From the NCBI GenBank assembly GCA_021228405.1, contig JAJQRF010000001.1, positions 372,001 to 436,000 of the forward strand: a DNA stretch of 64,000 nt. Reading direction: 5' to 3'. This stretch comes from Pyrinomonadaceae bacterium (GTDB taxonomy: Bacteria; Acidobacteriota; Blastocatellia; Pyrinomonadales; Pyrinomonadaceae). A program made the position numbers and the translations under genes. This document shows positions 1 to 64,000 of the stretch, in pieces; the first letter of the stretch is position 1; each line of letters opens with the position of its first letter. The notes beneath the pieces are model-generated. The model was given only the letters and a program-made list of their open reading frames with translations. It was not told where the DNA came from and did not search any database.

Positions 1-75
1 GACAAATCCGAATATGCCGCGATCAAGACAAAATGGGTCGATAAGTTTATTTTGAAGGTGTTCGATACTCTTTGA
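1..75 (+). CDS. C-terminal end of an unidentified protein (partial)
   Basis: The first 24 codons read open and end at a TGA at 73-75. The residues include a KTKWVDKF stretch and end VFDTL. The gene starts outside the window and too little remains to name a family. It runs in the same direction as the DUF779 gene, from which a hairpin repeat separates it. DUF779 genes are often beside aldehyde dehydrogenase genes, but this tail does not look like an aldehyde dehydrogenase end, so I make no call. Confidence 0.5.
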   Translation, partial: DKSEYAAIKTKWVDKFILKVFDTL

Positions 76-90
76 GAGGATAATTGAAGT

Positions 91-157
91 GTTCGGAGTC
101 CCGCCTTCAGGCGGCTTTCCGCTAGCGAAGAAGCCTTCTAAAGAAGGGAATCCGAAC
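91..157. repeat. Dispersed hairpin repeat, copy 1 (GTTCGGA...TCCGAAC)
   Basis: The outer arms GTTCGGA and TCCGAAC enclose an inner perfect hairpin CCGCC-TTCA-GGCGG at about 101-114. A second copy in the opposite orientation lies at 21481-21541 and shares the AAAGCCGCCTGA..GGCG..GACTC core and a TTCGCT motif. Both copies are intergenic. It could act as an RNA hairpin or a REP-like element; no flanking transposase is visible. Confidence 0.6.
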
Positions 158-189
158 GCGAAACTGTTTCTTTATTTGTTGAGGTGTTT

Positions 190-573
190 ATGAACAATAT
201 TCCGAGGGTGAAAGTGACGGACGAAGCCAAAAAGGTCATCGCTCAATTACGCGAGAAGAACGGCAAGCTGATGTTTCATCAATCGGGCGGCTGTTGCGAC
301 GGTTCGTCGCCGATGTGTTATGCGGACGGAGAATTTCTCGTCGGTTCGAGCGATGTCTGGCTCGGCGAGATCGACGGATGCGATTTTTATATGGCGAAAG
401 ATCAGTTCGAGTTTTGGAAACACACCGAACTGACCATCGACGTTACGCCCGGTCGCGGCGCGTCCTTCTCGCTTGAGATCCCGCTCGGCGTGCGTTTCGT
501 CACGAAATCGCGTGTCTTTACCTACGAAGAATCGCAAAACCTCGTCGAAACAAGGCTTGGCGATATGATTTAG
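190..573 (+). CDS. DUF779 family protein
   Basis: A 127-residue protein of the DUF779 family, often encoded next to aldehyde/acetaldehyde dehydrogenases; its function is unknown. Family features seen are the N-terminal helix (DEAKKVIAQLREKNG), a SGGCCDGSSPMC cysteine cluster that could bind a metal, and the C-terminal half with GRGASFSLE. I chose ATG 190 over the in-frame GTG at 184, because GAGGTG at 181-186 is placed as the ribosome binding site and the GTG is part of it. It is followed by an inverted repeat and then the DUF2237 gene on the same strand. Confidence 0.85.
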   Translation: MNNIPRVKVTDEAKKVIAQLREKNGKLMFHQSGGCCDGSSPMCYADGEFLVGSSDVWLGEIDGCDFYMAKDQFEFWKHTELTIDVTPGRGASFSLEIPLGVRFVTKSRVFTYEESQNLVETRLGDMI

Positions 574-580
574 AATATCC

Positions 581-662
581 GGAACGCGGATCGGGCGGAT
601 CGGGCGAACTTGCGCGGATTTTGTAAAAAAATTATTCGGTTCATCCGCCAAATCCGCGTTCC
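581..662. repeat. Intergenic inverted repeat, GGAACGCGGAT family, copy 1
   Basis: The left arm GGAACGCGGAT..GGCGGAT (581-600) and right arm ATCCGCC..ATCCGCGTTCC (643-662) pair almost perfectly around a 42-nt AT-rich loop. The left arm contains a tandem 9-nt unit (GCGGATCGG). The same family recurs at 20253-20347 and 23825-23952. It fills most of the gap between the DUF779 and DUF2237 genes and ends 19 nt before the next start codon. Confidence 0.85.
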
Positions 663-681
663 ATTTTTAATTTTTACGATT

Positions 682-1077
682 ATGAGTATCACAAACGGAA
701 ACGGGCATCGCCCGAAACCCAAAAACGTTCTCGGCGGCGAACTGAAATGTTGCTGTCTGAAACCTCTGACCGGATATTTCCGCGACGGTTTCTGCAAAAC
801 CAACGAACAGGACACAGGCAGACACACCGTCTGCGCGCGCGTCACGGACGAATTTCTCGAATTTTCGCGCGGAATGGGCAACGACCTCATTACGCCGCGT
901 CCCGAATTTAATTTTCCCGGTCTGGTTGACGGCGATAAATGGTGTCTATGCGTTCTGCGTTGGCGCGAAGCCTTTGAAAACGGCGTTGCGCCGAAAGTTA
1001 TTCTGGAAGCCTGTCACGAAAACGCGCTCCAACACGTTGCGCTCGAAGATTTGAAGGCATACGCCGAAACCGAATGA
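682..1077 (+). CDS. DUF2237 family protein
   Basis: 131 residues matching the DUF2237 family of small cytosolic proteins of unknown function. Visible hallmarks are KNVLGGELKCCC near the N-terminus, TGYFRDGFC, HTVCA and a C-terminal WREAFENGVAPKVILEACHENAL block. Upstream in-frame codons to 610 lie in the inverted repeat at 581-662, so ATG 682 is the preferred start. The stop overlaps the next gene's ATG (ATGA at 1074-1077), indicating translational coupling with the DinB gene. The many conserved cysteines suggest metal or redox chemistry, but that is inference. Confidence 0.85.
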   Translation: MSITNGNGHRPKPKNVLGGELKCCCLKPLTGYFRDGFCKTNEQDTGRHTVCARVTDEFLEFSRGMGNDLITPRPEFNFPGLVDGDKWCLCVLRWREAFENGVAPKVILEACHENALQHVALEDLKAYAETE

Positions 1078-1541
1078 ACACGCTCGAACATCTCCGCGAA
1101 CTTTACGCCTATAATGATTGGGCAAACCGCCGTATCATCCGCGCTTTGAAGGAAAATCCGTCGGAAAAATGCCGCCGCATTCTCGCACATCTGCTCATCA
1201 CCGAACAGGAATATTACGAACGGCTTTTCGGCAAAGATTCGTTCGGTTTCGATTTCTGGCAGGATTTGACTCTCGAAGAATGCGGAAATCTGGCGCGTGA
1301 GATTTCCGAAAGATACGAAAAACTTCTGCGGCGTTTTGAAGAAGAAGGCTTGAGCATTTCCGCGCAATACCGCACGAGCGAAGGTGCCTGGAAGGAAAAC
1401 AACTACCGCGAAATGCTCACGCACGTCGTTTTTCATTCATCCATTCATCGCGGCAATATTATGCTAAAATACCGCGAAGAAGGTTTCACGCCGCCCGCAA
1501 TCGATTACATAATCTACCTGCGCGAAACAAAATATATTTAG
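1074..1541 (+). CDS. DinB family protein
   Basis: 155 residues with the DinB/YfiT four-helix-bundle pattern. An N-terminal helix (LRELYAYNDWANRRI) is followed by ILAHLLITEQEYYERL and the metal-site block HVVFHSSIHRGNI near residues 118-130. The three histidines expected to bind a divalent metal are at LAH, VFH and IHR. DinB proteins are often thiol- or stress-associated transferases, but substrates are mostly unknown. It overlaps the DUF2237 stop by 4 nt. Two further DinB genes lie at 17854 and 60738. Confidence 0.85.
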   Translation: MNTLEHLRELYAYNDWANRRIIRALKENPSEKCRRILAHLLITEQEYYERLFGKDSFGFDFWQDLTLEECGNLAREISERYEKLLRRFEEEGLSISAQYRTSEGAWKENNYREMLTHVVFHSSIHRGNIMLKYREEGFTPPAIDYIIYLRETKYI

Positions 1542-1542
1542 T

Positions 1543-1620
1543 TGATAGTTGATAACTGATAACTGATAACTGATAATTTTCTTCGGTTATCCGTTATCCG
1601 TTATCAGTTATCAGTTATCA
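1543..1620. repeat. Heptanucleotide inverted repeat, GATAACT family, copy 1
   Basis: Tandem 7-nt units (GATAGTT, GATAACT three times, GATAATT) form the left arm, and GTTATCC/GTTATCA units form the right arm, separated by a TTCTTC-type loop. The structure starts right after the DinB stop and ends 2 nt before the scpA GTG start. A second copy of the family is at 12718-12790. Confidence 0.9.
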
Positions 1621-1622
1621 AA

Positions 1623-2396
1623 GTGGAACAGCAACCCGAACAATTAAGTTTTGATTTTTACAAGGTTCAGCCCGAAATCGTCGCGCCTCACAAAAACGAG
1701 GAACTCAAGCTCAGGCTCGGCGAGTTTGCCGGACCGCTCGACCTGCTTTTGTTTCTCATCAAACAGGAAAAGGCAAATATTTTCGACATTCCGATCGCCA
1801 AGATCACCGACGAATATCTGAAATATATCCGTCTGATGAAGAAACTGGACATTTCGCTGGCGGGCGATTTTCTCGTGATGGCGGCGACGCTCATCGAGAT
1901 CAAATCGAAAATGCTTCTGCCGAAAGAAATCAAGGAAGAGCTTGAAGAAGAACTCGAAGACCCGCGCGAAGCACTGGTCCGCCAATTGCTCGAACATCAA
2001 AAATTCAAAAACGCCGCGCAGATGCTTTACGAACGTTCGACCGTCGAACAAGCCGTTTTTCCGCGCGGCAAGATCGAATCGGACGATACGAACGCCGAAA
2101 CGAACGCGACTGTTTTTGACCTTTTGACCGTTTTCCAGAAAGTCCTGTCGCGCCGCAAGGAAGAAATCCAACTGGAGATCGAACGCGAAGAAATCACGCT
2201 GGCGGAAATGCTGAAAAACCTGAAAACGCGGATTATGGCGGGAAAAGAGTTGAGCGTGTTGAAGTTTTTCGAGGAAATGCACAACAAACGCGAACTTGTC
2301 ACGGCGTTTATGGCGATTCTCGAAATCGTCCGCACCGAAGGCATTAAACTGATGCAATCGGCAACCTTCGGCGATATTATTTTGCGAAAGGTTTAA
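1623..2396 (+). CDS. scpA: Segregation and condensation protein A
   Basis: A 257-residue kleisin subunit of the bacterial SMC-ScpAB condensin, which organises and segregates the chromosome. The family signature GEFAGPLDLLLFLI is at residues 33-46, followed by IFDIPIAKITDEYL and the LAGDFLVMAATLIEIKSKMLLP block. A C-terminal winged helix (LKFFEEM..TAFMAILEI) follows. The start is GTG, with no recognisable Shine-Dalgarno because the GATAACT repeat abuts it. Its usual partner scpB follows after a repeat-filled gap. Confidence 0.95.
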   Translation: MEQQPEQLSFDFYKVQPEIVAPHKNEELKLRLGEFAGPLDLLLFLIKQEKANIFDIPIAKITDEYLKYIRLMKKLDISLAGDFLVMAATLIEIKSKMLLPKEIKEELEEELEDPREALVRQLLEHQKFKNAAQMLYERSTVEQAVFPRGKIESDDTNAETNATVFDLLTVFQKVLSRRKEEIQLEIEREEITLAEMLKNLKTRIMAGKELSVLKFFEEMHNKRELVTAFMAILEIVRTEGIKLMQSATFGDIILRKV

Positions 2397-2404
2397 TTTT
2401 TTTT

Positions 2405-2483
2405 GCCCACGAAATACACGAAAGAAACGAAAAAAGATATAATCTCTTTCTTATTTTTCGTGCTTTTCGTGTATTTTGTGGGC
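2405..2483. repeat. Inverted repeat of 9-nt units, CACGAAA family, copy 1
   Basis: The left arm GCCCACGAAATACACGAAAG.. (2405-2434) is built from 9-nt units. It pairs with TTTTCGTGC/TTTTCGTGT/ATTTTGTGG units at 2454-2483 over about 30 bp. It lies between scpA and scpB, 9 nt before the scpB start. Other copies are at 11372-11466 and 62792-62923. Confidence 0.9.
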
Positions 2484-2492
2484 TAATTTCTT

Positions 2493-3053
2493 ATGGATTT
2501 AATAGAAGAAAAGAAAACGCGTTCAATCGCCGAGATCGTTTCGATTGCCGAGGCGTTGATCTTTGTTGCCGACGAACCGATCACGGTGAAAACGCTTGCC
2601 GACGTTTTGGAAGAAGACCGCGAAACGATCGAAGCGGCGGTCGAAGAATTGAAACAGGAATACGAACAACGTGACGGCGGTTTGCAGCTGCGCGAGATCG
2701 CGGGCGGCTGGCAAATTTCGACGCGCACCGAATATCACGAGGAAGTCCGCCAATATCTGAAAACGCGTCCGAGTGCGAAATTGTCGCTCGCCGCGCTCGA
2801 AACGCTTGCCGTCATCGCTTACAAACAACCCGTCACGATTCCCGAAATTCTGGAAATTCGTGGCGTTCAATCGGCTTCGGCGATCAAAACCCTGCTCGAA
2901 AAACGCTTAATTATCACCAAAGGACACAAGGAAACCGTCGGGCGACCGATGATGTATGGAACGTCGAAAGATTTTTTGATGCAGTTCGGTTTGAAGGATT
3001 TAACCGAACTGCCGAGCATCGAGGATTTTGAAGATTTGACGCAGGGAATGTGA
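2493..3053 (+). CDS. scpB: Segregation and condensation protein B
   Basis: A 186-residue winged-helix partner of ScpA in the SMC complex. The N-terminal domain has IVSIAEALIFVADEPIT (15-31). The signature LSLAALETLAVIAYKQPVT is in the middle and is followed by IRGVQSASAIKTLLEKRLI and GRPMMYGTSKDFL, all diagnostic for ScpB. The start ATG has no clear Shine-Dalgarno; the preceding sequence is the CACGAAA inverted repeat. The stop codon overlaps the GTG of the next membrane-protein gene. Confidence 0.95.
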   Translation: MDLIEEKKTRSIAEIVSIAEALIFVADEPITVKTLADVLEEDRETIEAAVEELKQEYEQRDGGLQLREIAGGWQISTRTEYHEEVRQYLKTRPSAKLSLAALETLAVIAYKQPVTIPEILEIRGVQSASAIKTLLEKRLIITKGHKETVGRPMMYGTSKDFLMQFGLKDLTELPSIEDFEDLTQGM

Positions 3054-3559
3054 GCGAAATATCAAAAAACGACATTCTGATTTTTGAAGACGATGCCGTA
3101 AAGTCAAAAATTACGGGCATTTGTCTGATGATTTTCGGTTCGTTTTTTACATTGCTTTCTTGGAATCTCACCAAATTATTCGGCTTTAACGATTTGCTCG
3201 CACAATTAATCGGAACGGCGATCTTTGCTTTTGTCGGTGTTGCCGTCATCTTTGCAGGTTATTTATTTTTCAAAACCACTCCGAAAAAACTCGTGCTCGA
3301 TGCTTCCGTGAGAAAGATTTTTTATGAAGAAAAACTCCCATCCCACACGGAAACAAAGAAATTCGATTTTGCGGAAATCTACAAATTGGAAACGGAAGAA
3401 ACCGACCTCGAAAACGCCAGGATTTACACTTCATACATCGTCATTGGCGGCGGTTTGCGGCTCGAAATTCCGACGCGAAAAGTTCACGACAAAGCCGCGC
3501 AAGACGAAATTTGCCTTCAAATCCGCGAATTTGCCGGAATTGGACTAAACTCTCAATAA
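3050..3559 (+). CDS. Small two-helix membrane protein, function unknown
   Basis: 169 residues with a short charged N-terminus, two hydrophobic helices (about residues 22-42 and 50-70, the second AFVGVAVIFAGYLFF) and a C-terminal soluble region of about 95 residues rich in beta-strands. GTG 3050 overlaps the scpB TGA, suggesting translational coupling. The next gene has the same architecture, so the two look like diverged duplicates. The soluble part could be a PH-like membrane-anchored domain, but this is inference from layout only. Confidence 0.7.
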   Translation: MSEISKNDILIFEDDAVKSKITGICLMIFGSFFTLLSWNLTKLFGFNDLLAQLIGTAIFAFVGVAVIFAGYLFFKTTPKKLVLDASVRKIFYEEKLPSHTETKKFDFAEIYKLETEETDLENARIYTSYIVIGGGLRLEIPTRKVHDKAAQDEICLQIREFAGIGLNSQ

Positions 3560-3581
3560 ACTATTTAATTGAAGCCGCAAA

Positions 3582-4130
3582 ATGAAAACGACGCAAAACG
3601 CAAATTTCTTGACGCTTTACGAAACGCCCGGCTGTTTGTGGTTTATCGGGCTGTTTTTTATGCTCGTCGGCGGAATTTTCGTTTACGGCGCACTCGGCGG
3701 TTTGAAGGATTATGGTTCGCAATCGCCGTGGATGCTTTTCATCGCGCTTTTGATGGGCTTGTGCGGAGTCGGCGCGGGATTTTGGATAATTTACGGCGCA
3801 CCGCTCACGAAAGTCTTTATCGACCGCATCAACGACGAACTCACGATCACCAAACGCGGGCTTTTCGGCAAACGCGAAACGGTTTACGCCTTTGAAGAAA
3901 TCAGATATTTTCGGCTGATCGAGGAAAGCGACGACGAAGGCGCGCCGATCTGGTCGGTCGGAATGGAATTGAGCGACGGCGAACTCATAAAAATCACTTC
4001 TCTACCGAGCCATTCCGAGGAATACGAACGCCAATATATTTTTCAAACCAACGAATTTATGCGCAAAGAAATGCCGTCTTATCGAACCATCTTTGAATTG
4101 CAGGATGAACAAGACGAAGAAATAAGTTAA
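3582..4130 (+). CDS. Two-helix membrane protein, paralogue of the preceding gene
   Basis: 182 residues with two transmembrane helices (about 19-37 WFIGLFFMLVGGIFVYGAL and 46-68) and a soluble C-terminal beta-rich part (KVFIDRINDELTITKRG..). Topology and spacing match the gene at 3050, although sequence identity is low. No catalytic motif is visible. It lies 22 nt downstream of the previous gene and 12 nt upstream of the pseudouridine synthase gene, so the four genes from scpB on may form one transcript. Confidence 0.7.
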   Translation: MKTTQNANFLTLYETPGCLWFIGLFFMLVGGIFVYGALGGLKDYGSQSPWMLFIALLMGLCGVGAGFWIIYGAPLTKVFIDRINDELTITKRGLFGKRETVYAFEEIRYFRLIEESDDEGAPIWSVGMELSDGELIKITSLPSHSEEYERQYIFQTNEFMRKEMPSYRTIFELQDEQDEEIS

Positions 4131-4142
4131 GATATTTAGCTT

Positions 4143-5015
4143 ATGTTGGAAAGATTAAATAAACTGATTGCCCAAGCCGGACTTGCTTCAAGACGCGGCG
4201 CGGACGAATTGATCGCTAACGGTGCGGTTTCCGTCAACGGCAAGATCATAACCGAACTCGGCTTCAAAGCCGACGGCGAAAAAGACCACATCAAAGTTCA
4301 CGGCAAACTTATCAATCAAAAACTCGAAAAGCGCAAAAACGCTTACATTCTGCTCAATAAACCGAAAGGCTACCTGTCGAGTGCGGCTGACCCCGAAGGC
4401 AGAAAGCTCGTCACCGATCTCGTCAAAGGCTACGGCAAACTTCATCCCGTCGGGCGGCTCGATTTCAACACCGAAGGCTTGATAATTCTGACCAACGACG
4501 GCGAATTTACGAATCACGTCGCGTCATCGAAAACCGTTGCAAAGGTTTACGAAGTCAAAGTAAAAGGTTTGCCGAATGAAAACGCGATCAATAAACTGCG
4601 TCGCGGAATCCGCCTCGAAGACGGTTTCAAAACCGCACCCGCCGAAATAAAAGAGCTGAAACACACCGAAAACAACGGCTGGTATGAAGTTACGCTTCAC
4701 GAAGGACATAATCAGCAGATTCGCAAAATGTTCGATGCCGTCGGTCATTCCGTCGTCAAACTCAAACGCACCGCCATCGGTCACATCGACTACGACCGCC
4801 TTCCCGTCGGCGCATACCGCGAACTGGACGAAGAGGAAATAAAGGAATTTTTTAACCCGGCTCCGAAAAAACCGAAAGCCAAACCGCCCCAAAAATCGAC
4901 AAAACCGACTCCGCCGAAAAACGAACGACCTGTCAGACCGAAAAAATCCGCCGCGAATTTCGGAAATAGATCGCCCCGAAAATCACCGCAAAAAAGCAGA
5001 AGGAAGTTTGATTAA
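4143..5015 (+). CDS. rluB: 23S rRNA pseudouridine synthase, RsuA/RluB/E/F family
   Basis: 290 residues. An N-terminal S4 RNA-binding domain (RLNKLIAQAGLASRRGADELI) is followed by the catalytic domain with VGRLDFNTEGLIILTNDG, whose Asp is the nucleophile that isomerises uridine in rRNA. HEGHNQQIRKMFDAVGH is also family-typical. The Lys/Pro-rich tail (about residues 240-290) is probably a disordered RNA-binding extension. RluB (23S U2605-type) is likely, but RsuA-family specificity cannot be settled by eye. The stop codon lies in the centre of a perfect 46-bp palindrome. Confidence 0.85.
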   Translation: MLERLNKLIAQAGLASRRGADELIANGAVSVNGKIITELGFKADGEKDHIKVHGKLINQKLEKRKNAYILLNKPKGYLSSAADPEGRKLVTDLVKGYGKLHPVGRLDFNTEGLIILTNDGEFTNHVASSKTVAKVYEVKVKGLPNENAINKLRRGIRLEDGFKTAPAEIKELKHTENNGWYEVTLHEGHNQQIRKMFDAVGHSVVKLKRTAIGHIDYDRLPVGAYRELDEEEIKEFFNPAPKKPKAKPPQKSTKPTPPKNERPVRPKKSAANFGNRSPRKSPQKSRRKFD

Positions 5016-5036
5016 TCAAACTTCCTTCTGCTTTTT
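4991..5036. terminator. Perfect 46-bp palindromic bidirectional terminator
   Basis: AAAAAGCAGAAGG... is exactly mirrored by ...CCTTCTGCTTTTT with its centre at 5013/5014 and no mismatch. Both strands end in a run of T, so it can terminate the plus-strand pseudouridine synthase gene and the convergent minus-strand bacilliredoxin gene. The rluB TAA stop is at the dyad. Confidence 0.9.
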
Positions 5037-5058
5037 AAAGTTATTCAAAAACGAACTT

Positions 5059-5502
5059 TTAGTTGTTTGCCGCTTCCGATTTCGTGCAGACTTCGTTGAA
5101 AGTGTCGATCAAAGCCTGTGCGATCATCATCGGGTGACGACCTTCGAGGTCGCGGCGTTCAAACATCTTGACGAGTTCGCCGTTTTTCAAAAAGCCGATC
5201 GATGGCGACGAAGGCTGATAGCCCGTGAAATAATCGCGCGCAACGTCGGTCGCGTCGATGTCTGCACCCGCGAAAACGGTGATCGCTTTGTCGGGTTTGG
5301 CTTCCGAATTCTGCAAAGCCATCGCGATTCCGGGACGAACGCCGCCCGCCGCACAGCCGCAAACCGAGTTGACGACGACCATCACGGTTCCGTCCGTGTT
5401 TTCGACCGCTTCTTTGACCGATTCAGGTGTTTTTGTTTCTTCGATTCCGAGTTGCGCAAGTTCCTGGCGCATCCCGTGAATCATAATTTCAGGATATGGC
5501 AT
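5059..5502 (-). CDS. brxA: Bacilliredoxin, BrxA/BrxB family
   Basis: 147 residues of the YphP/YqiW (DUF1094) family. These thioredoxin-fold proteins remove bacillithiol from S-bacillithiolated proteins. The active-site motif is a CGC (VVNSVCGCAAGGVRPG, about residues 47-62), and GYQPSSPSIGFLKNGELV forms the rest of the fold. If the host makes bacillithiol, this is a repair enzyme; the thiol-linked DinB genes in the window fit that, but the link is inference. It is a single gene, convergent with rluB. Confidence 0.9.
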   Translation of the reverse strand: MPYPEIMIHGMRQELAQLGIEETKTPESVKEAVENTDGTVMVVVNSVCGCAAGGVRPGIAMALQNSEAKPDKAITVFAGADIDATDVARDYFTGYQPSSPSIGFLKNGELVKMFERRDLEGRHPMMIAQALIDTFNEVCTKSEAANN

Positions 5503-5596
5503 AATTTTTTTCCTCTATAATTTCAATCTATTGTATTATTTCAACAAATCTTTATTTTTAATTCAAGTATTGTTTTTTTGACTTGTGAAGTCAAGT

Positions 5597-8500
5597 TTAC
5601 TTTGAGCCGATCGGTTTGTTCATTAAACTGAAAATGTATGAACTCCAGATTTTCAGCTTGATCCAAGCCTTTTTCGCGCCTGAAATATTTTGCGCGAAAA
5701 CGCCTTCCAGACTTTTGTTGAAATAACTGCGCATTACTTTATCTTTCCACAAACGTTCGTGCGAAAGACTACCGCTGATCATTTTGTTGATCGAACGGTC
5801 GCGCTCGGTCGCCGAGCGTTTGGCGGATTCGGAAATGTCGAGCAGACTCGTCAGCAGAAAATAGAAAAACTGTTCCCAGCTTCGGAAGTTTTCGGTGTCG
5901 ATCTTTCCGACGAGATGCTTTGCTTCGGTAAATTTCCCGGTCGCCGCTTTTTCGAGTCCGATCATCGTGCGGTGCAGATTCACCGAACCGTCTTCTTCGA
6001 TCTTCAAGGCTTCGAGGTGAATTCTCTGCGCGTCCGCCGTTCTGCCGAGATTGTTGAGCGAAAGCGTGTAATTCCAGAGCATCCACGGTTTCAGATTTTC
6101 GCGTTTGCTCCAATCGGCAAACCATTCGGCGGCTTTCTGATGTTCCTTGATGGTGTTCAGATAATATCCGCAAAGTGCCCACGTTTCATTATCCTGTTTG
6201 AGGTCGGCGGCACGGTTTTCGATGACATTCCGCATCTTTTTGAATTCCTTGTCCTGATAGAGCAGTTCAAAGAAATGATCGACCGCCTTGCGCCAGACTT
6301 CGGTATCCTTTTTGAATTCGCCGAACGATTTTTCCGCGGCGGCGAAACCGTAGTTTTTGTAGAAATTTTCCATCCAAATCTCGCCGAGCAGAGGGCTTGC
6401 TTCGGGTCGATTCATATATTCAAGCAAAGTATATTTGAGGAAATCGTATTCGGGCGGAAAAATCCCGTTTTCCCGAAGCGTGACGATCGCACGGTCAAAC
6501 TGTCTGCGGTTGGCATCCGCCGAAAGGCACAACTGTTTCCACAGTTTTTTCGCTTCCTGCTTGTTTTTTTCACGCGCATAAAACTTGATCTGCCGCATCG
6601 CCGAGCCGCCCGTCTTGATAAATTCTTTGAGATGTTTGAGTGCAAGCAAACATTCCTGCTGATTGCCATCGTCGAAACAAAGATCGAACAAAACGCACGC
6701 GCCGAATTCGTAATTCGGATCGAGTGCGATTGCTTGTTTGAAAGCTTTTTTAGCTTCCTCGTAATTTTCGACAAACAAAGCCGCTTCGCCGTGATAACCG
6801 AAAACGACCGAATCCTGCGGTGCGATCCGCGTCATTTCGCGCGTGATCTGAAAATATTTCTCCTTATGCGATTCGGATTCACGGTAAAAGTCCGCGAGGC
6901 TTTCCCACGCCGGATAATATTCGGGCGAAGTTTGCGTCAGCTTTTCCAGAATGACGACCGCCTGCGGAACATTCCCGCGCATCGATTCGATATTTGCGGA
7001 AAGAAAGATCAATTCTTCGGGTCGGCGACCGTTCGGCAGAACGAGATCGCAAACGCGCAGAGCCTTGTCGTAAAGCTTGCGGTTGGCGAGATTTTTCGCT
7101 TTCAGAATCGTGGCGCGGACATTGTTGCCGTCCAGTTTCAAAGCCTGACCGATCGCCTCGAATTGCCGCTCGAATTGGTGCGGTTCATCGAGAATTCGCG
7201 CCAGCGTCAGCCACGAATTAACGTCGCGCGGTTTGGCTGAGGCAAGTTGCCACGCCATTTTTTCGAGTTCGTCCGACCTCTTCATACTGCGAAGCCAAGT
7301 TTTCAGAGCGACCCAGCCCCAATCGTATTCATTGTCGAGCGTCAAAGCCTTTTTGACCGTTTCGATCGCCGAATCTTTATTTTCGAGTTTCCAGTAAATA
7401 TCCGCCAGATAACCGTGCAGATACGCGTCGAGCGGCATACGGCGCACGCCGTCCTCGAGCAGTTTCCGTGCTTCTTCGGTCTGATTTTTACGGCAGAAGG
7501 CTTCGGAAAGTTGTTGAATTCCGAAGCTCCAGTTCGCATTGATGCTCAAACCTTTCTGCAAGGCTTTGATCTCGTTTTCGGTTTCGCCCTTGACCTTGTA
7601 AACGAACGAAAGGTCATACCACAAACCTTGATTCAGAGGAAATCGGCGCGTCGCTTTTTCGGCTAAACTTAACGCTTCGTCAAGCCGTTTCATATCGACG
7701 AGCTGACAGATCACGACCGACCAGGCTGACCACAGATCGAGCCGTTTTTCGAGAATCGCCTTCAATTCATTCAGCAAAGTTTCCGATTCGATGAAGCGTT
7801 TGGCGGTTTCGTAATAATTCAAAATCGCGTTACCGAAAGAAACCTGAACCGTGAGCTGATTTTTGACAAAGGCGAGCGCGTTCAATTTTTCGTCACGCGA
7901 ACGCGAAAGCTCCATCAACTGTTCGAGCGCGGGAGAAAAATCGACCGACAATCTCAACGCTTTAATAAATGAATCGTAAGACTCGCGGAAACGGTTCATT
8001 TCTTTCAAAATGTAACCGTATAAATAATGTGAAAGCGGTTCGTTCGGGTCGAGTTCGAGCGCGGTTTCGGCTTCCTTCAAGGCTAAATCGAAACGCTTTT
8101 GTTTGATGAGCCAACGTGCCATTTCACGATGACTCCAATCATCGCGTGTGTCGAGTTCGATCAGGTTTTGAACGATCGGAATGACGGTTTTCGGCTCTTC
8201 GTCGCTCATCCATTCGAGCAGATATTTCCGTAAAACGCGGTGATGAGGAAAACGCGACGAAACTTCCTTCAAATAATTTTGCGCGGCGGCGCGGCTTTCG
8301 GTCGCGGCAAGAAAAAATGCGGTGCTTTGGTGAGCGTCCATCGCCAGCGGTTCGAGTTGTAAGATTTCCTTCCAATGCTGTAACGCGGTCGTTAATTCAC
8401 CTTCGAGTTCGGCAATCGAGGCGGAAGTCCGCAGAAAATCGCGGCGCGGGGCGATGCTTGCCGATTGCAGAAGATAACTTTTCGCTTCTTCCATCAAACC

Positions 8501-10621
8501 GAAACGCGCCTTCGATTCGGCAACGAAAATCTTCAATTCGCCGTCATCGGGACGTTTTTCGATCGCTCTTTGCAAAATTTCAAACGCTTCGACCGTCAAA
8601 CCGAGTTCGCGCAGAGCGTGAAAAAGCGTGAGCGCGGGAAAACGTGAAAGATGTCCGAAGCGTTCAAAACGGTCTTTCAAATACTGCAAAGCCTTTTCCG
8701 TTTGTTCGAGATGCCGCGCCGCCTGAAAATACGACCACGCCAGACTTTCATCTTTATCGTTCAAACAAGCCGCCGCACGGTAGAGTTCGAGAGCTTGCGC
8801 AAAATCGCGTTTTGCCCAGTAAATATCGGCGATCAAGCGGTAATTCAGCGAATGCGAAGGCAGACATCTGAGAGATTTGTAAATCCAGCGCATCGCGCGT
8901 TTGTGCTGTCGCGCATCGGCTCCGAGATCGGCTCCGAGCATCTGCCATATAAGCGGATCGGTAATTTTCGCCTTGCTGTATTCTTCGAGCAGAGCGCGTT
9001 TTTCATCGTGCCGCAAATGTTCCTGCGCGACGCTCAGATAGCTCATTTTCAGATTGATGTCGTCGGGAAACATTTTCCGCAAACCTTCGACGGCATCGAG
9101 CATACTCAGATCGTTGCAATCGTAATATGCCAAAGCCCAACGCGCGCGGAGCGTCAAACGATGATCGGGAAATTCTTCCTGCATTTTTTCGAGCAGTTGA
9201 ACGGCGTGTTGACGATTGTGATTTTTCAGCGAAAGTTCGATGTGATAGTGAAAATCGTATTGACGACTTTCCTTGAGTTCCAATCCGTTCAACAGATGCG
9301 CGTATTCGTTCGGTATCAAGACCATTCCGCGCGGACCCGTCGCAACTTGATTTTCGAGCAATTCGTCAACCAAAAATTCGCTGACCTTTCGATAATATGG
9401 ATCGCGGATAAGGAATGTTTTCTTGATCTCGTCGTAACCGATGACCGCCTGCAAATGTCCGTTTCCGGGCTGGATCGTGGCAAGCGTAAACGGAATGCGG
9501 CGGTTGATAAGCTCGACGGCGTTTTCCCAGTTGACCGTAAATTCGCGAACCTTCCAGCCGTTTTTCTCCGCCCAGTCGCGTTCGTTATATCCGGCAGTTC
9601 CGTCGTAGCAGATTTCGTCCGCCAGTTTTAAATGCTCGATCTCTTTTTTCCAATAGCGGCTGATATTGGAGATCGTCGCGGGAGCACAGGTCATTTTATG
9701 CTGACGCACGAATCCGACCTTTAACTGCACGCGGCGTTTCGTGCCGTTCGACGAGATCAGTTGTTCCTTAAATTTGGTCAAATGCGGCGTGTCGGCGATT
9801 TCCGCGTAATGAACTGCTTTGCGCACATCGCGGGCGAGGTAAGCCATATCGGAAAGACGGCTGTAAAGCCATTTGTCGATCTCCTTTTCGCGCAGAGGCA
9901 TCAGGTAAAGCAGTTTTTCGTAGTTTGCCAACGCGCCGACGCTGTCGCCCAATTCCGATTGCAAATCGGCGAGTTCTTTGACGATCCACGCGCTTTCGAG
10001 ATGTTTCGAGGCTTCGGTCAGCAAATTTCCGGCTTCGTCGTATCTTTCCATCAGCGCAAGAATATGCGCCGCCGAAAGCACCGACGAACGCCGCCAACCG
10101 CCGACTTTCAAAGCTTGTTGAGCGGCGGCGAGCGATTCTTTGTAAAGGTCTTGCTGTTCCAGAATGTGAGCTTTCGTGACCCACGCCCAACTGTCGTTAT
10201 AATCGAGTGCAAAAGCGGCATCGAGCCACGTTTCGGCTTGCTCGAAATCGTTCAGCGAAGCGTAAATACCGGCATAGAGGCAATGAAGCCAGACATTCAA
10301 GCCGACATCTTCGACCTGCGGTTTTGCCGAGCGAATGAATAAAAGTGCGGGAACCGCGCCTTTTGAGTGAAGACGGTCGAACGCGTAATGAATTGTCGCT
10401 TTCGGATGTCTGCGGTCTTTGCGCCAGACGTTTCGCGTCCAATCGACGCTGAGTTGAGGCGATCCCAGATTATGAATCAGACTGGCGGCTAAGAGTTTTG
10501 CATCCGAACCTTCCCATTCTAATAAAGGCGCGATGCGGCGGGAAAGATTGTATGCCTGAAGATACAATCCGCGTTTATACAGACCTTCGACGGCTGTAAG
10601 GTCAGCTTGTAAAATTTTCAT
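5597..10621 (-). CDS. Giant TPR protein with a C39-like cysteine peptidase domain
   Basis: About 1674 residues from the ATG at 10621; an upstream in-frame TTG at 10681 is less likely. The N-terminal part (about 1-290) and everything after about residue 450 are TPR-type helical repeats (for example EDALALYRAA-like and NEPLSHYLYGYILKEMNRF). Between them sits a papain-fold C39-like domain with HKMTCAPATIS (Cys312), GNGHLQAVIGYD (His389) and IRDPYYR (Asp407), a plausible catalytic triad. No signal peptide or membrane segment is visible, so it is probably cytosolic. C39 domains usually process leader peptides of bacteriocins or act as inactive leader binders; here no ABC transporter or precursor gene is adjacent. 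The function is unknown. Confidence 0.8.
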   Translation of the reverse strand: MKILQADLTAVEGLYKRGLYLQAYNLSRRIAPLLEWEGSDAKLLAASLIHNLGSPQLSVDWTRNVWRKDRRHPKATIHYAFDRLHSKGAVPALLFIRSAKPQVEDVGLNVWLHCLYAGIYASLNDFEQAETWLDAAFALDYNDSWAWVTKAHILEQQDLYKESLAAAQQALKVGGWRRSSVLSAAHILALMERYDEAGNLLTEASKHLESAWIVKELADLQSELGDSVGALANYEKLLYLMPLREKEIDKWLYSRLSDMAYLARDVRKAVHYAEIADTPHLTKFKEQLISSNGTKRRVQLKVGFVRQHKMTCAPATISNISRYWKKEIEHLKLADEICYDGTAGYNERDWAEKNGWKVREFTVNWENAVELINRRIPFTLATIQPGNGHLQAVIGYDEIKKTFLIRDPYYRKVSEFLVDELLENQVATGPRGMVLIPNEYAHLLNGLELKESRQYDFHYHIELSLKNHNRQHAVQLLEKMQEEFPDHRLTLRARWALAYYDCNDLSMLDAVEGLRKMFPDDINLKMSYLSVAQEHLRHDEKRALLEEYSKAKITDPLIWQMLGADLGADARQHKRAMRWIYKSLRCLPSHSLNYRLIADIYWAKRDFAQALELYRAAACLNDKDESLAWSYFQAARHLEQTEKALQYLKDRFERFGHLSRFPALTLFHALRELGLTVEAFEILQRAIEKRPDDGELKIFVAESKARFGLMEEAKSYLLQSASIAPRRDFLRTSASIAELEGELTTALQHWKEILQLEPLAMDAHQSTAFFLAATESRAAAQNYLKEVSSRFPHHRVLRKYLLEWMSDEEPKTVIPIVQNLIELDTRDDWSHREMARWLIKQKRFDLALKEAETALELDPNEPLSHYLYGYILKEMNRFRESYDSFIKALRLSVDFSPALEQLMELSRSRDEKLNALAFVKNQLTVQVSFGNAILNYYETAKRFIESETLLNELKAILEKRLDLWSAWSVVICQLVDMKRLDEALSLAEKATRRFPLNQGLWYDLSFVYKVKGETENEIKALQKGLSINANWSFGIQQLSEAFCRKNQTEEARKLLEDGVRRMPLDAYLHGYLADIYWKLENKDSAIETVKKALTLDNEYDWGWVALKTWLRSMKRSDELEKMAWQLASAKPRDVNSWLTLARILDEPHQFERQFEAIGQALKLDGNNVRATILKAKNLANRKLYDKALRVCDLVLPNGRRPEELIFLSANIESMRGNVPQAVVILEKLTQTSPEYYPAWESLADFYRESESHKEKYFQITREMTRIAPQDSVVFGYHGEAALFVENYEEAKKAFKQAIALDPNYEFGACVLFDLCFDDGNQQECLLALKHLKEFIKTGGSAMRQIKFYAREKNKQEAKKLWKQLCLSADANRRQFDRAIVTLRENGIFPPEYDFLKYTLLEYMNRPEASPLLGEIWMENFYKNYGFAAAEKSFGEFKKDTEVWRKAVDHFFELLYQDKEFKKMRNVIENRAADLKQDNETWALCGYYLNTIKEHQKAAEWFADWSKRENLKPWMLWNYTLSLNNLGRTADAQRIHLEALKIEEDGSVNLHRTMIGLEKAATGKFTEAKHLVGKIDTENFRSWEQFFYFLLTSLLDISESAKRSATERDRSINKMISGSLSHERLWKDKVMRSYFNKSLEGVFAQNISGAKKAWIKLKIWSSYIFSLMNKPIGSK

Positions 10622-10727
10622 TGAGCAAAAGGATTTTTTGTTAGATTTAAGATAAGGAAAACTGCATTGAAAGGGATTCAATACAAATCAATCCTAGCAT
10701 ATTCCTTTTGCCGAATGGAAGAGTTTT

Positions 10728-11336
10728 TTAAGGCTTGATGGTAACTTTCGCACCGACCGGAATCGCGTCGAAAAGTTCTTTGATCTCTTCGTTTGTCAGC
10801 GCGACACAGCCCCATGTCCAATCGTCGGAATTTCCGCCGCCGTGAATGTAAATTTCGCCGCCGAGCCTGGTTTTCTGCAAAGGCATCCGTTTATTTTTGA
10901 GCGCGTCAACGATTTCGTCATATTCGGCTTGCGTAATCAATTTCCGCTCTAAACCGCGCTTTGCGTCCTTTAATCCCGGGTAACTAAGCCCGAGCGAAAG
11001 ATAGAAATTGCTTTTCGGGTTTTTCGTGAAAACGTAGAAATCGCCTTCGGGCGTTTTGCCGTCGCCCTCGATCTCTTTGTCGCCTTCGGGCGCGAAACCG
11101 AGCGCGACCGAATAAGTTTTGATGAGTTTTGCGCCATCGAAAAGTTCGAGCTTGCGTTCGCCTTTTTTAACGATCAGAGTTGGATTTTTCATTTTCGGTA
11201 AAGAAGCCGCCTTCGGTGTCGGCGAAACCTGCGAAGAATTTTTTCGATCTTTCCCGCCCGTTTTTTGCGCCGCCGAACTGTCCGCGCAACTTACGACCAG
11301 AAAACCGAACACCAAAATATAAAGCAGATTTCTCAT
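10728..11336 (-). CDS. L,D-transpeptidase (YkuD domain) lipoprotein
   Basis: 202 residues. A lipoprotein signal with lipobox VVSC (Cys17) is followed by a Ser/Lys/Pro-rich linker and a YkuD catalytic domain. The active-site pattern is IHGGGNSDDWTWGCVAL, with His and the catalytic Cys in the expected H-X(n)-S/W-X-GC order. It probably forms or edits L,D cross-links in peptidoglycan, or attaches proteins, from the periplasm. It most resembles the YafK/ErfK branch (DGKTPEGDFYVFTKNPKSNFY). It is single-gene, with repeats downstream of the TPR gene and a 9-nt-unit repeat upstream. Confidence 0.9.
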   Translation of the reverse strand: MRNLLYILVFGFLVVSCADSSAAQKTGGKDRKNSSQVSPTPKAASLPKMKNPTLIVKKGERKLELFDGAKLIKTYSVALGFAPEGDKEIEGDGKTPEGDFYVFTKNPKSNFYLSLGLSYPGLKDAKRGLERKLITQAEYDEIVDALKNKRMPLQKTRLGGEIYIHGGGNSDDWTWGCVALTNEEIKELFDAIPVGAKVTIKP

Positions 11337-11371
11337 AAAACACCTGAATCTCGAATCTTATAAAAACTATT

Positions 11372-11466
11372 TTTGCCCACGAAACACACGAAAGAAACGA
11401 AAATTAATAGGAAAGCATTTTGTTTATTTTTTCTTTTTCGTCTTTTTCGTGTGTTTCGTGGGCAAA
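11372..11466. repeat. Inverted repeat of 9-nt units, CACGAAA family, copy 2
   Basis: The arms TTTGCCCACGAAACACACG.. (11372-11402) and ..CGTGTGTTTCGTGGGCAAA (11434-11466) form a long stem around an AT-rich loop. The arms match copies at 2405-2483 and 62792-62923 almost base for base, while the loops differ. It lies upstream of the L,D-transpeptidase gene and downstream of the small helical protein. Confidence 0.9.
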
Positions 11467-11478
11467 TCCTTTCTTCAA

Positions 11479-11712
11479 TTACTCTTTATTACCGCCGAAC
11501 ATTCCGCCCAGACCGCCGAGCATATTCGATGCCTGATCGGTTAAGCCGCCGCCTTCATTTCCGCCGCCGCCGATTGCGCTGTCGAGCATTCCCGCCGCAG
11601 GTGCCGGAAGCTTGTCCTTCAAAAATCCGATCACGGCTTCCGCCGCCGATCTTGCCTGTTCGTGCGAAAGCCCTGTTTTTTCGGCGACCGTGTTGACCAA
11701 TTGATCCATCAT
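11479..11712 (-). CDS. Small helical protein with Gly-rich tail
   Basis: 77 residues. The N-terminal 45 form amphipathic helices (QLVNTVAEKTGLSHEQARSAAEAVIGFLKDKLP) of a type seen in DUF2267-like small proteins, followed by a Gly/Met-rich tail ending GGLGGMFGGNKE. There is no signal peptide. Function is unknown. The start ATGATG lies behind a weak purine stretch. The spacing to tsaE upstream (46 nt) allows cotranscription. Confidence 0.65.
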   Translation of the reverse strand: MMDQLVNTVAEKTGLSHEQARSAAEAVIGFLKDKLPAPAAGMLDSAIGGGGNEGGGLTDQASNMLGGLGGMFGGNKE

Positions 11713-11758
11713 AATTTTTATTTTTCCTCGAATATTTATAAAATTTGCGGGGCAGATT

Positions 11759-12244
11759 TTATGATATTCGGTTTTCGTTTGAAGTCAAACTTTTTATCGA
11801 AATTTCCCGTGCCAGATCGCCGTCGCCTTTTATTTCTATTTCGAGAGTCTTTTCGGGAAACTGAAACTTTCTCAAACGCTCCGACCATTCGATGATCGTG
11901 ACCGCCGTTTCGTCTTCTAAAATTTCATCCAAACCGACCGCCGAAGCCGCGTTGAATTTTTCATCGATGCGCCACAGATCGATGTGGTAAACGTCAAACT
12001 TTGCGGTGCGGTAAAGATTGACCAGCGTAAAAGAAGGCGAAGTTACTTCGTCAACATCGTAGTCGAGCGCGTATAAAATTCCCTTCGTCAAAAGCGTTTT
12101 CCCCGCGCCCAAACCGCCCTTCAAAAGAATCATCTCACCGCCCGCCAAACTTTCACTGATCTTTTCGCCGAGATCGAAAGTGTCCTGCGGCGAACGGCAA
12201 ATAAAAATGTCGGTCTTTGGTCTTTGGTCTTTGGTCTTCGTCAT
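11759..12244 (-). CDS. tsaE: tRNA threonylcarbamoyladenosine biosynthesis ATPase TsaE
   Basis: 161 residues. TsaE binds the TsaB-TsaD complex and uses ATP to drive t6A37 modification of ANN-decoding tRNAs. The Walker A GGLGAGKT is at about residues 43-50. The family-typical TSPSFTLVNLY and VYHIDLWRI follow, with IIEWSERL near the C-terminus. The first 11 residues ([11 protein letters not shown]) are encoded by GGTCTTT heptanucleotide repeats, so the native start may be downstream, or the repeat has been captured as coding sequence. Confidence 0.92.
   Translation of the reverse strand: MTKTKDQRPKTDIFICRSPQDTFDLGEKISESLAGGEMILLKGGLGAGKTLLTKGILYALDYDVDEVTSPSFTLVNLYRTAKFDVYHIDLWRIDEKFNAASAVGLDEILEDETAVTIIEWSERLRKFQFPEKTLEIEIKGDGDLAREISIKSLTSNENRIS
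12211..12243. repeat. Heptanucleotide array, GGTCTTT family, inside the tsaE 5' end
   Basis: Four tandem copies of GGTCTTT/GGTCTTC overlap the start of tsaE on the opposite strand and encode its Lys/Asp/Pro/Thr-rich N-terminus. The same heptamer occurs at 16581-16656 as a full inverted repeat and inside thiD at 19641-19682. Confidence 0.85.
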
Positions 12245-12299
12245 TAAAAATTTGTCTATCCGAATCCGTAAAAATCCGTGTGAATCGTTGTTTCAAACA

Positions 12300-12707
12300 T
12301 CAGTCTATCGGCAAACCTGCTTGCGCAAACCACGACAATTTATCCCAGTAACCGTGTTGTTCGATGATCTTTCCGTCCTTGAATTTGAAAAAACCGCAAC
12401 CGTGAATCGTAAAAGATTTGCCCGTCGGCTGGTTGCCGTAAAATTCGCCCGCAAAGGTTCCGCCGCCGACCCACTCCCACGCGGCACGGTCGCCGTCGGC
12501 GATGAGATTTTCCACCCGCGACCACGCATCGGGAAATCCTCTGAAAAACTCTGCCGTATCCTTGCGAATCTGTTCTTTCCCGATCGCGGGTTCGCCCGCC
12601 GCGATCTGAAAATTCACGGCATCGTCAGCATAACATTCGACCACCGCGTCAACGTCGCAACGCTGAAAAGCCTCGATCCATTTCTGCAAAAGTTCCTTTG
12701 AATTCAT
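12300..12707 (-). CDS. SnoaL/NTF2-like protein
   Basis: 135 residues of the NTF2-like (SnoaL/ketosteroid-isomerase) fold: an N-terminal helix LLQKWIEAFQRCDVDAVVECYADDAV, then alternating strands ending in FKFKDGKIIEQHGYWD. Such proteins are polyketide cyclases, isomerases or small-ligand binders; no substrate can be assigned. It lies 55 nt upstream of tsaE on the same strand and downstream of the nnr repeat. Confidence 0.8.
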   Translation of the reverse strand: MNSKELLQKWIEAFQRCDVDAVVECYADDAVNFQIAAGEPAIGKEQIRKDTAEFFRGFPDAWSRVENLIADGDRAAWEWVGGGTFAGEFYGNQPTGKSFTIHGCGFFKFKDGKIIEQHGYWDKLSWFAQAGLPID

Positions 12708-12717
12708 AACTCTTTAA

Positions 12718-12790
12718 GTGATAACTGACATTGGATAACGGATAACTGAAAAAGCGGTTTTCACTATCCACTATCAGTTATCCGTTATAC
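12718..12790. repeat. Heptanucleotide inverted repeat, GATAACT family, copy 2
   Basis: GATAACT, GATAACG and GATAACT units (12720-12748) face ACTATCC, ACTATCA, GTTATCC and GTTATAC units (12762-12790). The right arm runs into nnr, supplying its stop codon (12774-12776) and the final codons of the ITDN end. It is degenerate compared with copy 1 at 1543-1620. Confidence 0.85.
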
Positions 12791-14465
12791 GTTCAAATGC
12801 TTCCTTCAAACATTCGCGCACATCGCTTGCCAACATCGAGCGTTTGCCGTATTTTTCCGCCGCAATGTCGCCCGCAAGTCCCGCAATATAAATTGCCGCG
12901 ACGACCGTTTCAAACATATCGATTTCAAACTGCGCGGCTTGCGCGGCGAAACCCGTGATAACTCCCGCAAGCGTGTCGCCGTTTCCCGCTTTGCCTAAAC
13001 CCGGATTTCCCGTCGGATTTATCACGATGCGACCGTCAGGCGATGCAATTAACGTGCGTTCGCCTTTCAAAACTAAAATGACTTGGTGTTTTCGGGCAAA
13101 TTCACGCACAACCGCCACACGGTCTTTTAAAACTTCTCTGTCCGTCGTTCCCAAAAGCCGTAAAAATTCGCCTTCGTGCGGCGTTAAAACAATTGGAAAT
13201 TCGTCCGAACCTTTTAATTTGAAAGGTGAAAGCGCATTCAAACCGTCGGCATCAATTATGATAGGCGTTTGACGATTTTCGACAAAATCGCGCAGTCGCG
13301 CAGTCGCATCCGTCGCTTCGTCCTTCTTTCCGCCCTTGCTCACGCGCGGGCTTCTGCCAATTATTCCTAATCCGCACCCGATACCAACCGCGTCAACTTT
13401 TTCCGATAGTTTTTCTATTCCTTCAAACGCTTCGTCGGCGATCACGCCGTTTTCGTCTTCGGGCAAGCCGCGCACGATGACTTCTTCCGAAATCTTCGAT
13501 GAAATCGCTATCTGTGCCGATTCGCTTGTCGCTACCGTCACCAACCCAACGCCCGAAACGATCGCCGCATTTCCTGCCAAAACGCCCGCTCCTGTGTATT
13601 CACGCGAGCCGACCACCAAAAGCGCGTGTCCGCGTTTGTTTTTGTATGAAGCCGCAGAAAATTCGGTTTTTCCGAGCCAATCAAGCGCGTCCTGCTTTTC
13701 CGCCACAAACGTTTGCGACGGCGACGCATCGATCAATTCCTGCGGCGAACCGATATTTGCAACCACCAATTCCCCGTTAAAATTCGACGCGGGCGGCAAA
13801 ACATTTGCCAATTTCGGCGCGGTAAAAGTGACGGTTAAATCTGCTTGAATATTTTCTCCAATTCGTTCTCCGAAATCAGCACTTAATCCTGAAGGAATGT
13901 CCAATGAAAAATAATACGGCATTCCGTATTTTCTCTTAACATCAACAATCCGTTTTACAAGTTCTTCAAATTGACCTTCAATTTTTTTTGACAATCCTGT
14001 TCCGAATAAAGCATCGACAACAATGGTATGCGCCTTAATTGAGGTCGTTGATTTAACTTGAATCATAGAATTTACTTCCATAACCCAATTTCTGTTATAA
14101 AACTCAAAAAACCAAAAGCGAGGCTTTTCCTTTCTTTTATTTTCTTCGTAGTTCTTTTTGCAAAATTCAAAATTAATTCGCGCATCACCTTTAGTTTCGT
14201 CAATATTTCCGAACAGATAAATTTGAACTTTTGCGCCCTGCGTCCATAAAATCCGCGCCAGAGCCGCGCCGTCGCCGCCGTTGTTGCCTTTGCCGCAGAG
14301 AATCAGAAAGGATTTTCCCGCAACCGAACCGCCTAATTTTTCTTTGATGACAGCGGCGGCGGCGTGCGCGGCGTTTTCCATCAGAATGATCGACGGAATG
14401 CCGTATTTTTCCGTCGTCAAACGGTCAACTTCGCGCATCTCTTCGGCTGTCAGGACTTTTTGCAT
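12774..14465 (-). CDS. nnr: Bifunctional NAD(P)H-hydrate repair enzyme Nnr
   Basis: 563 residues from the ATG at 14465. The in-frame extension to 14624 lacks family similarity. The N-terminal YjeF_N epimerase domain (MENAAHAAAAV, GKGNNGGDGAALARIL, VVDALFGTGL) is fused to a C-terminal ribokinase-like ADP/ATP-dependent dehydratase (LTPHEGEFLRLLG, KGERTLIASPDG, GNPGLGKAGNGDTLAGVITG). Together they repair damaged NAD(P)HX. Two stretches look inserted: about residues 92-138 (Lys/Phe/Asn-rich, low GC) and about 366-393 (RSPRVSKGGKKDEATDATAR), the second encoded by hairpin and tandem-repeat DNA. Confidence 0.92.
   Translation of the reverse strand: MQKVLTAEEMREVDRLTTEKYGIPSIILMENAAHAAAAVIKEKLGGSVAGKSFLILCGKGNNGGDGAALARILWTQGAKVQIYLFGNIDETKGDARINFEFCKKNYEENKRKEKPRFWFFEFYNRNWVMEVNSMIQVKSTTSIKAHTIVVDALFGTGLSKKIEGQFEELVKRIVDVKRKYGMPYYFSLDIPSGLSADFGERIGENIQADLTVTFTAPKLANVLPPASNFNGELVVANIGSPQELIDASPSQTFVAEKQDALDWLGKTEFSAASYKNKRGHALLVVGSREYTGAGVLAGNAAIVSGVGLVTVATSESAQIAISSKISEEVIVRGLPEDENGVIADEAFEGIEKLSEKVDAVGIGCGLGIIGRSPRVSKGGKKDEATDATARLRDFVENRQTPIIIDADGLNALSPFKLKGSDEFPIVLTPHEGEFLRLLGTTDREVLKDRVAVVREFARKHQVILVLKGERTLIASPDGRIVINPTGNPGLGKAGNGDTLAGVITGFAAQAAQFEIDMFETVVAAIYIAGLAGDIAAEKYGKRSMLASDVRECLKEAFERITDN
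13285..13366. repeat. In-frame hairpin/tandem repeat inside nnr
   Basis: CGCGCAGT is tandemly repeated near 13290-13306. GCCC..TTGCTCACGC..GGGC forms a hairpin at about 13334-13355. On the coding strand this reads as an RSPRVSKGG-type stretch in the middle of the kinase domain, where Nnr homologues have a short loop. I interpret it as a repeat captured in frame. Confidence 0.55.
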
Positions 14466-14942
14466 AGCTGTAAATAACTTGCCACAAAAAACGCGAAAGG
14501 CGCAAAGATAATTTACGAATTTTGAAGAAACAGGAAAGAATATTGATTCGGCTGTCGAGCGTGTTGAGGCGGCGGGCGCGTTTGTTCTTCGGTGACAGTT
14601 GTTCGCACGCGCAAATGAAATCATTAAATTCGCCGATCATTCCGCAAATTTGCCGTTCACCCTCAAAAATAAAAAAATAGCCGTGTTTGCGGGACACGAC
14701 TCAAGTTTCGGATAGATACATTCAAGAGAATGTGAATAGCCGTCAGATAAAGTTAGGTCAAGTTAAATGCTTGCCACTGTGCTTGACCTACCTTTTTTCT
14801 TCCGTTACTTATTACAAAGTTTCATTCGCCTTTGCTTTCCACAAATTTGTGAAATTATTTCCGAAACTTTATCAGCCGTTCGTTTTTCTTTTTCTGCGGG
14901 CTGTTTTTGAGGTAAATACGCGAAACTTGTTTTATACGCCGT
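14466..14942. other. 477-bp intergenic region with a candidate small RNA
   Basis: No convincing coding gene is seen. It contains ACATTC-AAGA-GAATGT (14719-14734) followed by TAGGTCAAG...CTTGACCTA (14754-14790) and a T-run, a terminator-like end on the plus strand. A short open frame at 14687-14968 has no start signal or family features and runs into the TonB-C gene. The 120 bases next to nnr should hold its promoter, but no clear -35/-10 was found. Confidence 0.45.
14754..14798 (+). terminator. Orphan rho-independent terminator (plus strand)
   Basis: The perfect 9-bp arms TAGGTCAAG and CTTGACCTA flank a 19-nt loop and are followed by CC and six T. No plus-strand gene precedes it, so it may end a small RNA that starts in the nnr intergenic region. 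Confidence 0.6.
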
Positions 14943-15782
14943 CTATCGAACAAATTTATAAGTTATGATTCCCTTAATTTTAACCGGCTTCCCGCAGATC
15001 ACCGTCGGCGCAAACTTCGCTCTCCTGGCGGCTTCGATAGATGAAAGATAAAACCGCTGGTCGCCGTCGATTACCTTTGCAGAAAGGACTTTGCCATTTT
15101 CGTCCAATGCCACCCTGACGCGGACATCTCTTGAAATGGAGTCTTTCACTTCCGAAGGATATGTCGGACGCGGCAATTCGATTGCCTTGCCGTTCAGCAC
15201 CGTGTCGTTATTAAAATCGATGAGCAAAGATGAACTATCATCCGTTTTTCCTTCAACCTTGAATGTTTTGATGAGCAGTTTCCACGCGGCATCTGTTTTC
15301 GCCGCATCCTCGTCATCTCTCATATAAACAAACTGAAAATATTTTTCTTTGAGCGCGAAATTAAAAACGTCGCCCTTGCCCGGTTTTTTATTGTGTAAAC
15401 CGGAAACGCTGAATCCGGGAACGGCAATATTGCTAAAGCCCATACAAACTTCGCTTCTGACCGAATTAGTAAATCCCTGCAGCATTTTATCGATTAAAGG
15501 GTAACTGACACCAAGCTTTAACTGGTCGAAAACATCGTATGTCCGAACGCTGGAACGAAAGGCAATGACCATAATCAACGCGTTGCCGTTCTTCGGAATT
15601 AAATTGAATTGTTGAAAATTTTGATTGCTTTTATCACTCAATTCCCAATCCGAAGGATAATTAAAACTGAATTTATCGCCTGACAAGGATAAAACATCTT
15701 TAGGCGGATCAGCTTGAGAAAAAACGGAAAAATGTAAAGCGAAGGCAAAAACAAAGAACGAAATCACACTGAAAACTTTCAT
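14943..15782 (-). CDS. Secreted protein with C-terminal TonB-like domain
   Basis: 279 residues from ATG 15782; the upstream in-frame codons overlap the tRNA gene and are rejected. A signal peptide (KVFSVISFFVFAFALHFSVFSQA) is followed by a domain of about 160 residues similar in style to PsbP/DcrB-like lipid-binding folds (FSFNYPSDWEL). A TonB_C domain ends the protein (ELPRPTYPSEVKDS..VRVALDENGKVLSAKVIDGD..EAARRAKFAPT). The TonB_C part contacts partner proteins in the periplasm, but no TonB-box or membrane anchor is present, so an energy-transducing role is unlikely. Confidence 0.8.
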   Translation of the reverse strand: MKVFSVISFFVFAFALHFSVFSQADPPKDVLSLSGDKFSFNYPSDWELSDKSNQNFQQFNLIPKNGNALIMVIAFRSSVRTYDVFDQLKLGVSYPLIDKMLQGFTNSVRSEVCMGFSNIAVPGFSVSGLHNKKPGKGDVFNFALKEKYFQFVYMRDDEDAAKTDAAWKLLIKTFKVEGKTDDSSSLLIDFNNDTVLNGKAIELPRPTYPSEVKDSISRDVRVRVALDENGKVLSAKVIDGDQRFYLSSIEAARRAKFAPTVICGKPVKIKGIITYKFVR

Positions 15783-15839
15783 ACTTATTAAAAGTAAAAC
15801 ATTCCTGATTAACGACAAATAGTGAGAGATTTTTGTTAA

Positions 15840-15913
15840 TGCTCCCGACAAGATTTGAACTTGTGACCTTTCGCTTAGGAGGCGAACGCTCTATCCAACT
15901 GAGCTACGGGAGC
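15840..15913 (-). tRNA. tRNA-Arg (anticodon CCT)
   Basis: On the minus strand, a 74-nt cloverleaf: acceptor GCTCCCG/CGGGAGC plus discriminator A, D-arm AGCTCAGTTGGATAGAGC, anticodon stem TTCGC/GCGAA with loop CTCCTAA (anticodon CCT, reads AGG), T-arm ending GTTCAAATC. CCA is not encoded. It lies just upstream of the TonB-C gene on the same strand. Confidence 0.95.
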
Positions 15914-15920
15914 CTGTCAA

Positions 15921-15951
15921 TTTGGGATTTTGGATTGCGGATTGCGGATTG
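15921..15951. repeat. Heptanucleotide array, GATTTTG/GGATTGC type
   Basis: GGATTTT, GGATTGC, GGATTGC, GGATTG tandem units of 7 nt lie between the tRNA and the apt terminator. Related arrays are at 25371-25411, 29256-29372 and, in frame, 44334-44367. Confidence 0.8.
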
Positions 15952-15973
15952 TCAAGTTTTCGGTGTTTGAATG

Positions 15974-16016
15974 TAAAAAACTGTCGCCTATCCCGGGAAT
16001 AATTGACAGTTTTTTA
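15974..16016. terminator. Terminator downstream of apt
   Basis: TAAAAAACTGTC and GACAGTTTTTTA are perfect 12-bp arms around a GC-containing 19-nt loop. Because both ends are A/T runs it can work on either strand. It most likely ends apt on the minus strand, before the tRNA gene. Confidence 0.8.
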
Positions 16017-16055
16017 CTTAACTTTTACAGACTTGCGCAAGCGCGTTTTTATCTT

Positions 16056-16577
16056 TTAGCTGTCGTAAGTCAAAAGCGATTTGACTTTGTAACCGTCAAA
16101 TTTATTGCGACCGCCCAGAAAATCAAGCTCGACCACGAACGAAAGCCCGACGATCTCGCCGCCCAAGCCTTCGACCAGATCGACGACCGCTTTTGCCGTT
16201 CCGCCCGTTGCGAGCAGATCGTCAACGATCAAAACCTTGTGACCCATCCCGACCGCGTCCTTGTGCATTTCGAGCGTGTCCTGACCGTATTCGAGATCAT
16301 ACGAAACCGAAACCTTTTCCGCCGGAAGCTTTTTCGGTTTACGGACGGGAACGAATCCCGCGCCGAGATGATAAGCAAGCGGCGCGGCAAAAATAAACCC
16401 GCGCGATTCAACGCCGATCACTGTGTCGATCTTTTCGCCTTTGAACTGTTCCGCCAACGCGTCGATCGTCTGTTTCAACCCGTCGGCATCCTTCAAAAGC
16501 GTCGTAATGTCATAAAAATTAATGCCTTCCTTCGGAAAATCAGGCACTTCGCGTATTAATTGTTTTAAATGTTCCAT
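16056..16577 (-). CDS. apt: Adenine phosphoribosyltransferase
   Basis: 173 residues, the normal family length. It converts adenine and PRPP to AMP in purine salvage. The PRPP-binding motif is [14 protein letters not shown] (about residues 117-130). The N-terminal [21 protein letters not shown] and the [17 protein letters not shown] block are typical. The GGTCTTT inverted repeat begins directly upstream of the start. A strong hairpin terminator follows. Confidence 0.97.
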
Positions 16578-16580
16578 TTT

Positions 16581-16656
16581 AGTCTTTGGTCTTCGGTCTT
16601 TGGTCTTTGGTCTTCCTTAATTGTTTCACAGACCAAAAGCCAAAGACCAAAGACCT
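16581..16656. repeat. Heptanucleotide inverted repeat, GGTCTTT family
   Basis: GTCTTTG-GTCTTCG-GTCTTTG-GTCTTTG-type units (16582-16614) face CAAAAGC-CAAAGAC-CAAAGAC units (16632-16655). It fills the gap between acylphosphatase and apt and touches both the apt start and the acylphosphatase stop region. Single-arm copies occur in tsaE and thiD. Confidence 0.9.
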
Positions 16657-16930
16657 ATTTTTCTATCCTGAATGATGAATATGTATTACCCGGTTCCAGA
16701 ACCGTTTCCTCGATCTCTTCGACCTTGGCGTAAACGGGTCCGGTCAAAAGGTCGTGTTTGAAATCTTCGACCGCTTTTGCCTCACCTTCGGCGTGTGCTT
16801 CGACGCGTCCGTCCTTCAGGTTTCTGACGTAGCCCCAAACCTGATGACGCGCCGCCGAACGCTGTGTAAAAAATCTAAATCCCACGCCTTGCACGATTCC
16901 GCTGATAACAAATTTTCTGGCAATCTTCAT
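16655..16930 (-). CDS. acyP: Acylphosphatase
   Basis: 91 residues, standard for the family. It hydrolyses acyl phosphates. The catalytic loop GIVQGVGFRFFTQRSA carries the conserved Arg, and GYVRNLKDGRVEAHAEGE carries the conserved Asn. ATG 16930 is chosen; the in-frame extension to 17050 translates the ATTTATC repeat and the neighbouring gene end and has no similarity to the family. It lies between the GGTCTTT and ATTTATC repeats. Confidence 0.92.
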   Translation of the reverse strand: MKIARKFVISGIVQGVGFRFFTQRSAARHQVWGYVRNLKDGRVEAHAEGEAKAVEDFKHDLLTGPVYAKVEEIEETVLEPGNTYSSFRIEK

Positions 16931-17004
16931 TTCATTTATCATTGAACATTTATCATTTAACAAACTTCTTGCGGTAAATGTTAAATGATAAATGTTCAAT
17001 GTTC
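16931..17004. repeat. Heptanucleotide inverted repeat, ATTTATC family
   Basis: ATTTATC-ATTGAAC-ATTTATC-ATTTAAC units (16933-16961) face GTAAATG-TTAAATG-ATAAATG-TTCAATG units (16974-17001). It lies immediately upstream of the acylphosphatase start and at the end of the HemQ-like gene. It has the same architecture as the GATAACT and GGTCTTT elements, with a different heptamer. Confidence 0.88.
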
Positions 17005-17775
17005 TTATCCGAGCGCGTCCAGACATTCCATCAGCGTTCGCTGGCGGCACGTGTAGATCGGCATTCCGCTCAAGGTAAACTTGCTCGCCGTCGTTTCGCG
17101 GAGTTCTTCGGCAAGCGCGAGAAAATCCTTCGGCTCGTCGGTTTCAAAACAGATCAGATATTCCTTTTCGCTGAATCCGAACGAATGCGTCATATGGATT
17201 TTAATATTCGGAAACTTCTTCCCGACCATAAAATTTTCTTCAACGAGCGCGTCGCGTTCTTCGCCCGATTTTTTATACCATTCGCTGTATTTTCCGCACG
17301 GGTAAACGAAAAGGTATTTTTTCTCACCCGCTTTGATGTGATAGCGGTCTTCCGAATTCGGTTTGTCGTCGCGTTCGATGAACATCATTCTTTTCGTGAC
17401 CGAAAGATAGTTGTCGGCGGTTTCGAGGTAACTTCCCAGATTGGTGCGGTAAAGTTTGGAGGTCATCTCCTGGATGAGATCGAGCGAGTGTCCGATGCGC
17501 CAGAACATCAGGTCGGCTTTTGAATCGAAACCGACAAGAGAATATGAAAAGAGCAGAAAATCTTCGCTGAAACGATGATAAACGCTCTGAAATTCGCTTT
17601 TAAAGATGCGCTTTGTTTCAGTGTTCAATTTGCGCCAGTCGGGATTGACGCGAAAGAACATAAAATTAACGAACTGTTTTTCAACCGTTGGAGAAGATTG
17701 AGGGTCTTTGTTATCCGAAACAAGTCTTAAACCGCCTGTTTCGTGGATTTCCTTGTCAAAGTTAAATAATTCCAT
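17005..17775 (-). CDS. Chlorite dismutase/HemQ-family protein lacking the proximal His
   Basis: 256 residues of the Cld/HemQ family. In monoderms and many other bacteria HemQ decarboxylates coproheme III to heme b. The two-domain ferredoxin-like layout is intact: FMFFRVNPDWRKL, LLFSYSLVGFDSKADLMFWRI, YLFVYPCGKYSEWY, then THSFGFSEKEYLICFETDEPKDFLALAEELRETTASKF. In family members the helix before this carries E-H-x-x-[IV]-G, whose His ligates heme iron. Here it reads VEENFMVG, Asn in place of His. It is therefore either a divergent heme protein or a non-heme relative. Confidence is high for family, low for activity. Confidence 0.85.
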   Translation of the reverse strand: MELFNFDKEIHETGGLRLVSDNKDPQSSPTVEKQFVNFMFFRVNPDWRKLNTETKRIFKSEFQSVYHRFSEDFLLFSYSLVGFDSKADLMFWRIGHSLDLIQEMTSKLYRTNLGSYLETADNYLSVTKRMMFIERDDKPNSEDRYHIKAGEKKYLFVYPCGKYSEWYKKSGEERDALVEENFMVGKKFPNIKIHMTHSFGFSEKEYLICFETDEPKDFLALAEELRETTASKFTLSGMPIYTCRQRTLMECLDALG

Positions 17776-17804
17776 CTTTTAGTTTGGGTAAAGCTTCGGG
17801 GAGT

Positions 17805-17843
17805 TCGGATTCGGATTACTTAAAATTACCGAATCCGAATCCG
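17805..17843. repeat. Short inverted repeat of CCGAAT hexamers
   Basis: GGATTCGGATTa faces CCGAATCCGAATCC around an AT loop, between the HemQ-like and DinB genes (both minus). It may act as a weak terminator for DinB, but it looks like the other repeat-built hairpins of the window. Confidence 0.6.
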
Positions 17844-17853
17844 GAAATTAAAA

Positions 17854-18381
17854 CTACATCGCCCCTTCGTCCGCCGAGGGTCCGTATATGGACGGAACGG
17901 GTATATCGAGCAGACGCATATAAACCGATAATTGCCCGCGGTGATGAATGATGTGATTCATCACCATCGAACGCATCACGACGACTTTCGGCATCGTGAA
18001 ATAGATTTGTTCGCCGTTTTTGAGCGACCAGTTATTGCCCATATTTTCGTTCGGCGCATTATTCAAAATTTCGAGCGTGTCGGCAAGATTTTTGTCGAAA
18101 TCGGCAACGAGTTCGGAAGCTTCGGTATAAGTTTTCGGGTTGTAATCCATTGCCGCAAAATCGAGTTCATCGGCGTTGATCGTGACATTCGTCCACAGCA
18201 TCATTTCAACGACGTGCCCGGCAAGACGTTCCAGCGACATCGATTTTTCGTGCGGTTTCCACGACATTTTTTCAGCCGGCAGACGCTCCAGCATTTTTCT
18301 GATCGAACCGGCTTCCTGCTTCAACTCCGCCGCCAACATTTGTCCAATTGTCATAGCTTGTTCTTTTTGACCTGCGCTCAT
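17854..18381 (-). CDS. DinB family protein
   Basis: 175 residues from ATG 18381, preceded by AAGGAGCG at good spacing; the longer frame to 18513 is rejected. DinB four-helix bundle features are MLERLPAEKMSWKPHEKSMSLERLAGHVVEMM and MNHIIHHRGQLSVYMRLL, with metal-ligand histidines in GHVVE and NHIIHHRG. It ends PVPSIYGPSADEGAM, typical of a DinB subgroup common in Acidobacteriota. Enzymatic role unknown, possibly thiol-dependent. Confidence 0.88.
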   Translation of the reverse strand: MSAGQKEQAMTIGQMLAAELKQEAGSIRKMLERLPAEKMSWKPHEKSMSLERLAGHVVEMMLWTNVTINADELDFAAMDYNPKTYTEASELVADFDKNLADTLEILNNAPNENMGNNWSLKNGEQIYFTMPKVVVMRSMVMNHIIHHRGQLSVYMRLLDIPVPSIYGPSADEGAM

Positions 18382-18551
18382 AAAATTTCGCTCCTTAAAT
18401 TTAGATTTTTTTATATTCGGGCAAAGAAATTTGCGTGAATATTGTGACAATTTTTGCGCCGGATGTCCAAAGCAGGTTGCGACATTTACCGTTCGCCTTT
18501 TTTCCTTTATCATTTACAAAGACTTCTTTTGACGGTCGTAAAAATCAAATT

Positions 18552-19415
18552 ATGAAACGCCTTTTCGCCGCCTTTGTATTGATGATTTCAGCCGCAGTGT
18601 TCACGAACGCGCAACAGCGTCCGCTGCTTACGGACGATGTCGACATCACGCCCGAAGGCGCGGTCGAGATTTCCGCCGGAGTCGATTTTCTGCAAAACGC
18701 AAAGTTTCCGCTGTCGGGTTTGAAAGGCGATCAAACACGCGTCGGCGACATTCGCGCCAAGGTCGGATTTGCGAAAAACGTCGAATTTCAGGTCGAAGGA
18801 GTTTTGCAGGAATTTCTGGCGATCAATTCCGCCACACCCGCGCCGATCCCGCTTAATCTCGATGGCAATTCGACCAACGATGCGGGCGATTTCATCCTTT
18901 CGACCAAAATCAAGCTCCGCAACGAAACCAGACTTTTGCCCGCGCTCGGCTTCAAATTCGGATTTCAGTTACCAAATACCGATCAGGCTCGCGGAATCGG
19001 CACAAATCAAATAAATGTTTTCGGAAAGGTTCTCGTGCAGAAAAAATTCGGCAAACGCGCCGGAAAATCGGCACGTGCGAATATTTACGGCAATATCGGT
19101 CTGGGAATTCTGACCGCGCCGCTCGAAAGATTTACGCAAAACGACGTTCTGCTTTACGGTTTGGCGGGAATTTTCCGCATCACCGACCGCATTAACGTCG
19201 TCAGCGAAATAAACGGTCGCGCCAACACGCGCAACGGCGACATTCCGCTAGGAACCGAAAGCATCTCGCAATTTCGCATCGGCACACAAATTAAAGCCTC
19301 AAATCTGCGTTTCGATACCGCCGCCGTTCTGGGATTGACCAAATTCAGCCCGCGTTCAGGCATCACTTTCGGCATCACTTATCAATCGCCGAGCATCTTC
19401 AAACCCGCGCAATAA
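18552..19415 (+). CDS. Outer-membrane beta-barrel protein
   Basis: 287 residues from ATG 18552. The signal peptide (KRLFAAFVLMISAAVFTNA) ends before QQRPLLTDD. The rest alternates amphipathic strands with Gly/Asn-rich turns (VEISAGVDFLQ, VEFQVEGVLQ, TKIKLRNE, LGFKFGFQLP, SARANIYGNIGLGIL, GITFGITYQSP). This suggests a transporter-type outer-membrane barrel like the 'meta-pathway phenol degradation' or DUF3187-style families. The last 17 bases overlap the convergent thiD gene. Confidence 0.75.
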   Translation: MKRLFAAFVLMISAAVFTNAQQRPLLTDDVDITPEGAVEISAGVDFLQNAKFPLSGLKGDQTRVGDIRAKVGFAKNVEFQVEGVLQEFLAINSATPAPIPLNLDGNSTNDAGDFILSTKIKLRNETRLLPALGFKFGFQLPNTDQARGIGTNQINVFGKVLVQKKFGKRAGKSARANIYGNIGLGILTAPLERFTQNDVLLYGLAGIFRITDRINVVSEINGRANTRNGDIPLGTESISQFRIGTQIKASNLRFDTAAVLGLTKFSPRSGITFGITYQSPSIFKPAQ

Positions 19416-20235
19416 GCTGATTTATCGGAGAATTTCCCTTTCCGATATGCGGTGCGCTTCTGATCGCTTCCGTCACAAATTTCTTCGCAATTTCGACCGC
19501 TTCCGTCAAACTTTTTCCCAACGCCAGATTTGCCGCAATCGCCGCCGCAAGTGTGCAGCCTGTTCCGTGCGTCGCCGTCGTTTCGATAAAATCTGCTTCA
19601 AAAACATGCAGTTCGTCGCCGATAAATAAAAAATCTTTTGCTTTTCGGTCTTCGGTCTTTGGCTTTTGGTCTTTGGCTTTCTTTTCTAAATCCAAAATCG
19701 GCAGGTGTCCGCCTTTTATCAGGACATTTTTTGCGCCGAGAGCTTGCATTTTTCGCGCCGCCGTTTCGATGTCGGCGAAGGTTTCGATCTTCATCCGGGC
19801 GATGCGCCCGGCTTCGGGAATGTTCGGCGTGATGATGTCGGAGAGCAGAAAAAGCCGTTCGATGAGAACTTTCAAGGCTTCGTCATCGATCAGATCGAAA
19901 CCCGAAGTCGAACGCACGACGGGATCGACGACGAAGTTTTTCAAATTATTTTCCTTGACGATTCGCGCGACTTCTTCGATAATTTCGCGCGTCGGCAGCA
20001 TTCCGGTTTTCAGCGCGTCAACTTCAAAATCGGCGAGAATCGGCTCGATTTGCCGCCGCACCGTTTCCGCCGTCTGATTCTCCACGCCGAAAACGCCCTG
20101 CGTATTTTGAAAAGTCAAAGACGCAATCGCCGCCGCCGCGTAACAGCCGAATGCCGAAAACGTTTTAATATCCGCAATGATTCCCGCCCCGCCCGAAGGA
20201 TCGACTCCGGCAATTGTCAGGCAAATTTTAGTCAT
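19399..20235 (-). CDS. thiD: Hydroxymethylpyrimidine/phosphomethylpyrimidine kinase
   Basis: 278 residues, ribokinase fold. It phosphorylates HMP and HMP-P in thiamine synthesis. Motifs seen are TIAGVDPSGGAGIIADIKTF, KTGMLPTREII, VVDPVVRSTSG, TPNIPEAG and the anion hole/catalytic THGTGCTLAAAIAANLA. Residues about 183-199 (KKAKDQKPKTEDRKAKD) are encoded by GGTCTTT/GGTCTTC heptanucleotide repeats placed in a surface loop before the FIGDELHVFEADFIET strand. The reading frame is kept through the repeat. thiE lies just upstream on the same strand. Confidence 0.95.
   Translation of the reverse strand: MTKICLTIAGVDPSGGAGIIADIKTFSAFGCYAAAAIASLTFQNTQGVFGVENQTAETVRRQIEPILADFEVDALKTGMLPTREIIEEVARIVKENNLKNFVVDPVVRSTSGFDLIDDEALKVLIERLFLLSDIITPNIPEAGRIARMKIETFADIETAARKMQALGAKNVLIKGGHLPILDLEKKAKDQKPKTEDRKAKDFLFIGDELHVFEADFIETTATHGTGCTLAAAIAANLALGKSLTEAVEIAKKFVTEAIRSAPHIGKGNSPINQLIARV
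19641..19682. repeat. Heptanucleotide array, GGTCTTT family, inside thiD
   Basis: CGGTCTT, CGGTCTT, TGGCTTT, TGGTCTT and TGGCTTT units of 7 nt run through the thiD coding sequence. The encoded Lys/Asp/Pro/Thr-rich stretch is nearly the same as the tsaE N-terminus, although the proteins are unrelated. This shows that the repeat, not the protein, is the shared element. Confidence 0.85.
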
Positions 20236-20252
20236 AAAAGGATTTTAGCAGT

Positions 20253-20347
20253 TTGAACGCGGATCGGGCAGATTCGGCAGATATTCACGGATATTTTTAT
20301 AAAATTAAATCCGTGTGATTCGCCCGATTCGCACAATCCGCGTTCAA
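20253..20347. repeat. Intergenic inverted repeat, GGAACGCGGAT family, copy 2
   Basis: TTGAACGCGGAT (20253-20264) pairs perfectly with ATCCGCGTTCAA (20336-20347). Internal CGGGCAGATTCGG and CCGATTCGC segments extend the fold. The right arm includes the thiE stop codon. Other copies are at 581-662 and 23825-23952. Confidence 0.85.
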
Positions 20348-20961
20348 TAATTTCTTAAATTATCCGCATTGTTCAAAAATCGAATCGCCGCGAACCCGTC
20401 CGCGATTTCGAGAACTTCCCTGTAATTCGTTTCATCGACCCCGCCGAGCGCGACGACGGGAAAGCCGTCTAACGCTTCGCAAACTTCGCGCAATTTTTCG
20501 AGTCCGACGGGTTTGCCTTTACCGGGCGAATGAAAGACCGGGCTGAACGTCACGAAATCAGCACCTTTTGCTTTTACTTCCAAAGCCTTTTTGAGCGTGT
20601 GAACCGAAACGCCGATCATAAAATCTTTCGGAAAATTTCCCCGAACAGTTTGCGCTGAAAGCGATCTTTCGGTCAGATGCACGCCGTCCGCCTTTGCCGC
20701 CAGCGCAACGTCGGCGCGGTCGTTTATCAAAAGTTTCGTTTTGGATTTTTTGGTTATTTGCGCGGCTTTTTCGGCGAGTTCAAATAAAAGTCGGGTCGAA
20801 AGATTCTTTTCCCGAAGCTGTATGAGCGGAATTTCCGCTTCAACCGCTTTTTTTACGATGCCGAGAATTTCCGGCTGTTTTTCGTAAAAATTAGCGGCAG
20901 TTGCTTCGCCTTTCGTGATGAGATAGATGAGTTTGCGACGGTTCGTTTGAAACAAATTCAC
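20344..20961 (-). CDS. thiE: Thiamine phosphate synthase
   Basis: 205 residues, TIM-barrel. It joins HMP-PP and thiazole phosphate. Family signatures are IPLIQLREKNL, KLLINDRADVALAAKADGVHL, IGVSVHTLKKALEVKAKGADFVTFSPVFHSPGK and VVALGGVDETNYREVL. It is slightly short of the usual 210-220, and the extreme C-terminus (LRNY) runs into an inverted repeat. No TPP riboswitch is visible upstream. Confidence 0.93.
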   Translation of the reverse strand: MNLFQTNRRKLIYLITKGEATAANFYEKQPEILGIVKKAVEAEIPLIQLREKNLSTRLLFELAEKAAQITKKSKTKLLINDRADVALAAKADGVHLTERSLSAQTVRGNFPKDFMIGVSVHTLKKALEVKAKGADFVTFSPVFHSPGKGKPVGLEKLREVCEALDGFPVVALGGVDETNYREVLEIADGFAAIRFLNNADNLRNY

Positions 20962-20976
20962 TTTCGTTCTGCGAAA

Positions 20977-21270
20977 TCAAGAATTTTCCTTGCCTTCAAA
21001 AACGCGGACACTGCGTTTGAAATGCGCAATCTCCCAGAAGGCGATGAGCAGATTCAGAACACCCAAACCCGTTACCGCGCCGCGAAACCACGTCGAAGAA
21101 ACAGCCGTTTGAATTACGGGAAGCCCGGTTTTCTGTGCGAGAAACGCAAGCAGAAAATTATCGCCCCAATCGCCGAACGCGCCGATGCTCATCCACGGAA
21201 GCAAGATCAGAATAATGCCCAATTGCAGGCAGAGAATGATAAAGAAAATAACGGTCAGTTTTGCAACCAT
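20977..21270 (-). CDS. Small membrane protein, unknown function
   Basis: 97 residues with an N-terminal transmembrane helix (LTVIFFIILCLQLGIILILLPW) and a second hydrophobic segment (GAVTGLGVLNLLIAFWEIAHF). It ends in a charged tail. It lies 15 nt upstream of thiE on the same strand, so it may share its transcript. Such small proteins are common in Acidobacteriota and have no assigned role; a link to thiamine is not supported by sequence. Confidence 0.65.
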   Translation of the reverse strand: MVAKLTVIFFIILCLQLGIILILLPWMSIGAFGDWGDNFLLAFLAQKTGLPVIQTAVSSTWFRGAVTGLGVLNLLIAFWEIAHFKRSVRVFEGKENS

Positions 21271-21480
21271 AAAAAACTGTCAATCAAAAAGCCGATTCCC
21301 AAACTTATCGCTTCGCTCATCTCGATCTACATTTCGGCTTTGCTAAGAAGATTATAGGTCTATTCTTGCTTTTCAATCAATTAAAAGGTTTGATCGCCCC
21401 GGGATAATTTTATTTTTTGGATAAAAGCGGGCAGATTCGGCGGATTTTTTTTATCAGAGCAGTTTCAATACACGCATTAA

Positions 21481-21541
21481 GAATCCGTTTTTCAGAAGAC
21501 TTTCGCTGAGGGTAAAGCCGCCTGACGGCGTGACTCTAAAC
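21481..21541. repeat. Dispersed hairpin repeat, copy 2
   Basis: This copy is inverted relative to 91-157. It shares a GAATCC start, a TTCGCT motif, the AAAGCCGCCTGAcGGCG hairpin and GACTC-AAAC ending. It lies directly downstream of the ECF sigma gene end (21546) and may form the 3' hairpin of its transcript. Confidence 0.55.
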
Positions 21542-21545
21542 TTCC

Positions 21546-22133
21546 CTAACTAAGTTCGCGTTTGAGCCACGCTTTGGCGATGTTCCAGTCGCGTTTGACG
21601 GTCATTGTCGAGATTCCGAGAACTTCCGCCGTTTCTTCGACGGTCAAGCCGCTGAAATAGCGGAGTTCGACGATGCGCGCTTCCTGTTCGTCTTTTATGA
21701 AAAGTTTATTCAATGCTTTGTCCAGCAGAATGAGGTCGATCTGCGTTTTTTCGTCGGTCACGGTAACTTCGACCGAGATCGCTTCGTCGAGCGGCACGTC
21801 CTCGTTTTTTCCGCCGCGCTTTGTCTGCTGTTTCGCTCGCGCGTAATCGACCAGAATCCGCCGCATCATATTTGCCGCCAAACCGAAAAAATGTGCGCGG
21901 TTTTCCAGACGCACATCCTTTTGCCTGACCAACCGCAGATAAACTTCATTTATTAAGGCAGTAGTTTGCAAAGTGTGATTATGGCGTTCGCCCCGCAGAT
22001 AGCGGTGCGCCTGGGCGTGTAGTTCCTGATAAACAAGCGGGATCATTTTGTCCAACACTTCGCGGTTGGTGTTGTCCAAACTGTTCAATATGACGGCTGC
22101 CTCGTCTGATGCAGAATTTGCGGGAAACATCAT
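21546..22133 (-). CDS. ECF-type RNA polymerase sigma factor (TIGR02999-like)
   Basis: 195 residues. Sigma region 2 has VYQELHAQAHRYLRGERHNHTLQTTALINEVYLRLV and NRAHFFGLAANMMRRILVDYARAK. Region 4 has LFIKDEQEARIVELRYFSGLTVEETAEVLGISTMTVKRDWNIAKAWLKREL. This set matches the ECF group frequent in Acidobacteriota and Planctomycetes (TIGR02999). The start is the ATGATG at 22133; a TTG two codons upstream is less likely. No anti-sigma gene is adjacent. The gene diverges from two large paralogues and may control them. Confidence 0.9.
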   Translation of the reverse strand: MMFPANSASDEAAVILNSLDNTNREVLDKMIPLVYQELHAQAHRYLRGERHNHTLQTTALINEVYLRLVRQKDVRLENRAHFFGLAANMMRRILVDYARAKQQTKRGGKNEDVPLDEAISVEVTVTDEKTQIDLILLDKALNKLFIKDEQEARIVELRYFSGLTVEETAEVLGISTMTVKRDWNIAKAWLKRELS

Positions 22134-22289
22134 AGCCAAACTCTTTTTATCTATATTTTATTTAATTGTGGAATAAGCGTAACCGCACTCGCTCGATATG
22201 TCAAAAAAAAAATTGTTCCTATTTTTGAAAATTCTCCGCGTTAGTTAAGTAAGGGGCAAAATTAAAAAAATTAAGGAGCTTTTAAAAAA

Positions 22290-23750
22290 ATGACACCAGA
22301 ACAAAAAGTAAAGGGCTGTGAAGAAGTTCAAGTTGCAGCTACGGTCAGTTCCCAAGCCGCCCCGCTTATCGAAAGTTTGCGAGCGCAAGCGCAGAAGATT
22401 CTCGGCGCAGTGTTTTCCGAGCCTTTGACGGGATTTACCGTCGGTAGTTTGGGAAATTTCCCTTATTACTGGCAAAATCCGTCGAATCTGAAATTCAATC
22501 ATCTGACCTATAACTGGATCAGTGCGAATTTGCTGGCGAATACCTCGCCGGCGCAGTTGGGTTCGGCTAACGGATTTACGAATCTGTATATCGAAGCACT
22601 CGGCTCGATCAGCTACCAACTTTCAACCACCGATCAGGCACAGTTGACGAAAGCACAGCAAAACGCGACGAATCAGCAAGCCGCTTTGCTGAGTGCGTGG
22701 CAAGCGGCTTACGGTTCGATTCCGCCCGCCACGGCAACGCAACAGCCGATCGACATCATTATGAACACGATTGCGACGAACTGGGCATCGCCCGCGACGA
22801 CGCTTTCGGCGATTCAGAGTTCGCATAACCTGAACGCACTGCTCAACAATATGCCCGCCAGCGGAAAGACCATCGCACCCGTTCTCGCGCAATATCTGAA
22901 TGCTTTGGGAAGCAGTATTTCCCTGCAAAACGCGACGACGATGAACACGGGCTACATTCAACAGGCACTCGCGGCGGTGCAGAGTCCTTCGTCATCGAAC
23001 GGCGGTCTTTCGACCGACGACGGCAACGAAAATCCGTCTTACGCGGTTTCGACCCAGTTGGCGGATATTCTGAACGGATTGCAGGACACTGCAAACGTCG
23101 TAGCTTTGAGTTTGGGCATCAGCCGTGACTCGTCGAGCGAATACCGCGTGACGATGAACGGCGGCAGTGGTTTCGATATTCCGATTCTCTTCTTTTTCAC
23201 GCTCGGAGTCGACGGCAATGAGAGTTATTTCCAAGACAGCATTGCAACAAGTTCAAATACGGTCGATATTCAGATGACCTTCCCCGGCGTAACTTCGGTC
23301 AATTTCGGTCCGACGGGCTACAATATATCGACCGGACAGGATTGGTTCTGGATGGAGCCGATCACGGATGCGATCGCTAACGGCACGAAGGATGTTTCGG
23401 GCTTTAAGTTTGCACCGAATCCGAATATCGATTTCAGCGCAAACGGTCCTTTCGGATATTTGACGGGCGCGGCGATCGCAGGTTATCCGACGGTCGTTAT
23501 CAGCGTCACGAGTTCCGATTACGCGAGCATTGCCGAAACCTTCCAGCAATCGGAGTCGCACGAAATCACGTTCCTCGGAATCCCGCTCGGCGGCAGCTCG
23601 GAATCGACTTATTCGAGTTCGGTCAACGTCAACAGTTCAGCCCAATCGGTAACGATCACTTTAACGCCGCCGCCGCAAACCGTTTCAGGTCAGGCGGTCA
23701 GTTCGACGGCGTGGGTGCTCGGTGTCGAAACCAACTATCCGGCGGCATAA
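22290..23750 (+). CDS. Large unrecognised protein, paralogue 1
   Basis: 486 residues with a good ribosome binding site (AAGGAG 11 nt before the ATG). No signal peptide is seen. The N-terminal half is helical with a conserved block LGNFPYYWQNPSNLKFNHLTYNW and AWQAAYGSIP. The C-terminal half is rich in Ser/Thr/Asn/Gly beta-strands and ends TAWVLGVETNYPAA. The next gene shares this layout at about half identity. I do not recognise the family. The structure suggests a helical domain plus a beta-sandwich, as in secreted or spore/particle proteins, but this is inference. It is divergent from the ECF sigma factor. Confidence 0.75.
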   Translation: MTPEQKVKGCEEVQVAATVSSQAAPLIESLRAQAQKILGAVFSEPLTGFTVGSLGNFPYYWQNPSNLKFNHLTYNWISANLLANTSPAQLGSANGFTNLYIEALGSISYQLSTTDQAQLTKAQQNATNQQAALLSAWQAAYGSIPPATATQQPIDIIMNTIATNWASPATTLSAIQSSHNLNALLNNMPASGKTIAPVLAQYLNALGSSISLQNATTMNTGYIQQALAAVQSPSSSNGGLSTDDGNENPSYAVSTQLADILNGLQDTANVVALSLGISRDSSSEYRVTMNGGSGFDIPILFFFTLGVDGNESYFQDSIATSSNTVDIQMTFPGVTSVNFGPTGYNISTGQDWFWMEPITDAIANGTKDVSGFKFAPNPNIDFSANGPFGYLTGAAIAGYPTVVISVTSSDYASIAETFQQSESHEITFLGIPLGGSSESTYSSSVNVNSSAQSVTITLTPPPQTVSGQAVSSTAWVLGVETNYPAA

Positions 23751-23788
23751 ATCCGCTTTTCCCCTTGTGCTTTGAAATAAAAGCGTCG

Positions 23789-23823
23789 ATGCCCATGTGT
23801 TCCAAATACATGGGCATTTTTTT
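23789..23823 (+). terminator. Rho-independent terminator after paralogue 1
   Basis: ATGCCCATGT and ACATGGGCAT are perfect 10-bp arms around a 9-nt loop, followed by seven T. It closes the 22290-23750 gene before the second paralogue, so the second copy needs its own promoter or read-through. Confidence 0.88.
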
Positions 23824-23824
23824 A

Positions 23825-23952
23825 GAATCGGGAACGCGGATTTGGCAGATCGGGCGAATAAAAACGGATTTTTATTTATAACCGATTTCAGAAAACGGCT
23901 CTGATTTATCCGCGCCAATCCGCCCGATCTGCCGAATCCGTGTTCCCGATTC
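23825..23952. repeat. Intergenic inverted repeat, GGAACGCGGAT family, copy 3
   Basis: Arms of 32 nt (23825-23856 and 23921-23952; GAATCGGGAAC..GGAT..GGCAGATCGGGCG and its complement) pair with two mismatches around a 64-nt loop. It lies between the two paralogues, ending 13 nt before the second start codon, and leaves almost no room for a normal leader. Confidence 0.9.
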
Positions 23953-23965
23953 GCTTGAAATTTTT

Positions 23966-25369
23966 ATGATTCCCGTAATTCTCGAAAAACTTGCGGAAGA
24001 TGCCGATGCTTTGCTTGCGAACAAGTCGGGATTGGGTGCGCCCGTGCCGCCCTTGCTTGAACCTTTTACGGTGACGGCGTTGGGAAACTTCCCGTATTAC
24101 TGGCAAAATCCGTCGAATTTGAAATTCAATCACCTGACTTATAACTGGATCAGCTCGAATCTGCGGGCGGGAGTTTCGCCCGTGCAGTTGGGCGGAAGTT
24201 TTACGAATTATTTTATCGAAGTTCTCGGCGCGATCAGCTATCAGCTTTCAACCGCCGATCTGAACGCGCTTTCAACCGCCAGAGAAAACGCGGTCAATGA
24301 GCAATTTGCGATGTTGAGCGCGTGGCAGGCGGCTTACGGTTCGATCCCGAACGCCGCGCCGACGCAACAGCCGATCGACATTATCATCAACACGATTGCA
24401 ACGACTTGGGCGACTCCGCCGACCACTTGGACGGCGATGCAGTCAGCGACGAATCTGAACGCGCTTTTGAACAGCGCACCCGCGAGCGGACAAACGATTT
24501 TGCCCGTTTTACGGCAATATCTGAACGCGCTCGGCAGTAGTGTTTCCCTGCAAAACGCGGTTTCAATGAATAACGGTTTCGTTCAGCAGGCTTTGGCAGC
24601 ACTGCAAAGCCCTTCGCTCGCAAACGGCGGAATTTCGGCGGACAACAATTTTATTTATCCCGCTTTTGCGGTGCTCACGCCGCTTGCCGACATTTTGAGC
24701 GGTTTGAATAATTCGGCAAACACGATCACGCTTGCGATGACGGTCACGGCGAATTCATCGAACGGCTACACGGTCACGCTCGACAATAATTCTTCGATAA
24801 ACGTCGCCGCGTCCGATTTTTTCCAGCTTTTCGTGCAAAACAATGCGGATTTTTTCACATCGCTCGTCGAAACCGGCTCCGCGCCCGTCCAACTCGAAAT
24901 GACTTTTCCGGGTGTCGTTCAGGTAAATTTCGCGCCCGTTGCCTACAACGAATCGACGGGACAAAACTGGTTTTGGACAACGCCGATCACGGACGCGGTC
25001 GCCAACGGCACGAGCGATGTTTCGGGTTTTAGATTTTCGCCCGACCCGCAGATCGATTTCAGCAGAAACGGTCCTTTCGGTTTTGTGAACGCGGTCGCCA
25101 TTTCCAATTATCCGTCCGTCAAGATCACCGCCGTAAATCCGAATCCGCAAAGCACCGCGAAAACATTTCAATCGCAAACCGTTCTGAACCCGACCTTTCT
25201 GGGCGTTAAACTAAACGCCGGAAGTCAAACGCCTTATTCGGCTTCGACGCAGATCGACAATGCCGATTCGACGGTGATTTTAACCCTTTCACCGCCCGCC
25301 GCGTCCGCCCAATCGCTCACCTCCGTCGGCTGGGTTCACGGCGTGCAAACCGTTTTTCCTGCCGCGTGA
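23966..25369 (+). CDS. Large unrecognised protein, paralogue 2
   Basis: 467 residues. It repeats the core of the preceding protein: LGNFPYYWQNPSNLKFNHLTYNWIS, AWQAAYGSIP, TQQPIDIIINTIAT, QYLNALGSS, then a beta-rich half with VNFAPVAYNESTGQNWFW and an end VGWVHGVQTVFPAA. It lacks the N-terminal 20-odd residues of paralogue 1. No Shine-Dalgarno is seen; the start is just after the copy 3 inverted repeat. The tandem duplication and ECF neighbour are the only functional clues. Confidence 0.72.
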   Translation: MIPVILEKLAEDADALLANKSGLGAPVPPLLEPFTVTALGNFPYYWQNPSNLKFNHLTYNWISSNLRAGVSPVQLGGSFTNYFIEVLGAISYQLSTADLNALSTARENAVNEQFAMLSAWQAAYGSIPNAAPTQQPIDIIINTIATTWATPPTTWTAMQSATNLNALLNSAPASGQTILPVLRQYLNALGSSVSLQNAVSMNNGFVQQALAALQSPSLANGGISADNNFIYPAFAVLTPLADILSGLNNSANTITLAMTVTANSSNGYTVTLDNNSSINVAASDFFQLFVQNNADFFTSLVETGSAPVQLEMTFPGVVQVNFAPVAYNESTGQNWFWTTPITDAVANGTSDVSGFRFSPDPQIDFSRNGPFGFVNAVAISNYPSVKITAVNPNPQSTAKTFQSQTVLNPTFLGVKLNAGSQTPYSASTQIDNADSTVILTLSPPAASAQSLTSVGWVHGVQTVFPAA

Positions 25370-25370
25370 T

Positions 25371-25411
25371 TCGATTTTGGATTTTAGATTTTGGATTTTG
25401 GATTTTGGATC
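25371..25411. repeat. Heptanucleotide array, GATTTTG family
   Basis: Five to six tandem 7-nt units (GATTTTG, GATTTTA, GATTTTG, GATTTTG, GATTTTG) start right after the paralogue 2 stop codon. No inverted partner arm is present nearby. Related arrays are at 29256-29372 and, in coding sequence, at 44334-44367. Confidence 0.88.
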
Positions 25412-25449
25412 GAATTATTCAAATGTCGTATGCGATTGCTTTAACGTCG

Positions 25450-25638
25450 AATTGAATTGTTGTCTTGTCGTTTTTAATTGAGAGCCTGTAATTTTTCATT
25501 GATAACCTGTAATTTTTCATTGATAGCTTGTAATTTTCTATTGATAACTTGTAATTTTTCATTGAGAGCCTGTAATTTTTCATTGAGAAGCTGTAAATTT
25601 CTATTGTTGTTTTGCGATTTTGAATTGTTTTGTTGTAA
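25450..25638. repeat. Tandem array with strict 21-nt period (array 1)
   Basis: Eight consecutive 21-nt units start at 25471, 25492, 25513, 25534, 25555, 25576, 25597 and 25618. The consensus is TTTTTCATTGA-[GT]A-[GA]CCTGTAA. A ninth, degraded unit is at 25450-25470 and traces extend to about 25408. Units contain TGA and TAA in several frames, so the array is not coding. The period equals three heptamers. A second array with the same period but another sequence is at 51829-52101. Confidence 0.92.
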
Positions 25639-25653
25639 GAAACGTTTACATTA

Positions 25654-25697
25654 AAAAAGAGAGAAGCTTTCAGATTGCTGAAAGCTTCTCTCTTTTT
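25654..25697. terminator. Bidirectional terminator between paralogue 2 and the TPR gene
   Basis: AAAAAGAGAGAAGCTTTCAG and CTGAAAGCTTCTCTCTTTTT are perfect arms around a 4-nt loop, with A/T runs at both ends. It can end the minus-strand TPR gene and any plus-strand read-through from the 21-nt array. Confidence 0.92.
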
Positions 25698-25715
25698 ATT
25701 TCGGTTAAAGTTTCG

Positions 25716-27956
25716 TCAGCTGTTGACGTGCAGGTTTTGGATGCGGTCGCCGACATCGCGGTAATCGACGTTGACTGCGTATATCTTTTCAAAATACGTC
25801 AGCGCGTTTTCGCTTTCTTCGGCGGCTTGATATGCACTGCCGATCTCATACCAAACACCTTGCTTTTCGTCGTTGTTCAGGTCGGGCACTTCCAATGCGC
25901 GGTTGAGCCACATCAAAGCGAGATTCGGCATATTTTTTTCCATAAAACAATGCCCTAAAAGCGTCGCGCAACTGAAAAAACGGCGTGTTTTATCGTTCGG
26001 AGCAACGAGGTCGATCGCGTCCTGAAACTCCCTGATCGCTTCTTCGAGCAAACCCATTTCCTGGTATGCAACCGCCATTTGATAGTGCGTGTCGTAATCG
26101 CCGTCGTCCTTCGGCGCGGGCGTTTCTTCCAAGCCGAGATCGTTGCGGAAATCATCGAAGAATCCGTAATTCTGTGCCGGAGTTTCTTCTTTGACCGCAG
26201 ACATTTCTTCCGGCGCAGGCATTTCGGCAATGCCTTCCCCTTGAATTTCTTCTACCTTAATTTCCTGCGCATCGCTCGGAGTAAAGGCGAAACCGTTCGT
26301 TTCAAAAGAGCTTTCACTGACCGTAAATGACGTTTCCGCATCCGGCATTTCGCCGTTTTCCATCGTTCCGCCGTTGAGTTTTGCACGAACGGCGGCGAGT
26401 TTCGGATGTCTGCCGAATTCGACTTCCAACTCGATCAATGTTTTGTCGGCAAGATCGAGATAGCCTTGTTCGATGTAAAAATCGAGGCTTTCGACTTCCT
26501 TTTCGAGCCTTTGTTCCTGCGCCAAGCTCAATTGCAAACCGTTCGACGCATCTTCAAACACGGGAGAGCCTTCAAATTCGTGCCCGTAGCCGTTGCTGAA
26601 TTGTTCGACGACCGCTTCTTCGTAAGTTTCCTGCGGAAAAATATAATCGGCTGAACCGTTTCCGGCAACCTCGAAATCCGCCTGATATTCGCCGAATCCG
26701 TTGACCAATGCGTGCGCTTCTTCCATTTCAGGCACGGCGTATTTTTCAAACTGCGGAACTTCGGCAAGATTTTCCGACTCGAACCCATGTTCGAGATTGA
26801 GTTCCTGCAAACGTCTGGCAAATTCCATCTCGTGCGGCGAGATCATTATCAATTGCGTTAGCGCATATCTTTCATCATCGACCGCATTTGCCAGATGCGC
26901 GCCTTCCGCCAATCTGACCAGTGAATCCTTCAAGCCTTTCTCGTCGCGCTGCCAACTGTAATAGCGAACCAAAAGCCGAAGTGCAACGACCTGCTCGGGA
27001 TTGCGCGCCAAAATCTCGTTCGTCCATTTCAAAAAATCGTCCGATTGTCCGCCGACCAGTAAATGCTCGGACGACATCGAAAGAATCCGCGCGGCGGCTT
27101 CGAGATCGTGGTTTTTCAAATAAACTGCGATCAGTTCCAAAAATTTCGGATAATTTGCAGGTTCCTGTTCGACGAGCTTGATGACTGCCTTTTCCGCTTC
27201 GGCGGGATTGTTCGTGTCGAGGTGACAATCAACCAAAAGATATAAAATGTCGCGGTTATAAGGCTGTTTTTCGAGAATCTTTTCGAGCGTCGCGGCGGCT
27301 TCGTCCGAATATCCGAGATTGATCTGCGATTTTACGAATCCGTTCAGAGCTTTGAAATCGTTCTGTCTGATTTCGAGCGCACGCGAAAAAGAGGTCAGCG
27401 CGGCTTCGTGTTTTCCCTGCAAGGTCAGACGCATTCCCGCTTCGGTAAAGGCTTCGGCGGCTTCGTCCTTTTGATTTTCCTGCCAGTAGGCTTCGGCAAT
27501 TTTCAGGCAAACTTCGGAATTGTTCGGGTCGAGGTTGGCGATCTGTTTCCAGATCGAAAGGGCTTCCATTTTTTTACCGACGCGCTGAAATTGGTCGGCA
27601 AGCGCAACGTAGTGAGAACGTGCTTCGGCAATCGAGCCTTTCGACTGATAAAGCTCCGCCAAACGTGCGGAAACCTCAAGCGAATCGGGCTGAAGTTTTG
27701 CGATTTTGTTGTAGATGGCGATGGCTTTCTGTGCAAACCCCTGCTTGGCGTAATGCTCGGCGACGCGGGTAAAACACATTACCGCTTCTTTCTTTTCCGA
27801 ATTTTTGACGTGCAGATCGCCCAGCATATTTAACGTGCTGAAATCCTTCGGATCATTCTCGACGATCAATTTATATTCGCTGATAGCCGCCCGAATCTTG
27901 CCTTGCGACAAATATTTTTCGGCATTACGCATCGCTTTTGTTTTATCGAAACTCAT
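25716..27956 (-). CDS. TPR repeat protein
   Basis: 746 residues made of tetratricopeptide repeats in the N-terminal two thirds (AISEYKLIVENDPKDFSTLNMLGDLHVKN, KAIAIYNKIAKLQPDSLEVSARLAELY, ALSIWKQIANLDPNNSEVCLKIAEAY). An acidic, Glu/Pro-rich region follows (about 420-620). A final TPR pair (AVAYQEMGLLEEAIREFQDAIDLV..NALTYFEKIYAVNVDY) ends the protein. There is no signal peptide. TPR proteins of this shape, common in Acidobacteriota and Deltaproteobacteria, are scaffolds in motility or secretion machines; the partner is unknown. It is monocistronic. Confidence 0.85.
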   Translation of the reverse strand: MSFDKTKAMRNAEKYLSQGKIRAAISEYKLIVENDPKDFSTLNMLGDLHVKNSEKKEAVMCFTRVAEHYAKQGFAQKAIAIYNKIAKLQPDSLEVSARLAELYQSKGSIAEARSHYVALADQFQRVGKKMEALSIWKQIANLDPNNSEVCLKIAEAYWQENQKDEAAEAFTEAGMRLTLQGKHEAALTSFSRALEIRQNDFKALNGFVKSQINLGYSDEAAATLEKILEKQPYNRDILYLLVDCHLDTNNPAEAEKAVIKLVEQEPANYPKFLELIAVYLKNHDLEAAARILSMSSEHLLVGGQSDDFLKWTNEILARNPEQVVALRLLVRYYSWQRDEKGLKDSLVRLAEGAHLANAVDDERYALTQLIMISPHEMEFARRLQELNLEHGFESENLAEVPQFEKYAVPEMEEAHALVNGFGEYQADFEVAGNGSADYIFPQETYEEAVVEQFSNGYGHEFEGSPVFEDASNGLQLSLAQEQRLEKEVESLDFYIEQGYLDLADKTLIELEVEFGRHPKLAAVRAKLNGGTMENGEMPDAETSFTVSESSFETNGFAFTPSDAQEIKVEEIQGEGIAEMPAPEEMSAVKEETPAQNYGFFDDFRNDLGLEETPAPKDDGDYDTHYQMAVAYQEMGLLEEAIREFQDAIDLVAPNDKTRRFFSCATLLGHCFMEKNMPNLALMWLNRALEVPDLNNDEKQGVWYEIGSAYQAAEESENALTYFEKIYAVNVDYRDVGDRIQNLHVNS

Positions 27957-28213
27957 TGTGAATCAACTGTTTAAGAATCTAAGTTTTCTCTGAAAATTTG
28001 AGCCGGTTCTGTGTTGCAGGATGGGATACAGGCGGTAATTTGATACTAACCTGCAACATTTAATTTATCACGGTGCGACAAAAAGTGTCAATGGATTTTA
28101 ACATTTTTTGTAAATATTCAAGCAAAATTTTTTGCTCACACTTCATCTTTGATTTTTCCGTCCGCTTTTTTTAGTCTTAAGGGAGTTATCTGTAACAGAT
28201 TTTCTGTATTTTT

Positions 28214-29254
28214 ATGCAAGCACTTATTTTGGCAGGCGGAAAAGGCACACGTCTGCGACCTTTGACGGTATATACGCCGAAACCGATCGTTCCTGTTTTA
28301 AACAAACCGTTTCTGCTGTATCAGATCGAGATTTTACGCCGTGCCGGGATCAAAGACATCACGCTCTCGCTCAGTTATCAGCCTAACAAGATCGAAGAAA
28401 TGCTCGGCGACGGTTCCGAATACGGCGTTAATCTGCGTTTTATCACCGAACCTTCGCCGATGGGAACGGGCGGCGCGTATAAATTTGCCGCCGATGCGAT
28501 CCGCGAAACGACGGTCGTTTTTAACGGCGACATCCTGACCGATCTGAACATTGCCGAAGTTCTGCAAATGCACCTCGCCAAAAAAGCCGAAGCGACGATC
28601 ACGCTCGTTCCGGTCGAAGACCCTTCGGCTTACGGTTTGGTCGAAACCGAGCCGAACGGAAAGGTTTTGCGTTTTCGCGAAAAACCGAAGCCCGAAGAAC
28701 TTGCCGACCTGACGACGAACACGATCAACGCGGGCATTTACGTGCTCGAACCGTCAATCCTGGATTTGATTCCGAAAGGGGAAAATCATTCGTTTGAATA
28801 CAATGTTTTCCCCGACATCCTGGCAAACGAAAAACCTTTTTACGCTTTTATTATGCAGAACAATTACTGGCGCGATCTCGGAACACCGGAAAGTTATTTG
28901 CAGGCGCACCACGATTTTCTGGGCGGAAAGATCAAAAATTTCGAGTTTGAAAAGCCGCGCAATTCCGAAGTTTCGCACACGGCGTTGGTGGATAAAACTT
29001 CGCTGATCGGCGCGGATTGCATTATCAAACCGAATTCGCGGGTGATAAATTCCGTGATCGGCGACGGCGTTCACATCGAAGAAAAAGCGATCATCGAAAA
29101 TTCCGTGGTCTGGGCGCACACGCGCATTTCAAGTTCGGCGCAGATCAAAAATGCGATTGTCGGGCGAAGCTGTTTTATCGGCAAAAACGCCATCGTCAAC
29201 GACGGCGCAGTGCTCGGCGACAAAACTTCGCTGACCGATTATACAAAAACATAA
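28214..29254 (+). CDS. Sugar-1-phosphate nucleotidyltransferase with left-handed beta-helix
   Basis: 346 residues. The N-terminal nucleotidyltransferase domain has LILAGGKGTRLRPLTVYTPKPIVPVLNKP (residues 4-32), VFNGDILTD and NNYWRDLGTPESYLQA. The C-terminal hexapeptide-repeat beta-helix (VDKTSLIGADCIIKPNSRVINSVIGDGVHIEEKAIIENSVVW) matches the mannose-1-phosphate guanylyltransferase or GlmU-like families. It supplies GDP-mannose or a dTDP/UDP sugar for surface polysaccharide. The nucleotide cannot be assigned by eye. It is preceded by a 257-bp gap with no obvious leader element. Confidence 0.88.
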   Translation: MQALILAGGKGTRLRPLTVYTPKPIVPVLNKPFLLYQIEILRRAGIKDITLSLSYQPNKIEEMLGDGSEYGVNLRFITEPSPMGTGGAYKFAADAIRETTVVFNGDILTDLNIAEVLQMHLAKKAEATITLVPVEDPSAYGLVETEPNGKVLRFREKPKPEELADLTTNTINAGIYVLEPSILDLIPKGENHSFEYNVFPDILANEKPFYAFIMQNNYWRDLGTPESYLQAHHDFLGGKIKNFEFEKPRNSEVSHTALVDKTSLIGADCIIKPNSRVINSVIGDGVHIEEKAIIENSVVWAHTRISSSAQIKNAIVGRSCFIGKNAIVNDGAVLGDKTSLTDYTKT

Positions 29255-29255
29255 C

Positions 29256-29372
29256 GATTTCGGATTTTGGATTGCGGATTTGGGATTTTTTTGAAAAATC
29301 CTGTAAATGGAAAATAGAAATCAACCGTTTTCTTAAAATCCGCAATCCGAAATCTAAAATCCAAAATCCGAT
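29256..29372. repeat. Heptanucleotide inverted repeat, GATTTTG/GGATTGC family
   Basis: The left arm GATTTCG-GATTTTG-GATTGCG-GATTTGG (29256-29288) faces AAAATCC-GCAATCC-GAAATCT-AAAATCC-AAAATCC (29336-29370). It starts right at the nucleotidyltransferase stop and ends 1-2 nt before the mutM ATG. Confidence 0.9.
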
Positions 29373-29373
29373 T

Positions 29374-30204
29374 ATGCCCGAATTACCCGAAGTCGAATTA
29401 GTTACGAAAGCTCTCCGCAAACTTGTGAAAGGTCGCAGGATAATTGTTGCCGAGCTTTTGCGCGCACGGCTTGCGCCGTTTAATCCGCCCGCCGAATTTG
29501 CCGAGAAATTGAAGAACGCGACGATAAATTTCGTGCATCGGCGCGGCAAACACATCCTTTTCGATCTCGATAACGGGCAAACTTTGCTCGCTCATTTGCG
29601 GATGAGCGGACGTTTTCAGCTTTTGCCGATCGAACGCGAACTGCCGAAATTTACGCACGCGATCTTTTATTTTGAAGACGAAACGCGCCTGATTTTCAGC
29701 GATCAGCGGCATTTCGGGTTTATGCGCGTCATCGAAACGGCAAAACTTTTCGACACGAAGGAACTGAAATCGCTCGCGCCCGAACCATTTTCCGATGACT
29801 TCAACGCCGCTTACCTGCGCGGTGTTTTGAAAACTTCCAAACGCAACATCAAAGAATTTCTGCTCGATCAAACGAAGGTTTTAGGACTCGGAAATATTTA
29901 CGTTTCCGAATCGCTGTTTCTTTCAAAAATAAATCCGCGAACGTCGGCGGACAAAGTTTCAGCAAAAAAGGCGAATAATCTATTCGAGAATATCCGCCTC
30001 GTTTTGAATGAATCGATCGCGCACGGTTCGACGCTCAACGTCGATCCGGAAAACATCGACGGCAGTTATTACGGCGGCGGCTACGAAAATCACTGGCGCG
30101 TTTACGACCGCGAAAAAGAACCCTGCATCGTCTGCGAAACCCCGATCAAACGCATCACGCAAGGCTCGCGATCGACTTATTTCTGCCCGAAATGCCAAAA
30201 ATAA
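29374..30204 (+). CDS. mutM: Formamidopyrimidine-DNA glycosylase
   Basis: 276 residues. It excises 8-oxoguanine and FapyG. The catalytic N-terminus PELPEVELV (mature Pro2, Glu3) is diagnostic, followed by AHLRMSGRF, LLDQTKVLGLGNIYVSESLF (H2TH region), and the zinc finger CIVCETPIKRITQGSRSTYFCPKCQK. ATG 29374 must be the start because Pro2 is the nucleophile; the long upstream frame to 29017 is spurious. No Shine-Dalgarno is visible, as the GATTTTG repeat abuts the start codon. Confidence 0.97.
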   Translation: MPELPEVELVTKALRKLVKGRRIIVAELLRARLAPFNPPAEFAEKLKNATINFVHRRGKHILFDLDNGQTLLAHLRMSGRFQLLPIERELPKFTHAIFYFEDETRLIFSDQRHFGFMRVIETAKLFDTKELKSLAPEPFSDDFNAAYLRGVLKTSKRNIKEFLLDQTKVLGLGNIYVSESLFLSKINPRTSADKVSAKKANNLFENIRLVLNESIAHGSTLNVDPENIDGSYYGGGYENHWRVYDREKEPCIVCETPIKRITQGSRSTYFCPKCQK

Positions 30205-30208
30205 TCGG

Positions 30209-30257
30209 ATTCCAAATTCCAGATTCAAAACGAAAACTAAAATCTGGAATTTGGAAT
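30209..30257. repeat. 17-bp perfect inverted repeat (ATTCCAAATTCCAGATT)
   Basis: ATTCCAAATTCCAGATT (30209-30225) is exactly complementary to 30241-30257 around an A-rich 15-nt loop, between mutM and the convergent FG-GAP gene. The arm is built from ATTCCA(A) units like the other repeat hairpins, and it may double as a terminator. Confidence 0.85.
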
Positions 30258-33200
30258 TTAGAAGTTTGCGGAAGCCAGCGGAATGTCGGCGGTTGTGCCG
30301 AAACGGACGGCGGAGAAGCCGTTCTGCGTTTGAAGCAGATACCACGTGCCGCTTGTCGGGCGGTAAACTCCTGCGTCGGTTTTCCCGTCGCCGTCAAAAT
30401 CCCCTGAAACCGGTTTGTCGCCGCTCATTCCGAATTTAACGCCCGAATAACTTCCGTTTTCTGAAGAGATGCAATGCCAAACGCCTGTCGAAGGTCGCCA
30501 GACAGCGATGTCCGTCTTGCCGTCACCGTCGAAATCCATCGGCATCGGGCGGTCTTCCGCGATTCCGAAACCAACCGTCTGCACCTGATAATTCCAAGTT
30601 CCCGCGTCGTAAGTCCGCAAAAGCAGATGCCAATTTCCCGTCGCAGGTCGGTAAACGGCAATGTCCGCGCGTCCGTCGCCGTCGTAATCGCCGAAGGCGG
30701 GAATATCGCCGTTCACTCCGAATTGACGTGAAGAAAACGAATCGGTCGCGCCGTCGAGCTGATACCAAAAGCCGTTCGACGGGCGAAAGACGGAAATCTC
30801 GGCGCGTCCGTCGCCGTTGTAATCGGCGGCGGTCGGAATATCGCCGTTCAAACCGAATGCGGCAACTCTCAAGGTCTGAGTTGCGCTGTTCAAAATATAC
30901 CAGAAACCGTTCGACGGACGGAAAACCGCCGTATCGGTGCGCCCGTCGCCGTCGAAATCGGCGGAAACGGGAATGTCGCCGTTTTGCCCGAACGCCGTCG
31001 CCGTCAGAGTGTCGGCAGACGAATTGACATACCAAGTGCCGTTCGACGGTCGAAACACGCCGACGTTCGCTTTGCCGTCGCCGTCGAAATCGAATCTCGA
31101 CGCGCTGAAAATGAGAGAATCAAAATTGGCTGAAACCGGTGAAAGACTTCCCGTTTGAGGATTAACGGAGTTTGCGTCTATCACTAACCGGACGATATGC
31201 TGTCCCGCCGAAAGAGTGACGCGGCGGTAAACGGTGCGGAAATTTCCCCAATTTCCCGTCGGGATGACCGTCAACGAACCTGTTACGTTCTGACCGTCTA
31301 TCTCGACGTGAAAGGCTCCGTCACGAAATTCTGAGGCGTAACGAATGCCGAAGTCATATTGTCCGGCAAGCGGTGAGCTGACCGTGTAGGAAAGCCATTC
31401 ACCGGCACTTGCCTCCATTACCGAATAACCGCCCGAAGCAGTCGGTCGCGCCTGAATATCAACGCCTTCAACCGGAACGTTCCGGTAGGCAGTGCTTTCA
31501 GTCGAACCGAATGCTTCGTGATAACCGCGATTTTCCCCGCCGCGGTCAAAGTTTTCCGCTTCCAAAACTGCCGGAAGACGTGTCGGTAATGGTCCCGGAT
31601 ACGGGAGTTGTTGGGTTTGTGGGGTTGGGGTTGGGGTTTGAGTTGGTGAAGGAGTCGGGCTTGGTGTCGGTGAAGGTGTCGGGCTCGGTGAAGTTCCACC
31701 GTTGAGGCAGGAGGTCGTGCTTCCGCTCATTGTGCAGCGAATTCTGTCAGTGAGAAGTGAGGCATCGATCCCCGGATCACTGCTGTCGGTCGCACTGTTT
31801 TTATATGGTGATGAGGCGTTGAGGGAAAAATCGGAAACTGCCAGATCGCAAGGATCAGCCGCCGAAGAACCGCATCGACGGTAAGACTGCATTCCGATAC
31901 CGCTGTAATTATCGGGATAAAAGTTTCCGCTCGGATACATATTCACGTTGTGATAACTCCGCATTTTCGGAAAAACGTTTCCCGTAATGCGCCAGCTCCC
32001 GGCATTTGCGCCGCTCGCCGCCGCACAACTGTTCCCCGTTTGATCGAACCAGCCCGAAGCGGCGATATTGAGAGCCGCCATGCCTTCCCCGCAATTGCCT
32101 AAGACCCCGTAATAATTCAACGGCAGGATCGAATCCGTAATCTCGGGACGATAGGCATTGATGGTATTGAGGTATAAGAGGAGTTCGTGAGTTTCGTCGG
32201 TCGTGTCGTTTGCATCGACGACGGTGACGTGTTTTATCAATAGATCGTCCGTGTCGGCAATATAGAACATCCAGGTGCGGTTCACGCCCCATCTGCCGAA
32301 GGTTACATCGTCAAACAAATTATTGATAAAACGAATGTGTTGAGGTTTGAGCGGATCGTAGCGCATCCCGACGCGGTAAAAATCGCGGACGGCGGCGGCA
32401 ACTCCGTTCAGATGCGAAAGACGGTTATTTTCAAAAACGATTTCTTCGCTTACCGCCCACGGGCTTCCCTGTCCGCCGTTCGGAATGTCAGCCGAAGATT
32501 TGATCGCCAGCGCGTAATATTGCGAACGGTTCGCGTCCCAGTGATTCGTAAACTGCGAACCTTCGATGTAAACGCGCCGCGCATTCTTCGTTTCAAAGAG
32601 ATTCTTGGCGTTGAACGAATCGCCGTTGCCGAGCAAAGGCAAATTTCGCCACGAAAGCCGTTTGGTAAAGAAACAGCGGCGGAATTCGATATTTGTCGGC
32701 ACGATTCCTTCGATCCTGTTCGACGCGCCGCCGTAAATGACGCTTTCCGCCGCCGCTTCAAAAAAAGTGTTGTTGTAAACGTGTGCGCCGCGACCGTCAA
32801 GCCCGAAAACCGCCTGGCTGTCCTGCCCGCCGTAAGTGCGGATATTGCCGAGCCAAGAACCGATCATCGAAACTTTGTAGCCGTCGTTCAGGATTCCGTG
32901 AACGACCTGCACGTTGTCGGGCGGATTCAACACGCAATGATCGAGAATTATTTTGGTTGGATTGTCGGCAAAACTGCTTTGTCCGAAGGCTTCGCCGATC
33001 TGGAGTAAATAATAATTTTGCGCCGTTTCGGGCGTTCCGTTGAACGGCTCGAACTTCAAACCCGAAAGACGAATTTTACCTGCGCGGTTTTTAATGAGAA
33101 AAGGCAGTTCGTTCGTGTAAGTGCCGCGAAACGTAACCAAACCGCTTTGGTTCGGACTGACTCTCGAAGTCATATCCGGCATCGCCGCGCTCGAACGAAT

Positions 33201-34040
33201 CGTCACGAAATCTGTGAAAGAGCGTGCCGGCAACTCGACGTTTCCCGAAATGATCGTTCCCGCCGGAATGATGATATGTTCGCCGCCGACGCATTGATTA
33301 TATGCCGCAAGCAGTTCGGCTTTGTTCGTCACGACGAATTCACGCGTCGCGGACACAAAATCCGTAATGATGACCGTGACGCTCGATTCGTCAAACTGTC
33401 CGCTGCTATTGGTGACGCGCAAGCGAAGCTGATATGTTCCGGCGGCGAGATAAGCGTGAGTTGCCGAAAGCAGATCGCCCGTGCGGTCGCCGTCGCCCCA
33501 AAACCATTCGGCAAGCTTAACGCCCTGTGAAGAATCCGCATTTACTTCGATCGCTTCGCCGACGCGGGCGCGGATCACGGTGTTGTTTTCCGCTTCGTTG
33601 TCGCCACGGATAACGGCTTGCGGAGTTGCCGCAGGATCGACGACCGTCACCGTCACGGCATTGCTCTGAACGCCGTTGACCGTTGCTTTGAAAGTCACCG
33701 TTCCCGCTGAAAGCCCCGAAATCTCTCCCAGATTCCACGAATATCTCGAATTATTGCTTTCCGTATTTCCTTCAGGACTGTTTCTGACTGTTGCAGTGAC
33801 CGCCGAACCCGTCACACGGTTAAACGTAAAAACCTGATTCGGCATATAATTTCCCGCCGCATCAAACGCAATTGCCGTCATCGTGCGCGTCTTTCCTTTA
33901 TCCAACCTGATCGTGTTCGGATAAAGTTTAACCGTTTGCTGTGCCGATGCCGTAATCCCGTAAAATAAGAGCGAAACAATCGTTACCAGGGAAAGACGAA
34001 TCAATATTTCGTGAAATCTTAAGTAGGAGCGGGTTTGCAT
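30258..34040 (-). CDS. Secreted beta-helix / CBM / FG-GAP repeat protein
   Basis: 1260 residues. A signal peptide ([17 protein letters not shown]) is followed by an Ig-like domain (about 36-135) and a PKD domain (about 140-228, [10 protein letters not shown]). A right-handed beta-helix of polysaccharide-lyase type spans about 240-770. A Ser/Pro/Thr linker (about 780-815) leads to a CBM6/malectin-like domain ([17 protein letters not shown], about 830-975). Six FG-GAP/VCBS repeats ([21 protein letters not shown] type, Ca-binding DGDG) end the protein. It is a probable cell-surface or secreted polysaccharide-binding or -degrading protein. A candidate sigma-54 promoter lies about 165 bp upstream. 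Confidence 0.9.
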   Translation of the reverse strand: [1260 protein letters not shown]

Positions 34041-34546
34041 ATTAGATTTTTTTGAGTTTCTACCGGATGGTTTTGTGGAAATCGAGCCTGATTAAACCTT
34101 AAACAGAGTTGGCACTTGTTTTTCTTTTATTGGAGAAAACAACGGAAAATATTTAAGAGGAACGGGAGAAGGTAAAACAAACTCAATCTCTGTTAAATTT
34201 GGTTGGCAAACAGTGTGCCGTAAAACTGTGTGCTCGAAATGATTTTTCAGACCTTTTAGAAATAAAAGAGTTACTTCCTGATAAGACGATTCTTGAGTTT
34301 CTTTTTCAGAATCCGCGTCGAAAAATTCGGCAGACTTTGGGGAATAATTGACGGGAAATTTTCTTGGTGAGGAATATTGCTACATCAAGGCGTATGTTTA
34401 TTTTTTAATTCAAATATTTTTTCTTCTTTCGATTTCTGCAAAGAGAATCATATATTTTGTAAACTTTTTAATTGAAATATCCGGTTTCAGGTTCCGGGTC
34501 GGATGTTTTGGAAACATTTTCCGAGTCGCCGGTTTCAAGGTTTTAT
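34041..34546. other. 506-bp divergent intergenic region
   Basis: It lies between the minus-strand FG-GAP protein and the plus-strand REC-GGDEF-EAL gene. It carries the near-symmetric GG-N10-GC site at 34203-34219. An AACAGAG/CTCTGTT inverted pair spans roughly 34101-34196. A GGTTTCA-type short repeat lies close to the GGDEF-EAL start. No coding gene is supported. Confidence 0.6.
34205..34220 (-). promoter_or_regulatory. Candidate sigma-54 promoter for the FG-GAP protein
   Basis: On the minus strand the sequence reads CGGCACACTGTTTGCC: GGCAC at -24 and TTTGC at -12 with exactly 10 nt between GG and GC. The expected start is near 34194, giving a leader of about 150 nt. The plus strand also fits GG-N10-GC (TTGGCAAACAGTGTGCC), but its flanks match less well. 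It is a match by eye and is not verified. Confidence 0.45.
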
Positions 34547-36316
34547 ATGGCTGAAAAACACAAAGAAAGTATTCTGATAATTGACGATGAAGCAATGGTC
34601 AGAAATGTTCTCTGCCAACTTCTTTGTGACAAATATTTCTGCATTGCCGCCGAAACCGCCGAAGATGCGCTGGCGATTCTGGAAGAAAAAACCTTTGACC
34701 TGATTATCAGCGACATCGATCTCGGCAGAACGAACGGCATCGAGTTGATTCCGAAAGTCTTTGAAAGCTCGCCCGATACGGTCGTCGTGATGATTAGCGG
34801 CAAGCAGACCATCGAAAGTGCGATCGATGCGATGAGGGTCGGTGCGTTCGATTACATAAAAAAACCGTTCGATCTCGATTATGTCGAAATCGCCGTGCGC
34901 CGCGCGCTCGATCATCATTACTTGCTAACGGCGAAACGCAGATACGAAAATCATCTCGAAGAACTCGTCAAACAAAGAACCGACGAACTTCATTATCTCG
35001 CTTATCACGACGCGCTGACCGATCTGCCGAATCGGATTCTCTTTGAAGACAGACTTTTTCAGGCTTTCGTTCAGGCACGGCAAAACCGGCAAAAGATCGC
35101 GGTTTTATTTCTGAGCCTGGACAGATTCAAGATAATTTCCGACACTCTGGGACATATTCCGGGCTTCAAATTATTACAGGAAGTCGCCGAGCGTCTGAAG
35201 CGATGCGTCGGCGAAAATTCGACTATCGCACGATTTGAAGGCGACGAATTCGCGCTTCTGCTGACGCAGATCAAAAATGCCAAGGAAGTCGTCGAGATCG
35301 TCGAAAAGATCGTCGAGGAAATAAATTTTCCGTTCAGCATCGACCGCAACAAGCTGTTTACGACCGCAAGCATCGGAGTCGGCTTTTTTCCCGAAGACGG
35401 TGACGACATCCAGACATTGCTGAAAAACACGGGAGTGGCACTTTCGCGCGTCAAGGCGCAGGGCGGAAACAGTTACCAGTTTTTCACGCCGGAAATGAAT
35501 TTGTCGGTTTTAAAACGCTTATCGCTCGAAAACGATCTGCGTTACGCGCTCGAACGCAATGAATTTGAGGTTTATTTTCAGCCGAAGCTCGACATCCATA
35601 CGCGGCAGATCGTCGGAATGGAAGCTCTCGTGCGTTGGAATCATCCAAAATCGGGCATCGTTTCGCCGCACGATTTCATTCCTCTGGCGGAAGAAACCGG
35701 GCTGATCGTTCCGCTCGGCGAATGGGTTTTGCGAAACGCCTGCCTGCAAAATAAAAAATGGCAGAATGACGGGCTTAAATTTTTGCCGATGTCGGTCAAC
35801 GTTTCTCCGCGTCAATTGGAAACTCCGAATCTGAGTGAAATAGTTGCCGAGATTCTCGCGGAAACGAAAATGGATGCAAGCTATCTGGAACTCGAAGTCA
35901 CGGAAAGTTCGATTATGAGCGATCCCGAATGTGCCGTTAAAATGCTGAACGATCTGAAAAAGATCGGCATTCGCATTTCCATCGACGATTTCGGGACGGG
36001 CTATTCCTCATTGAGCTACCTCAAACATTTGCCGATCGACGTTCTAAAGATCGACCGCGCTTTCGTGCAGGATTTGGCAAGCAACGCCGACGATGCCGCG
36101 CTGGTGATGACGATCATTACATTGGCGCATCATCTTCGGTTAAAAGTTGTCGCGGAAGGTGTGGAAACGGAAGACCAGTTGAGATATTTGCATCTGCTGA
36201 AATGCGACGAATGGCAAGGTTTTCTATACAGTAAGCCCGTTTCCGCCGATCGATTTATCAAACTGCTCGCCGACGAAAATCAAATTGCGGCGCAGGATTT
36301 AATGAAAGATCAATAA
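34547..36316 (+). CDS. Response regulator with GGDEF and EAL domains (c-di-GMP turnover)
   Basis: 589 residues from ATG 34547. The REC domain (about 1-125) has a phosphoacceptor Asp56 in IISDIDLG and Lys in YIKKPFD. A coiled linker is followed by a GGDEF domain whose signature is RFEGDEFALLL (Glu231 in place of the first Gly). The EAL domain has GMEALVRWNHP (Glu359), EVTESSIM, DDFGTGYSSLSYL and VAEGVET, the residues needed for phosphodiesterase activity. It probably degrades c-di-GMP, with a GGDEF domain that is weak or regulatory. It sits in the same region as a c-di-GMP riboswitch and a sigma-54 activator. Confidence 0.92.
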   Translation: MAEKHKESILIIDDEAMVRNVLCQLLCDKYFCIAAETAEDALAILEEKTFDLIISDIDLGRTNGIELIPKVFESSPDTVVVMISGKQTIESAIDAMRVGAFDYIKKPFDLDYVEIAVRRALDHHYLLTAKRRYENHLEELVKQRTDELHYLAYHDALTDLPNRILFEDRLFQAFVQARQNRQKIAVLFLSLDRFKIISDTLGHIPGFKLLQEVAERLKRCVGENSTIARFEGDEFALLLTQIKNAKEVVEIVEKIVEEINFPFSIDRNKLFTTASIGVGFFPEDGDDIQTLLKNTGVALSRVKAQGGNSYQFFTPEMNLSVLKRLSLENDLRYALERNEFEVYFQPKLDIHTRQIVGMEALVRWNHPKSGIVSPHDFIPLAEETGLIVPLGEWVLRNACLQNKKWQNDGLKFLPMSVNVSPRQLETPNLSEIVAEILAETKMDASYLELEVTESSIMSDPECAVKMLNDLKKIGIRISIDDFGTGYSSLSYLKHLPIDVLKIDRAFVQDLASNADDAALVMTIITLAHHLRLKVVAEGVETEDQLRYLHLLKCDEWQGFLYSKPVSADRFIKLLADENQIAAQDLMKDQ

Positions 36317-36352
36317 TTTCGTTCTCAAATAAATTACCGCAGATAAAAACAA

Positions 36353-36402
36353 GAAAAGGAGCAAGCTTTGAAAAATTGTTTCATTCGCCTGCTCCTTTTT
36401 TT
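36353..36402. terminator. Terminator between the GGDEF-EAL gene and the degenerate receiver gene
   Basis: AAAAGGAGCA and TGCTCCTTTTT form a stem around a 30-nt AT-rich loop, with a T-run on the plus strand and an A-run on the left side. It lies between two convergent genes and can serve both. Confidence 0.75.
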
Positions 36403-36422
36403 GAAACCTGAAATAAACTCAA

Positions 36423-37136
36423 TTACATTACGAGGATTCCGTGGTAATTCATTTCATTTTTTTCAGGGATAAACTGTTCATCGATCGGTATATCTTCACC
36501 GCGAACGGTTCCGCCGAGCATTTCGATGGCGGCGACCTGTTCTTCGAGTAAATTTGCCAAGCCGTCGATCATATTCATTCCGAGTTCGATTCTTCTGCCG
36601 ATATTTCCGTCAGCATTGCGGGTTTGTCTGTCCAGCATCGGCGCGACTCTGAAATCGGCATTGAGATTTGAAAATAAATCCAAAGTTCCTTTGATTATTT
36701 TCGTGATGTGCGATTGGCGGTGACGCAAAATCTGATAATACTGGCGCAGATTTTCACCCGTCTTTTTCTGTTCGATGAACCAGACGACTTTCGCGTTCAG
36801 TTCCTGAACGTTCGTAAACTCGGTGAGAAAATCATCCGCTCCGGCGTGCAGGGCTTCGACGATTTTATCGATACTCTGGGAAAATTCGCTCAAAAATATG
36901 AACGGGGTTGCCCGAAGCTGTTTATCGGCACGAATCATCCGGCAAAATTCCAACCCCGGAATATCCGTCAGCTCCATCCGGCTGATAATCAGATCGGGAT
37001 GCTCACGACGAGCAAGACGAAAGGCTTCTCTGCCGCTGACGGCGTTTATTACTTCGTATCCGCGCTGTTGCAAAGAAGCTGTGATGATCTTTGCGTTTTC
37101 AGGATTATTGGTCGTTAAAAGAATTTTGTTTTTCAT
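36423..37136 (-). CDS. Degenerate receiver-domain protein
   Basis: 237 residues from ATG 37136. The N-terminal 120 residues have the CheY fold pattern (KILLTTNNPENAKIITASLQQRGYEVINAVSGREAFRLARREHPDLIIS), but the phosphoacceptor Asp is Arg53 (SRMELTDIPG). The acidic pair is TTNN and the conserved Lys is missing (FLTEFTN). It cannot be phosphorylated in the normal way. The C-terminal part is helical and unrecognised (QILRHRQSHITKIIKGTLDLF). Its transcription probably starts about 370 nt upstream at a sigma-54 promoter. An alternative upstream start at 37199 would put part of the leader hairpin in coding sequence. Confidence 0.75.
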   Translation of the reverse strand: MKNKILLTTNNPENAKIITASLQQRGYEVINAVSGREAFRLARREHPDLIISRMELTDIPGLEFCRMIRADKQLRATPFIFLSEFSQSIDKIVEALHAGADDFLTEFTNVQELNAKVVWFIEQKKTGENLRQYYQILRHRQSHITKIIKGTLDLFSNLNADFRVAPMLDRQTRNADGNIGRRIELGMNMIDGLANLLEEQVAAIEMLGGTVRGEDIPIDEQFIPEKNEMNYHGILVM

Positions 37137-37172
37137 GGGAATCAGATAACTGTCATTCTTAATTTTAGCTGC

Positions 37173-37253
37173 TTTCGAGGTAGTTAAGCCCCGCTTCATA
37201 CCGGCTCAAATCTAACAAAAAACCAATAATCACGGGGCTTAACTATCTCGAAA
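37173..37253 (-). promoter_or_regulatory. Leader hairpin upstream of the degenerate receiver gene
   Basis: The arms at 37173-37193 (TTTCGAGGTAGTTAAGCCCCG) and 37233-37253 pair over 21 bp with a single G-U wobble. In the minus-strand RNA the stem lies about 37 nt before the ATG at 37136. It could be a regulatory RNA structure or a terminator of the upstream transcript; no T-run follows directly. Confidence 0.5.
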
Positions 37254-37516
37254 TAATTAAGGAGCTAATTTCAATACAACTAAACGTGGGAGAATTTTCT
37301 AAGAACTCCAATTACATCCCGAAAGTGATGTTGTGGGAGAATCTGTTTCTTAATCGTCACGAAAAAAAGTTATTTACGGTAAAATAACTCAAAAGTAAAC
37401 TGCACTTTCAAACATCATTTAACGGGACGATCAGGTTGAAACACTTAAATAAACTCTCAAGGCTTATCAATGAAGAACAATAATCTAAAAGTTTATTGCT
37501 TCCGTTTTTATATAGG

Positions 37517-37532
37517 TGCAAGCCTCGTGCCA
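37517..37532 (-). promoter_or_regulatory. Sigma-54 (-24/-12) promoter
   Basis: The minus strand reads TGGCACG-AGGC-TTGCA, a perfect match to the sigma-54 consensus TGGCACG-N4-TTGCW with GG and GC separated by 10 nt. The predicted start is near 37506, directing transcription to the degenerate receiver gene. The NtrC-type activator gene ends 140 bp upstream of the site. Confidence 0.85.
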
Positions 37533-37672
37533 TAATCAGCCGGATCGAATAAACTTTTCAATTGCACCATTTAATTATTTTTTACTTTTTTATTTCGCGA
37601 TCATTTGTGATTCGGGCGGGAAAATCGGTAACACCATTTTGCGCAGGTGAGGATTTTTTCCCCATAGAAAAA

Positions 37673-39109
37673 TTATTCGATTTCAGACTCGTTTCGCTTG
37701 ATGATCCGCGCCAGGGTTTTACGGTCGATGTTCAGGATTCGTGCCGCCGCCTGTTTATTTCCGCCCGTATATTGCAAAACCTGCAAAACGTATTTTTCTT
37801 CCATCTCGGAAAGCGTCGTCGGCTGAAAACCGGAGGCGGATGAACCGGGTTCATTCAAAAAACTGGAAAACGATTTCGACTGTTCAGCTTCCGTTTCGAT
37901 AAACGATTGGATTCGCAAAGGAAGATTTTCGGGATAAATGATGTCGTCCGCCATCGAAACCGCGTGCAGAACGGCATTTTCGAGCTCGCGCACATTTCCC
38001 TGCCAGTTGTATTTTTGCAGGGCTTCAAGCGCGGCGGGCGAAAAAGAGGGTCGTTTGTCGGTCAGAGAATGAACCTGTGAAGCGAAATGTTCCGCAAGCA
38101 GTGGAATGTCTTCCACGCGATCACGAAGCGGCGGAAGCTGGATCGTCACGGCGTTCAGACGATACATTAAATCCTGCCGGAAACGATTTTCTTTGACTTC
38201 TTCTTCAATATTCCGGTTTGTCGCGGCAATTACGCGCACATCGACTGCAATCGTGCGATTGGAGCCGACGCGCCGAATCTCCGATTGCTGAAGTGCGCGA
38301 AGAAGTTTTACCTGAAACAAAGGGCTCGTTTCGGTTATTTCATCAAGTAGGATCGTGCCGCCGTTGGCTTCTTCCCAAAGCCCGATGCGTTCACGCTCGG
38401 CACCTGTAAACGAACCTCTGACGTGTCCGAAAAGTTCGGATTCGATCAGTTCGACCGGGATCGCACCGCAGTTTACCGCGACAAACGGACCGTTTGCGCG
38501 GTCGCTTCGACGGTGAATCGCCCTCGCGACGACTTCCTTTCCCGTGCCCGATTCGCCCGTTATCAAAACGGGCAGGCTCGTCGCGGCAACGCGCCCGACC
38601 ATTTTCAGACACTCGACAAATTTCGGGCTTCTCCCGATCAAAGGAATGTCCGAAGTATATCCCAGTTCCGCTTTTTGATTTTGTTCCTTTCCGCTCTGCT
38701 GACGAAGTTGATGCTGTTCACGAACGATTTTTGAAATGTTGATGATGTCATCGACCGAAAAAGGCTTAACCAGATAATCGAAGGCACCGATCGCCGTCGC
38801 TTCGAGCGCACCGACCGCCGAACCGTGTCCGGTCATCATCACGAAACGCGCTTCGTTTTGGAGTTTTGAGAAGTTTCGCAGAATCTCATAGCCGTCCGCT
38901 TCGCCGAGCATTACATCGCAGAAAACGAGCAGCCATTGTTTTTCATCGAGCAATACGTATGCTTCTTCGGCAGAACCTGCTGTGCTCACTTTCCAGCCGC
39001 TTGTTTGTAATACGTCGGCGACAAAATTTCTGACTTGCGGCTCGTCATCTATGACCAGTGCGGGCAAATCTTTTTTCACATCTGAAAGTATATCACGCAA
39101 TAATAACAT
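37673..39109 (-). CDS. Sigma-54-dependent response regulator (NtrC family)
   Basis: 478 residues. The REC domain carries Asp65 (FCDVMLG) and Lys in YLVKPF. The AAA+ domain has Walker A GESGTGKE (185-192), a loop-1 motif GSFTGA (232-237, normally GAFTGA) that contacts sigma-54, Walker B GGTILLDE (250-257) and RVIAATNRN. A C-terminal FIS helix-turn-helix is present (NKQAAARILNIDRKTLARII). It remodels sigma-54 RNA polymerase at enhancer-dependent promoters; the promoters at 34205, 37517 and 40051 are candidate targets. Autoregulation is not visible in its own upstream sequence. Confidence 0.96.
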   Translation of the reverse strand: MLLLRDILSDVKKDLPALVIDDEPQVRNFVADVLQTSGWKVSTAGSAEEAYVLLDEKQWLLVFCDVMLGEADGYEILRNFSKLQNEARFVMMTGHGSAVGALEATAIGAFDYLVKPFSVDDIINISKIVREQHQLRQQSGKEQNQKAELGYTSDIPLIGRSPKFVECLKMVGRVAATSLPVLITGESGTGKEVVARAIHRRSDRANGPFVAVNCGAIPVELIESELFGHVRGSFTGAERERIGLWEEANGGTILLDEITETSPLFQVKLLRALQQSEIRRVGSNRTIAVDVRVIAATNRNIEEEVKENRFRQDLMYRLNAVTIQLPPLRDRVEDIPLLAEHFASQVHSLTDKRPSFSPAALEALQKYNWQGNVRELENAVLHAVSMADDIIYPENLPLRIQSFIETEAEQSKSFSSFLNEPGSSASGFQPTTLSEMEEKYVLQVLQYTGGNKQAAARILNIDRKTLARIIKRNESEIE

Positions 39110-39214
39110 TACAATTTCTTTTGCTCGGTTTGATTACACAAATTAAGTTTTTTTTCGTTAAACTTAACAGGTTCTACAAAATCTGTTACATATTCACTTT
39201 TTCCTAATAATCAA

Positions 39215-39243
39215 AAGGATGAAGCTTTTTTATACTTCATCCT
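39215..39243. terminator. Terminator after the CAP-domain gene
   Basis: AGGATGAAG and CTTCATCCT form a 9-bp perfect stem with a 10-nt T-rich loop. On the minus strand it is followed by TTTTG, suitable as the end of the CAP gene transcript, before the sigma-54 activator gene. Confidence 0.7.
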
Positions 39244-39262
39244 CGATTAGATAAATTCCGAT

Positions 39263-39835
39263 TTACTTTTTTAGAAAAACCTGTGTGAAATAATATGTTC
39301 CGTCACGCGCAACGGCGATGCCGACCCCCGATTCCCTCCATTTCTCTCTCAAAATATTTTCCCGGTGCCCGGGAGAATTCATCCAACAATTAATCACTTG
39401 CTTGAAAGGTTGGTTATAACCGCGCAAAGAAGCGATGTTTTCGCCGATCATCCGCCATTTTTTCAAACCGATCGAATCGGCTCTGTTGTCAACCTTTTTC
39501 CCGTCAAGCCCCTGATGGCTGAAAAACCTATACTGCGCCATATTTGCCGAGTGCATTCGCGCCACCGAAGCCGATTGCTCGTTCCAGATCAAAGGTTTCA
39601 AACCGTATTCCCTTCTTTTCGTATTTATCAGTTCAAATACCTGTCGTTCAATGTAAGTAGCAGTTAAATATTCGGACGAAAGATTGCCGAGATTGATGAA
39701 AAACTCGGCATTGGTTTTGTTTTCAAATACTTGCAAACGATTTGTTTCATCTGCCTTCACTCCTATCGCGGAGTTAATAAAAACTGCTGTAAAAAAAAGT
39801 AAAAAACGCGGGAAAAACTGAAAATACTGTTTCAT
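39263..39835 (-). CDS. Secreted CAP (SCP/PR-1/YkwD) domain protein
   Basis: 190 residues. The signal peptide (FPRFLLFFTAVFINSAIGVKA) is followed by a CAP domain: VFELINTKRREYGLKPLIWNEQSASVARMHSANMAQYRFFSHQGLDGKK, GENIASLRG, VINCWMNSPGHRENIL and YYFTQVFLKK. The two His and the Glu of the CAP cavity are in MHSANMA, GEN and GHRENIL. Such proteins bind lipids or cell-wall components outside the cell; enzymatic activity is unproven. Its expression is likely controlled by a c-di-GMP riboswitch in the leader and a sigma-54 promoter. Confidence 0.9.
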   Translation of the reverse strand: MKQYFQFFPRFLLFFTAVFINSAIGVKADETNRLQVFENKTNAEFFINLGNLSSEYLTATYIERQVFELINTKRREYGLKPLIWNEQSASVARMHSANMAQYRFFSHQGLDGKKVDNRADSIGLKKWRMIGENIASLRGYNQPFKQVINCWMNSPGHRENILREKWRESGVGIAVARDGTYYFTQVFLKK

Positions 39836-39845
39836 GATTCTTATT

Positions 39846-39920
39846 TCGGTAGCCAGACTATCTCCTTTTTCAAAAGAGACTCACGGCTTTGCGTTGCCTG
39901 CATCGCTACAGGGTTGCCAA
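39846..39920 (-). promoter_or_regulatory. Class I c-di-GMP riboswitch (GEMM-I)
   Basis: On the minus strand the leader contains GGCAACC, a P2 stem CCTGTA-GCGA-TGCAGG with a GNRA tetraloop, the conserved ACGCAAAGCC, then a P3 stem built from GTCTC..GAGAT and AGTC, and a closing GGCTACCG. These are the conserved positions of the GEMM-I aptamer in the right order and spacing. The aptamer ends about 11 nt before the CAP gene ATG, so it may control ribosome access. The match was made by eye. Confidence 0.88.
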
Positions 39921-40050
39921 TTTGTCGTTTAAGAGTTCAAATGATCGAATTTCGGTGCTGTTTATGTTAGATTCTGACGGTTGAATGATGTTTCCATTTT
40001 ATTTTCGTTTCTTTTTTGACGGTTCAAATATTCAACCTAAAGAAATTATG

Positions 40051-40066
40051 AGCAAAACGCGTGCCC
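40051..40066 (-). promoter_or_regulatory. Sigma-54 (-24/-12) promoter of the CAP gene
   Basis: The minus strand reads GGGCACG-CGTT-TTGCT, matching TGGCACG-N4-TTGCW at all but one position, with GG-N10-GC spacing. The predicted start near 40040 gives a leader of about 205 nt that contains the c-di-GMP riboswitch. Confidence 0.75.
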
Positions 40067-40500
40067 TTGCCGATTTTTGCTTGAAAACTGCTATTGACTA
40101 TTCATTTATAAAGGGTTATTTATTTACTGCATATTTATTAAAGCCTTGATTTTTATTGAAAAAAATCATATTTGAGCGAACTGGGGCATTAAGGGTAAGC
40201 ATAATTACCGTTTGAGGATTTTTGCTACATCCCATCCAAGATTTTTGAGATATTTTGTTTTTTTTTCGGTTCACCCAAAATCTTCTTAACGTTTTTTATA
40301 TTTTATGAATCCCCTTCGATCGTCATTCCGGTTCACACATTCTTTAATAAACTAAGTTTTTTTCATTTTTATTGAAATGATTTGCTCTCGATTAATAGAA
40401 AATCGGGGCAAATGATTTTTTTTCGATTCACATACTTTTTTACCGCAGTTTACCCATAGTTTGCCTAACTCAAAACTCTGCGTGTAAGGAGCACAAATAT

Positions 40501-43203
40501 ATGAAAAATATTTCGGATCAGGACGAATCTGAATCAAAACCATTGAAGCCGCGCAATTTTTATCTATTTGAAAATTCGATCAACGGAATTCTGATCTTAA
40601 ACGCCAAAACTCAACGGATCATCGATGCCAACTCGTTCATCAAAAAGCTTTTGAATTACGCCGCCGAAGAAATCATCGGGAAGGAACTTTTTGAAATAGG
40701 TATTTTTCGGAATAAAAAACAGGTTTCGGCAATTCTCACCGAACTCAATGAAAACGGGTATTTTCATATCGGCGATTTAGCGGTCGCGACCAAAAACGGA
40801 ATGCAGGTATTTATCGAAATTACCGGAAACGTTTTTACCGAAGACGGGAACAAGTTAATAAAATTCAATATTCACGACATTACACAGAGAAAAAAAACCG
40901 AGCAGGAATTGCGGGAAACCGAAGAAAATTACCGCGCGCTGGTTCTGGCAACGACGCAAATCGTCTGGACGCGGAAGGAAGGCGAATCGAGTTACTCAAA
41001 TTCGCAGTGGTGGAACGAACTGACCGGACAACCGGCTGATTCGATGAACAATTTCGGCTGGCTCGAAATGGTGCATCCCGACGACCGCGACAATGCGAAA
41101 ACTGCGTGGCAATATGCGTATAAAAATCGTCGATTATTCGATATTACCTACCGTGTTTTGACGAAAACAAAGGAATATCGTTTTTTTGCCGTGCGCGGCG
41201 TTCCCATTTTTAACAGCGACGGGAGTTTTCGCCAATGGATCGGCACCTTTACGGATATAACCGAACAAAAACTGATCGAACGGCAAAATCAGCAATTGAT
41301 GCACGACCTCGCCGATTTCAAATCTGCCCTGGACGAATCGGCAATCGTCGCCATCACCGATCAACGCGGAAAAATCACTTATGTAAACGATAAATTTTGC
41401 GAAATTTCAAAATATCGCCGCGAAGAACTGATCGGGCAGGATCATCGAATCATCAATTCGGGCTATCACTCGAAAGCGTTTATCCGTAATTTGTGGACGA
41501 CCATCGCCAGCGGCAAAATCTGGCGCGGCGAAATTCGCAATTTAACCAAAACCGGAGAGATTTATTGGGTTGACACGACCATTGTCCCTTTTCTGGATAC
41601 CGATCAGAAACCTTTCCAATATATTGCGATTCGATACGATATTACCGGGCGCAAGATCACGGAAGAAAAACTCATCAAGGAAAAGGCTTTTAATGAAACG
41701 GCGATCAACACACTACCCGGTATTTTTTATCTTTTCGATCAGAACGGGAGATTTCTGCTCTGGAATGACAATTTTGAAAAAGTTTCCAAATATACAGGCA
41801 AGGAAATAAGGGGAATGCAGCCTTCCGACTTTTTTCTGGGCGCGGAAAAAGAACTCATCGCAGAAAAAATAAACGAAGTTTTTGAAATCGGCGAATCGGC
41901 GGTCGAAGCCGATTTTGTTTCAAAAGATCAAACTTGCACGCCGTATTTTTTTACGGGAAAACGAATTGCGTTTGAACAGATGGATTGCGTTATCGGGATG
42001 GGCATCGATATGACCGAACGCAAAAAAACCGAGGAAGCTCTTCGTCAGAGCGAAGAACAACTCAGACAGGCGCAAAAGCTCGAATCGGTCGGGCGGCTGG
42101 CGGGCGGCATCGCGCACGATTTCAATAATATGTTGACCGCCATCAACGGTTACAGCGATCTGACGCTTCGCCGTTTAAGTTCCGACGACCCTTTAAGACA
42201 CAATATCGAGGAAATTAAAAAAGCGGGAGAACGTTCTGCCGAACTCACGCAACAGCTTCTCGCTTTCAGCCGCCAGCAGATTATGCAGCCGAAGATTTTG
42301 AGCCTGAACGATGTCGTTTCGGATACGAGCCAGATGCTGAAACGGCTGATCGGCGAAGATATTCGTTTGACAATTTCATTAAATTCACAGGCAGGACAAG
42401 TCAAAGTCGATCCGGGTCAGCTTTCGCAGGTCATCATCAATTTAGCGGTCAACGCCCGCGATGCGATGCCGAAGGGCGGAATCTTGACCATCGAAACCGC
42501 GAATGTCGTTTTAGACGAAGATTACACGGTAAAATATCACGATCTAACGCCCGGAAAATACGTAATGCTCGCGGTCAGCGATAACGGACTCGGGATTGAC
42601 GAAGAAAGACAAAAGTATATTTTCGAGCCTTTTTTCACGACTAAAGAAATCGGCAAAGGAACCGGTTTAGGGCTGGCGACCGTTTACGGTGTCATCAAAC
42701 AATCCGGCGGTCATATCTGGCTTTACAGCGAAATCGGGCAAGGTTCGACCTTCAAAATATACTTGCCGAGAATAGATGAGGAAAATCTTGAAAAAGATAA
42801 CGATTCGCCCAAAAGCGGCATTTATCTGGGCAATGAAACGATTCTTCTTGTCGAAGACGAAAAAATGGTCAGAAATTTGAGCCGTCAGGTTCTTCAAGCC
42901 TGCGGTTATCGTGTGATCGAAGCGTCAAACGGCATAGAAGCATTAAAACTTTGTGAAAGAACGCTGATTCAGTTCGATCTCCTGCTTACCGATGTCGTGA
43001 TGCCTGAAATGGGCGGACGTGAGCTTTCGGAAAAATTGGCTAAACTTTATCCCAAAATAAAAGTTTTATTTACTTCCGGATACACGGACGATGCGATCGT
43101 GCGGCACGGGGTCATCAATGAAGGCGCAAATTTTCTGCAAAAGCCTTTCACCTTTGACGCGCTCGCCCGCAAAGTCCGCCAATTGCTCGATGAAAAGATT
43201 TGA
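40501..43203 (+). CDS. Hybrid histidine kinase with multiple PAS domains
   Basis: 900 residues, no transmembrane segment. Four PAS-type sensor domains (about 15-130, 145-260, 285-400, 410-510) are followed by HisKA with phosphorylated His539 ([22 protein letters not shown]). The HATPase_c domain follows ([47 protein letters not shown]). A C-terminal receiver has Asp831 ([13 protein letters not shown]) and Lys in LQKPF. It may signal to the nearby response regulators. The ribosome binding site is AAGGAG before ATG 40501. There is no adjacent separate Hpt gene. Confidence 0.95.
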
Positions 43204-43248
43204 TTTCATAACCATTCAGAAAAATTGTAAGATATTGTTAATTTTACA

Positions 43249-44730
43249 ATGCTGAAAATCGAAAACTACATCGGCGGAAATCTGGTCAAACCCGTTTCCG
43301 ACAACTATCTCGACAATTTCAATCCGGCGACAGGCGAAGTTTATTCGTTAATTCCCGATTCGGACGAACGCGACGTTCAAGCGGCGGTCGAAGCCGCGAA
43401 AAAAGCGTTTCCCGTTTGGTCGAAAATGCCTGCCGAAACGCGTCACGACATATTGATGCGCATTTCCGCTTTGATCGAACGCGATCTGGATTTTTTGGCG
43501 GAAGCTGAAAGCATCGACAACGGCAAGCCGAAAACTCTGGCGAAAACGGTCGACATTCCGCGTGCGGTATCAAATTTCAAATTTTACGCCACCGCCGCGA
43601 TACATTTTGCGTCCGAAGCGCACGAAACGACGGGACAGGCGATAAATTACACGCTTCGCCAACCGCTCGGCGTGGTCGGCTGTATCAGCCCGTGGAATCT
43701 TCCGCTTTATCTTTTCAGTTGGAAGATCGCACCCGCTCTCGCGGCGGGCTGTTGCGTCGTCGCTAAACCGTCGGAAATTACGCCGATGACGGCTTATCTG
43801 TTTTCCAAACTCTGCATCGAAGCGGGTTTACCCGGCGGCGTTTTGAATATCGTTCACGGTCTTGGCACCAGAGCGGGCGCGGCAATCGTGACAAACAAAG
43901 ATATTAAGGCAATTTCGTTTACCGGCGGAACGGCGACGGGCGAATGGATCGCACGTGAAGCCGCGCCGAAATTCAAAAAACTTTCGCTCGAACTCGGCGG
44001 AAAAAACCCGAATATTATTTTTGCCGACTGCAATTATGAAGAAATGCTCACGACGACCGTGCGTTCGTCGTTTTCCAATCAAGGGCAAATCTGCCTCTGC
44101 GGTTCGCGCATTTTCGTCGAACGACCAATCTACGAAAAATTCAAAACCGATTTCATCGAAAAAGTTTCCGCTCTTAAAATCGGTGATCCGTTAGACGATT
44201 CAACCAATATCGGCGCGGTCGTTTCACGTCAGCATCTCGAAAAAGTGCTTTCATATATTGAACTCGCAAAAGAAGAAGGCGGAAAAATTTTATTAGGCGG
44301 AAACCGAGTTGATCTATCAGACAATTCTTACAATAATCCAAAATCCAAAATCCAAAATCCAAAATTGTCAGGTTGGTTTATCGAACCGACAATCATCGAA
44401 AATCTGCCGTTCGACTGCCGCACCAATCAGGAGGAAATCTTCGGCGCGGTCGTCACGATTCAGCCTTTCGACACCGAGGAAGAAGTTCTAAGTTACGCAA
44501 ATTCGGTTCGTTACGGATTATCTTCGACCGTCTGGACGGAAAATCTTTCACGCGCACATCGAATGGCGGAACGAATCGAAAGCGGCATCGTCTGGATAAA
44601 CTGCTGGCTTTTGCGCGATCTGCGAACGCCTTTCGGCGGCATCAAGGATTCGGGAATGGGACGCGAAGGCGGTTTTGAAGCCTTGCGTTTTTTCACCGAA
44701 GAAAAGAATGTTTGCGTGAAATTCAGCTAA
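43249..44730 (+). CDS. nbaE: 2-Aminomuconate 6-semialdehyde dehydrogenase (ALDH8-like)
   Basis: 493 residues. An aldehyde dehydrogenase with catalytic Cys in SNQGQICLCGSRIFVE, Glu in LELGGKNP, and the NAD site FTGGTATGEWIA. CISPWNLPLYLFSWKIAPALAAGCCVVAKPSE resembles the ALDH8/2-hydroxymuconic semialdehyde dehydrogenase branch. With the RidA deaminase (48383), HAO (52210) and ACMSD (54222) nearby, a role in the 3-hydroxyanthranilate branch of tryptophan degradation is likely. Residues about 362-374 (NNPKSKIQNPKLS) are encoded by a CCAAAAT heptanucleotide repeat inserted in a loop. Confidence 0.88.
   Translation: MLKIENYIGGNLVKPVSDNYLDNFNPATGEVYSLIPDSDERDVQAAVEAAKKAFPVWSKMPAETRHDILMRISALIERDLDFLAEAESIDNGKPKTLAKTVDIPRAVSNFKFYATAAIHFASEAHETTGQAINYTLRQPLGVVGCISPWNLPLYLFSWKIAPALAAGCCVVAKPSEITPMTAYLFSKLCIEAGLPGGVLNIVHGLGTRAGAAIVTNKDIKAISFTGGTATGEWIAREAAPKFKKLSLELGGKNPNIIFADCNYEEMLTTTVRSSFSNQGQICLCGSRIFVERPIYEKFKTDFIEKVSALKIGDPLDDSTNIGAVVSRQHLEKVLSYIELAKEEGGKILLGGNRVDLSDNSYNNPKSKIQNPKLSGWFIEPTIIENLPFDCRTNQEEIFGAVVTIQPFDTEEEVLSYANSVRYGLSSTVWTENLSRAHRMAERIESGIVWINCWLLRDLRTPFGGIKDSGMGREGGFEALRFFTEEKNVCVKFS
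44334..44367. repeat. Heptanucleotide array inside nbaE (CCAAAAT)
   Basis: AATCCAA-AATCCAA-AATCCAA-AATCCAA units run in frame through the dehydrogenase gene and encode PKSKIQNPK. They lie in a loop before SGWFIEPTII and do not disturb catalytic residues. The unit is the reverse complement of the GATTTTG family found in intergenic arrays. Confidence 0.88.
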
Positions 44731-44772
44731 ACTTTAGTATTTCCAAAATTTGCCGATAAATATTTCGGCTGA

Positions 44773-45510
44773 ATGATGAGAAATATCGAAAAATCAACCA
44801 GATTTTATGAACGCACGAGATTGGAACTTCCGATCGCGGTTGATTACTTTGAAGACGGCGCAACCAGAACTGAAATTGCGCTGACCAATGAAGTTGCGGC
44901 TTGCGGCATTGGTTTCGTTCTTTCATACCCTGTCGAGCCGAAACGTCTGGTCAAACTCAAACTGGCGATGCCGAAAAACTTGCGTTTTTTCGATTACGGC
45001 GAAGCGTTTTATGAAGTTTGGGCAATCGTCAGTTCGGTTCAATTTATCGATACCAAGACTCCCGGTAAATTTCTGTTCAGAATCGGAACGGCTCTGATCG
45101 GGAAAAATCCGCCCGCGGGTTTTGAGCGCGATCCATTTACTTTGTATGATCTCAACCCGGTCTTGCCGAAACAGGGATTTTGGCATTTCCGGGAAATTCC
45201 CGCCAAGCGCGGACGCTATTCGAGGACGCTGGAAGAGCGTGAAAACTATAAATTAAATGTCGTCATTCAAACGCTCGGAAATGACGGAAAGATTATCGAA
45301 ACGTTGGAGGCAAAGACAAAAGACATCAGCGAAAGCGGCGCGGCGGTCATTGCAAAACCAGAATTTCCCTGCCCGAAATTTGTCATCGTCGCCAGTGAAG
45401 AAGGAGATATTTCCCTGCTTGCCGTCGTTCACCACGTAAAACCTTCGGAAGAATCCGGCGTTTTGGAAATAAATCTTGAATTTATCAGCGGAAAATGGCA
45501 TTTTCTATAA
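44773..45510 (+). CDS. Tandem PilZ-like domain protein, paralogue 1
   Basis: 245 residues with two halves that each look like a PilZ fold. The N-terminal half is ERTRLELPIAVDYFEDGATRTEIALTNE; the C-terminal half is YKLNVVIQTLGNDGKIIETLEAKTKDISESGAAVIAK, which keeps the DxSxxG c-di-GMP contact. The RxxxR motif is not clear. It shares the order RIGTALIG, LYDLNPVL and EFISGKW with the gene at 45816. A c-di-GMP effector role is plausible given the signalling genes upstream, but binding is unproven. Confidence 0.65.
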   Translation: MMRNIEKSTRFYERTRLELPIAVDYFEDGATRTEIALTNEVAACGIGFVLSYPVEPKRLVKLKLAMPKNLRFFDYGEAFYEVWAIVSSVQFIDTKTPGKFLFRIGTALIGKNPPAGFERDPFTLYDLNPVLPKQGFWHFREIPAKRGRYSRTLEERENYKLNVVIQTLGNDGKIIETLEAKTKDISESGAAVIAKPEFPCPKFVIVASEEGDISLLAVVHHVKPSEESGVLEINLEFISGKWHFL

Positions 45511-45545
45511 ATCCTGATTTAATTTTCCGAAAGAGGTTTTAAGTT

Positions 45546-45722
45546 ATGAGCGAAACACAGCCGGTCAGAATCGAAACGGGCAAAGAAGTGGCTTTTGAAT
45601 TGATGAAATTCATCGCCGAAAAGGAAAACAGACAACTGGCGCAGGAAGAAATACGCGATTATTATCTCGATCTTTTCGTCGGATGTGCCGCCGCTGTTTA
45701 CGAAGGCGAAAGACGAAATTGA
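45546..45722 (+). CDS. Small 58-residue protein between the PilZ-like paralogues
   Basis: An open frame from ATG 45546 to TGA 45722, with GAGG upstream. The protein (TGKEVAFELMKFIAEKENRQ.. ending VYEGERRN) is compact, acidic and helical. It sits in line between two paralogues on the same strand, so it may be part of their operon. I do not recognise a family. Confidence 0.5.
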   Translation: MSETQPVRIETGKEVAFELMKFIAEKENRQLAQEEIRDYYLDLFVGCAAAVYEGERRN

Positions 45723-45815
45723 TTTTTAACGGTCGAATCGCGTCCGTTTTTCGTTTATTTGCGTAAATGCTGAATTTACTGCATACTTAGGCAAATTTTT
45801 CGTATTTCAAAATCG

Positions 45816-46571
45816 ATGCGAAAAAGCTTTTCAGCAATGATCGTCGGCAGTAAATCAACGCGTTTTCACGAACGGGTAAAAATGAAAATCCCGCTTAAGG
45901 TTAGCTATAACGAAAATATCGGTAACGTTTGGGCGGAAAAGACCGAAACCGAAGAAATCACGATCTGCGGCGGCGGTTTTGTCATTTCGCGCCCGCTCGA
46001 ACCGAATCGCCTTATCAATCTGAAACTGCCGATGCCGCGACGCTTTCGGCTCTACGCGCTCGAAAACGAAGAATACGAAGTTTGGGGAATCGTCCGCTAT
46101 ATCAAACTCATCGAACCCGTTTCATACAGCCGGATTTTTGCCCGCGTCGGAACGGCATTGATCGGCGCGTATCCCCCGCGAAGTTATCTCCAAGACCCGA
46201 CCACGAAATACGATCTGAAACCGATCTTACAGCGCGAAAGCCTCTGGGAATATCGCGAGCTTCCGCGTTTCGGCGGTAAATATTACCGTTCGAGCGAAGA
46301 CCGCCAAAACGTCGAAATGGATGTGAGTCTTGAACTTCTGGACGAAAACGGAAAAATTGTCGAAACGATCGAAACCAGAACGCAAAATGTGAGCGAAAGT
46401 GGAATGGCGGTTTTGATACATAAAAATCTCGAAATTTCACGATATGTTTTGATTCGCTCGAAAAATAAAATGAACACGCTTCTCGCCGTCGTGCGCGGCT
46501 GGCGCAAGCTCGACGGGCTTGATGCGGTGCGCGTGCATCTCGAATTTATCAGCGGAAAATGGAATGTTTGA
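45816..46571 (+). CDS. Tandem PilZ-like domain protein, paralogue 2
   Basis: 251 residues, the counterpart of the 44773 gene. The N-terminal half is HERVKMKIPLKVSYNE..EEITICGGGFVISRPLEPNRLINLKLPMP. A middle segment RVGTALIGAYPP and a C-terminal half VEMDVSLELLDENGKIVETIETRTQNVSESGMAVLI follow, keeping an NxSxxG motif. It ends LEFISGKWNV, like its paralogue. Function is unknown; a c-di-GMP or other nucleotide-second-messenger role is inferred from fold only. Confidence 0.65.
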   Translation: MRKSFSAMIVGSKSTRFHERVKMKIPLKVSYNENIGNVWAEKTETEEITICGGGFVISRPLEPNRLINLKLPMPRRFRLYALENEEYEVWGIVRYIKLIEPVSYSRIFARVGTALIGAYPPRSYLQDPTTKYDLKPILQRESLWEYRELPRFGGKYYRSSEDRQNVEMDVSLELLDENGKIVETIETRTQNVSESGMAVLIHKNLEISRYVLIRSKNKMNTLLAVVRGWRKLDGLDAVRVHLEFISGKWNV

Positions 46572-46624
46572 TTTTTAGTTCAATAATTTACCGAAACTCT
46601 TTTTAATCGATTTTCAATAAAATT

Positions 46625-46972
46625 ATGATCCTGAAATTTGAAGCCGAAGCGGTCGAAATCGAAGAAAACGACTTGAATATTTTGTGCGTCGGGTTTTACG
46701 CCGAAGAAAATTATTTGATGATCCAGCAAAGTTTGGAGATTGAAAACGCGGCTTATCACATCGAGCGCGACGATCAGTCCTTCGGCACTTACGGCGGTGT
46801 CGAAAACATCGAACTTTCGCGCGATCAGGTCGATGTTCGACTGAACGAAGACGGCAAATCGGCTCTGGATTGCGACGGCGTGATAATTGATTTTGAAACC
46901 GACGACGAAACTTTCGGGCTTTTGACCGAAAAACTGAAATTCATTTTCGGCAGTTCGTTCACGGTAAAATAA
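46625..46972 (+). CDS. Small protein, possibly Imm10-like
   Basis: 115 residues, acidic, mostly beta-strand: LNILCVGFYAEENYLMIQQSLEIENAAYHIERDDQSFGTYGGVENIELSRDQVDVRL. The order of strands and the Y-I-E-R-D-DQ stretch recall the Imm10 family of immunity proteins, but no toxin gene is next to it. I treat the family as uncertain. It runs 15 nt before the dipeptide epimerase gene. Confidence 0.5.
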   Translation: MILKFEAEAVEIEENDLNILCVGFYAEENYLMIQQSLEIENAAYHIERDDQSFGTYGGVENIELSRDQVDVRLNEDGKSALDCDGVIIDFETDDETFGLLTEKLKFIFGSSFTVK

Positions 46973-46987
46973 GCAAATCTCAAACCG

Positions 46988-48004
46988 ATGAAACTTTCGT
47001 GGAAACGATACGATCTACAACTTAAACATACTTTCCGAATCGCCCGAAATGCCCGCGAAACCGTTCCCGTAATGATTCTTTCGCTCACGCACGACGGGAT
47101 TACTGCTTACGGCGAAGCCTCGCCGAACATTCGATACGGAGAGAACATCGCCACGCTGAACGCTTTTTTTGAAAAAGTCGATCTGACAAAATTCGATTCC
47201 CCTTTTGCGGTCGATGAGATTTTACGATACGTCGCTGAAATCGAGGTCGGCAACAATTCAGCGAAATGCGCGGTCGATCTTGCTCTGCACGACTGGATCG
47301 GCAAAAAACTGAACGTTCCGCTCTGGAAAATGTGGGGATTAAGTCCTGCGAATGCTCCGTTTTCTTCTTTTACGATCGCCATCGACACGAAAGAAATTGT
47401 TCGGCAAAAAGTGCTCGAAGCTGAAGATTTTCCAATTCTGAAAATAAAGGTCGGTTTGGAAAACGACCGCGAAATGATCGAAACGATTCGCGAAATTACC
47501 GGCAAACCGCTTTATGTCGATGCCAACGAAGGTTGGAAAACGCGCGAAAAAGCATTGGAATCGGTGCGTTGGCTGAAGGATAAAAACGTCGTGTTCATCG
47601 AACAACCGATGCCTGCCGCACAGTTTGAAGACACGAAATGGCTGCGCGACCGCTCGGAAATCCCTTTGATCGCGGATGAAAGCGTGCACTATTTAGCGGA
47701 CGTTCCGAAGCTTGCCGACGCTTTCGACGGAATCAATATCAAGCTGATGAAATCTGCCGGATTGCGCGAAGCAGTGCGAATGATTCACGCCGGACGCGCC
47801 AACAATCTGAAAATAATGCTGGGCTGTATGATCGAAACCGCCGTCGGAATTTCCGCCGCCGCACAACTTTCGCCGCTTCTCGATTATTGCGATCTGGACG
47901 GAAACGTGCTGATCTCCAACGACCCTTTCGACGGTTGCCGAAATATCAAGGGCAGATTGGAATTGACGAAAAAATCGGGTTTGGGAGCAGAGCCTTTTGA
48001 ATAA
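46988..48004 (+). CDS. Dipeptide epimerase (enolase superfamily)
   Basis: 338 residues of the muconate-lactonizing subgroup of the enolase superfamily. LKIKVGL carries the Lys-x-Lys base. Metal ligands are Asp in VDANEGW, Glu in FIEQPMP and Asp in IADESVH, and a second catalytic Lys is in NIKLMKSAG. Together with GCMIETAVGISAAAQLS these point to L-Ala-D/L-Glu-type dipeptide epimerase, used to recycle peptidoglycan peptides. Substrate range may differ. It has no signal peptide. Confidence 0.9.
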   Translation: MKLSWKRYDLQLKHTFRIARNARETVPVMILSLTHDGITAYGEASPNIRYGENIATLNAFFEKVDLTKFDSPFAVDEILRYVAEIEVGNNSAKCAVDLALHDWIGKKLNVPLWKMWGLSPANAPFSSFTIAIDTKEIVRQKVLEAEDFPILKIKVGLENDREMIETIREITGKPLYVDANEGWKTREKALESVRWLKDKNVVFIEQPMPAAQFEDTKWLRDRSEIPLIADESVHYLADVPKLADAFDGINIKLMKSAGLREAVRMIHAGRANNLKIMLGCMIETAVGISAAAQLSPLLDYCDLDGNVLISNDPFDGCRNIKGRLELTKKSGLGAEPFE

Positions 48005-48006
48005 AT

Positions 48007-48333
48007 TTACTTTTTAATGATTCCGCCTGTTAAGTGGTTGATTTTTCGCGCGAAACCTTCTTTTGTGCTCAAAGTATGGATAAATTTTCCGTCGTCTTTA
48101 ACATAAGAAATTAATCCGCCGCCGTCTTCAAATTCAATAGTTAAAACTTTGTCGGGAACGATCTCAGTTAAAATTTCAACGGCAGGATTTTTACTTTCCG
48201 AAAGTTTTTCAATCGGGATCACCGAACGTCCGCCGATCAATTGAAATCTGCCCGGACAATTGCGAATCGGTTTCCAATCACTCGTTTTCAGAGCCTTCTC
48301 AAATGTCGTCAGTTCTTCCTCTTTTTCGCTCAT
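48007..48333 (-). CDS. Small protein of unknown function
   Basis: 108 residues, soluble, no signal. It begins SEKEEELTTFEKALKTSDWKPIRNCPGRFQLIGG and is beta-rich afterwards (KVLTIEFEDGGGLISYVKDDGKFIHTLST). It lies convergent with the epimerase gene (2-nt gap) and divergent from RidA. I do not recognise it. Confidence 0.6.
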   Translation of the reverse strand: MSEKEEELTTFEKALKTSDWKPIRNCPGRFQLIGGRSVIPIEKLSESKNPAVEILTEIVPDKVLTIEFEDGGGLISYVKDDGKFIHTLSTKEGFARKINHLTGGIIKK

Positions 48334-48382
48334 TTACCATTTCATTCTAAAGCAAAAATCGGTTTACAATAAACCTTAAATT

Positions 48383-48802
48383 ATGAGCGAAAAAATCGTA
48401 AATTCATCGAAAGCACCCGAACCTGTCGGGCTTTATCCGCACGCCCGCAAAGTCGGCAATCTTTTATTTCTTTCGGGTGTCGGACCACGTAAACGCGGAA
48501 CGAAAAAGATTCCCGGCGTTGAACTCGACGAAAACGGAAACATCATTTCCTACGACATCGAAACGCAATGCCGTTCGGTCTTTCAGAATGTGCGTTATAT
48601 TCTGGAGGACGCGGGTTCGTCCTGGGAAAAGATCGTCGATGTGACCGTTTTCCTGACGAATATGAAGGACGATTTTCAAACTTATAACAAAATCTACGCC
48701 GAATATTTCAAGGAAAATCTGCCGTGCCGCACAACCATTGAAATAAACTGTCTGCCGACCCCGATCGCCATCGAATTAAAGGTGCTCGCGACGATCGATT
48801 AA
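48383..48802 (+). CDS. nbaF: RidA-family 2-aminomuconate deaminase
   Basis: 139 residues of the RidA/YjgF family (KVGNLLFLSGVGP, IETQCRSVFQNVRYILEDAGSSWEKIVDVTVFLTNMKDDFQTYNKIYAEYF, CRTTIEINCLPTPIAIELKVLATI). The active-site Arg is in PCRTTIEI. Among RidA branches, the 2-aminomuconate deaminases fit best, and the location near HAO, ACMSD and the semialdehyde dehydrogenase supports this. A general enamine/imine deaminase role remains possible. Its stop is followed at once by the next ATG. Confidence 0.8.
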   Translation: MSEKIVNSSKAPEPVGLYPHARKVGNLLFLSGVGPRKRGTKKIPGVELDENGNIISYDIETQCRSVFQNVRYILEDAGSSWEKIVDVTVFLTNMKDDFQTYNKIYAEYFKENLPCRTTIEINCLPTPIAIELKVLATID

Positions 48803-49345
48803 ATGTCTTTTACCATCAGAAAAGCCGTATTTGCCGACCAAACCGGGATCGAAAACCTGATCGCCGAATCGGTGCGCGGTTTGAGCCGTGAAGATTATGA
48901 CGCACGGCAGATCGAATTTTCGATAAAGACGGTTTTCGGTGTCGATACGGAATTGATCGCCGACGAAACTTATTTTGTCGCTGAAACGGAAGACGGGAAA
49001 ATCGCCGGTTGCGGCGGTTGGAGCAAACGCAAAACGCTTTACGGCGCAAGCGTTTATGCTCACAGCCGCAACTCCGAATTGTTAAATCCAGAAACGGATG
49101 CGGCGAAAATCCGTGCATTTTTTATTCATCCCGACTTTGCACGAAAAGGCATCGGCAAAGCAATTCTCGAAAAATGCGAAACCGAAGCAAAGGCGCACGG
49201 TTTTAAATCCGCCGAAATGATGGCGACGCTTCCGGGCGTGAAACTTTACGCAGTTTGCGGTTATGCGGGCGATGAAGAAGTGAACGTTCCGGTCGGTGAA
49301 AATGTCGATATTATCTGCATCAAAATGAGGAAAAATCTCTTATGA
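48803..49345 (+). CDS. GNAT family acetyltransferase
   Basis: 180 residues. The GNAT core has an acetyl-CoA loop ARKGIGKAILEKCE and flanking strands KIRAFFIHPDF and ELIADETYFVAETEDGKIAGCGGWS. No substrate can be assigned. The ATG follows directly on the RidA TAA (48800-48802), and the last codons overlap the DUF1697 ATG (ATGA), so the three genes form a tight run. Confidence 0.88.
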   Translation: MSFTIRKAVFADQTGIENLIAESVRGLSREDYDARQIEFSIKTVFGVDTELIADETYFVAETEDGKIAGCGGWSKRKTLYGASVYAHSRNSELLNPETDAAKIRAFFIHPDFARKGIGKAILEKCETEAKAHGFKSAEMMATLPGVKLYAVCGYAGDEEVNVPVGENVDIICIKMRKNLL

Positions 49346-49869
49346 AATACGTTGCTTTTCTGCGCGGGATCAATGTCGGCGGAAGAAATAAGGTCAAAAT
49401 GGAAACTCTGCGCAAAGCGTGCACGGCAATCGGGTTTGAAAGTGTCAAAACCTACATTAACAGCGGAAACATTATTTTTGAAACGAAGAAAACCGCCGAC
49501 AGAAAACTTGCCGAAAAGATTTCCGAAGCTATCGAAAAAGAGTTCGGTTTGCAGATAAAAACGATTGTCCGAGCAGTATCAGAGATCGAAGAGATCATTG
49601 AAAACAATCCGTTTGCAGGTCAATTCGAGAACGATAAAGACTTGCACGTTTTCTTTTTGGACGAAGAAATGACGAATGAAAAAACCGAATTACTGCTTTC
49701 AAAAAATAATGAAAACGAACGATATTTCGTGCGCGGACGGGAGATTTTTTGTCTTTTGAAGATCGGCGTTTCGGATAGTTTGATGGGCAAAGATTACATT
49801 GCCAAGAAACTGAGAGTTTCATCGACGGCGCGTAATTGGCGGACGGTCAATAAAGTCCTAGAATTTTAA
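49342..49869 (+). CDS. DUF1697 family protein
   Basis: 175 residues of DUF1697: KYVAFLRGINVGGRNKVKMETLRKACTAIGFESVKTYINSGNIIF at the N-terminus and DSLMGKDYIAKKLRVSSTARNWRTVNKVLEF at the C-terminus are diagnostic. Function is unknown. It is translationally coupled to the acetyltransferase by a 4-nt overlap and ends just before a secreted protease gene. Confidence 0.92.
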   Translation: MKYVAFLRGINVGGRNKVKMETLRKACTAIGFESVKTYINSGNIIFETKKTADRKLAEKISEAIEKEFGLQIKTIVRAVSEIEEIIENNPFAGQFENDKDLHVFFLDEEMTNEKTELLLSKNNENERYFVRGREIFCLLKIGVSDSLMGKDYIAKKLRVSSTARNWRTVNKVLEF

Positions 49870-49883
49870 ATTCGATAAAATAT

Positions 49884-50648
49884 ATGCAACTAAAAAATAT
49901 TCTTTTACTTATAACTTTGTGTCTGATTTTTTCAAACTGCGCAATCGCCCAGAAAAGAAGCGGTCAAAATCAGCAATCCCAAACAAATAGTCAAGGCTCA
50001 ACGGCAAACATTGAAACTCTTTTGAAAAAGCAGATTTTGTTGACCAATTCCGTGGAATTTACAAAAGACCGAACGATGGAGGGCGCAAGCGGATTTTTAA
50101 TTAAATACGGCGGTGCGACCTTTGCTGTAACTGCCAAGCATTTATTGGGCGAAGCGGGCGGGGTTGAGCCTGAAATAAAAATAAACGAGTTGAGCAATTC
50201 TTTGAAAAAATGGGAAATGATGCCGAGAGTTGTGACGAATGCCGCTAAAGAAACCGTCAAACTCGATGCAAAGGGCTTGAGTTTTTTAAACCCGCTTAAC
50301 GACATCCTGTTTTTGAAGGTCATTTCGACCAGTTTTGAGATCGAAGCCTTAACGCCTAATTTCGATCTACCCGTCATCGGTGAAAAACTGTTTCTGATCG
50401 GGTGCCCTTACAGCGAAGAAAAATGCAAACAAAATTCCTATCCGCTCGAATTTGTCGAGTATGATGACGCTGAAAATTTGCTGGTTTTTGAAATAAAATC
50501 AAACGTGGATTTAAGCGGTTTCAGCGGTGCGCCCGTGGTAAATGCCAAAGGCGAGGTTTTCGGCGCGCTGGTTTCGGGCGGCGCGGCAGGCGGCAAAAAT
50601 TATGCGGTTGCCACGAACATTAATGAAGTTCAAAAGTTGAAATTTTAG
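49884..50648 (+). CDS. Trypsin-like serine protease lipoprotein
   Basis: 254 residues. The signal peptide ends in the lipobox FSNC (Cys19), so it is probably an outer- or inner-membrane lipoprotein. The trypsin-fold triad is visible: His86 (AVTAKHLLG), Asp140 (LNDILFLKV) and Ser214 (GFSGAPVVN). The linker after the Cys is Gln/Ser/Asn-rich. It has no PDZ domain. Possible roles are envelope protein turnover or processing. The following gene is 8 nt downstream. Confidence 0.85.
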   Translation: MQLKNILLLITLCLIFSNCAIAQKRSGQNQQSQTNSQGSTANIETLLKKQILLTNSVEFTKDRTMEGASGFLIKYGGATFAVTAKHLLGEAGGVEPEIKINELSNSLKKWEMMPRVVTNAAKETVKLDAKGLSFLNPLNDILFLKVISTSFEIEALTPNFDLPVIGEKLFLIGCPYSEEKCKQNSYPLEFVEYDDAENLLVFEIKSNVDLSGFSGAPVVNAKGEVFGALVSGGAAGGKNYAVATNINEVQKLKF

Positions 50649-50655
50649 TAAATCG

Positions 50656-51747
50656 ATGAAACATCTACTTGCGCCGGTTCTGTTTTTGGTCTTGTTTTGT
50701 TCGAGTATTTGCGCCCAGCGCAAGACGGAAAATGTCATTTTAATTACGCTTGACGGTGCGCGTTGGCAGGAAATCTTCGGCGGATTTGACAGCGAACTCT
50801 ATAAAAAAATCCAGAAAGACGCGGAAAAAAGCGCGGTTTATAAAACCTACGACGCGCCGACCGCCAAAGAACGGCGTGAAAGATTGATGCCGTTTTTCTG
50901 GCAGGTTTTGATGAAAGATCGCGGTTCGATCGCGGGAAACCGCGAATTAAGAAGCGAGGTCAAAACCACTAATAACCGGCTTTTTTCCTATCCCGGTTAT
51001 TCGGAAATTTTGACGGGCGAAGCGCACGACGACATCATCGACAGCAACAAGCGTATTCAAAATAAATTTCCTTCCGTTCTGCAATTTCTCCAAACCAAGC
51101 TAAAGCTGAGTCCGCTTCAAGTCGCTTCGTTTGCTTCGTGGGAAGTGATGAACGAAATTGCAACCAGTAAAAAAGACGCTTTTTTGATAAATGCGGGATT
51201 TGAAAAATATCCGTCGAAAGATGCCGAAACACAAAACTTGAGCACGATGCAGTTTGAAACGCCGACACCGTGGGATTCGGTGCGTCACGATTTTTACACT
51301 TTCCGCTTTGCGATGTCGCACCTGAGAGCATTTCACCCGCGCGTTTTGCATCTCGGTTTGGGCGAAACCGACGATTGGGCGCACGATAAACGTTATGATA
51401 TGGTCATCGACGCACTTCATCGAACGGACAATTATTTCAAGGAATTATGGCAGTTTTTGGAAATGGACAAACAATATAAAGGCAAAACTTCGATCATCAT
51501 CACGGTCGATCACGGACGCGGTGCGACCGAAAAAGACTGGCACAAACACGGCGACGAAACGCCCGAAGCGCGTTATATCTGGATGGCTTTCATCTCACCC
51601 GATTCAAAAATCCGCGGCGAATGGAAAGATGCCGAAACGCTCTATCAAAACCAGATCGCCGCGACGCTTTCAAAATATTTAGGGTTTGATTATGCGGAAC
51701 AAAACGAACGCGCCGGAAAACCGATCGCGCAAGTTTTGGCAAAATAA
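50656..51747 (+). CDS. Alkaline phosphatase/sulfatase-superfamily phosphodiesterase, secreted
   Basis: 363 residues. A signal peptide (HLLAPVLFLVLFCSSICA) precedes QRKTENVILITLDGARWQEIF. The metal ligands of the superfamily are Asp in LITLDGA, Asp and His in ETDDWAHD, and Asp/His in TVDHGRG and KHGDETPE. A Ser/Thr nucleophile is probably in YPGYSEILTG. This matches type I phosphodiesterase/nucleotide pyrophosphatase or related sulfatases; substrate unknown. It lies 8 nt after the protease gene, so it is likely cotranscribed. Confidence 0.8.
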   Translation: MKHLLAPVLFLVLFCSSICAQRKTENVILITLDGARWQEIFGGFDSELYKKIQKDAEKSAVYKTYDAPTAKERRERLMPFFWQVLMKDRGSIAGNRELRSEVKTTNNRLFSYPGYSEILTGEAHDDIIDSNKRIQNKFPSVLQFLQTKLKLSPLQVASFASWEVMNEIATSKKDAFLINAGFEKYPSKDAETQNLSTMQFETPTPWDSVRHDFYTFRFAMSHLRAFHPRVLHLGLGETDDWAHDKRYDMVIDALHRTDNYFKELWQFLEMDKQYKGKTSIIITVDHGRGATEKDWHKHGDETPEARYIWMAFISPDSKIRGEWKDAETLYQNQIAATLSKYLGFDYAEQNERAGKPIAQVLAK

Positions 51748-52209
51748 CTTCCTGAGCTGACTCGTCGCAAATAAATATGCGGTTGCCCCCGTTTTAGCGA
51801 AAGTTTTGCAAAAGTCATCTGCAACTATTTTTCAAAGGGAAACGAATCGTTTTCCTTTTGATTTCTTCCGTTTCAAGTTTGAAATGATTCCTTTCAAACT
51901 TGAAACCGTCCATTTCAAACCTGAAACCGTTTATTTCAATTTATATTTCTCTTATTTCAAATTTGAAATCGTTCATTTCAAACTTGAAACGGTTCGTTTC
52001 CCTTTCGATTTCTTCTGTTTCAAACTTGAAATGAACGGTTTCAAATCCGCTTTTTTACGTTTCACTTTGCCGGAAAGAAGTTTTGACAGTGAAAAGCGTT
52101 CATCTTTCAGTTAAAATTCTCGTCGTCGTATGATTTTCGGCGGTAAAAAATCCTTTTTATTGTTCTGAAAAACAGACTGTTTGTGTCAAAATGCCATAAG
52201 AATTGAATT
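51748..52209. other. 462-bp intergenic region dominated by a 21-nt-period array
   Basis: It holds the repeat array at 51829-52101. The ends are unremarkable: about 80 nt after the phosphodiesterase stop and about 100 nt before the dioxygenase start. An open frame at 51806-52114 translates the array into heptapeptides but lacks a credible ribosome binding site. Confidence 0.8.
51829..52101. repeat. Tandem array with strict 21-nt period (array 2)
   Basis: Units of 21 nt begin at 51829, 51850, 51871, 51892, 51913, 51934, 51955, 51976, 51997, 52018, 52039, 52060 and 52081. The consensus is TTTCAAACTTGAAACCGTTCA. Most units contain the inverted repeat TTTCAA-N2-TTGAAA, so each can form a small hairpin or bind a dimeric protein. 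A plus frame encodes heptapeptides of the FKLETVH type. The units differ in sequence from array 1 at 25450-25638, but the period is the same. Confidence 0.93.
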
Positions 52210-52734
52210 ATGCCAATTACCAGACCTTTTAATTTCAAAAAATGGATCGACGAACACCGTCATCTGCTGAAACCGCCCGTCGGGAATAAATGCGTTTACG
52301 AAGACAGCGAATTTATCGTGATGGTCGTCGGCGGACCGAATTCGCGCAAGGATTATCATTTTGACGAAGGCGAAGAATTTTTCTACCAGCTCGAAGGCGA
52401 TATTCTCGTCAAAATCCAGGAAGACGGCAAAGCGGTTGACGTTCCCGTGCGTGAAGGCGAGATTTTCCTGCTTCCGCCGAGAGTGCCGCACAACCCCGTG
52501 CGCGGCGCAAACACGGTCGGACTTGTCATCGAACGCAAAAGGCGCGACGGAGAAAAAGACGGACTGCTCTGGTTTTGCGAAAAATGCAACGAAAAGCTCT
52601 ACGAAGAATATTTTGAATTAACCGACATCACGACGCAATTTCAAGGCGTTTTCAAAAAATTCTACGGCGACGAAACTCTGCGAACCTGCAAAAACTGCGG
52701 TGCGGTAATGCAACCGCCGCTGGTTGTGAGTTGA
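52210..52734 (+). CDS. nbaC: 3-Hydroxyanthranilate 3,4-dioxygenase
   Basis: 174 residues. This iron enzyme opens the ring of 3-hydroxyanthranilate to ACMS. The cupin iron ligands are His50, Glu56 and His94 (DYHFDEGEEF, PPRVPHNPVR), and Arg46 and Arg98 bind substrate. The C-terminal rubredoxin-like iron site has two CxxC motifs (WFCEKCNEK and TCKNCGAVM). It starts the tryptophan degradation run with ACMSD at 54222. The 21-nt array lies directly upstream. Confidence 0.95.
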   Translation: MPITRPFNFKKWIDEHRHLLKPPVGNKCVYEDSEFIVMVVGGPNSRKDYHFDEGEEFFYQLEGDILVKIQEDGKAVDVPVREGEIFLLPPRVPHNPVRGANTVGLVIERKRRDGEKDGLLWFCEKCNEKLYEEYFELTDITTQFQGVFKKFYGDETLRTCKNCGAVMQPPLVVS

Positions 52735-52756
52735 TTGAATCAATAGGAGAAAATTA

Positions 52757-53383
52757 ATGGAAAAAGGTAAGGATATTGAACAAATAATAAAAAAACAGTT
52801 TTGTAAAATTTTCAAGCAAAATGACTGGTATTCATTTAAGCTAATGGCAGATTATTACTTTAAAGCCGCCGCAGAAATTCTCAAAAAGGATGTAGAAATA
52901 GATGAGTCTTACAAATTAATGGCTAGAAATATTCAAAAACGATTATTTATCGGAATTGGAGGAGAACTTCTGTTGAAATCTCTATTTCTGAAAAATGATT
53001 TTTGCATTAACAAGGTTTTGGAAAAAGAAAGAAAAAAAGATAAGGCATTAGCAGATATTAAGAAGCCTCTAAAATCTGACAAAAGCCCTAAAGATACATT
53101 TCTTAATCCTTGTGATACATATAGTTTTAATCAGTTAATTGAAAGTTTGTCAGATGTTATGAAATTCTCAGATGAAAGCAAAGTGAAAAAAGGTCTTAAA
53201 ATAGCAAAAGTATTTAGAAATAAAGAAGGTCATGCTGTCTTGCTATGGCACGAAGCAGATAGACAAAATTATACAGATATAGAGAGTTCGATAAAATCTA
53301 TATACAAAGAAGGATTTGAAGAAAATCTAGAATTCAAAATATCTTTCTTGAAGAATGAAACAGCAATGTTCAGTAAAAGCTAA
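52757..53383 (+). CDS. AT-rich HEPN-like protein
   Basis: 208 residues, Lys- and Ile-rich, base composition clearly more AT-rich than neighbours. All-helical. The segment KVFRNKEGHAVLLWHE has R154-N155 and H159 in the Rx4H motif of HEPN RNases and toxins. HEPN proteins often act in toxin-antitoxin or abortive infection systems, usually with an MNT nucleotidyltransferase or other partner; none is visible here, but a BrnT/BrnA pair follows. It splits the nbaC-nbaD pair and was probably acquired by transfer. Family call is tentative. Confidence 0.6.
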   Translation: MEKGKDIEQIIKKQFCKIFKQNDWYSFKLMADYYFKAAAEILKKDVEIDESYKLMARNIQKRLFIGIGGELLLKSLFLKNDFCINKVLEKERKKDKALADIKKPLKSDKSPKDTFLNPCDTYSFNQLIESLSDVMKFSDESKVKKGLKIAKVFRNKEGHAVLLWHEADRQNYTDIESSIKSIYKEGFEENLEFKISFLKNETAMFSKS

Positions 53384-53436
53384 ATGGCAATTTTTGATGA
53401 ATTCTTAAACTCATCGTATCTCTCAAATAATATTTA

Positions 53437-53463
53437 TTGACGTGCATATATTATACATATAAT
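53437..53463 (+). promoter_or_regulatory. brnTA promoter and operator-like palindrome
   Basis: TTGACG (53437-53442) and TATAAT (53458-53463) with a 15-nt spacer form a sigma-70-type promoter. ATTATA-CA-TATAAT (53450-53463) is an inverted repeat that covers the -10 box and fits a ribbon-helix-helix antitoxin operator. The predicted start is only a few nt before ATG 53472, so the mRNA would be nearly leaderless. Confidence 0.6.
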
Positions 53464-53471
53464 CTGTAAAT

Positions 53472-53750
53472 ATGTTCGTTTGGGATGAATCTAAAAGACG
53501 TAAAGTTATTGAAGATCACAAAGTAGATTTTGCATTGCTGCTTGACGCTTTTGATGATGCTTTTGGGGTTTACTTTGAAGATTTTGAACATTCGACCGAC
53601 GACGAAATACGTTTTAATTTGATTGGTTTTTCAGCTCAATACGGATTGGTTTACGTTACTTTTACTTACGAAAATGATAATGTTCGTTTGATTACAGCGT
53701 GGAAAGCCGAAAAATGGATGGTGACGGAATATGAGCAATACAAAAAATAA
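53472..53750 (+). CDS. brnT: BrnT family toxin
   Basis: 92 residues of the BrnT (RelE-like) RNase toxin family. FVWDESKRRKVIEDHKVDFALLLDAFDD at the N-terminus and VRLITAWKAEKWMVTEYEQYKK at the C-terminus match the family's typical ends (usual motif RIISARRA-ER-Y, here LITAWKAEKW). The catalytic contribution of the usual Arg is therefore uncertain. The last 20 nt overlap the brnA gene, as is common for this module. Confidence 0.85.
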   Translation: MFVWDESKRRKVIEDHKVDFALLLDAFDDAFGVYFEDFEHSTDDEIRFNLIGFSAQYGLVYVTFTYENDNVRLITAWKAEKWMVTEYEQYKK

Positions 53751-54072
53751 AGATTATGAATATTTGGAAACTTCCGAAGAAGCAAGTAAAAGAGGTTTGA
53801 AACGAATCACACGACCTGCTTTTTTAGGCGAACCGAAAAATGTCAGAGAATCGAAATCGCGCATTACGATCTATCTCGATGCGGATATTGTCGAACATTT
53901 CAAGACGGAAGCGGAAAACTCGAAAATCGGTTATCAAACTTTGATTAACCAAACTTTACGAGAGAAAATCAATAACGCGGCGGTAGAGAAAAATAGTGAT
54001 GAATTGATCGAAAAACTTCTCAACGATAAAAATGCTTTGAGCCGTTTGAAAGCCGAACTGGAAACGGTTTGA
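53731..54072 (+). CDS. brnA: BrnA family antitoxin (ribbon-helix-helix)
   Basis: 113 residues. The ribbon-helix-helix DNA-binding region is SRITIYLDADIVEHFKTEAENSKIGYQTLINQTLREKI (about residues 44-82). The N-terminal part (RGLKRITRPAFLG) should wrap the toxin. A Lys/Glu-rich helical tail follows. It probably represses its own promoter at the palindrome 53450-53463. The order toxin-antitoxin with overlap is as in known BrnTA operons. Confidence 0.88.
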   Translation: MSNTKNKDYEYLETSEEASKRGLKRITRPAFLGEPKNVRESKSRITIYLDADIVEHFKTEAENSKIGYQTLINQTLREKINNAAVEKNSDELIEKLLNDKNALSRLKAELETV

Positions 54073-54079
54073 ACTTCAA

Positions 54080-54235
54080 ATGAAAATGAAGATAGTTGAT
54101 ATGTCCGAAGCTGCCATTATACGGCGTTTGAAAACGGTTGACCGTTTGCGCGAGCTTTGTCTTTCGCTGATGAAAGCAAAAAAAGAATCGGACACAAAAA
54201 AGCAGAAAGCGGAAAAGAAAGATGCTGAAAATTGA
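54080..54235 (+). CDS. Small 51-residue protein overlapping nbaD
   Basis: An open frame from ATG 54080 to TGA 54235, overlapping the nbaD start by 14 nt. The N-terminus [30 protein letters not shown] is a good amphipathic helix and the tail is Lys-rich. The short distance to brnA (7 nt) suggests it belongs to the toxin-antitoxin transcript. No family is recognised. Confidence 0.45.
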
Positions 54236-55232
54236 CGTTCACACACATATTTTGCCGAAGGATATTCCGCGTTGGAAAGAAAAATTCGGCTACGGCGGAT
54301 TTATCACGCTCGACCATCACAAACCTTGCCGGGCGCGAATGTTGAAGGACGACGGGCATTTTTTCCGCGAGATCGAAGACAATTGCTGGTCGGCGGAAAA
54401 ACGCATTGAAGAATCCGACTCTTTCGGAGTAGATGTTCAAGTTCTTTCGACCGTTCCCGTGATGTTCAACTATTGGTCAAAAGCCGAAGATTGTGCCGAT
54501 ACTTCCAAATTCTTAAACGACGGAATCGCCGGAATCGCCGCAAAATATCCAAAACGATTTATCGGGCTTGGAACCGTTCCGATGCAGGACGCGAAACTCG
54601 CAATCGCAGAACTCGAAAGATGCCAAAAGATCGGGATGGTCGGCGTGCAGATCGGCTCGAACGTTAATCAATTAAACCTGGGCGAACCGCAGTTTTTCGA
54701 TTTTTTCAAGGCTTGCGAAGAGCTTTCGATGGCAATTTTCGTGCATCCGTGGGAAATGATGGGCGAAAAGGATATGCAGAAGTATTGGCTGCCGTGGCTC
54801 GTCGGAATGCCGGCGGAAACTTCGCGGGCGATTTGCAGTTTGATATTTTCGGGCGTTTTGGAAAAATGCAAAAATCTGCGAATCTGTTTTGCGCACGGCG
54901 GCGGTTCGTTTCCCTACACTCTGGGCAGAATCGAACACGGATTTGAGGTTCGTCCCGATCTGGTGGCAATCGATAACGATGTCAATCCGCGTGAATATTT
55001 AGGCAAATTCTGGCTCGACTCGCTCGTTCACGATGAATCGATACTCGAATATCTGGTGAAATTATTCGGCGCGGAAAACATCGCGCTCGGCACGGATTAT
55101 CCTTTCCCGCTCGGCGAATCGGAACCCGGCAAACTGATCGAAAACTCGAATTTCGACGATTTCACCAAAAATCAATTGCTTCACGGCGCGGCTCTAAAAT
55201 GGCTGGATTTAAGAAAGGAAATTTTTCTTTAA
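54222..55232 (+). CDS. nbaD: 2-Amino-3-carboxymuconate-6-semialdehyde decarboxylase (ACMSD)
   Basis: 336 residues of the amidohydrolase superfamily. Zinc ligands are His7 and His9 (DVHTHIL), a His in FVHPWEM and Asp in [10 protein letters not shown]; a catalytic His is in [10 protein letters not shown]. It decarboxylates ACMS, the product of HAO, to aminomuconate semialdehyde and diverts flux from quinolinate. It is separated from nbaC by the HEPN/BrnTA insertion. Confidence 0.94.
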
Positions 55233-55279
55233 TTTTTCACGAATCGGGTTTATGATATTTCCATCTCAGATAATGAAAT

Positions 55280-55786
55280 ATGATTAAACAATTATTCCGC
55301 CTGTTCTTGATCGCAGTTGTTCTAAGTTTTCCGTCTTTCGGACAAATTTCGGACGGAAATTCGATACAACAGTTTTCGCCTGATTTTTCCGCACTTTCCA
55401 AACTTTTTTTGCCGCCGGAAAAAGATGCGTGGACGATTACGCTCACACGTGAAGGCGGAATGTTCGGACAACAACCACGGTTTGTCGGCTTGGTTAATTC
55501 ACGCGGAGATTTTGTCTGTCAGGATAAAGTCAAAAAGCTCGATGCCGCGCCTTTGGCAGAAATCTCCGCATTGATGCTTTCGAGCGATTTCAAAAAGATC
55601 AGAAAAACATTCAAACCAACCCCGTCATTTTGCAAAGATTGCTTCGTCACGAATATGACCATCAAATATAAACATAAAACCAATAAACATAAAACTTACG
55701 AATTCAGCTGGTTTACGATTCCCGCCTTCAATCCCGAAATCGAGCAAATCTTTGAAAAAACGAAAGCCTTTGCCGTCTGTCAATAA
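55280..55786 (+). CDS. Secreted protein of unknown function
   Basis: 168 residues. A signal peptide (KQLFRLFLIAVVLSFPSFG) is followed by a mainly beta protein with a Cys pair FCKDCFVTNMTIKYKH and a late Cys in FAVCQ. No transmembrane helix or catalytic motif is visible. It may be a periplasmic protein of a family restricted to Acidobacteriota. It lies between the nbaD gene and ric on the same strand. Confidence 0.6.
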   Translation: MIKQLFRLFLIAVVLSFPSFGQISDGNSIQQFSPDFSALSKLFLPPEKDAWTITLTREGGMFGQQPRFVGLVNSRGDFVCQDKVKKLDAAPLAEISALMLSSDFKKIRKTFKPTPSFCKDCFVTNMTIKYKHKTNKHKTYEFSWFTIPAFNPEIEQIFEKTKAFAVCQ

Positions 55787-55873
55787 GTTTTTAGAAATGG
55801 CGAAATCATTTGAGGTTGTCGAGATCGAAGGAAAAATCGGCGAGAAACTTTTTTCCGAAAAAATTTCCGGAAA

Positions 55874-55887
55874 GTGATTTGAATCAT
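55874..55887 (+). promoter_or_regulatory. FNR/CRP-type palindrome upstream of ric
   Basis: GTGAT-TTGA-ATCAT contains the TGAT-N4-ATCA core of FNR/CRP/DNR binding sites (consensus TTGAT-N4-ATCAA). It lies about 58 bp before the ric start codon, a good position for activation under low oxygen or nitric oxide. Confidence 0.55.
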
Positions 55888-55944
55888 ATTTTCAGAATAA
55901 ATTTCCTCTTACGATTGAATTGTTGAAAATCAACGGAGGAACTT

Positions 55945-56682
55945 ATGATGAATAATTTAACGACCAAAACCGTGCGCGAGATCGCACTCGAAATGCCTTT
56001 GACAACTAAAGTTTTTGAAAATTACAAGATCGATTATTGCTGCGGCGGGCATCGAAATTTCAGCGAAGCCTGCGAAATTGCGGGCGTTGAAACGGAAAAC
56101 GTTTTGCGCGAAATTTTCGATTGTTTGAAAACGGCGGACGAAAACGAACTTGCGAAAATTCAAAATCTGAGTTTAACCGAACTGATCGGACACATCGAAA
56201 AAACTCATCACGTTTTCACCCGCGACGAAATCAAAAATCTCGTTCCGCTGATGCTGAAAGTCGCCGGAAAACACGGCGCACATAATCCGCAACTCGTTAT
56301 TTTAGAAGAACTTTTTGCAGAACTTTGCGCCGATCTTGCGCCGCATCTGTTAAAGGAAGAACAGGTTTTATTTCCCTATATAATTCAGTTGGAGAAATAT
56401 AAAAACGGCAACAATTTCGTCGCAATTCCGTGTTTCGGAACGGTCAAAAGCCCGGTCGGAATAATGATGCGCGAACACGATACGGCAGGCGACATTTTGC
56501 GAAAAATGCGCGAGGTTTCAGACGATTACAGATTACCCGAAAATGCCTGTCCGAGTTTTACCGCGCTTTTTACGCGGCTCGAAGCGTTTGAAAAAGACTT
56601 GCATCGACACATTCACTTGGAAAATAATGTTCTTTTTCCTGGTGCGATCGCGCTTGAAAATGAAGTTTTTGAATTGAAATGA
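55945..56682 (+). CDS. ric: Iron-sulfur cluster repair di-iron protein (RIC)
   Basis: 245 residues of the YtfE/ScdA/DnrN family. The N-terminal ScdA_N domain has DYCCGGHRNFSEACEIAG, then a hemerythrin-like four-helix bundle with di-iron ligands (HIEKTHH, GKHGAHNPQL, HLLKEEQVLFPYI, MREHDTAGDIL and DLHRHIHLENNVLFP). It repairs iron-sulfur clusters damaged by nitric oxide or peroxide. It has a strong GGAGG ribosome binding site and an FNR-like site upstream. Confidence 0.95.
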   Translation: MMNNLTTKTVREIALEMPLTTKVFENYKIDYCCGGHRNFSEACEIAGVETENVLREIFDCLKTADENELAKIQNLSLTELIGHIEKTHHVFTRDEIKNLVPLMLKVAGKHGAHNPQLVILEELFAELCADLAPHLLKEEQVLFPYIIQLEKYKNGNNFVAIPCFGTVKSPVGIMMREHDTAGDILRKMREVSDDYRLPENACPSFTALFTRLEAFEKDLHRHIHLENNVLFPGAIALENEVFELK

Positions 56683-56692
56683 GGAAAAAACT

Positions 56693-57511
56693 ATGTCTGC
56701 CAATATTTCCGCAATTCCGATGAAACCGACCGTTAGAATCAAAAATATCGCTCTGCCGATCGAGCACGGTTCGTGGGGTTTCGTTTTTGAACCTTTAACC
56801 GCGGGGCTTTTGATCGCTTTCTCGCCGTCGGCGATTTGGATAGTTTTGCTCGTGGTCGGCGCGTTTCTGGCGCGTCAACCGCTCAAAGTTTTGCTCAATG
56901 ACCGGATCGCCGAACGCGATTTGCCGCAAACGGCGGTTGCGATGAAATTCGTCTTGATCTACGGCTCGATCTCATTTTTCGGCGCGATCGGCAGTTTGTT
57001 GCTCGTCAAGCTTGCCAGCTTTCTGCCGTTTCTTTTCGTTCTGCCTTTGGCGGTTTATCAAATTTACTGCGACGCTTCGCGAAAAAGCCGTGAACTTTTA
57101 CCCGAATTGACGGGAGCAGTTGCAATTTCTTCGTCGGTCGCAGTAGTTGCATTGGCTGATAATTGGACATTTTCGGCGGCGGTTGCGCTTTGGGGAATTT
57201 TTGCCGCGCGGCTCGTTCCATCGATCTTGTATGTCAGAAACCGTCTGCGCCTGGAAAAAGGAAAGGATTTTTCGCAGATCGTTCCGTTTCTGGCAAATCT
57301 TTTTGCGCTGATCTTCGTCGGAACGCTTGCATATAAGGGTTTTGCTTCGTTAATTACGACCGCGATGTTTACCGTTTTGCTCGTGCGTTCGACGGTCGGG
57401 CTTTCAAAATATCGTCGAAAAGTCAAAGCGATGCGAATCGGCGTTTGGGAAGTAATCTATGGTGCGCTAACTGCAATTTCGGTTGTTTTGGGTTATTATC
57501 TCGGCGTATGA
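56693..57511 (+). CDS. YwiC-like integral membrane protein
   Basis: 272 residues, about seven to eight hydrophobic helices, of the YwiC-like family. The N-terminus has the conserved IALPIEHGSWGFVFEPLTAGLL, the family signature. YwiC in Bacillus lies beside fnr/nar genes; here the neighbour is ric, behind an FNR-type site, so a link to anaerobic nitrogen metabolism is likely. Molecular function is unknown. It starts 10 nt after ric and overlaps the next gene (ATGA). Confidence 0.88.
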   Translation: MSANISAIPMKPTVRIKNIALPIEHGSWGFVFEPLTAGLLIAFSPSAIWIVLLVVGAFLARQPLKVLLNDRIAERDLPQTAVAMKFVLIYGSISFFGAIGSLLLVKLASFLPFLFVLPLAVYQIYCDASRKSRELLPELTGAVAISSSVAVVALADNWTFSAAVALWGIFAARLVPSILYVRNRLRLEKGKDFSQIVPFLANLFALIFVGTLAYKGFASLITTAMFTVLLVRSTVGLSKYRRKVKAMRIGVWEVIYGALTAISVVLGYYLGV

Positions 57512-58284
57512 CAAACGATGCGCCGACAACCATTTACGGTCCCGTAAAATCGTGGCGACTGGGTTTGTCGCTGGGCGTTGATGTTTTATGCGTCGATTCG
57601 ATCTGCTCTTTTGAATGCGTTTATTGCCAGCTCGGAAAAATTCACCGCGTCACGACGAAACGCGGTGTTTTTGTTGCGACCGAAAGGATTTTGGAAGACT
57701 TGAAAAAAGCAGATTGGCAAGCGGCTGATGTCATCACGTTTTCGGGAAGCGGTGAACCGACTTTGGCGGAAAATCTGGGCGAAGTCATCACAGAAATAAA
57801 AAAGTTCACGCGTAAACCCGTCGTCGTTTTGACAAATTCGACGCTTTTGCACGAAAAGCAAGTTCGCCGGGAGCTTTTGAAAGCCGACAGGATTTTCTGC
57901 AAGCTCGATGCCTGGTCGGACAACATTTTACAACGCGTAGATCGTCCTTATGAGGAAATCTCACTCGAATCGATCATCGCCGGAATCTTCGATCTGCGCC
58001 GTGAATTCAGCGGTTTTCTCGCCGTTCAAACGATGATCCTGCGTCTGCCGAGCGAATTTGAAATCGAAAAATTTTCGGAAATTCTCCGTTTGATAAATCC
58101 CGACGAAGTTCAGCTGAATCTGCCGACGCGTCCCGTGCCGCACGAATATTTTCCCGAAACACGCGGAAACAGCGTCGGAGTTTCCGCCGATTTCAAAAAA
58201 ATCAAAACAATCTCGAAAAACGAACTCGAAATCATCCGCCGCAAATTGTCTGAACTCACAAAATTGCCGATAATAACCAGATAG
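57508..58284 (+). CDS. Radical SAM protein
   Basis: 258 residues from ATG 57508, overlapping the YwiC-like stop by 4 nt. The [4Fe-4S]-binding motif is CSFECVYCQLG (Cys-X3-Cys-X2-Cys, about residues 32-39). ITFSGSGEPTLAENLGEVI is the typical second block of the SPASM-less radical SAM group that includes MoaA/NifB-like members and DUF-type proteins. The substrate is unknown. It likely shares the ric operon. Confidence 0.88.
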   Translation: MTNDAPTTIYGPVKSWRLGLSLGVDVLCVDSICSFECVYCQLGKIHRVTTKRGVFVATERILEDLKKADWQAADVITFSGSGEPTLAENLGEVITEIKKFTRKPVVVLTNSTLLHEKQVRRELLKADRIFCKLDAWSDNILQRVDRPYEEISLESIIAGIFDLRREFSGFLAVQTMILRLPSEFEIEKFSEILRLINPDEVQLNLPTRPVPHEYFPETRGNSVGVSADFKKIKTISKNELEIIRRKLSELTKLPIITR

Positions 58285-58316
58285 CTTCCGGTAATTCACA
58301 AATAAATTATTTTTAT

Positions 58317-59690
58317 ATGCACAATTTAGATATTGATTTGGTGGAGATGTCGCTCGACGTTATCAAATTTGCCATCAACCGAATTACCGACAACGATCCG
58401 CAGCTTGGTTTTCCGAAAAAAGAATCCGAATTATTTGAACTCGTCGGCGAAACCATCACGCCCGAAGGAATTACGGGCGAAAAAGCTTTCGCGCTGTTTC
58501 GCGACGTTTTGATAAAAGCAAGCGTTCCGATCAATCATCCGCGTCATTTGGCGTTCGTTCCCGCTTCGCCGACCCGCGCCGCCGTGATGTTCGATCTGGT
58601 CACGTCCGCCGCCAACGTCCACGGCGCATTCTGGCTTGAAGGCGCGGGTTGTATCTTCGCCGAAAATCAGGCGATGAAATGGCTCGTTTCGCTGACGGGT
58701 TTGCCCGCCGGCGCGTTCGGAGTTTTCACGAGCGGCGGAACGGAGGCGAATCTTTCGGCAATGGTTGCAGCGCGTGAAAATTGGCGTGCGAAAGACGAAC
58801 CGAGAAAAACGATGCGCGGAATCGTCATCACGGCAATTTCGGCGCATTCGTCCGTTCGCGCAATGGCAAAGGTCATCGATGTTGATGTGATTTCGGTGCA
58901 AACCGAAGATAGATTTGAAGCCGCACAACTGGATGAAGCAATTAAAAATTTATCGCCCGAAGACCGCGAAAGAGTTTTCGCCGTGATCGCAACGGGCGGC
59001 ACGACAAACGCCGGAATTATTGACGATTTGAACGGAATTGCCGACATCTGCAAACGCGAAAACCTCTGGTTTCACGTTGATGCGGCTTACGGCGGCGGCG
59101 CACTTGCGGCAAGTTCGGTTCGCCATCTTTTCAACGGCATCGAAAAAGCCGACTCAATCACGATCGACCCGCACAAATGGCTTTTTTCGCCGTATGATTG
59201 CGGCGCGGTCATTTACCGCGACCCAGAAATCGCCAAAGCCGCGCATTCGCAGGAAGGTTCGTATCTCGACATTTTTTCCGACGAAGGTGCGCAGGGTTTT
59301 AACCCGACCGATTACCAAATCCAATTAACGCGTCGCGTGCGCGGGCTTCCGCTCTGGTTTTCGCTGGCGATGCACGGCACACGGCGTTACGAGCAAGCCA
59401 TCGAACGCGGAATCGAACTCGCGCAGATCGCGGGAAATTTGATTGCCGAATCAGCGCACGTCGAACTTGTCCGCGAACCCAGTTTGTCGTGCATACTGTT
59501 TCGCCGCCTTGGTTGGTTGCCGGAAGATTATCGAAACTGGACTTACAAGAATCACAAAGAAGGTTTCGCGCTCGTCGCGCCGACCAAAGTGCGTCACGGC
59601 AGTGAATTTGAAACGGTCGCGCGGCTGTGTTTCATCAACCCCGACACGACCGTAGAAGACATCAAAGCGATTTTAGAAACGATGAAATAA
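58317..59690 (+). CDS. PLP-dependent (aromatic amino acid type) decarboxylase
   Basis: 457 residues of the group II PLP decarboxylases. The PLP Lys is in SITIDPHKWLFSPYDCGAV, preceded by VDAAYGGGALAAS. The N-terminal FVPASPTRAAVMFDLVTSAANV and VFTSGGTEANLSAM also fit the aromatic-L-amino-acid decarboxylase branch, though glutamate, tyrosine and sphingosine-type relatives cannot be excluded. With tryptophan catabolism genes upstream, an aromatic substrate is plausible. It has no signal peptide. Confidence 0.88.
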   Translation: MHNLDIDLVEMSLDVIKFAINRITDNDPQLGFPKKESELFELVGETITPEGITGEKAFALFRDVLIKASVPINHPRHLAFVPASPTRAAVMFDLVTSAANVHGAFWLEGAGCIFAENQAMKWLVSLTGLPAGAFGVFTSGGTEANLSAMVAARENWRAKDEPRKTMRGIVITAISAHSSVRAMAKVIDVDVISVQTEDRFEAAQLDEAIKNLSPEDRERVFAVIATGGTTNAGIIDDLNGIADICKRENLWFHVDAAYGGGALAASSVRHLFNGIEKADSITIDPHKWLFSPYDCGAVIYRDPEIAKAAHSQEGSYLDIFSDEGAQGFNPTDYQIQLTRRVRGLPLWFSLAMHGTRRYEQAIERGIELAQIAGNLIAESAHVELVREPSLSCILFRRLGWLPEDYRNWTYKNHKEGFALVAPTKVRHGSEFETVARLCFINPDTTVEDIKAILETMK

Positions 59691-59706
59691 TCGTTAGAAT
59701 AAATTT

Positions 59707-60738
59707 ATGAAAGCAATCGTAAAAAGCAAAGCAGAAGTCGGATTATGGCTCGAAGACGTTCCCGAACCGACGATCGGAATCAACGACGTTTTAATCAAAA
59801 TGCTGAAAACAGGCATTTGCGGAACCGATGTTCACATCTGGAACTGGGATGCGTGGGCGCAAAGCACGATCAAAATTCCGACGATTTTAGGACACGAACT
59901 CGTTGGCGAAATCGTCGAAGTCGGCTCGAACGTGAGCGATTTTTTCGTCGGCGACATCGTTTCCGTCGAAGGTCATCTCGTTTGCGGACGCTGTCGCAAT
60001 TGTCTGGCAGGCAGACGCTATAAATGCGCCAATACTTTGGGTTACGGCGTGAACACGGACGGCGGCTTTGCCGAATATATGGCGGTTCCGATGACGAATA
60101 TCTGGAAACACAACGACGGCGTAAACTTGGAAGTCGCGGCGATCTTCGATCCGTTCGGTAATGCCGTTCACACCGCGCTCGCGTTTGAAGTTTTCGGCGA
60201 AGACGTTTTGATTACGGGCGCGGGACCGATCGGGATTATGGCGGCGGCGGTCGCCAAACACGCGGGCGCACGGCACGTCGTCATCACGGACGTTAATCCG
60301 CACCGTCTTGAACTGGCGAAAAAATTCGATGTCACACTGGCGGTTGACGTGCGCGAAACTTCGCTTGCCGATGTTAAAAAACAGCTTGGAATGAAGGAAG
60401 GATTCGATGTCGGGATGGAAATGTCGGGCAATCCGCAGGCGTTCCGCGATATGCTCGCGAATATGACGCACGGCGGAAACATCGCATTCTTAGGCATTCC
60501 GTCGGACGAATTTTCGATCAACTGGAAGACGATCATCTTCAATATGCTCACCGTCAAAGGCATCTACGGGCGCGAGATGTATGAAACCTGGTATCAGATG
60601 AACGTCTTGACGGAAGGCGGTTTGGACATCGAACCAGTCATCACGCATCGCTATTCATACAAGGATTTTGCAAAAGGGTTTGAAGTGATGAAGGAAGGAA
60701 ATTCGGGCAAGGTGATTTTAGACTGGACGGAAATATAA
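59707..60738 (+). CDS. tdh: L-threonine 3-dehydrogenase
   Basis: 343 residues of the zinc alcohol dehydrogenase family. Catalytic zinc ligands: Cys in [13 protein letters not shown], His/Glu in GHELVGE. Structural zinc cysteines are [15 protein letters not shown]. The NAD site is [20 protein letters not shown]. The specific stretch [27 protein letters not shown] is typical of Tdh. It makes 2-amino-3-ketobutyrate, used by Kbl (61605). A DinB gene overlaps its stop and an AT-rich gene lies before kbl. Confidence 0.95.
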
Positions 60739-61223
60739 TGTGCGATTTGTTGAGTTGGTCGCTCGAAAATGCGCGGAAACAAACGTTTTCATTGGTCGAA
60801 GATTTGCGCGACGAACAAATGCGTCTGCAATCGGCGGCGGGCGAAAATCCGCCGATCTGGATTTTGGGACATCTGCTTTTGGGCGACACGTATCTTTTAC
60901 ATCTGCTGAATATTAGAGAATTAAATGCAGATTTTACAGAACTTTTGAGTAAATACGGACCGAATGCGGCAAACAGAAATTTTGATTCAAAACAGTTTCT
61001 CGTTGAAAGATTGTCTGAAACAGGAAATTTGAGAGGCGAAGCGGTTCGCAAGATGAACGACTTAAACAAACCGATGCCCGACGAAACATTGGCGAAAACT
61101 CAGCCGACTATCGCGCATCACCTGCATATGCTGATTTTTCACGAAGGACATCATTGCGGTCAGCTTTCTTCGTGGCGAAAATTGCAAAGTCTTTCTGCGG
61201 TAAAAGGGATTTTTGCAACTTAA
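60738..61223 (+). CDS. DinB family protein
   Basis: 161 residues, the third DinB protein in the window. The helix LLSWSLENARKQTFSLVEDLRDEQM is followed by ENPPIWILGHLLLGDTYLLHLL and HHLHMLIFHEGHHCGQLSSWRKL, with three putative metal-binding His (GHLL, IFHEGHH). It starts at TAATG, overlapping the tdh stop by one base, so it is translated with tdh. Role unknown. Confidence 0.85.
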   Translation: MCDLLSWSLENARKQTFSLVEDLRDEQMRLQSAAGENPPIWILGHLLLGDTYLLHLLNIRELNADFTELLSKYGPNAANRNFDSKQFLVERLSETGNLRGEAVRKMNDLNKPMPDETLAKTQPTIAHHLHMLIFHEGHHCGQLSSWRKLQSLSAVKGIFAT

Positions 61224-61227
61224 TTTT

Positions 61228-61599
61228 ATGAAAAAAAGTGAATTCAAAGAAAAAATTGACGAACTTCTAGACACTAATGTTGATAATTTGACTCAAAATG
61301 AAAAATTCTCAATGATTAGGCAAAGAATCGTTGAATTTGAGAAAAACACGTCTTACGATAGCTCAAATAAGGGGAAATCCTGGTCGGATGATGAACTTCG
61401 AGTAATTCTAAAAACATCTCCAACAAAAGAGAATTGTATGCTATTAGCGAAAGCATTTCGTAGAGGTTACGGAAGTATCGAACAAATATTTAGATGGGCA
61501 GCAGAAGATCAAACAACTATAGATCGAACTCGTCCGGATGATATTTTTATCAAACAAATAAAGAAAATTGCAAAAGAAATTGGTTGGAGAGCAACATAA
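61228..61599 (+). CDS. AT-rich protein of unknown function between tdh and kbl
   Basis: 123 residues from ATG 61228 (an in-frame start at 61213 is possible). The sequence is Lys/Asn/Ile-rich and more AT-rich than its neighbours. A middle part [41 protein letters not shown] looks like a helix-turn-helix or Myb-like helical domain. Insertion between the two threonine-catabolism genes suggests a foreign or passenger gene. I do not recognise the family. Confidence 0.6.
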
Positions 61600-61604
61600 A
61601 AACT

Positions 61605-62786
61605 ATGTACGGCAAAATTCAAAATCAATTAGAAAATACAATCAACGAAATCAAAGAAGCGGGGCTTTACAAAAACGAGCGCGTGATCGAAAGCCCGCAG
61701 GAAGCGCATATCAAAGTTGCAAACGGCGAAGTTTTGAATATGTGCGCGAATAATTATCTGGGCTTGTCGGATCATCCGGCAATCGTCGCGGCGGCACATA
61801 AGGCTTTGGATGATTGGGGTTACGGGCTTTCATCCGTTCGTTTTATCTGCGGAACGCAGACGATTCACAAGGAATTGGAGCGCAAAATCAGTGAATTTCT
61901 CGGAACGGAAGACACGATTCTTTACACGTCCTGTTTCGACGCGAACGGCGGACTTTTTGAAACGATTCTTACGGAAGAAGACGCGATAATTTCCGACGAA
62001 CTCAATCACGCAAGCATTATCGACGGCGTTCGTTTGTGCAAAGCACAGCGTTTTCGCTATAAAAACGGCGATATGAGCGACCTCGAAGAGCAGTTAAAAG
62101 CCGCAAACAGCGCGCGAAACAAAATGATCGCGACCGACGGCGTTTTTTCGATGGACGGATACATTGCGAAATTACCCGAAATCTGTGCGCTCGCGGAAAA
62201 ATACGGCGCGATGGTGATGGTTGACGATTCGCACGCCGTCGGGTTTACGGGAAAAACGGGACGCGGAACACACGAATTTCACAACGTAATGGACAAGATC
62301 GATGTCATCACGGGAACGCTCGGCAAGGCTTTAGGCGGTGCGTCGGGCGGTTATACGAGCGGAAAGAAAGAGATCATCGAACTTCTTCGGCAACGTTCGC
62401 GCCCGTATCTTTTTTCAAATTCCGTTGCGCCTTCGATTGTCGGAGCGTCGATCGCGGCAATCGATCTGCTCACCGAGTCAACCGAACTGCGCGACAAATT
62501 AGCCGAAAACACGCGCTTTTTCCGCGAGGAAATCGCCAAGATCGGGCTTGAAGTTTTGCCCGGCGAACATCCGATCGTGCCCGTAATGTTCGGCGAAGCG
62601 ATTCCGGCAGTCAAAATGGCTGAATCGCTTCTGAAAAAAGGCGTTTACGTGATTCCTTTTTCATTTCCCGTCGTTCCGAAAGGCAAAGCGCGCATCCGCA
62701 CGCAGGTTTCCGCCGCGCATTCACGCGAAGATTTGCAATTCGCCGTCGAAAAATTCGCCGAAGCGAAAGCGGAAGTCGGAATATAA
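61605..62786 (+). CDS. kbl: 2-Amino-3-ketobutyrate CoA ligase (glycine C-acetyltransferase)
   Basis: 393 residues, alpha-oxoamine synthase family. PLP Lys in [20 protein letters not shown]; conserved [31 protein letters not shown] and [19 protein letters not shown]. With Tdh it splits threonine to glycine and acetyl-CoA. Start ATG 61605 fits the typical MYG-K-x-QxxLE.. beginning; a frame from 61584 is not needed. Confidence 0.96.
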
Positions 62787-62791
62787 GAGAT

Positions 62792-62923
62792 TTTGCCCAC
62801 GAAATACACGAAAGAAACGAAAATAAAAAAAAGAAATATAGAAACAAAATCGAAGATTCAACTAATCACAAATATTTTCTATCTTCTTTCTTTTTCGTAT
62901 TTTTCGTGTATTTCGCGGGCAAA
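62792..62923. repeat. Inverted repeat of 9-nt units, CACGAAA family, copy 3
   Basis: The left arm TTTTGCCCACGAAATACACG.. (62792-62822) faces ..CGTGTATTTCGCGGGCAAAT (62890-62924) around a 66-nt AT-rich loop. It fills the gap between kbl and the hemerythrin-like gene, ending 16 nt before the latter's start. Confidence 0.88.
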
Positions 62924-62938
62924 TAAACGTTTTCAATT

Positions 62939-63412
62939 ATGCGAAAACTCAGTGAATTATTGGATGTTCATCAGGATTTGGAGCGGATTTTTTTTCGACA
63001 TCAGCAAAAACTTTTGCATTTTCAATTCGACGAAGCGTTGGAGATTTTAGCCGAATACGAACGCGCTTTGCTCAAACATATTTATGATGAAAATACGCAT
63101 CTTCTGCCGATCTACATCGAACGCGGCGATATTCAAAAAGGCGGTGCGGCACAGATGTTTTTTGATGAACACGAAAAATTAATCAATCACGTCACGTTTT
63201 TCAAGGAAGAAATCGAAAAACTGAAAACCGGGGAAGATTTGGACGAGAAATTGATCTGGCTTTTCGAGCGCGAAGGATTTTTCAAAAAACTTCACGATCA
63301 TCACGACATCCGCGAAACGAATTTTCTTTATCCCGAACTCGACCGCATCACGACGGACGAAGAAAAACTCGAATTATTGAGCAAGGTCAGTTGTAAATTT
63401 CCCAAAAATTAA
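62939..63412 (+). CDS. Hemerythrin-like (HHE domain) protein
   Basis: 157 residues. The helical bundle has His/Glu ligands in order: VHQDLERIFF, KHIYDENTHLLPIYIERG, FDEHEKLINHVTFF and LHDHHDIRETNFLYPELDRI. It should bind a di-iron centre and oxygen or nitric oxide, like hemerythrins and RIC-type proteins; it may complement the Ric protein nearby. No signal peptide is present. Confidence 0.85.
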   Translation: MRKLSELLDVHQDLERIFFRHQQKLLHFQFDEALEILAEYERALLKHIYDENTHLLPIYIERGDIQKGGAAQMFFDEHEKLINHVTFFKEEIEKLKTGEDLDEKLIWLFEREGFFKKLHDHHDIRETNFLYPELDRITTDEEKLELLSKVSCKFPKN

Positions 63413-63432
63413 GTAGTTGGATCGATATATCG

Positions 63433-64000
63433 ATGCTGAAAAAACTCCTGAAAATTTTATTTGCTTTAATCGCGGTTTTGATAATCGCTTTTGCAGTTTT
63501 TTGGTTTTCGCGTCCCGCCGATGTTTCGTTCGATGCTATCAGGCAGAGCGTTCCGTTTTCCGAATATAGCAAGTTTGCCGAAATCGGCGGCGTGAAAATT
63601 CATTATCAGGAAAAAGGCGCGGGCGAACCGATCATTTTGATTCACGGTTACACTTCTTCGACATATGCGTGGAAAGATTTGTTCGAGCCGCTTTCGCAAA
63701 AATACCGCGTGATCGCGCTCGATCTGAAAGGATTCGGATTTTCGGAAAAATCCGACGGCGACTATTCGCGCCGCGCTCAGGGCGAAATCGTTTTCGGATT
63801 GCTTGAACATTTAAAGATCGAACGCGCTTGGCTTGCAGGAAACTCGATGGGCGGTGAAACGGCTTTGAACGTTGCGCTTTATCATCCCGAAAAGGTGAGA
63901 GGTTTGCTCCTGCTCGACAGCGCGGGCGTGAAAATTCAGGGCAAGGAAACGCTCGCGCCGTGGTATCTGCAAACGCCATTTCTCGGACAAGTTTTAACTG
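63433..64000 (+). CDS. Alpha/beta hydrolase (truncated by window end)
   Basis: About 189 residues are visible. An N-terminal hydrophobic helix (LLKILFALIAVLIIAFAVFWF) may anchor it to the membrane. The fold has the oxyanion loop LIHGYTSSTYAWKDL, GFGFSEK and the nucleophile elbow AGNSMGGETALN (Ser). The catalytic Asp and His lie beyond the window. Substrate unknown; esterase or C-C hydrolase types are possible. Confidence 0.85.
   Translation, partial: MLKKLLKILFALIAVLIIAFAVFWFSRPADVSFDAIRQSVPFSEYSKFAEIGGVKIHYQEKGAGEPIILIHGYTSSTYAWKDLFEPLSQKYRVIALDLKGFGFSEKSDGDYSRRAQGEIVFGLLEHLKIERAWLAGNSMGGETALNVALYHPEKVRGLLLLDSAGVKIQGKETLAPWYLQTPFLGQVLT

Follow-up and report, generated by a model that had tools for sequence, protein, structure and literature searches.

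A c-di-GMP-I riboswitch and a putative sigma-54 promoter upstream of a secreted CAP protein gene in the Pyrinomonadaceae

The stretch of DNA analysed here (64,000 nucleotides, hereafter the window) carries a gene for a secreted CAP protein whose leader holds a c-di-GMP-I (GEMM-I) riboswitch and, upstream of it, a sigma-54 promoter-like box. It is probable that this gene is controlled at both levels, its translation by the riboswitch and its transcription from the sigma-54 promoter, so that production of the protein would require both a phosphorylated activator and low c-di-GMP. The aptamer, its conserved link to CAP genes, the pairing of helix P1 with the ribosome-binding site, the synteny of the locus and the promoter motif can all be read directly in the sequences compared. 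Neither the riboswitch class nor sigma-54 control nor CAP proteins are new; the CAP target or regulon and the P1 platform are apparently undescribed. Secreted CAP proteins would be a lineage-wide c-di-GMP-I target in these soil Acidobacteriota, and the function of bacterial CAP proteins is poorly known.

The aptamer and its association with CAP genes

The preliminary description had placed a GEMM-I aptamer with a GNRA tetraloop and a conserved motif in the minus-strand leader of the CAP gene, and had named a search with Rfam model RF01051 as a check. That search gave a full-length match (model positions 1-87; window positions 39928-39845, minus strand) with an Infernal score of 49.8 bits (E = 9.9e-7 for the 64 kb searched), above the gathering score of 35 bits. 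In the Rfam alignment, P2 of the window aptamer ends in a GCGA (GNRA) tetraloop and ACGCAAAGCC is also there, as described; the marks of c-di-GMP-I aptamers that it displays are this tetraloop, the conserved CGCAAAGCC and a G at position 20 (the G before GC), in the numbering of Vc2. GEMM-Ib riboswitches for 3′,3′-cGAMP carry an A at this specificity position, where the window copy has G instead. The CAP initiation codon, at 39835, follows the aptamer after nine bases (39844-39836), so that the place of the aptamer just before the start codon stands, at 9 nt rather than the roughly 11 nt first given. By its sequence this leader is a genuine c-di-GMP-I riboswitch, and it presumably binds c-di-GMP. 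An apparent change of a ligand-contacting C to U in this lineage was dropped, as the Rfam structure line puts that position in a P3 stem pair.

The gene downstream (39263-39835, minus strand) encodes a 190 amino acid CAP (SCP/YkwD-like) protein that matches PF00188 at 66.8 bits (curated cut-off 21.1 bits) and has a signal-peptide-like N-terminus, a hydrophobic segment judged by eye. It scores 99 bits against TIGR02909, below that model's cut-off of 171, and has a PDB match, 4ifa; a signal peptide followed by one CAP domain is the arrangement of the known CAP/SCP proteins of PF00188. Its named relatives are records from Pyrinomonadaceae, Blastocatellia and Chloracidobacterium. A scan of genome contigs with the single window protein as query found no relative, and an alignment query did find them.

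The c-di-GMP-I riboswitches of the window genome number only two. Both lie ahead of CAP genes, the second (on contig C12) with a gap of 11 nt to the gene of a secreted CAP protein; no GEMM leader was found at the third CAP gene of this genome (G000:C11, L163). Matches to RF01051 occur in 79 of 119 genomes of the family, and a CAP gene lies directly downstream of 50 of the family's 144 GEMM-I matches, in 46 genomes. The start codon usually follows these CAP-linked aptamers by 9 to 14 nt, three of the 50 being distal members of tandem pairs, and at least 15 further CAP leaders contain sub-threshold GEMM copies (13, plus L131 and L158). In a well-supported CAP clade of 61 rows the leader is missing only from L162, and that of L160 is cut by the contig end. 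The c-di-GMP-type G is found in 48 of the 50 CAP-linked matches. In two CAP-linked copies from one genus, L097 (G007:C8:53675-53751) and L094 (G004:C263:3069-3145), the specificity base is A in one and C in the other, and ligand choice may have changed in that genus.

The GEMM matches examined in other families of the class lie before pilM, TPR-type and other genes, not before CAP genes, and the 59 CAP loci taken from outside the phylum, among them loci of Cyanobacteria, Proteobacteria and Chloroflexi, gave no Rfam riboswitch match. Given this family-wide link and its absence from the other families and phyla examined, the association between c-di-GMP-I and CAP is, judged from its distribution, an old trait of the window's family. 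GEMM-I copies before pilM in other families of the class (L181, L182, L183, L184) have the A of the cGAMP type, and in the window's family G-type GEMM-I copies lie upstream of pilM (for example L017, L023, L030). Tandem c-di-GMP-I riboswitches precede genes for secreted beta-helix-like proteins in L004, L006, L009, L010, L025 and others; the distal copy of such a pair is far from the gene and the proximal one has its terminal GUGAGG immediately ahead of the start codon, an arrangement that suggests a two-step device.

Helix P1, the ribosome-binding site and the direction of the switch

Helix P1 is absent from the RF01051 model. The CAP leaders share the pattern ACCUUA-n2-CGA...CCGAA-G-UGAGGU-n3-5-AUG, in which ACCUUA pairs with UGAGGU to form P1, an inner CG:CG pair is conserved and GAGG is the Shine-Dalgarno sequence; on this pattern the 3′ strand of the aptamer's P1 is the Shine-Dalgarno stretch itself. 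In the window the 5′ strand is UCUUA (39930-39934, minus strand; the anti-Shine-Dalgarno) and the 3′ strand is UAAGA (39839-39843, minus strand), which lies 3 nt before the ATG in the place occupied by GAGG in its orthologues. The minimum free energy fold of the 111-nt window leader consists of the aptamer plus this P1. At -3.4 kcal/mol the window helix is weak, and UAAGA makes a poor Shine-Dalgarno sequence.

The register of P1 shifts between lineages, and its pairing is preserved by changes in both strands in about six of them: CUCUU/GAAGA-type in G002, G003 and G006, CUCCUC/GAGGAG in G007, AUAAC/GUUAU in G004, GCC(n)UCAC/GUGAGGU in G026, G027 and G028, CUUCA/UGAAG in G032 and G029, and UCUUA/UAAGA in the window. 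When 5′ and 3′ strands were re-dealt among leaders, the duplexes averaged -5.52 +/- 0.17 kcal/mol against -6.13 for the leaders' own pairs, and 5 of 5000 shuffles were as good, in a set that includes two rows with truncated 3′ strands and from which two rows were skipped. Related rows are not independent, and the case for P1 therefore rests on the roughly six separate both-strand changes. A ribosome-site strand that lies in P1, its pairing kept through such changes, is the mark of a translational riboswitch of the type with its ribosome site in P1, and the CAP leaders show it. The preliminary description had proposed control of ribosome access from the nearness of the aptamer to the start codon; the family-wide conservation of the GEMM-I-CAP arrangement and the covarying Shine-Dalgarno strand strengthen that proposal, and an expression platform with the ribosome site in P1 appears well supported by these comparisons. 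Such a platform is compact and, as P1 covaries, its direction and mechanism are open to simple mutation tests.

In the layout of the related cGAMP riboswitch (PMC6274999) the ligand junction adjoins P1; ligand should therefore stabilise P1 and close the ribosome site. It is thus likely, from the position of this helix, that the leader is an OFF switch, in which high c-di-GMP lowers CAP translation: c-di-GMP bound at the three-way junction would stabilise P1, the ribosome site would be hidden and CAP synthesis would drop; at low c-di-GMP, P1 would open and the CAP mRNA would be translated.

The opposite direction, an ON switch in which ligand frees a ribosome site that is otherwise paired with early coding sequence, has to be considered because ligand-free folding with a long coding stretch moves the site into other pairs. 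The ligand-free folding varies with the length of coding sequence included; at 45 nt, the site is paired for the most part with RNA further downstream (median 0.47) and seldom in P1 (0.06), and forcing P1 to form in the full window leader costs 2.5 kcal/mol relative to the free ensemble. With 20 nt or less of coding sequence, however, P1 dominates (median 0.69, window 0.83), and a ribosome site inside the helix nearest the ligand, with its pairing preserved across lineages, makes the ON direction unlikely. Regulation by transcription termination within the leader is highly improbable: T-runs are present just inside the coding sequence (TTTTTTACTTTTTTTT), but they lack a preceding G+C-rich stem, the one terminator-like site that turned up coincides with the promoter box, and the aptamer-ATG gap of only nine nucleotides leaves no room for a terminator. 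It is also quite improbable that the aptamer senses 3′,3′-cGAMP, another cyclic dinucleotide, or is a decaying copy. The specificity position is indeed A in some GEMM-I copies of related Acidobacteriota, the window copy carries UU next to that position in place of the usual AA, and sub-threshold copies are common, but the G shared by the window and nearly all CAP-linked matches, a window score well over the cut-off and a P1 maintained across lineages all favour a functional c-di-GMP aptamer.

The sigma-54 box and its signalling cluster

Upstream of the aptamer on the minus strand lies the sigma-54 promoter-like box GGGCACGCGTTTTGCT (GGGCACG-CGTT-TTGCT; 40051-40066), which has the exact GG and GC of the -24/-12 elements with 10 nt between them and a single mismatch to the consensus TGGCACGNNNNTTGCW. 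It is 122 nt upstream of the aptamer and about 205 nt upstream of the ATG; the preliminary description had reported this match correctly and put it at a distance of about 130 bp, which is slightly too long. Transcription from it is predicted to start near 40040, 12 nt past the GC of the box. A second box, TGGCACGAGGCTTGCA (37517-37532, minus strand), agrees exactly with the consensus and lies before the gene for a response-regulator receiver (REC) protein. Two consensus-pattern matches were found against 0.59 expected per 64 kb, and 9 of 100 shuffled sequences had two or more, so the pattern alone is only moderately rare. By an approximate weight matrix based on the consensus, no other site of the window, whichever the strand, scores as high as these two, of which the CAP box is second; in simulated sequence, sites scoring as high as the CAP box or higher numbered 0.15 per 128 kb, and none reached the score of the REC-gene box.

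The two boxes flank, one on each side, the gene for an NtrC-type sigma-54 activator (37673-39109, minus strand; REC-AAA-Fis HTH, with a GSFTGA loop and a PF00158 match of 233 bits). The genome encodes rpoN (PF04552, 199 bits), so that both prerequisites of sigma-54 transcription are present, the sigma factor in the genome and the enhancer-binding protein next door. Beyond the activator are the REC protein gene with a C-terminal helical part (36423-37199, minus strand) and a gene for a REC-GGDEF-EAL protein (34472-36316, plus strand), likely to be a local c-di-GMP enzyme. A PAS hybrid histidine kinase with a C-terminal REC domain (40501-43203, plus strand) is divergent from CAP. The REC-GGDEF-EAL protein and sigma-54 activator that the preliminary description had noted near the CAP gene were confirmed at the level of their domains.

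The window CAP protein groups with L155 (genome G032) and L128/L174 (G029), with support of 97/89, apart from the common CAP to which the genome's second riboswitch locus belongs; it is, by this grouping, a second paralogue. The G032 and G029 loci have the order activator, sigma-54 box, short ORF, GEMM and CAP, with a similar PAS kinase facing. The short ORF, directly upstream of GEMM-CAP in both genomes, is related to the C-terminal part of the window REC protein. In G032 the adjoining activator is a 73% identical orthologue of the window's, and the cluster there also has a 60% identical REC-GGDEF-EAL orthologue (G032:C325) and a box before its activator (L197:1601, score 17.1). The syntenic box of G032, TGGCACATGGCTTGCC at L155:709, is strong (14.3) and that of G029, TGGTATAAGGGTTGCA at L174:1092, is weak (10.6). 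The position of the box differs, as the window CAP gene has its own box and in G029 and G032 CAP follows the boxed short ORF.

It might be argued that the riboswitch is real and the sigma-54 box a chance match, the gene being read from a housekeeping promoter with no dual control. Besides the expected number of such motifs per 64 kb given above, a sigma-70-like site matching at 9 of 12 positions overlaps the box, and the other GEMM-CAP genes lack one: no sigma-54 box was found upstream of any of the remaining GEMM-CAP leaders examined. We consider this rather doubtful, since the CAP box is the second-best of the whole window and adjoins an activator gene, boxes recur in the syntenic loci at L155:709 and L197:1601 where a score of 14.3 or more is expected 0.6 times per 128 kb, and the sigma-70-like site is itself within chance (2.9 expected, 1 found). 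Because the nearest CAP relatives share the cluster and sigma-54 boxes recur there, dual sigma-54 and c-di-GMP control of the window CAP gene appears well supported by these comparisons; because the other GEMM-CAP leaders are without a box, the sigma-54 layer would belong only to this paralogue and its cluster and not to GEMM-CAP genes generally.

A shared activator-binding palindrome was sought upstream of the sigma-54 boxes and none was found; GGGTGAA, common to two upstream regions, was rejected as a candidate activator site, as its frequency is at chance level. Genomes G058 and G034 (L194, L195) have several sigma-54 boxes together with parts of the cluster (activator and REC; GGDEF-EAL, REC and kinase), and no CAP relative was found in the 12 kb of these loci. 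The leader of the window REC gene (37173-37253) contains a unique 21-nt inverted repeat, 95% complementary, with a 39-nt loop. This loop holds the annotated REC ATG (37199), so this start may be concealed, or translation may in truth begin further downstream.

Combined control and comparison with known systems

In the dual control favoured here, the CAP mRNA would be made from the sigma-54 promoter. The NtrC-type activator of the downstream gene, receiving its signal from the neighbouring kinase, would most likely drive this promoter, and CAP would be produced when phosphorylated activator coincides with low c-di-GMP. A fuller version, which we hold as tentative and somewhat less than even, is an AND-NOT gate in one leader: the PAS hybrid kinase would act through the NtrC-type activator on the sigma-54 promoter, c-di-GMP set in part by the neighbouring REC-GGDEF-EAL protein would close the ribosome site through P1, and the family-wide switch would be a new output of c-di-GMP. 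If so, the cluster would make both the transcript and its silencing signal, and the new output would be envelope or matrix remodelling in low-c-di-GMP cells. The window copy would offer a clean natural example in which sigma-54 and a second messenger act on one mRNA.

The Vibrio cholerae c-di-GMP-I riboswitches Vc1 (gbpA) and Vc2 (VC1722, a tfoX homologue) lie in the leaders of genes for secreted or environment-facing proteins (PMC12564702). They have the same RF01051 fold, GNRA loop with receptor, and specificity G as the window copy, which differs from them in its CAP target, in a ribosome strand that is the 3′ strand of P1 a few nt from the start, and in the upstream sigma-54 box. The Geobacter GEMM-Ib 3′,3′-cGAMP riboswitches alter transcript levels (PMC6456294) and share the fold, ligand three-way junction and P1 (PMC6456294, PMC6274999); unlike them, the window copy has the specificity G and no terminator. 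The REC-AAA-Fis protein, its GSFTGA loop and -24/-12 boxes beside its gene are those of NtrC-family/sigma-54 operons, but here the regulated leader also holds a riboswitch, a kind of leader that likewise distinguishes the window CAP gene from the CAP loci of other phyla.

A literature search that combined riboswitch, GEMM, c-di-GMP and sigma-54 returned only Geobacter, Borrelia or general c-di-GMP papers, and no paper linking c-di-GMP riboswitches with CAP proteins or with the window's family was found in a search that most subscription literature lies outside; this silence is weak evidence for the novelty of the link. Elsewhere in the window genome, the 888 amino acid product of dnaB (L123:626-3292) appears to contain an intein-like insertion.
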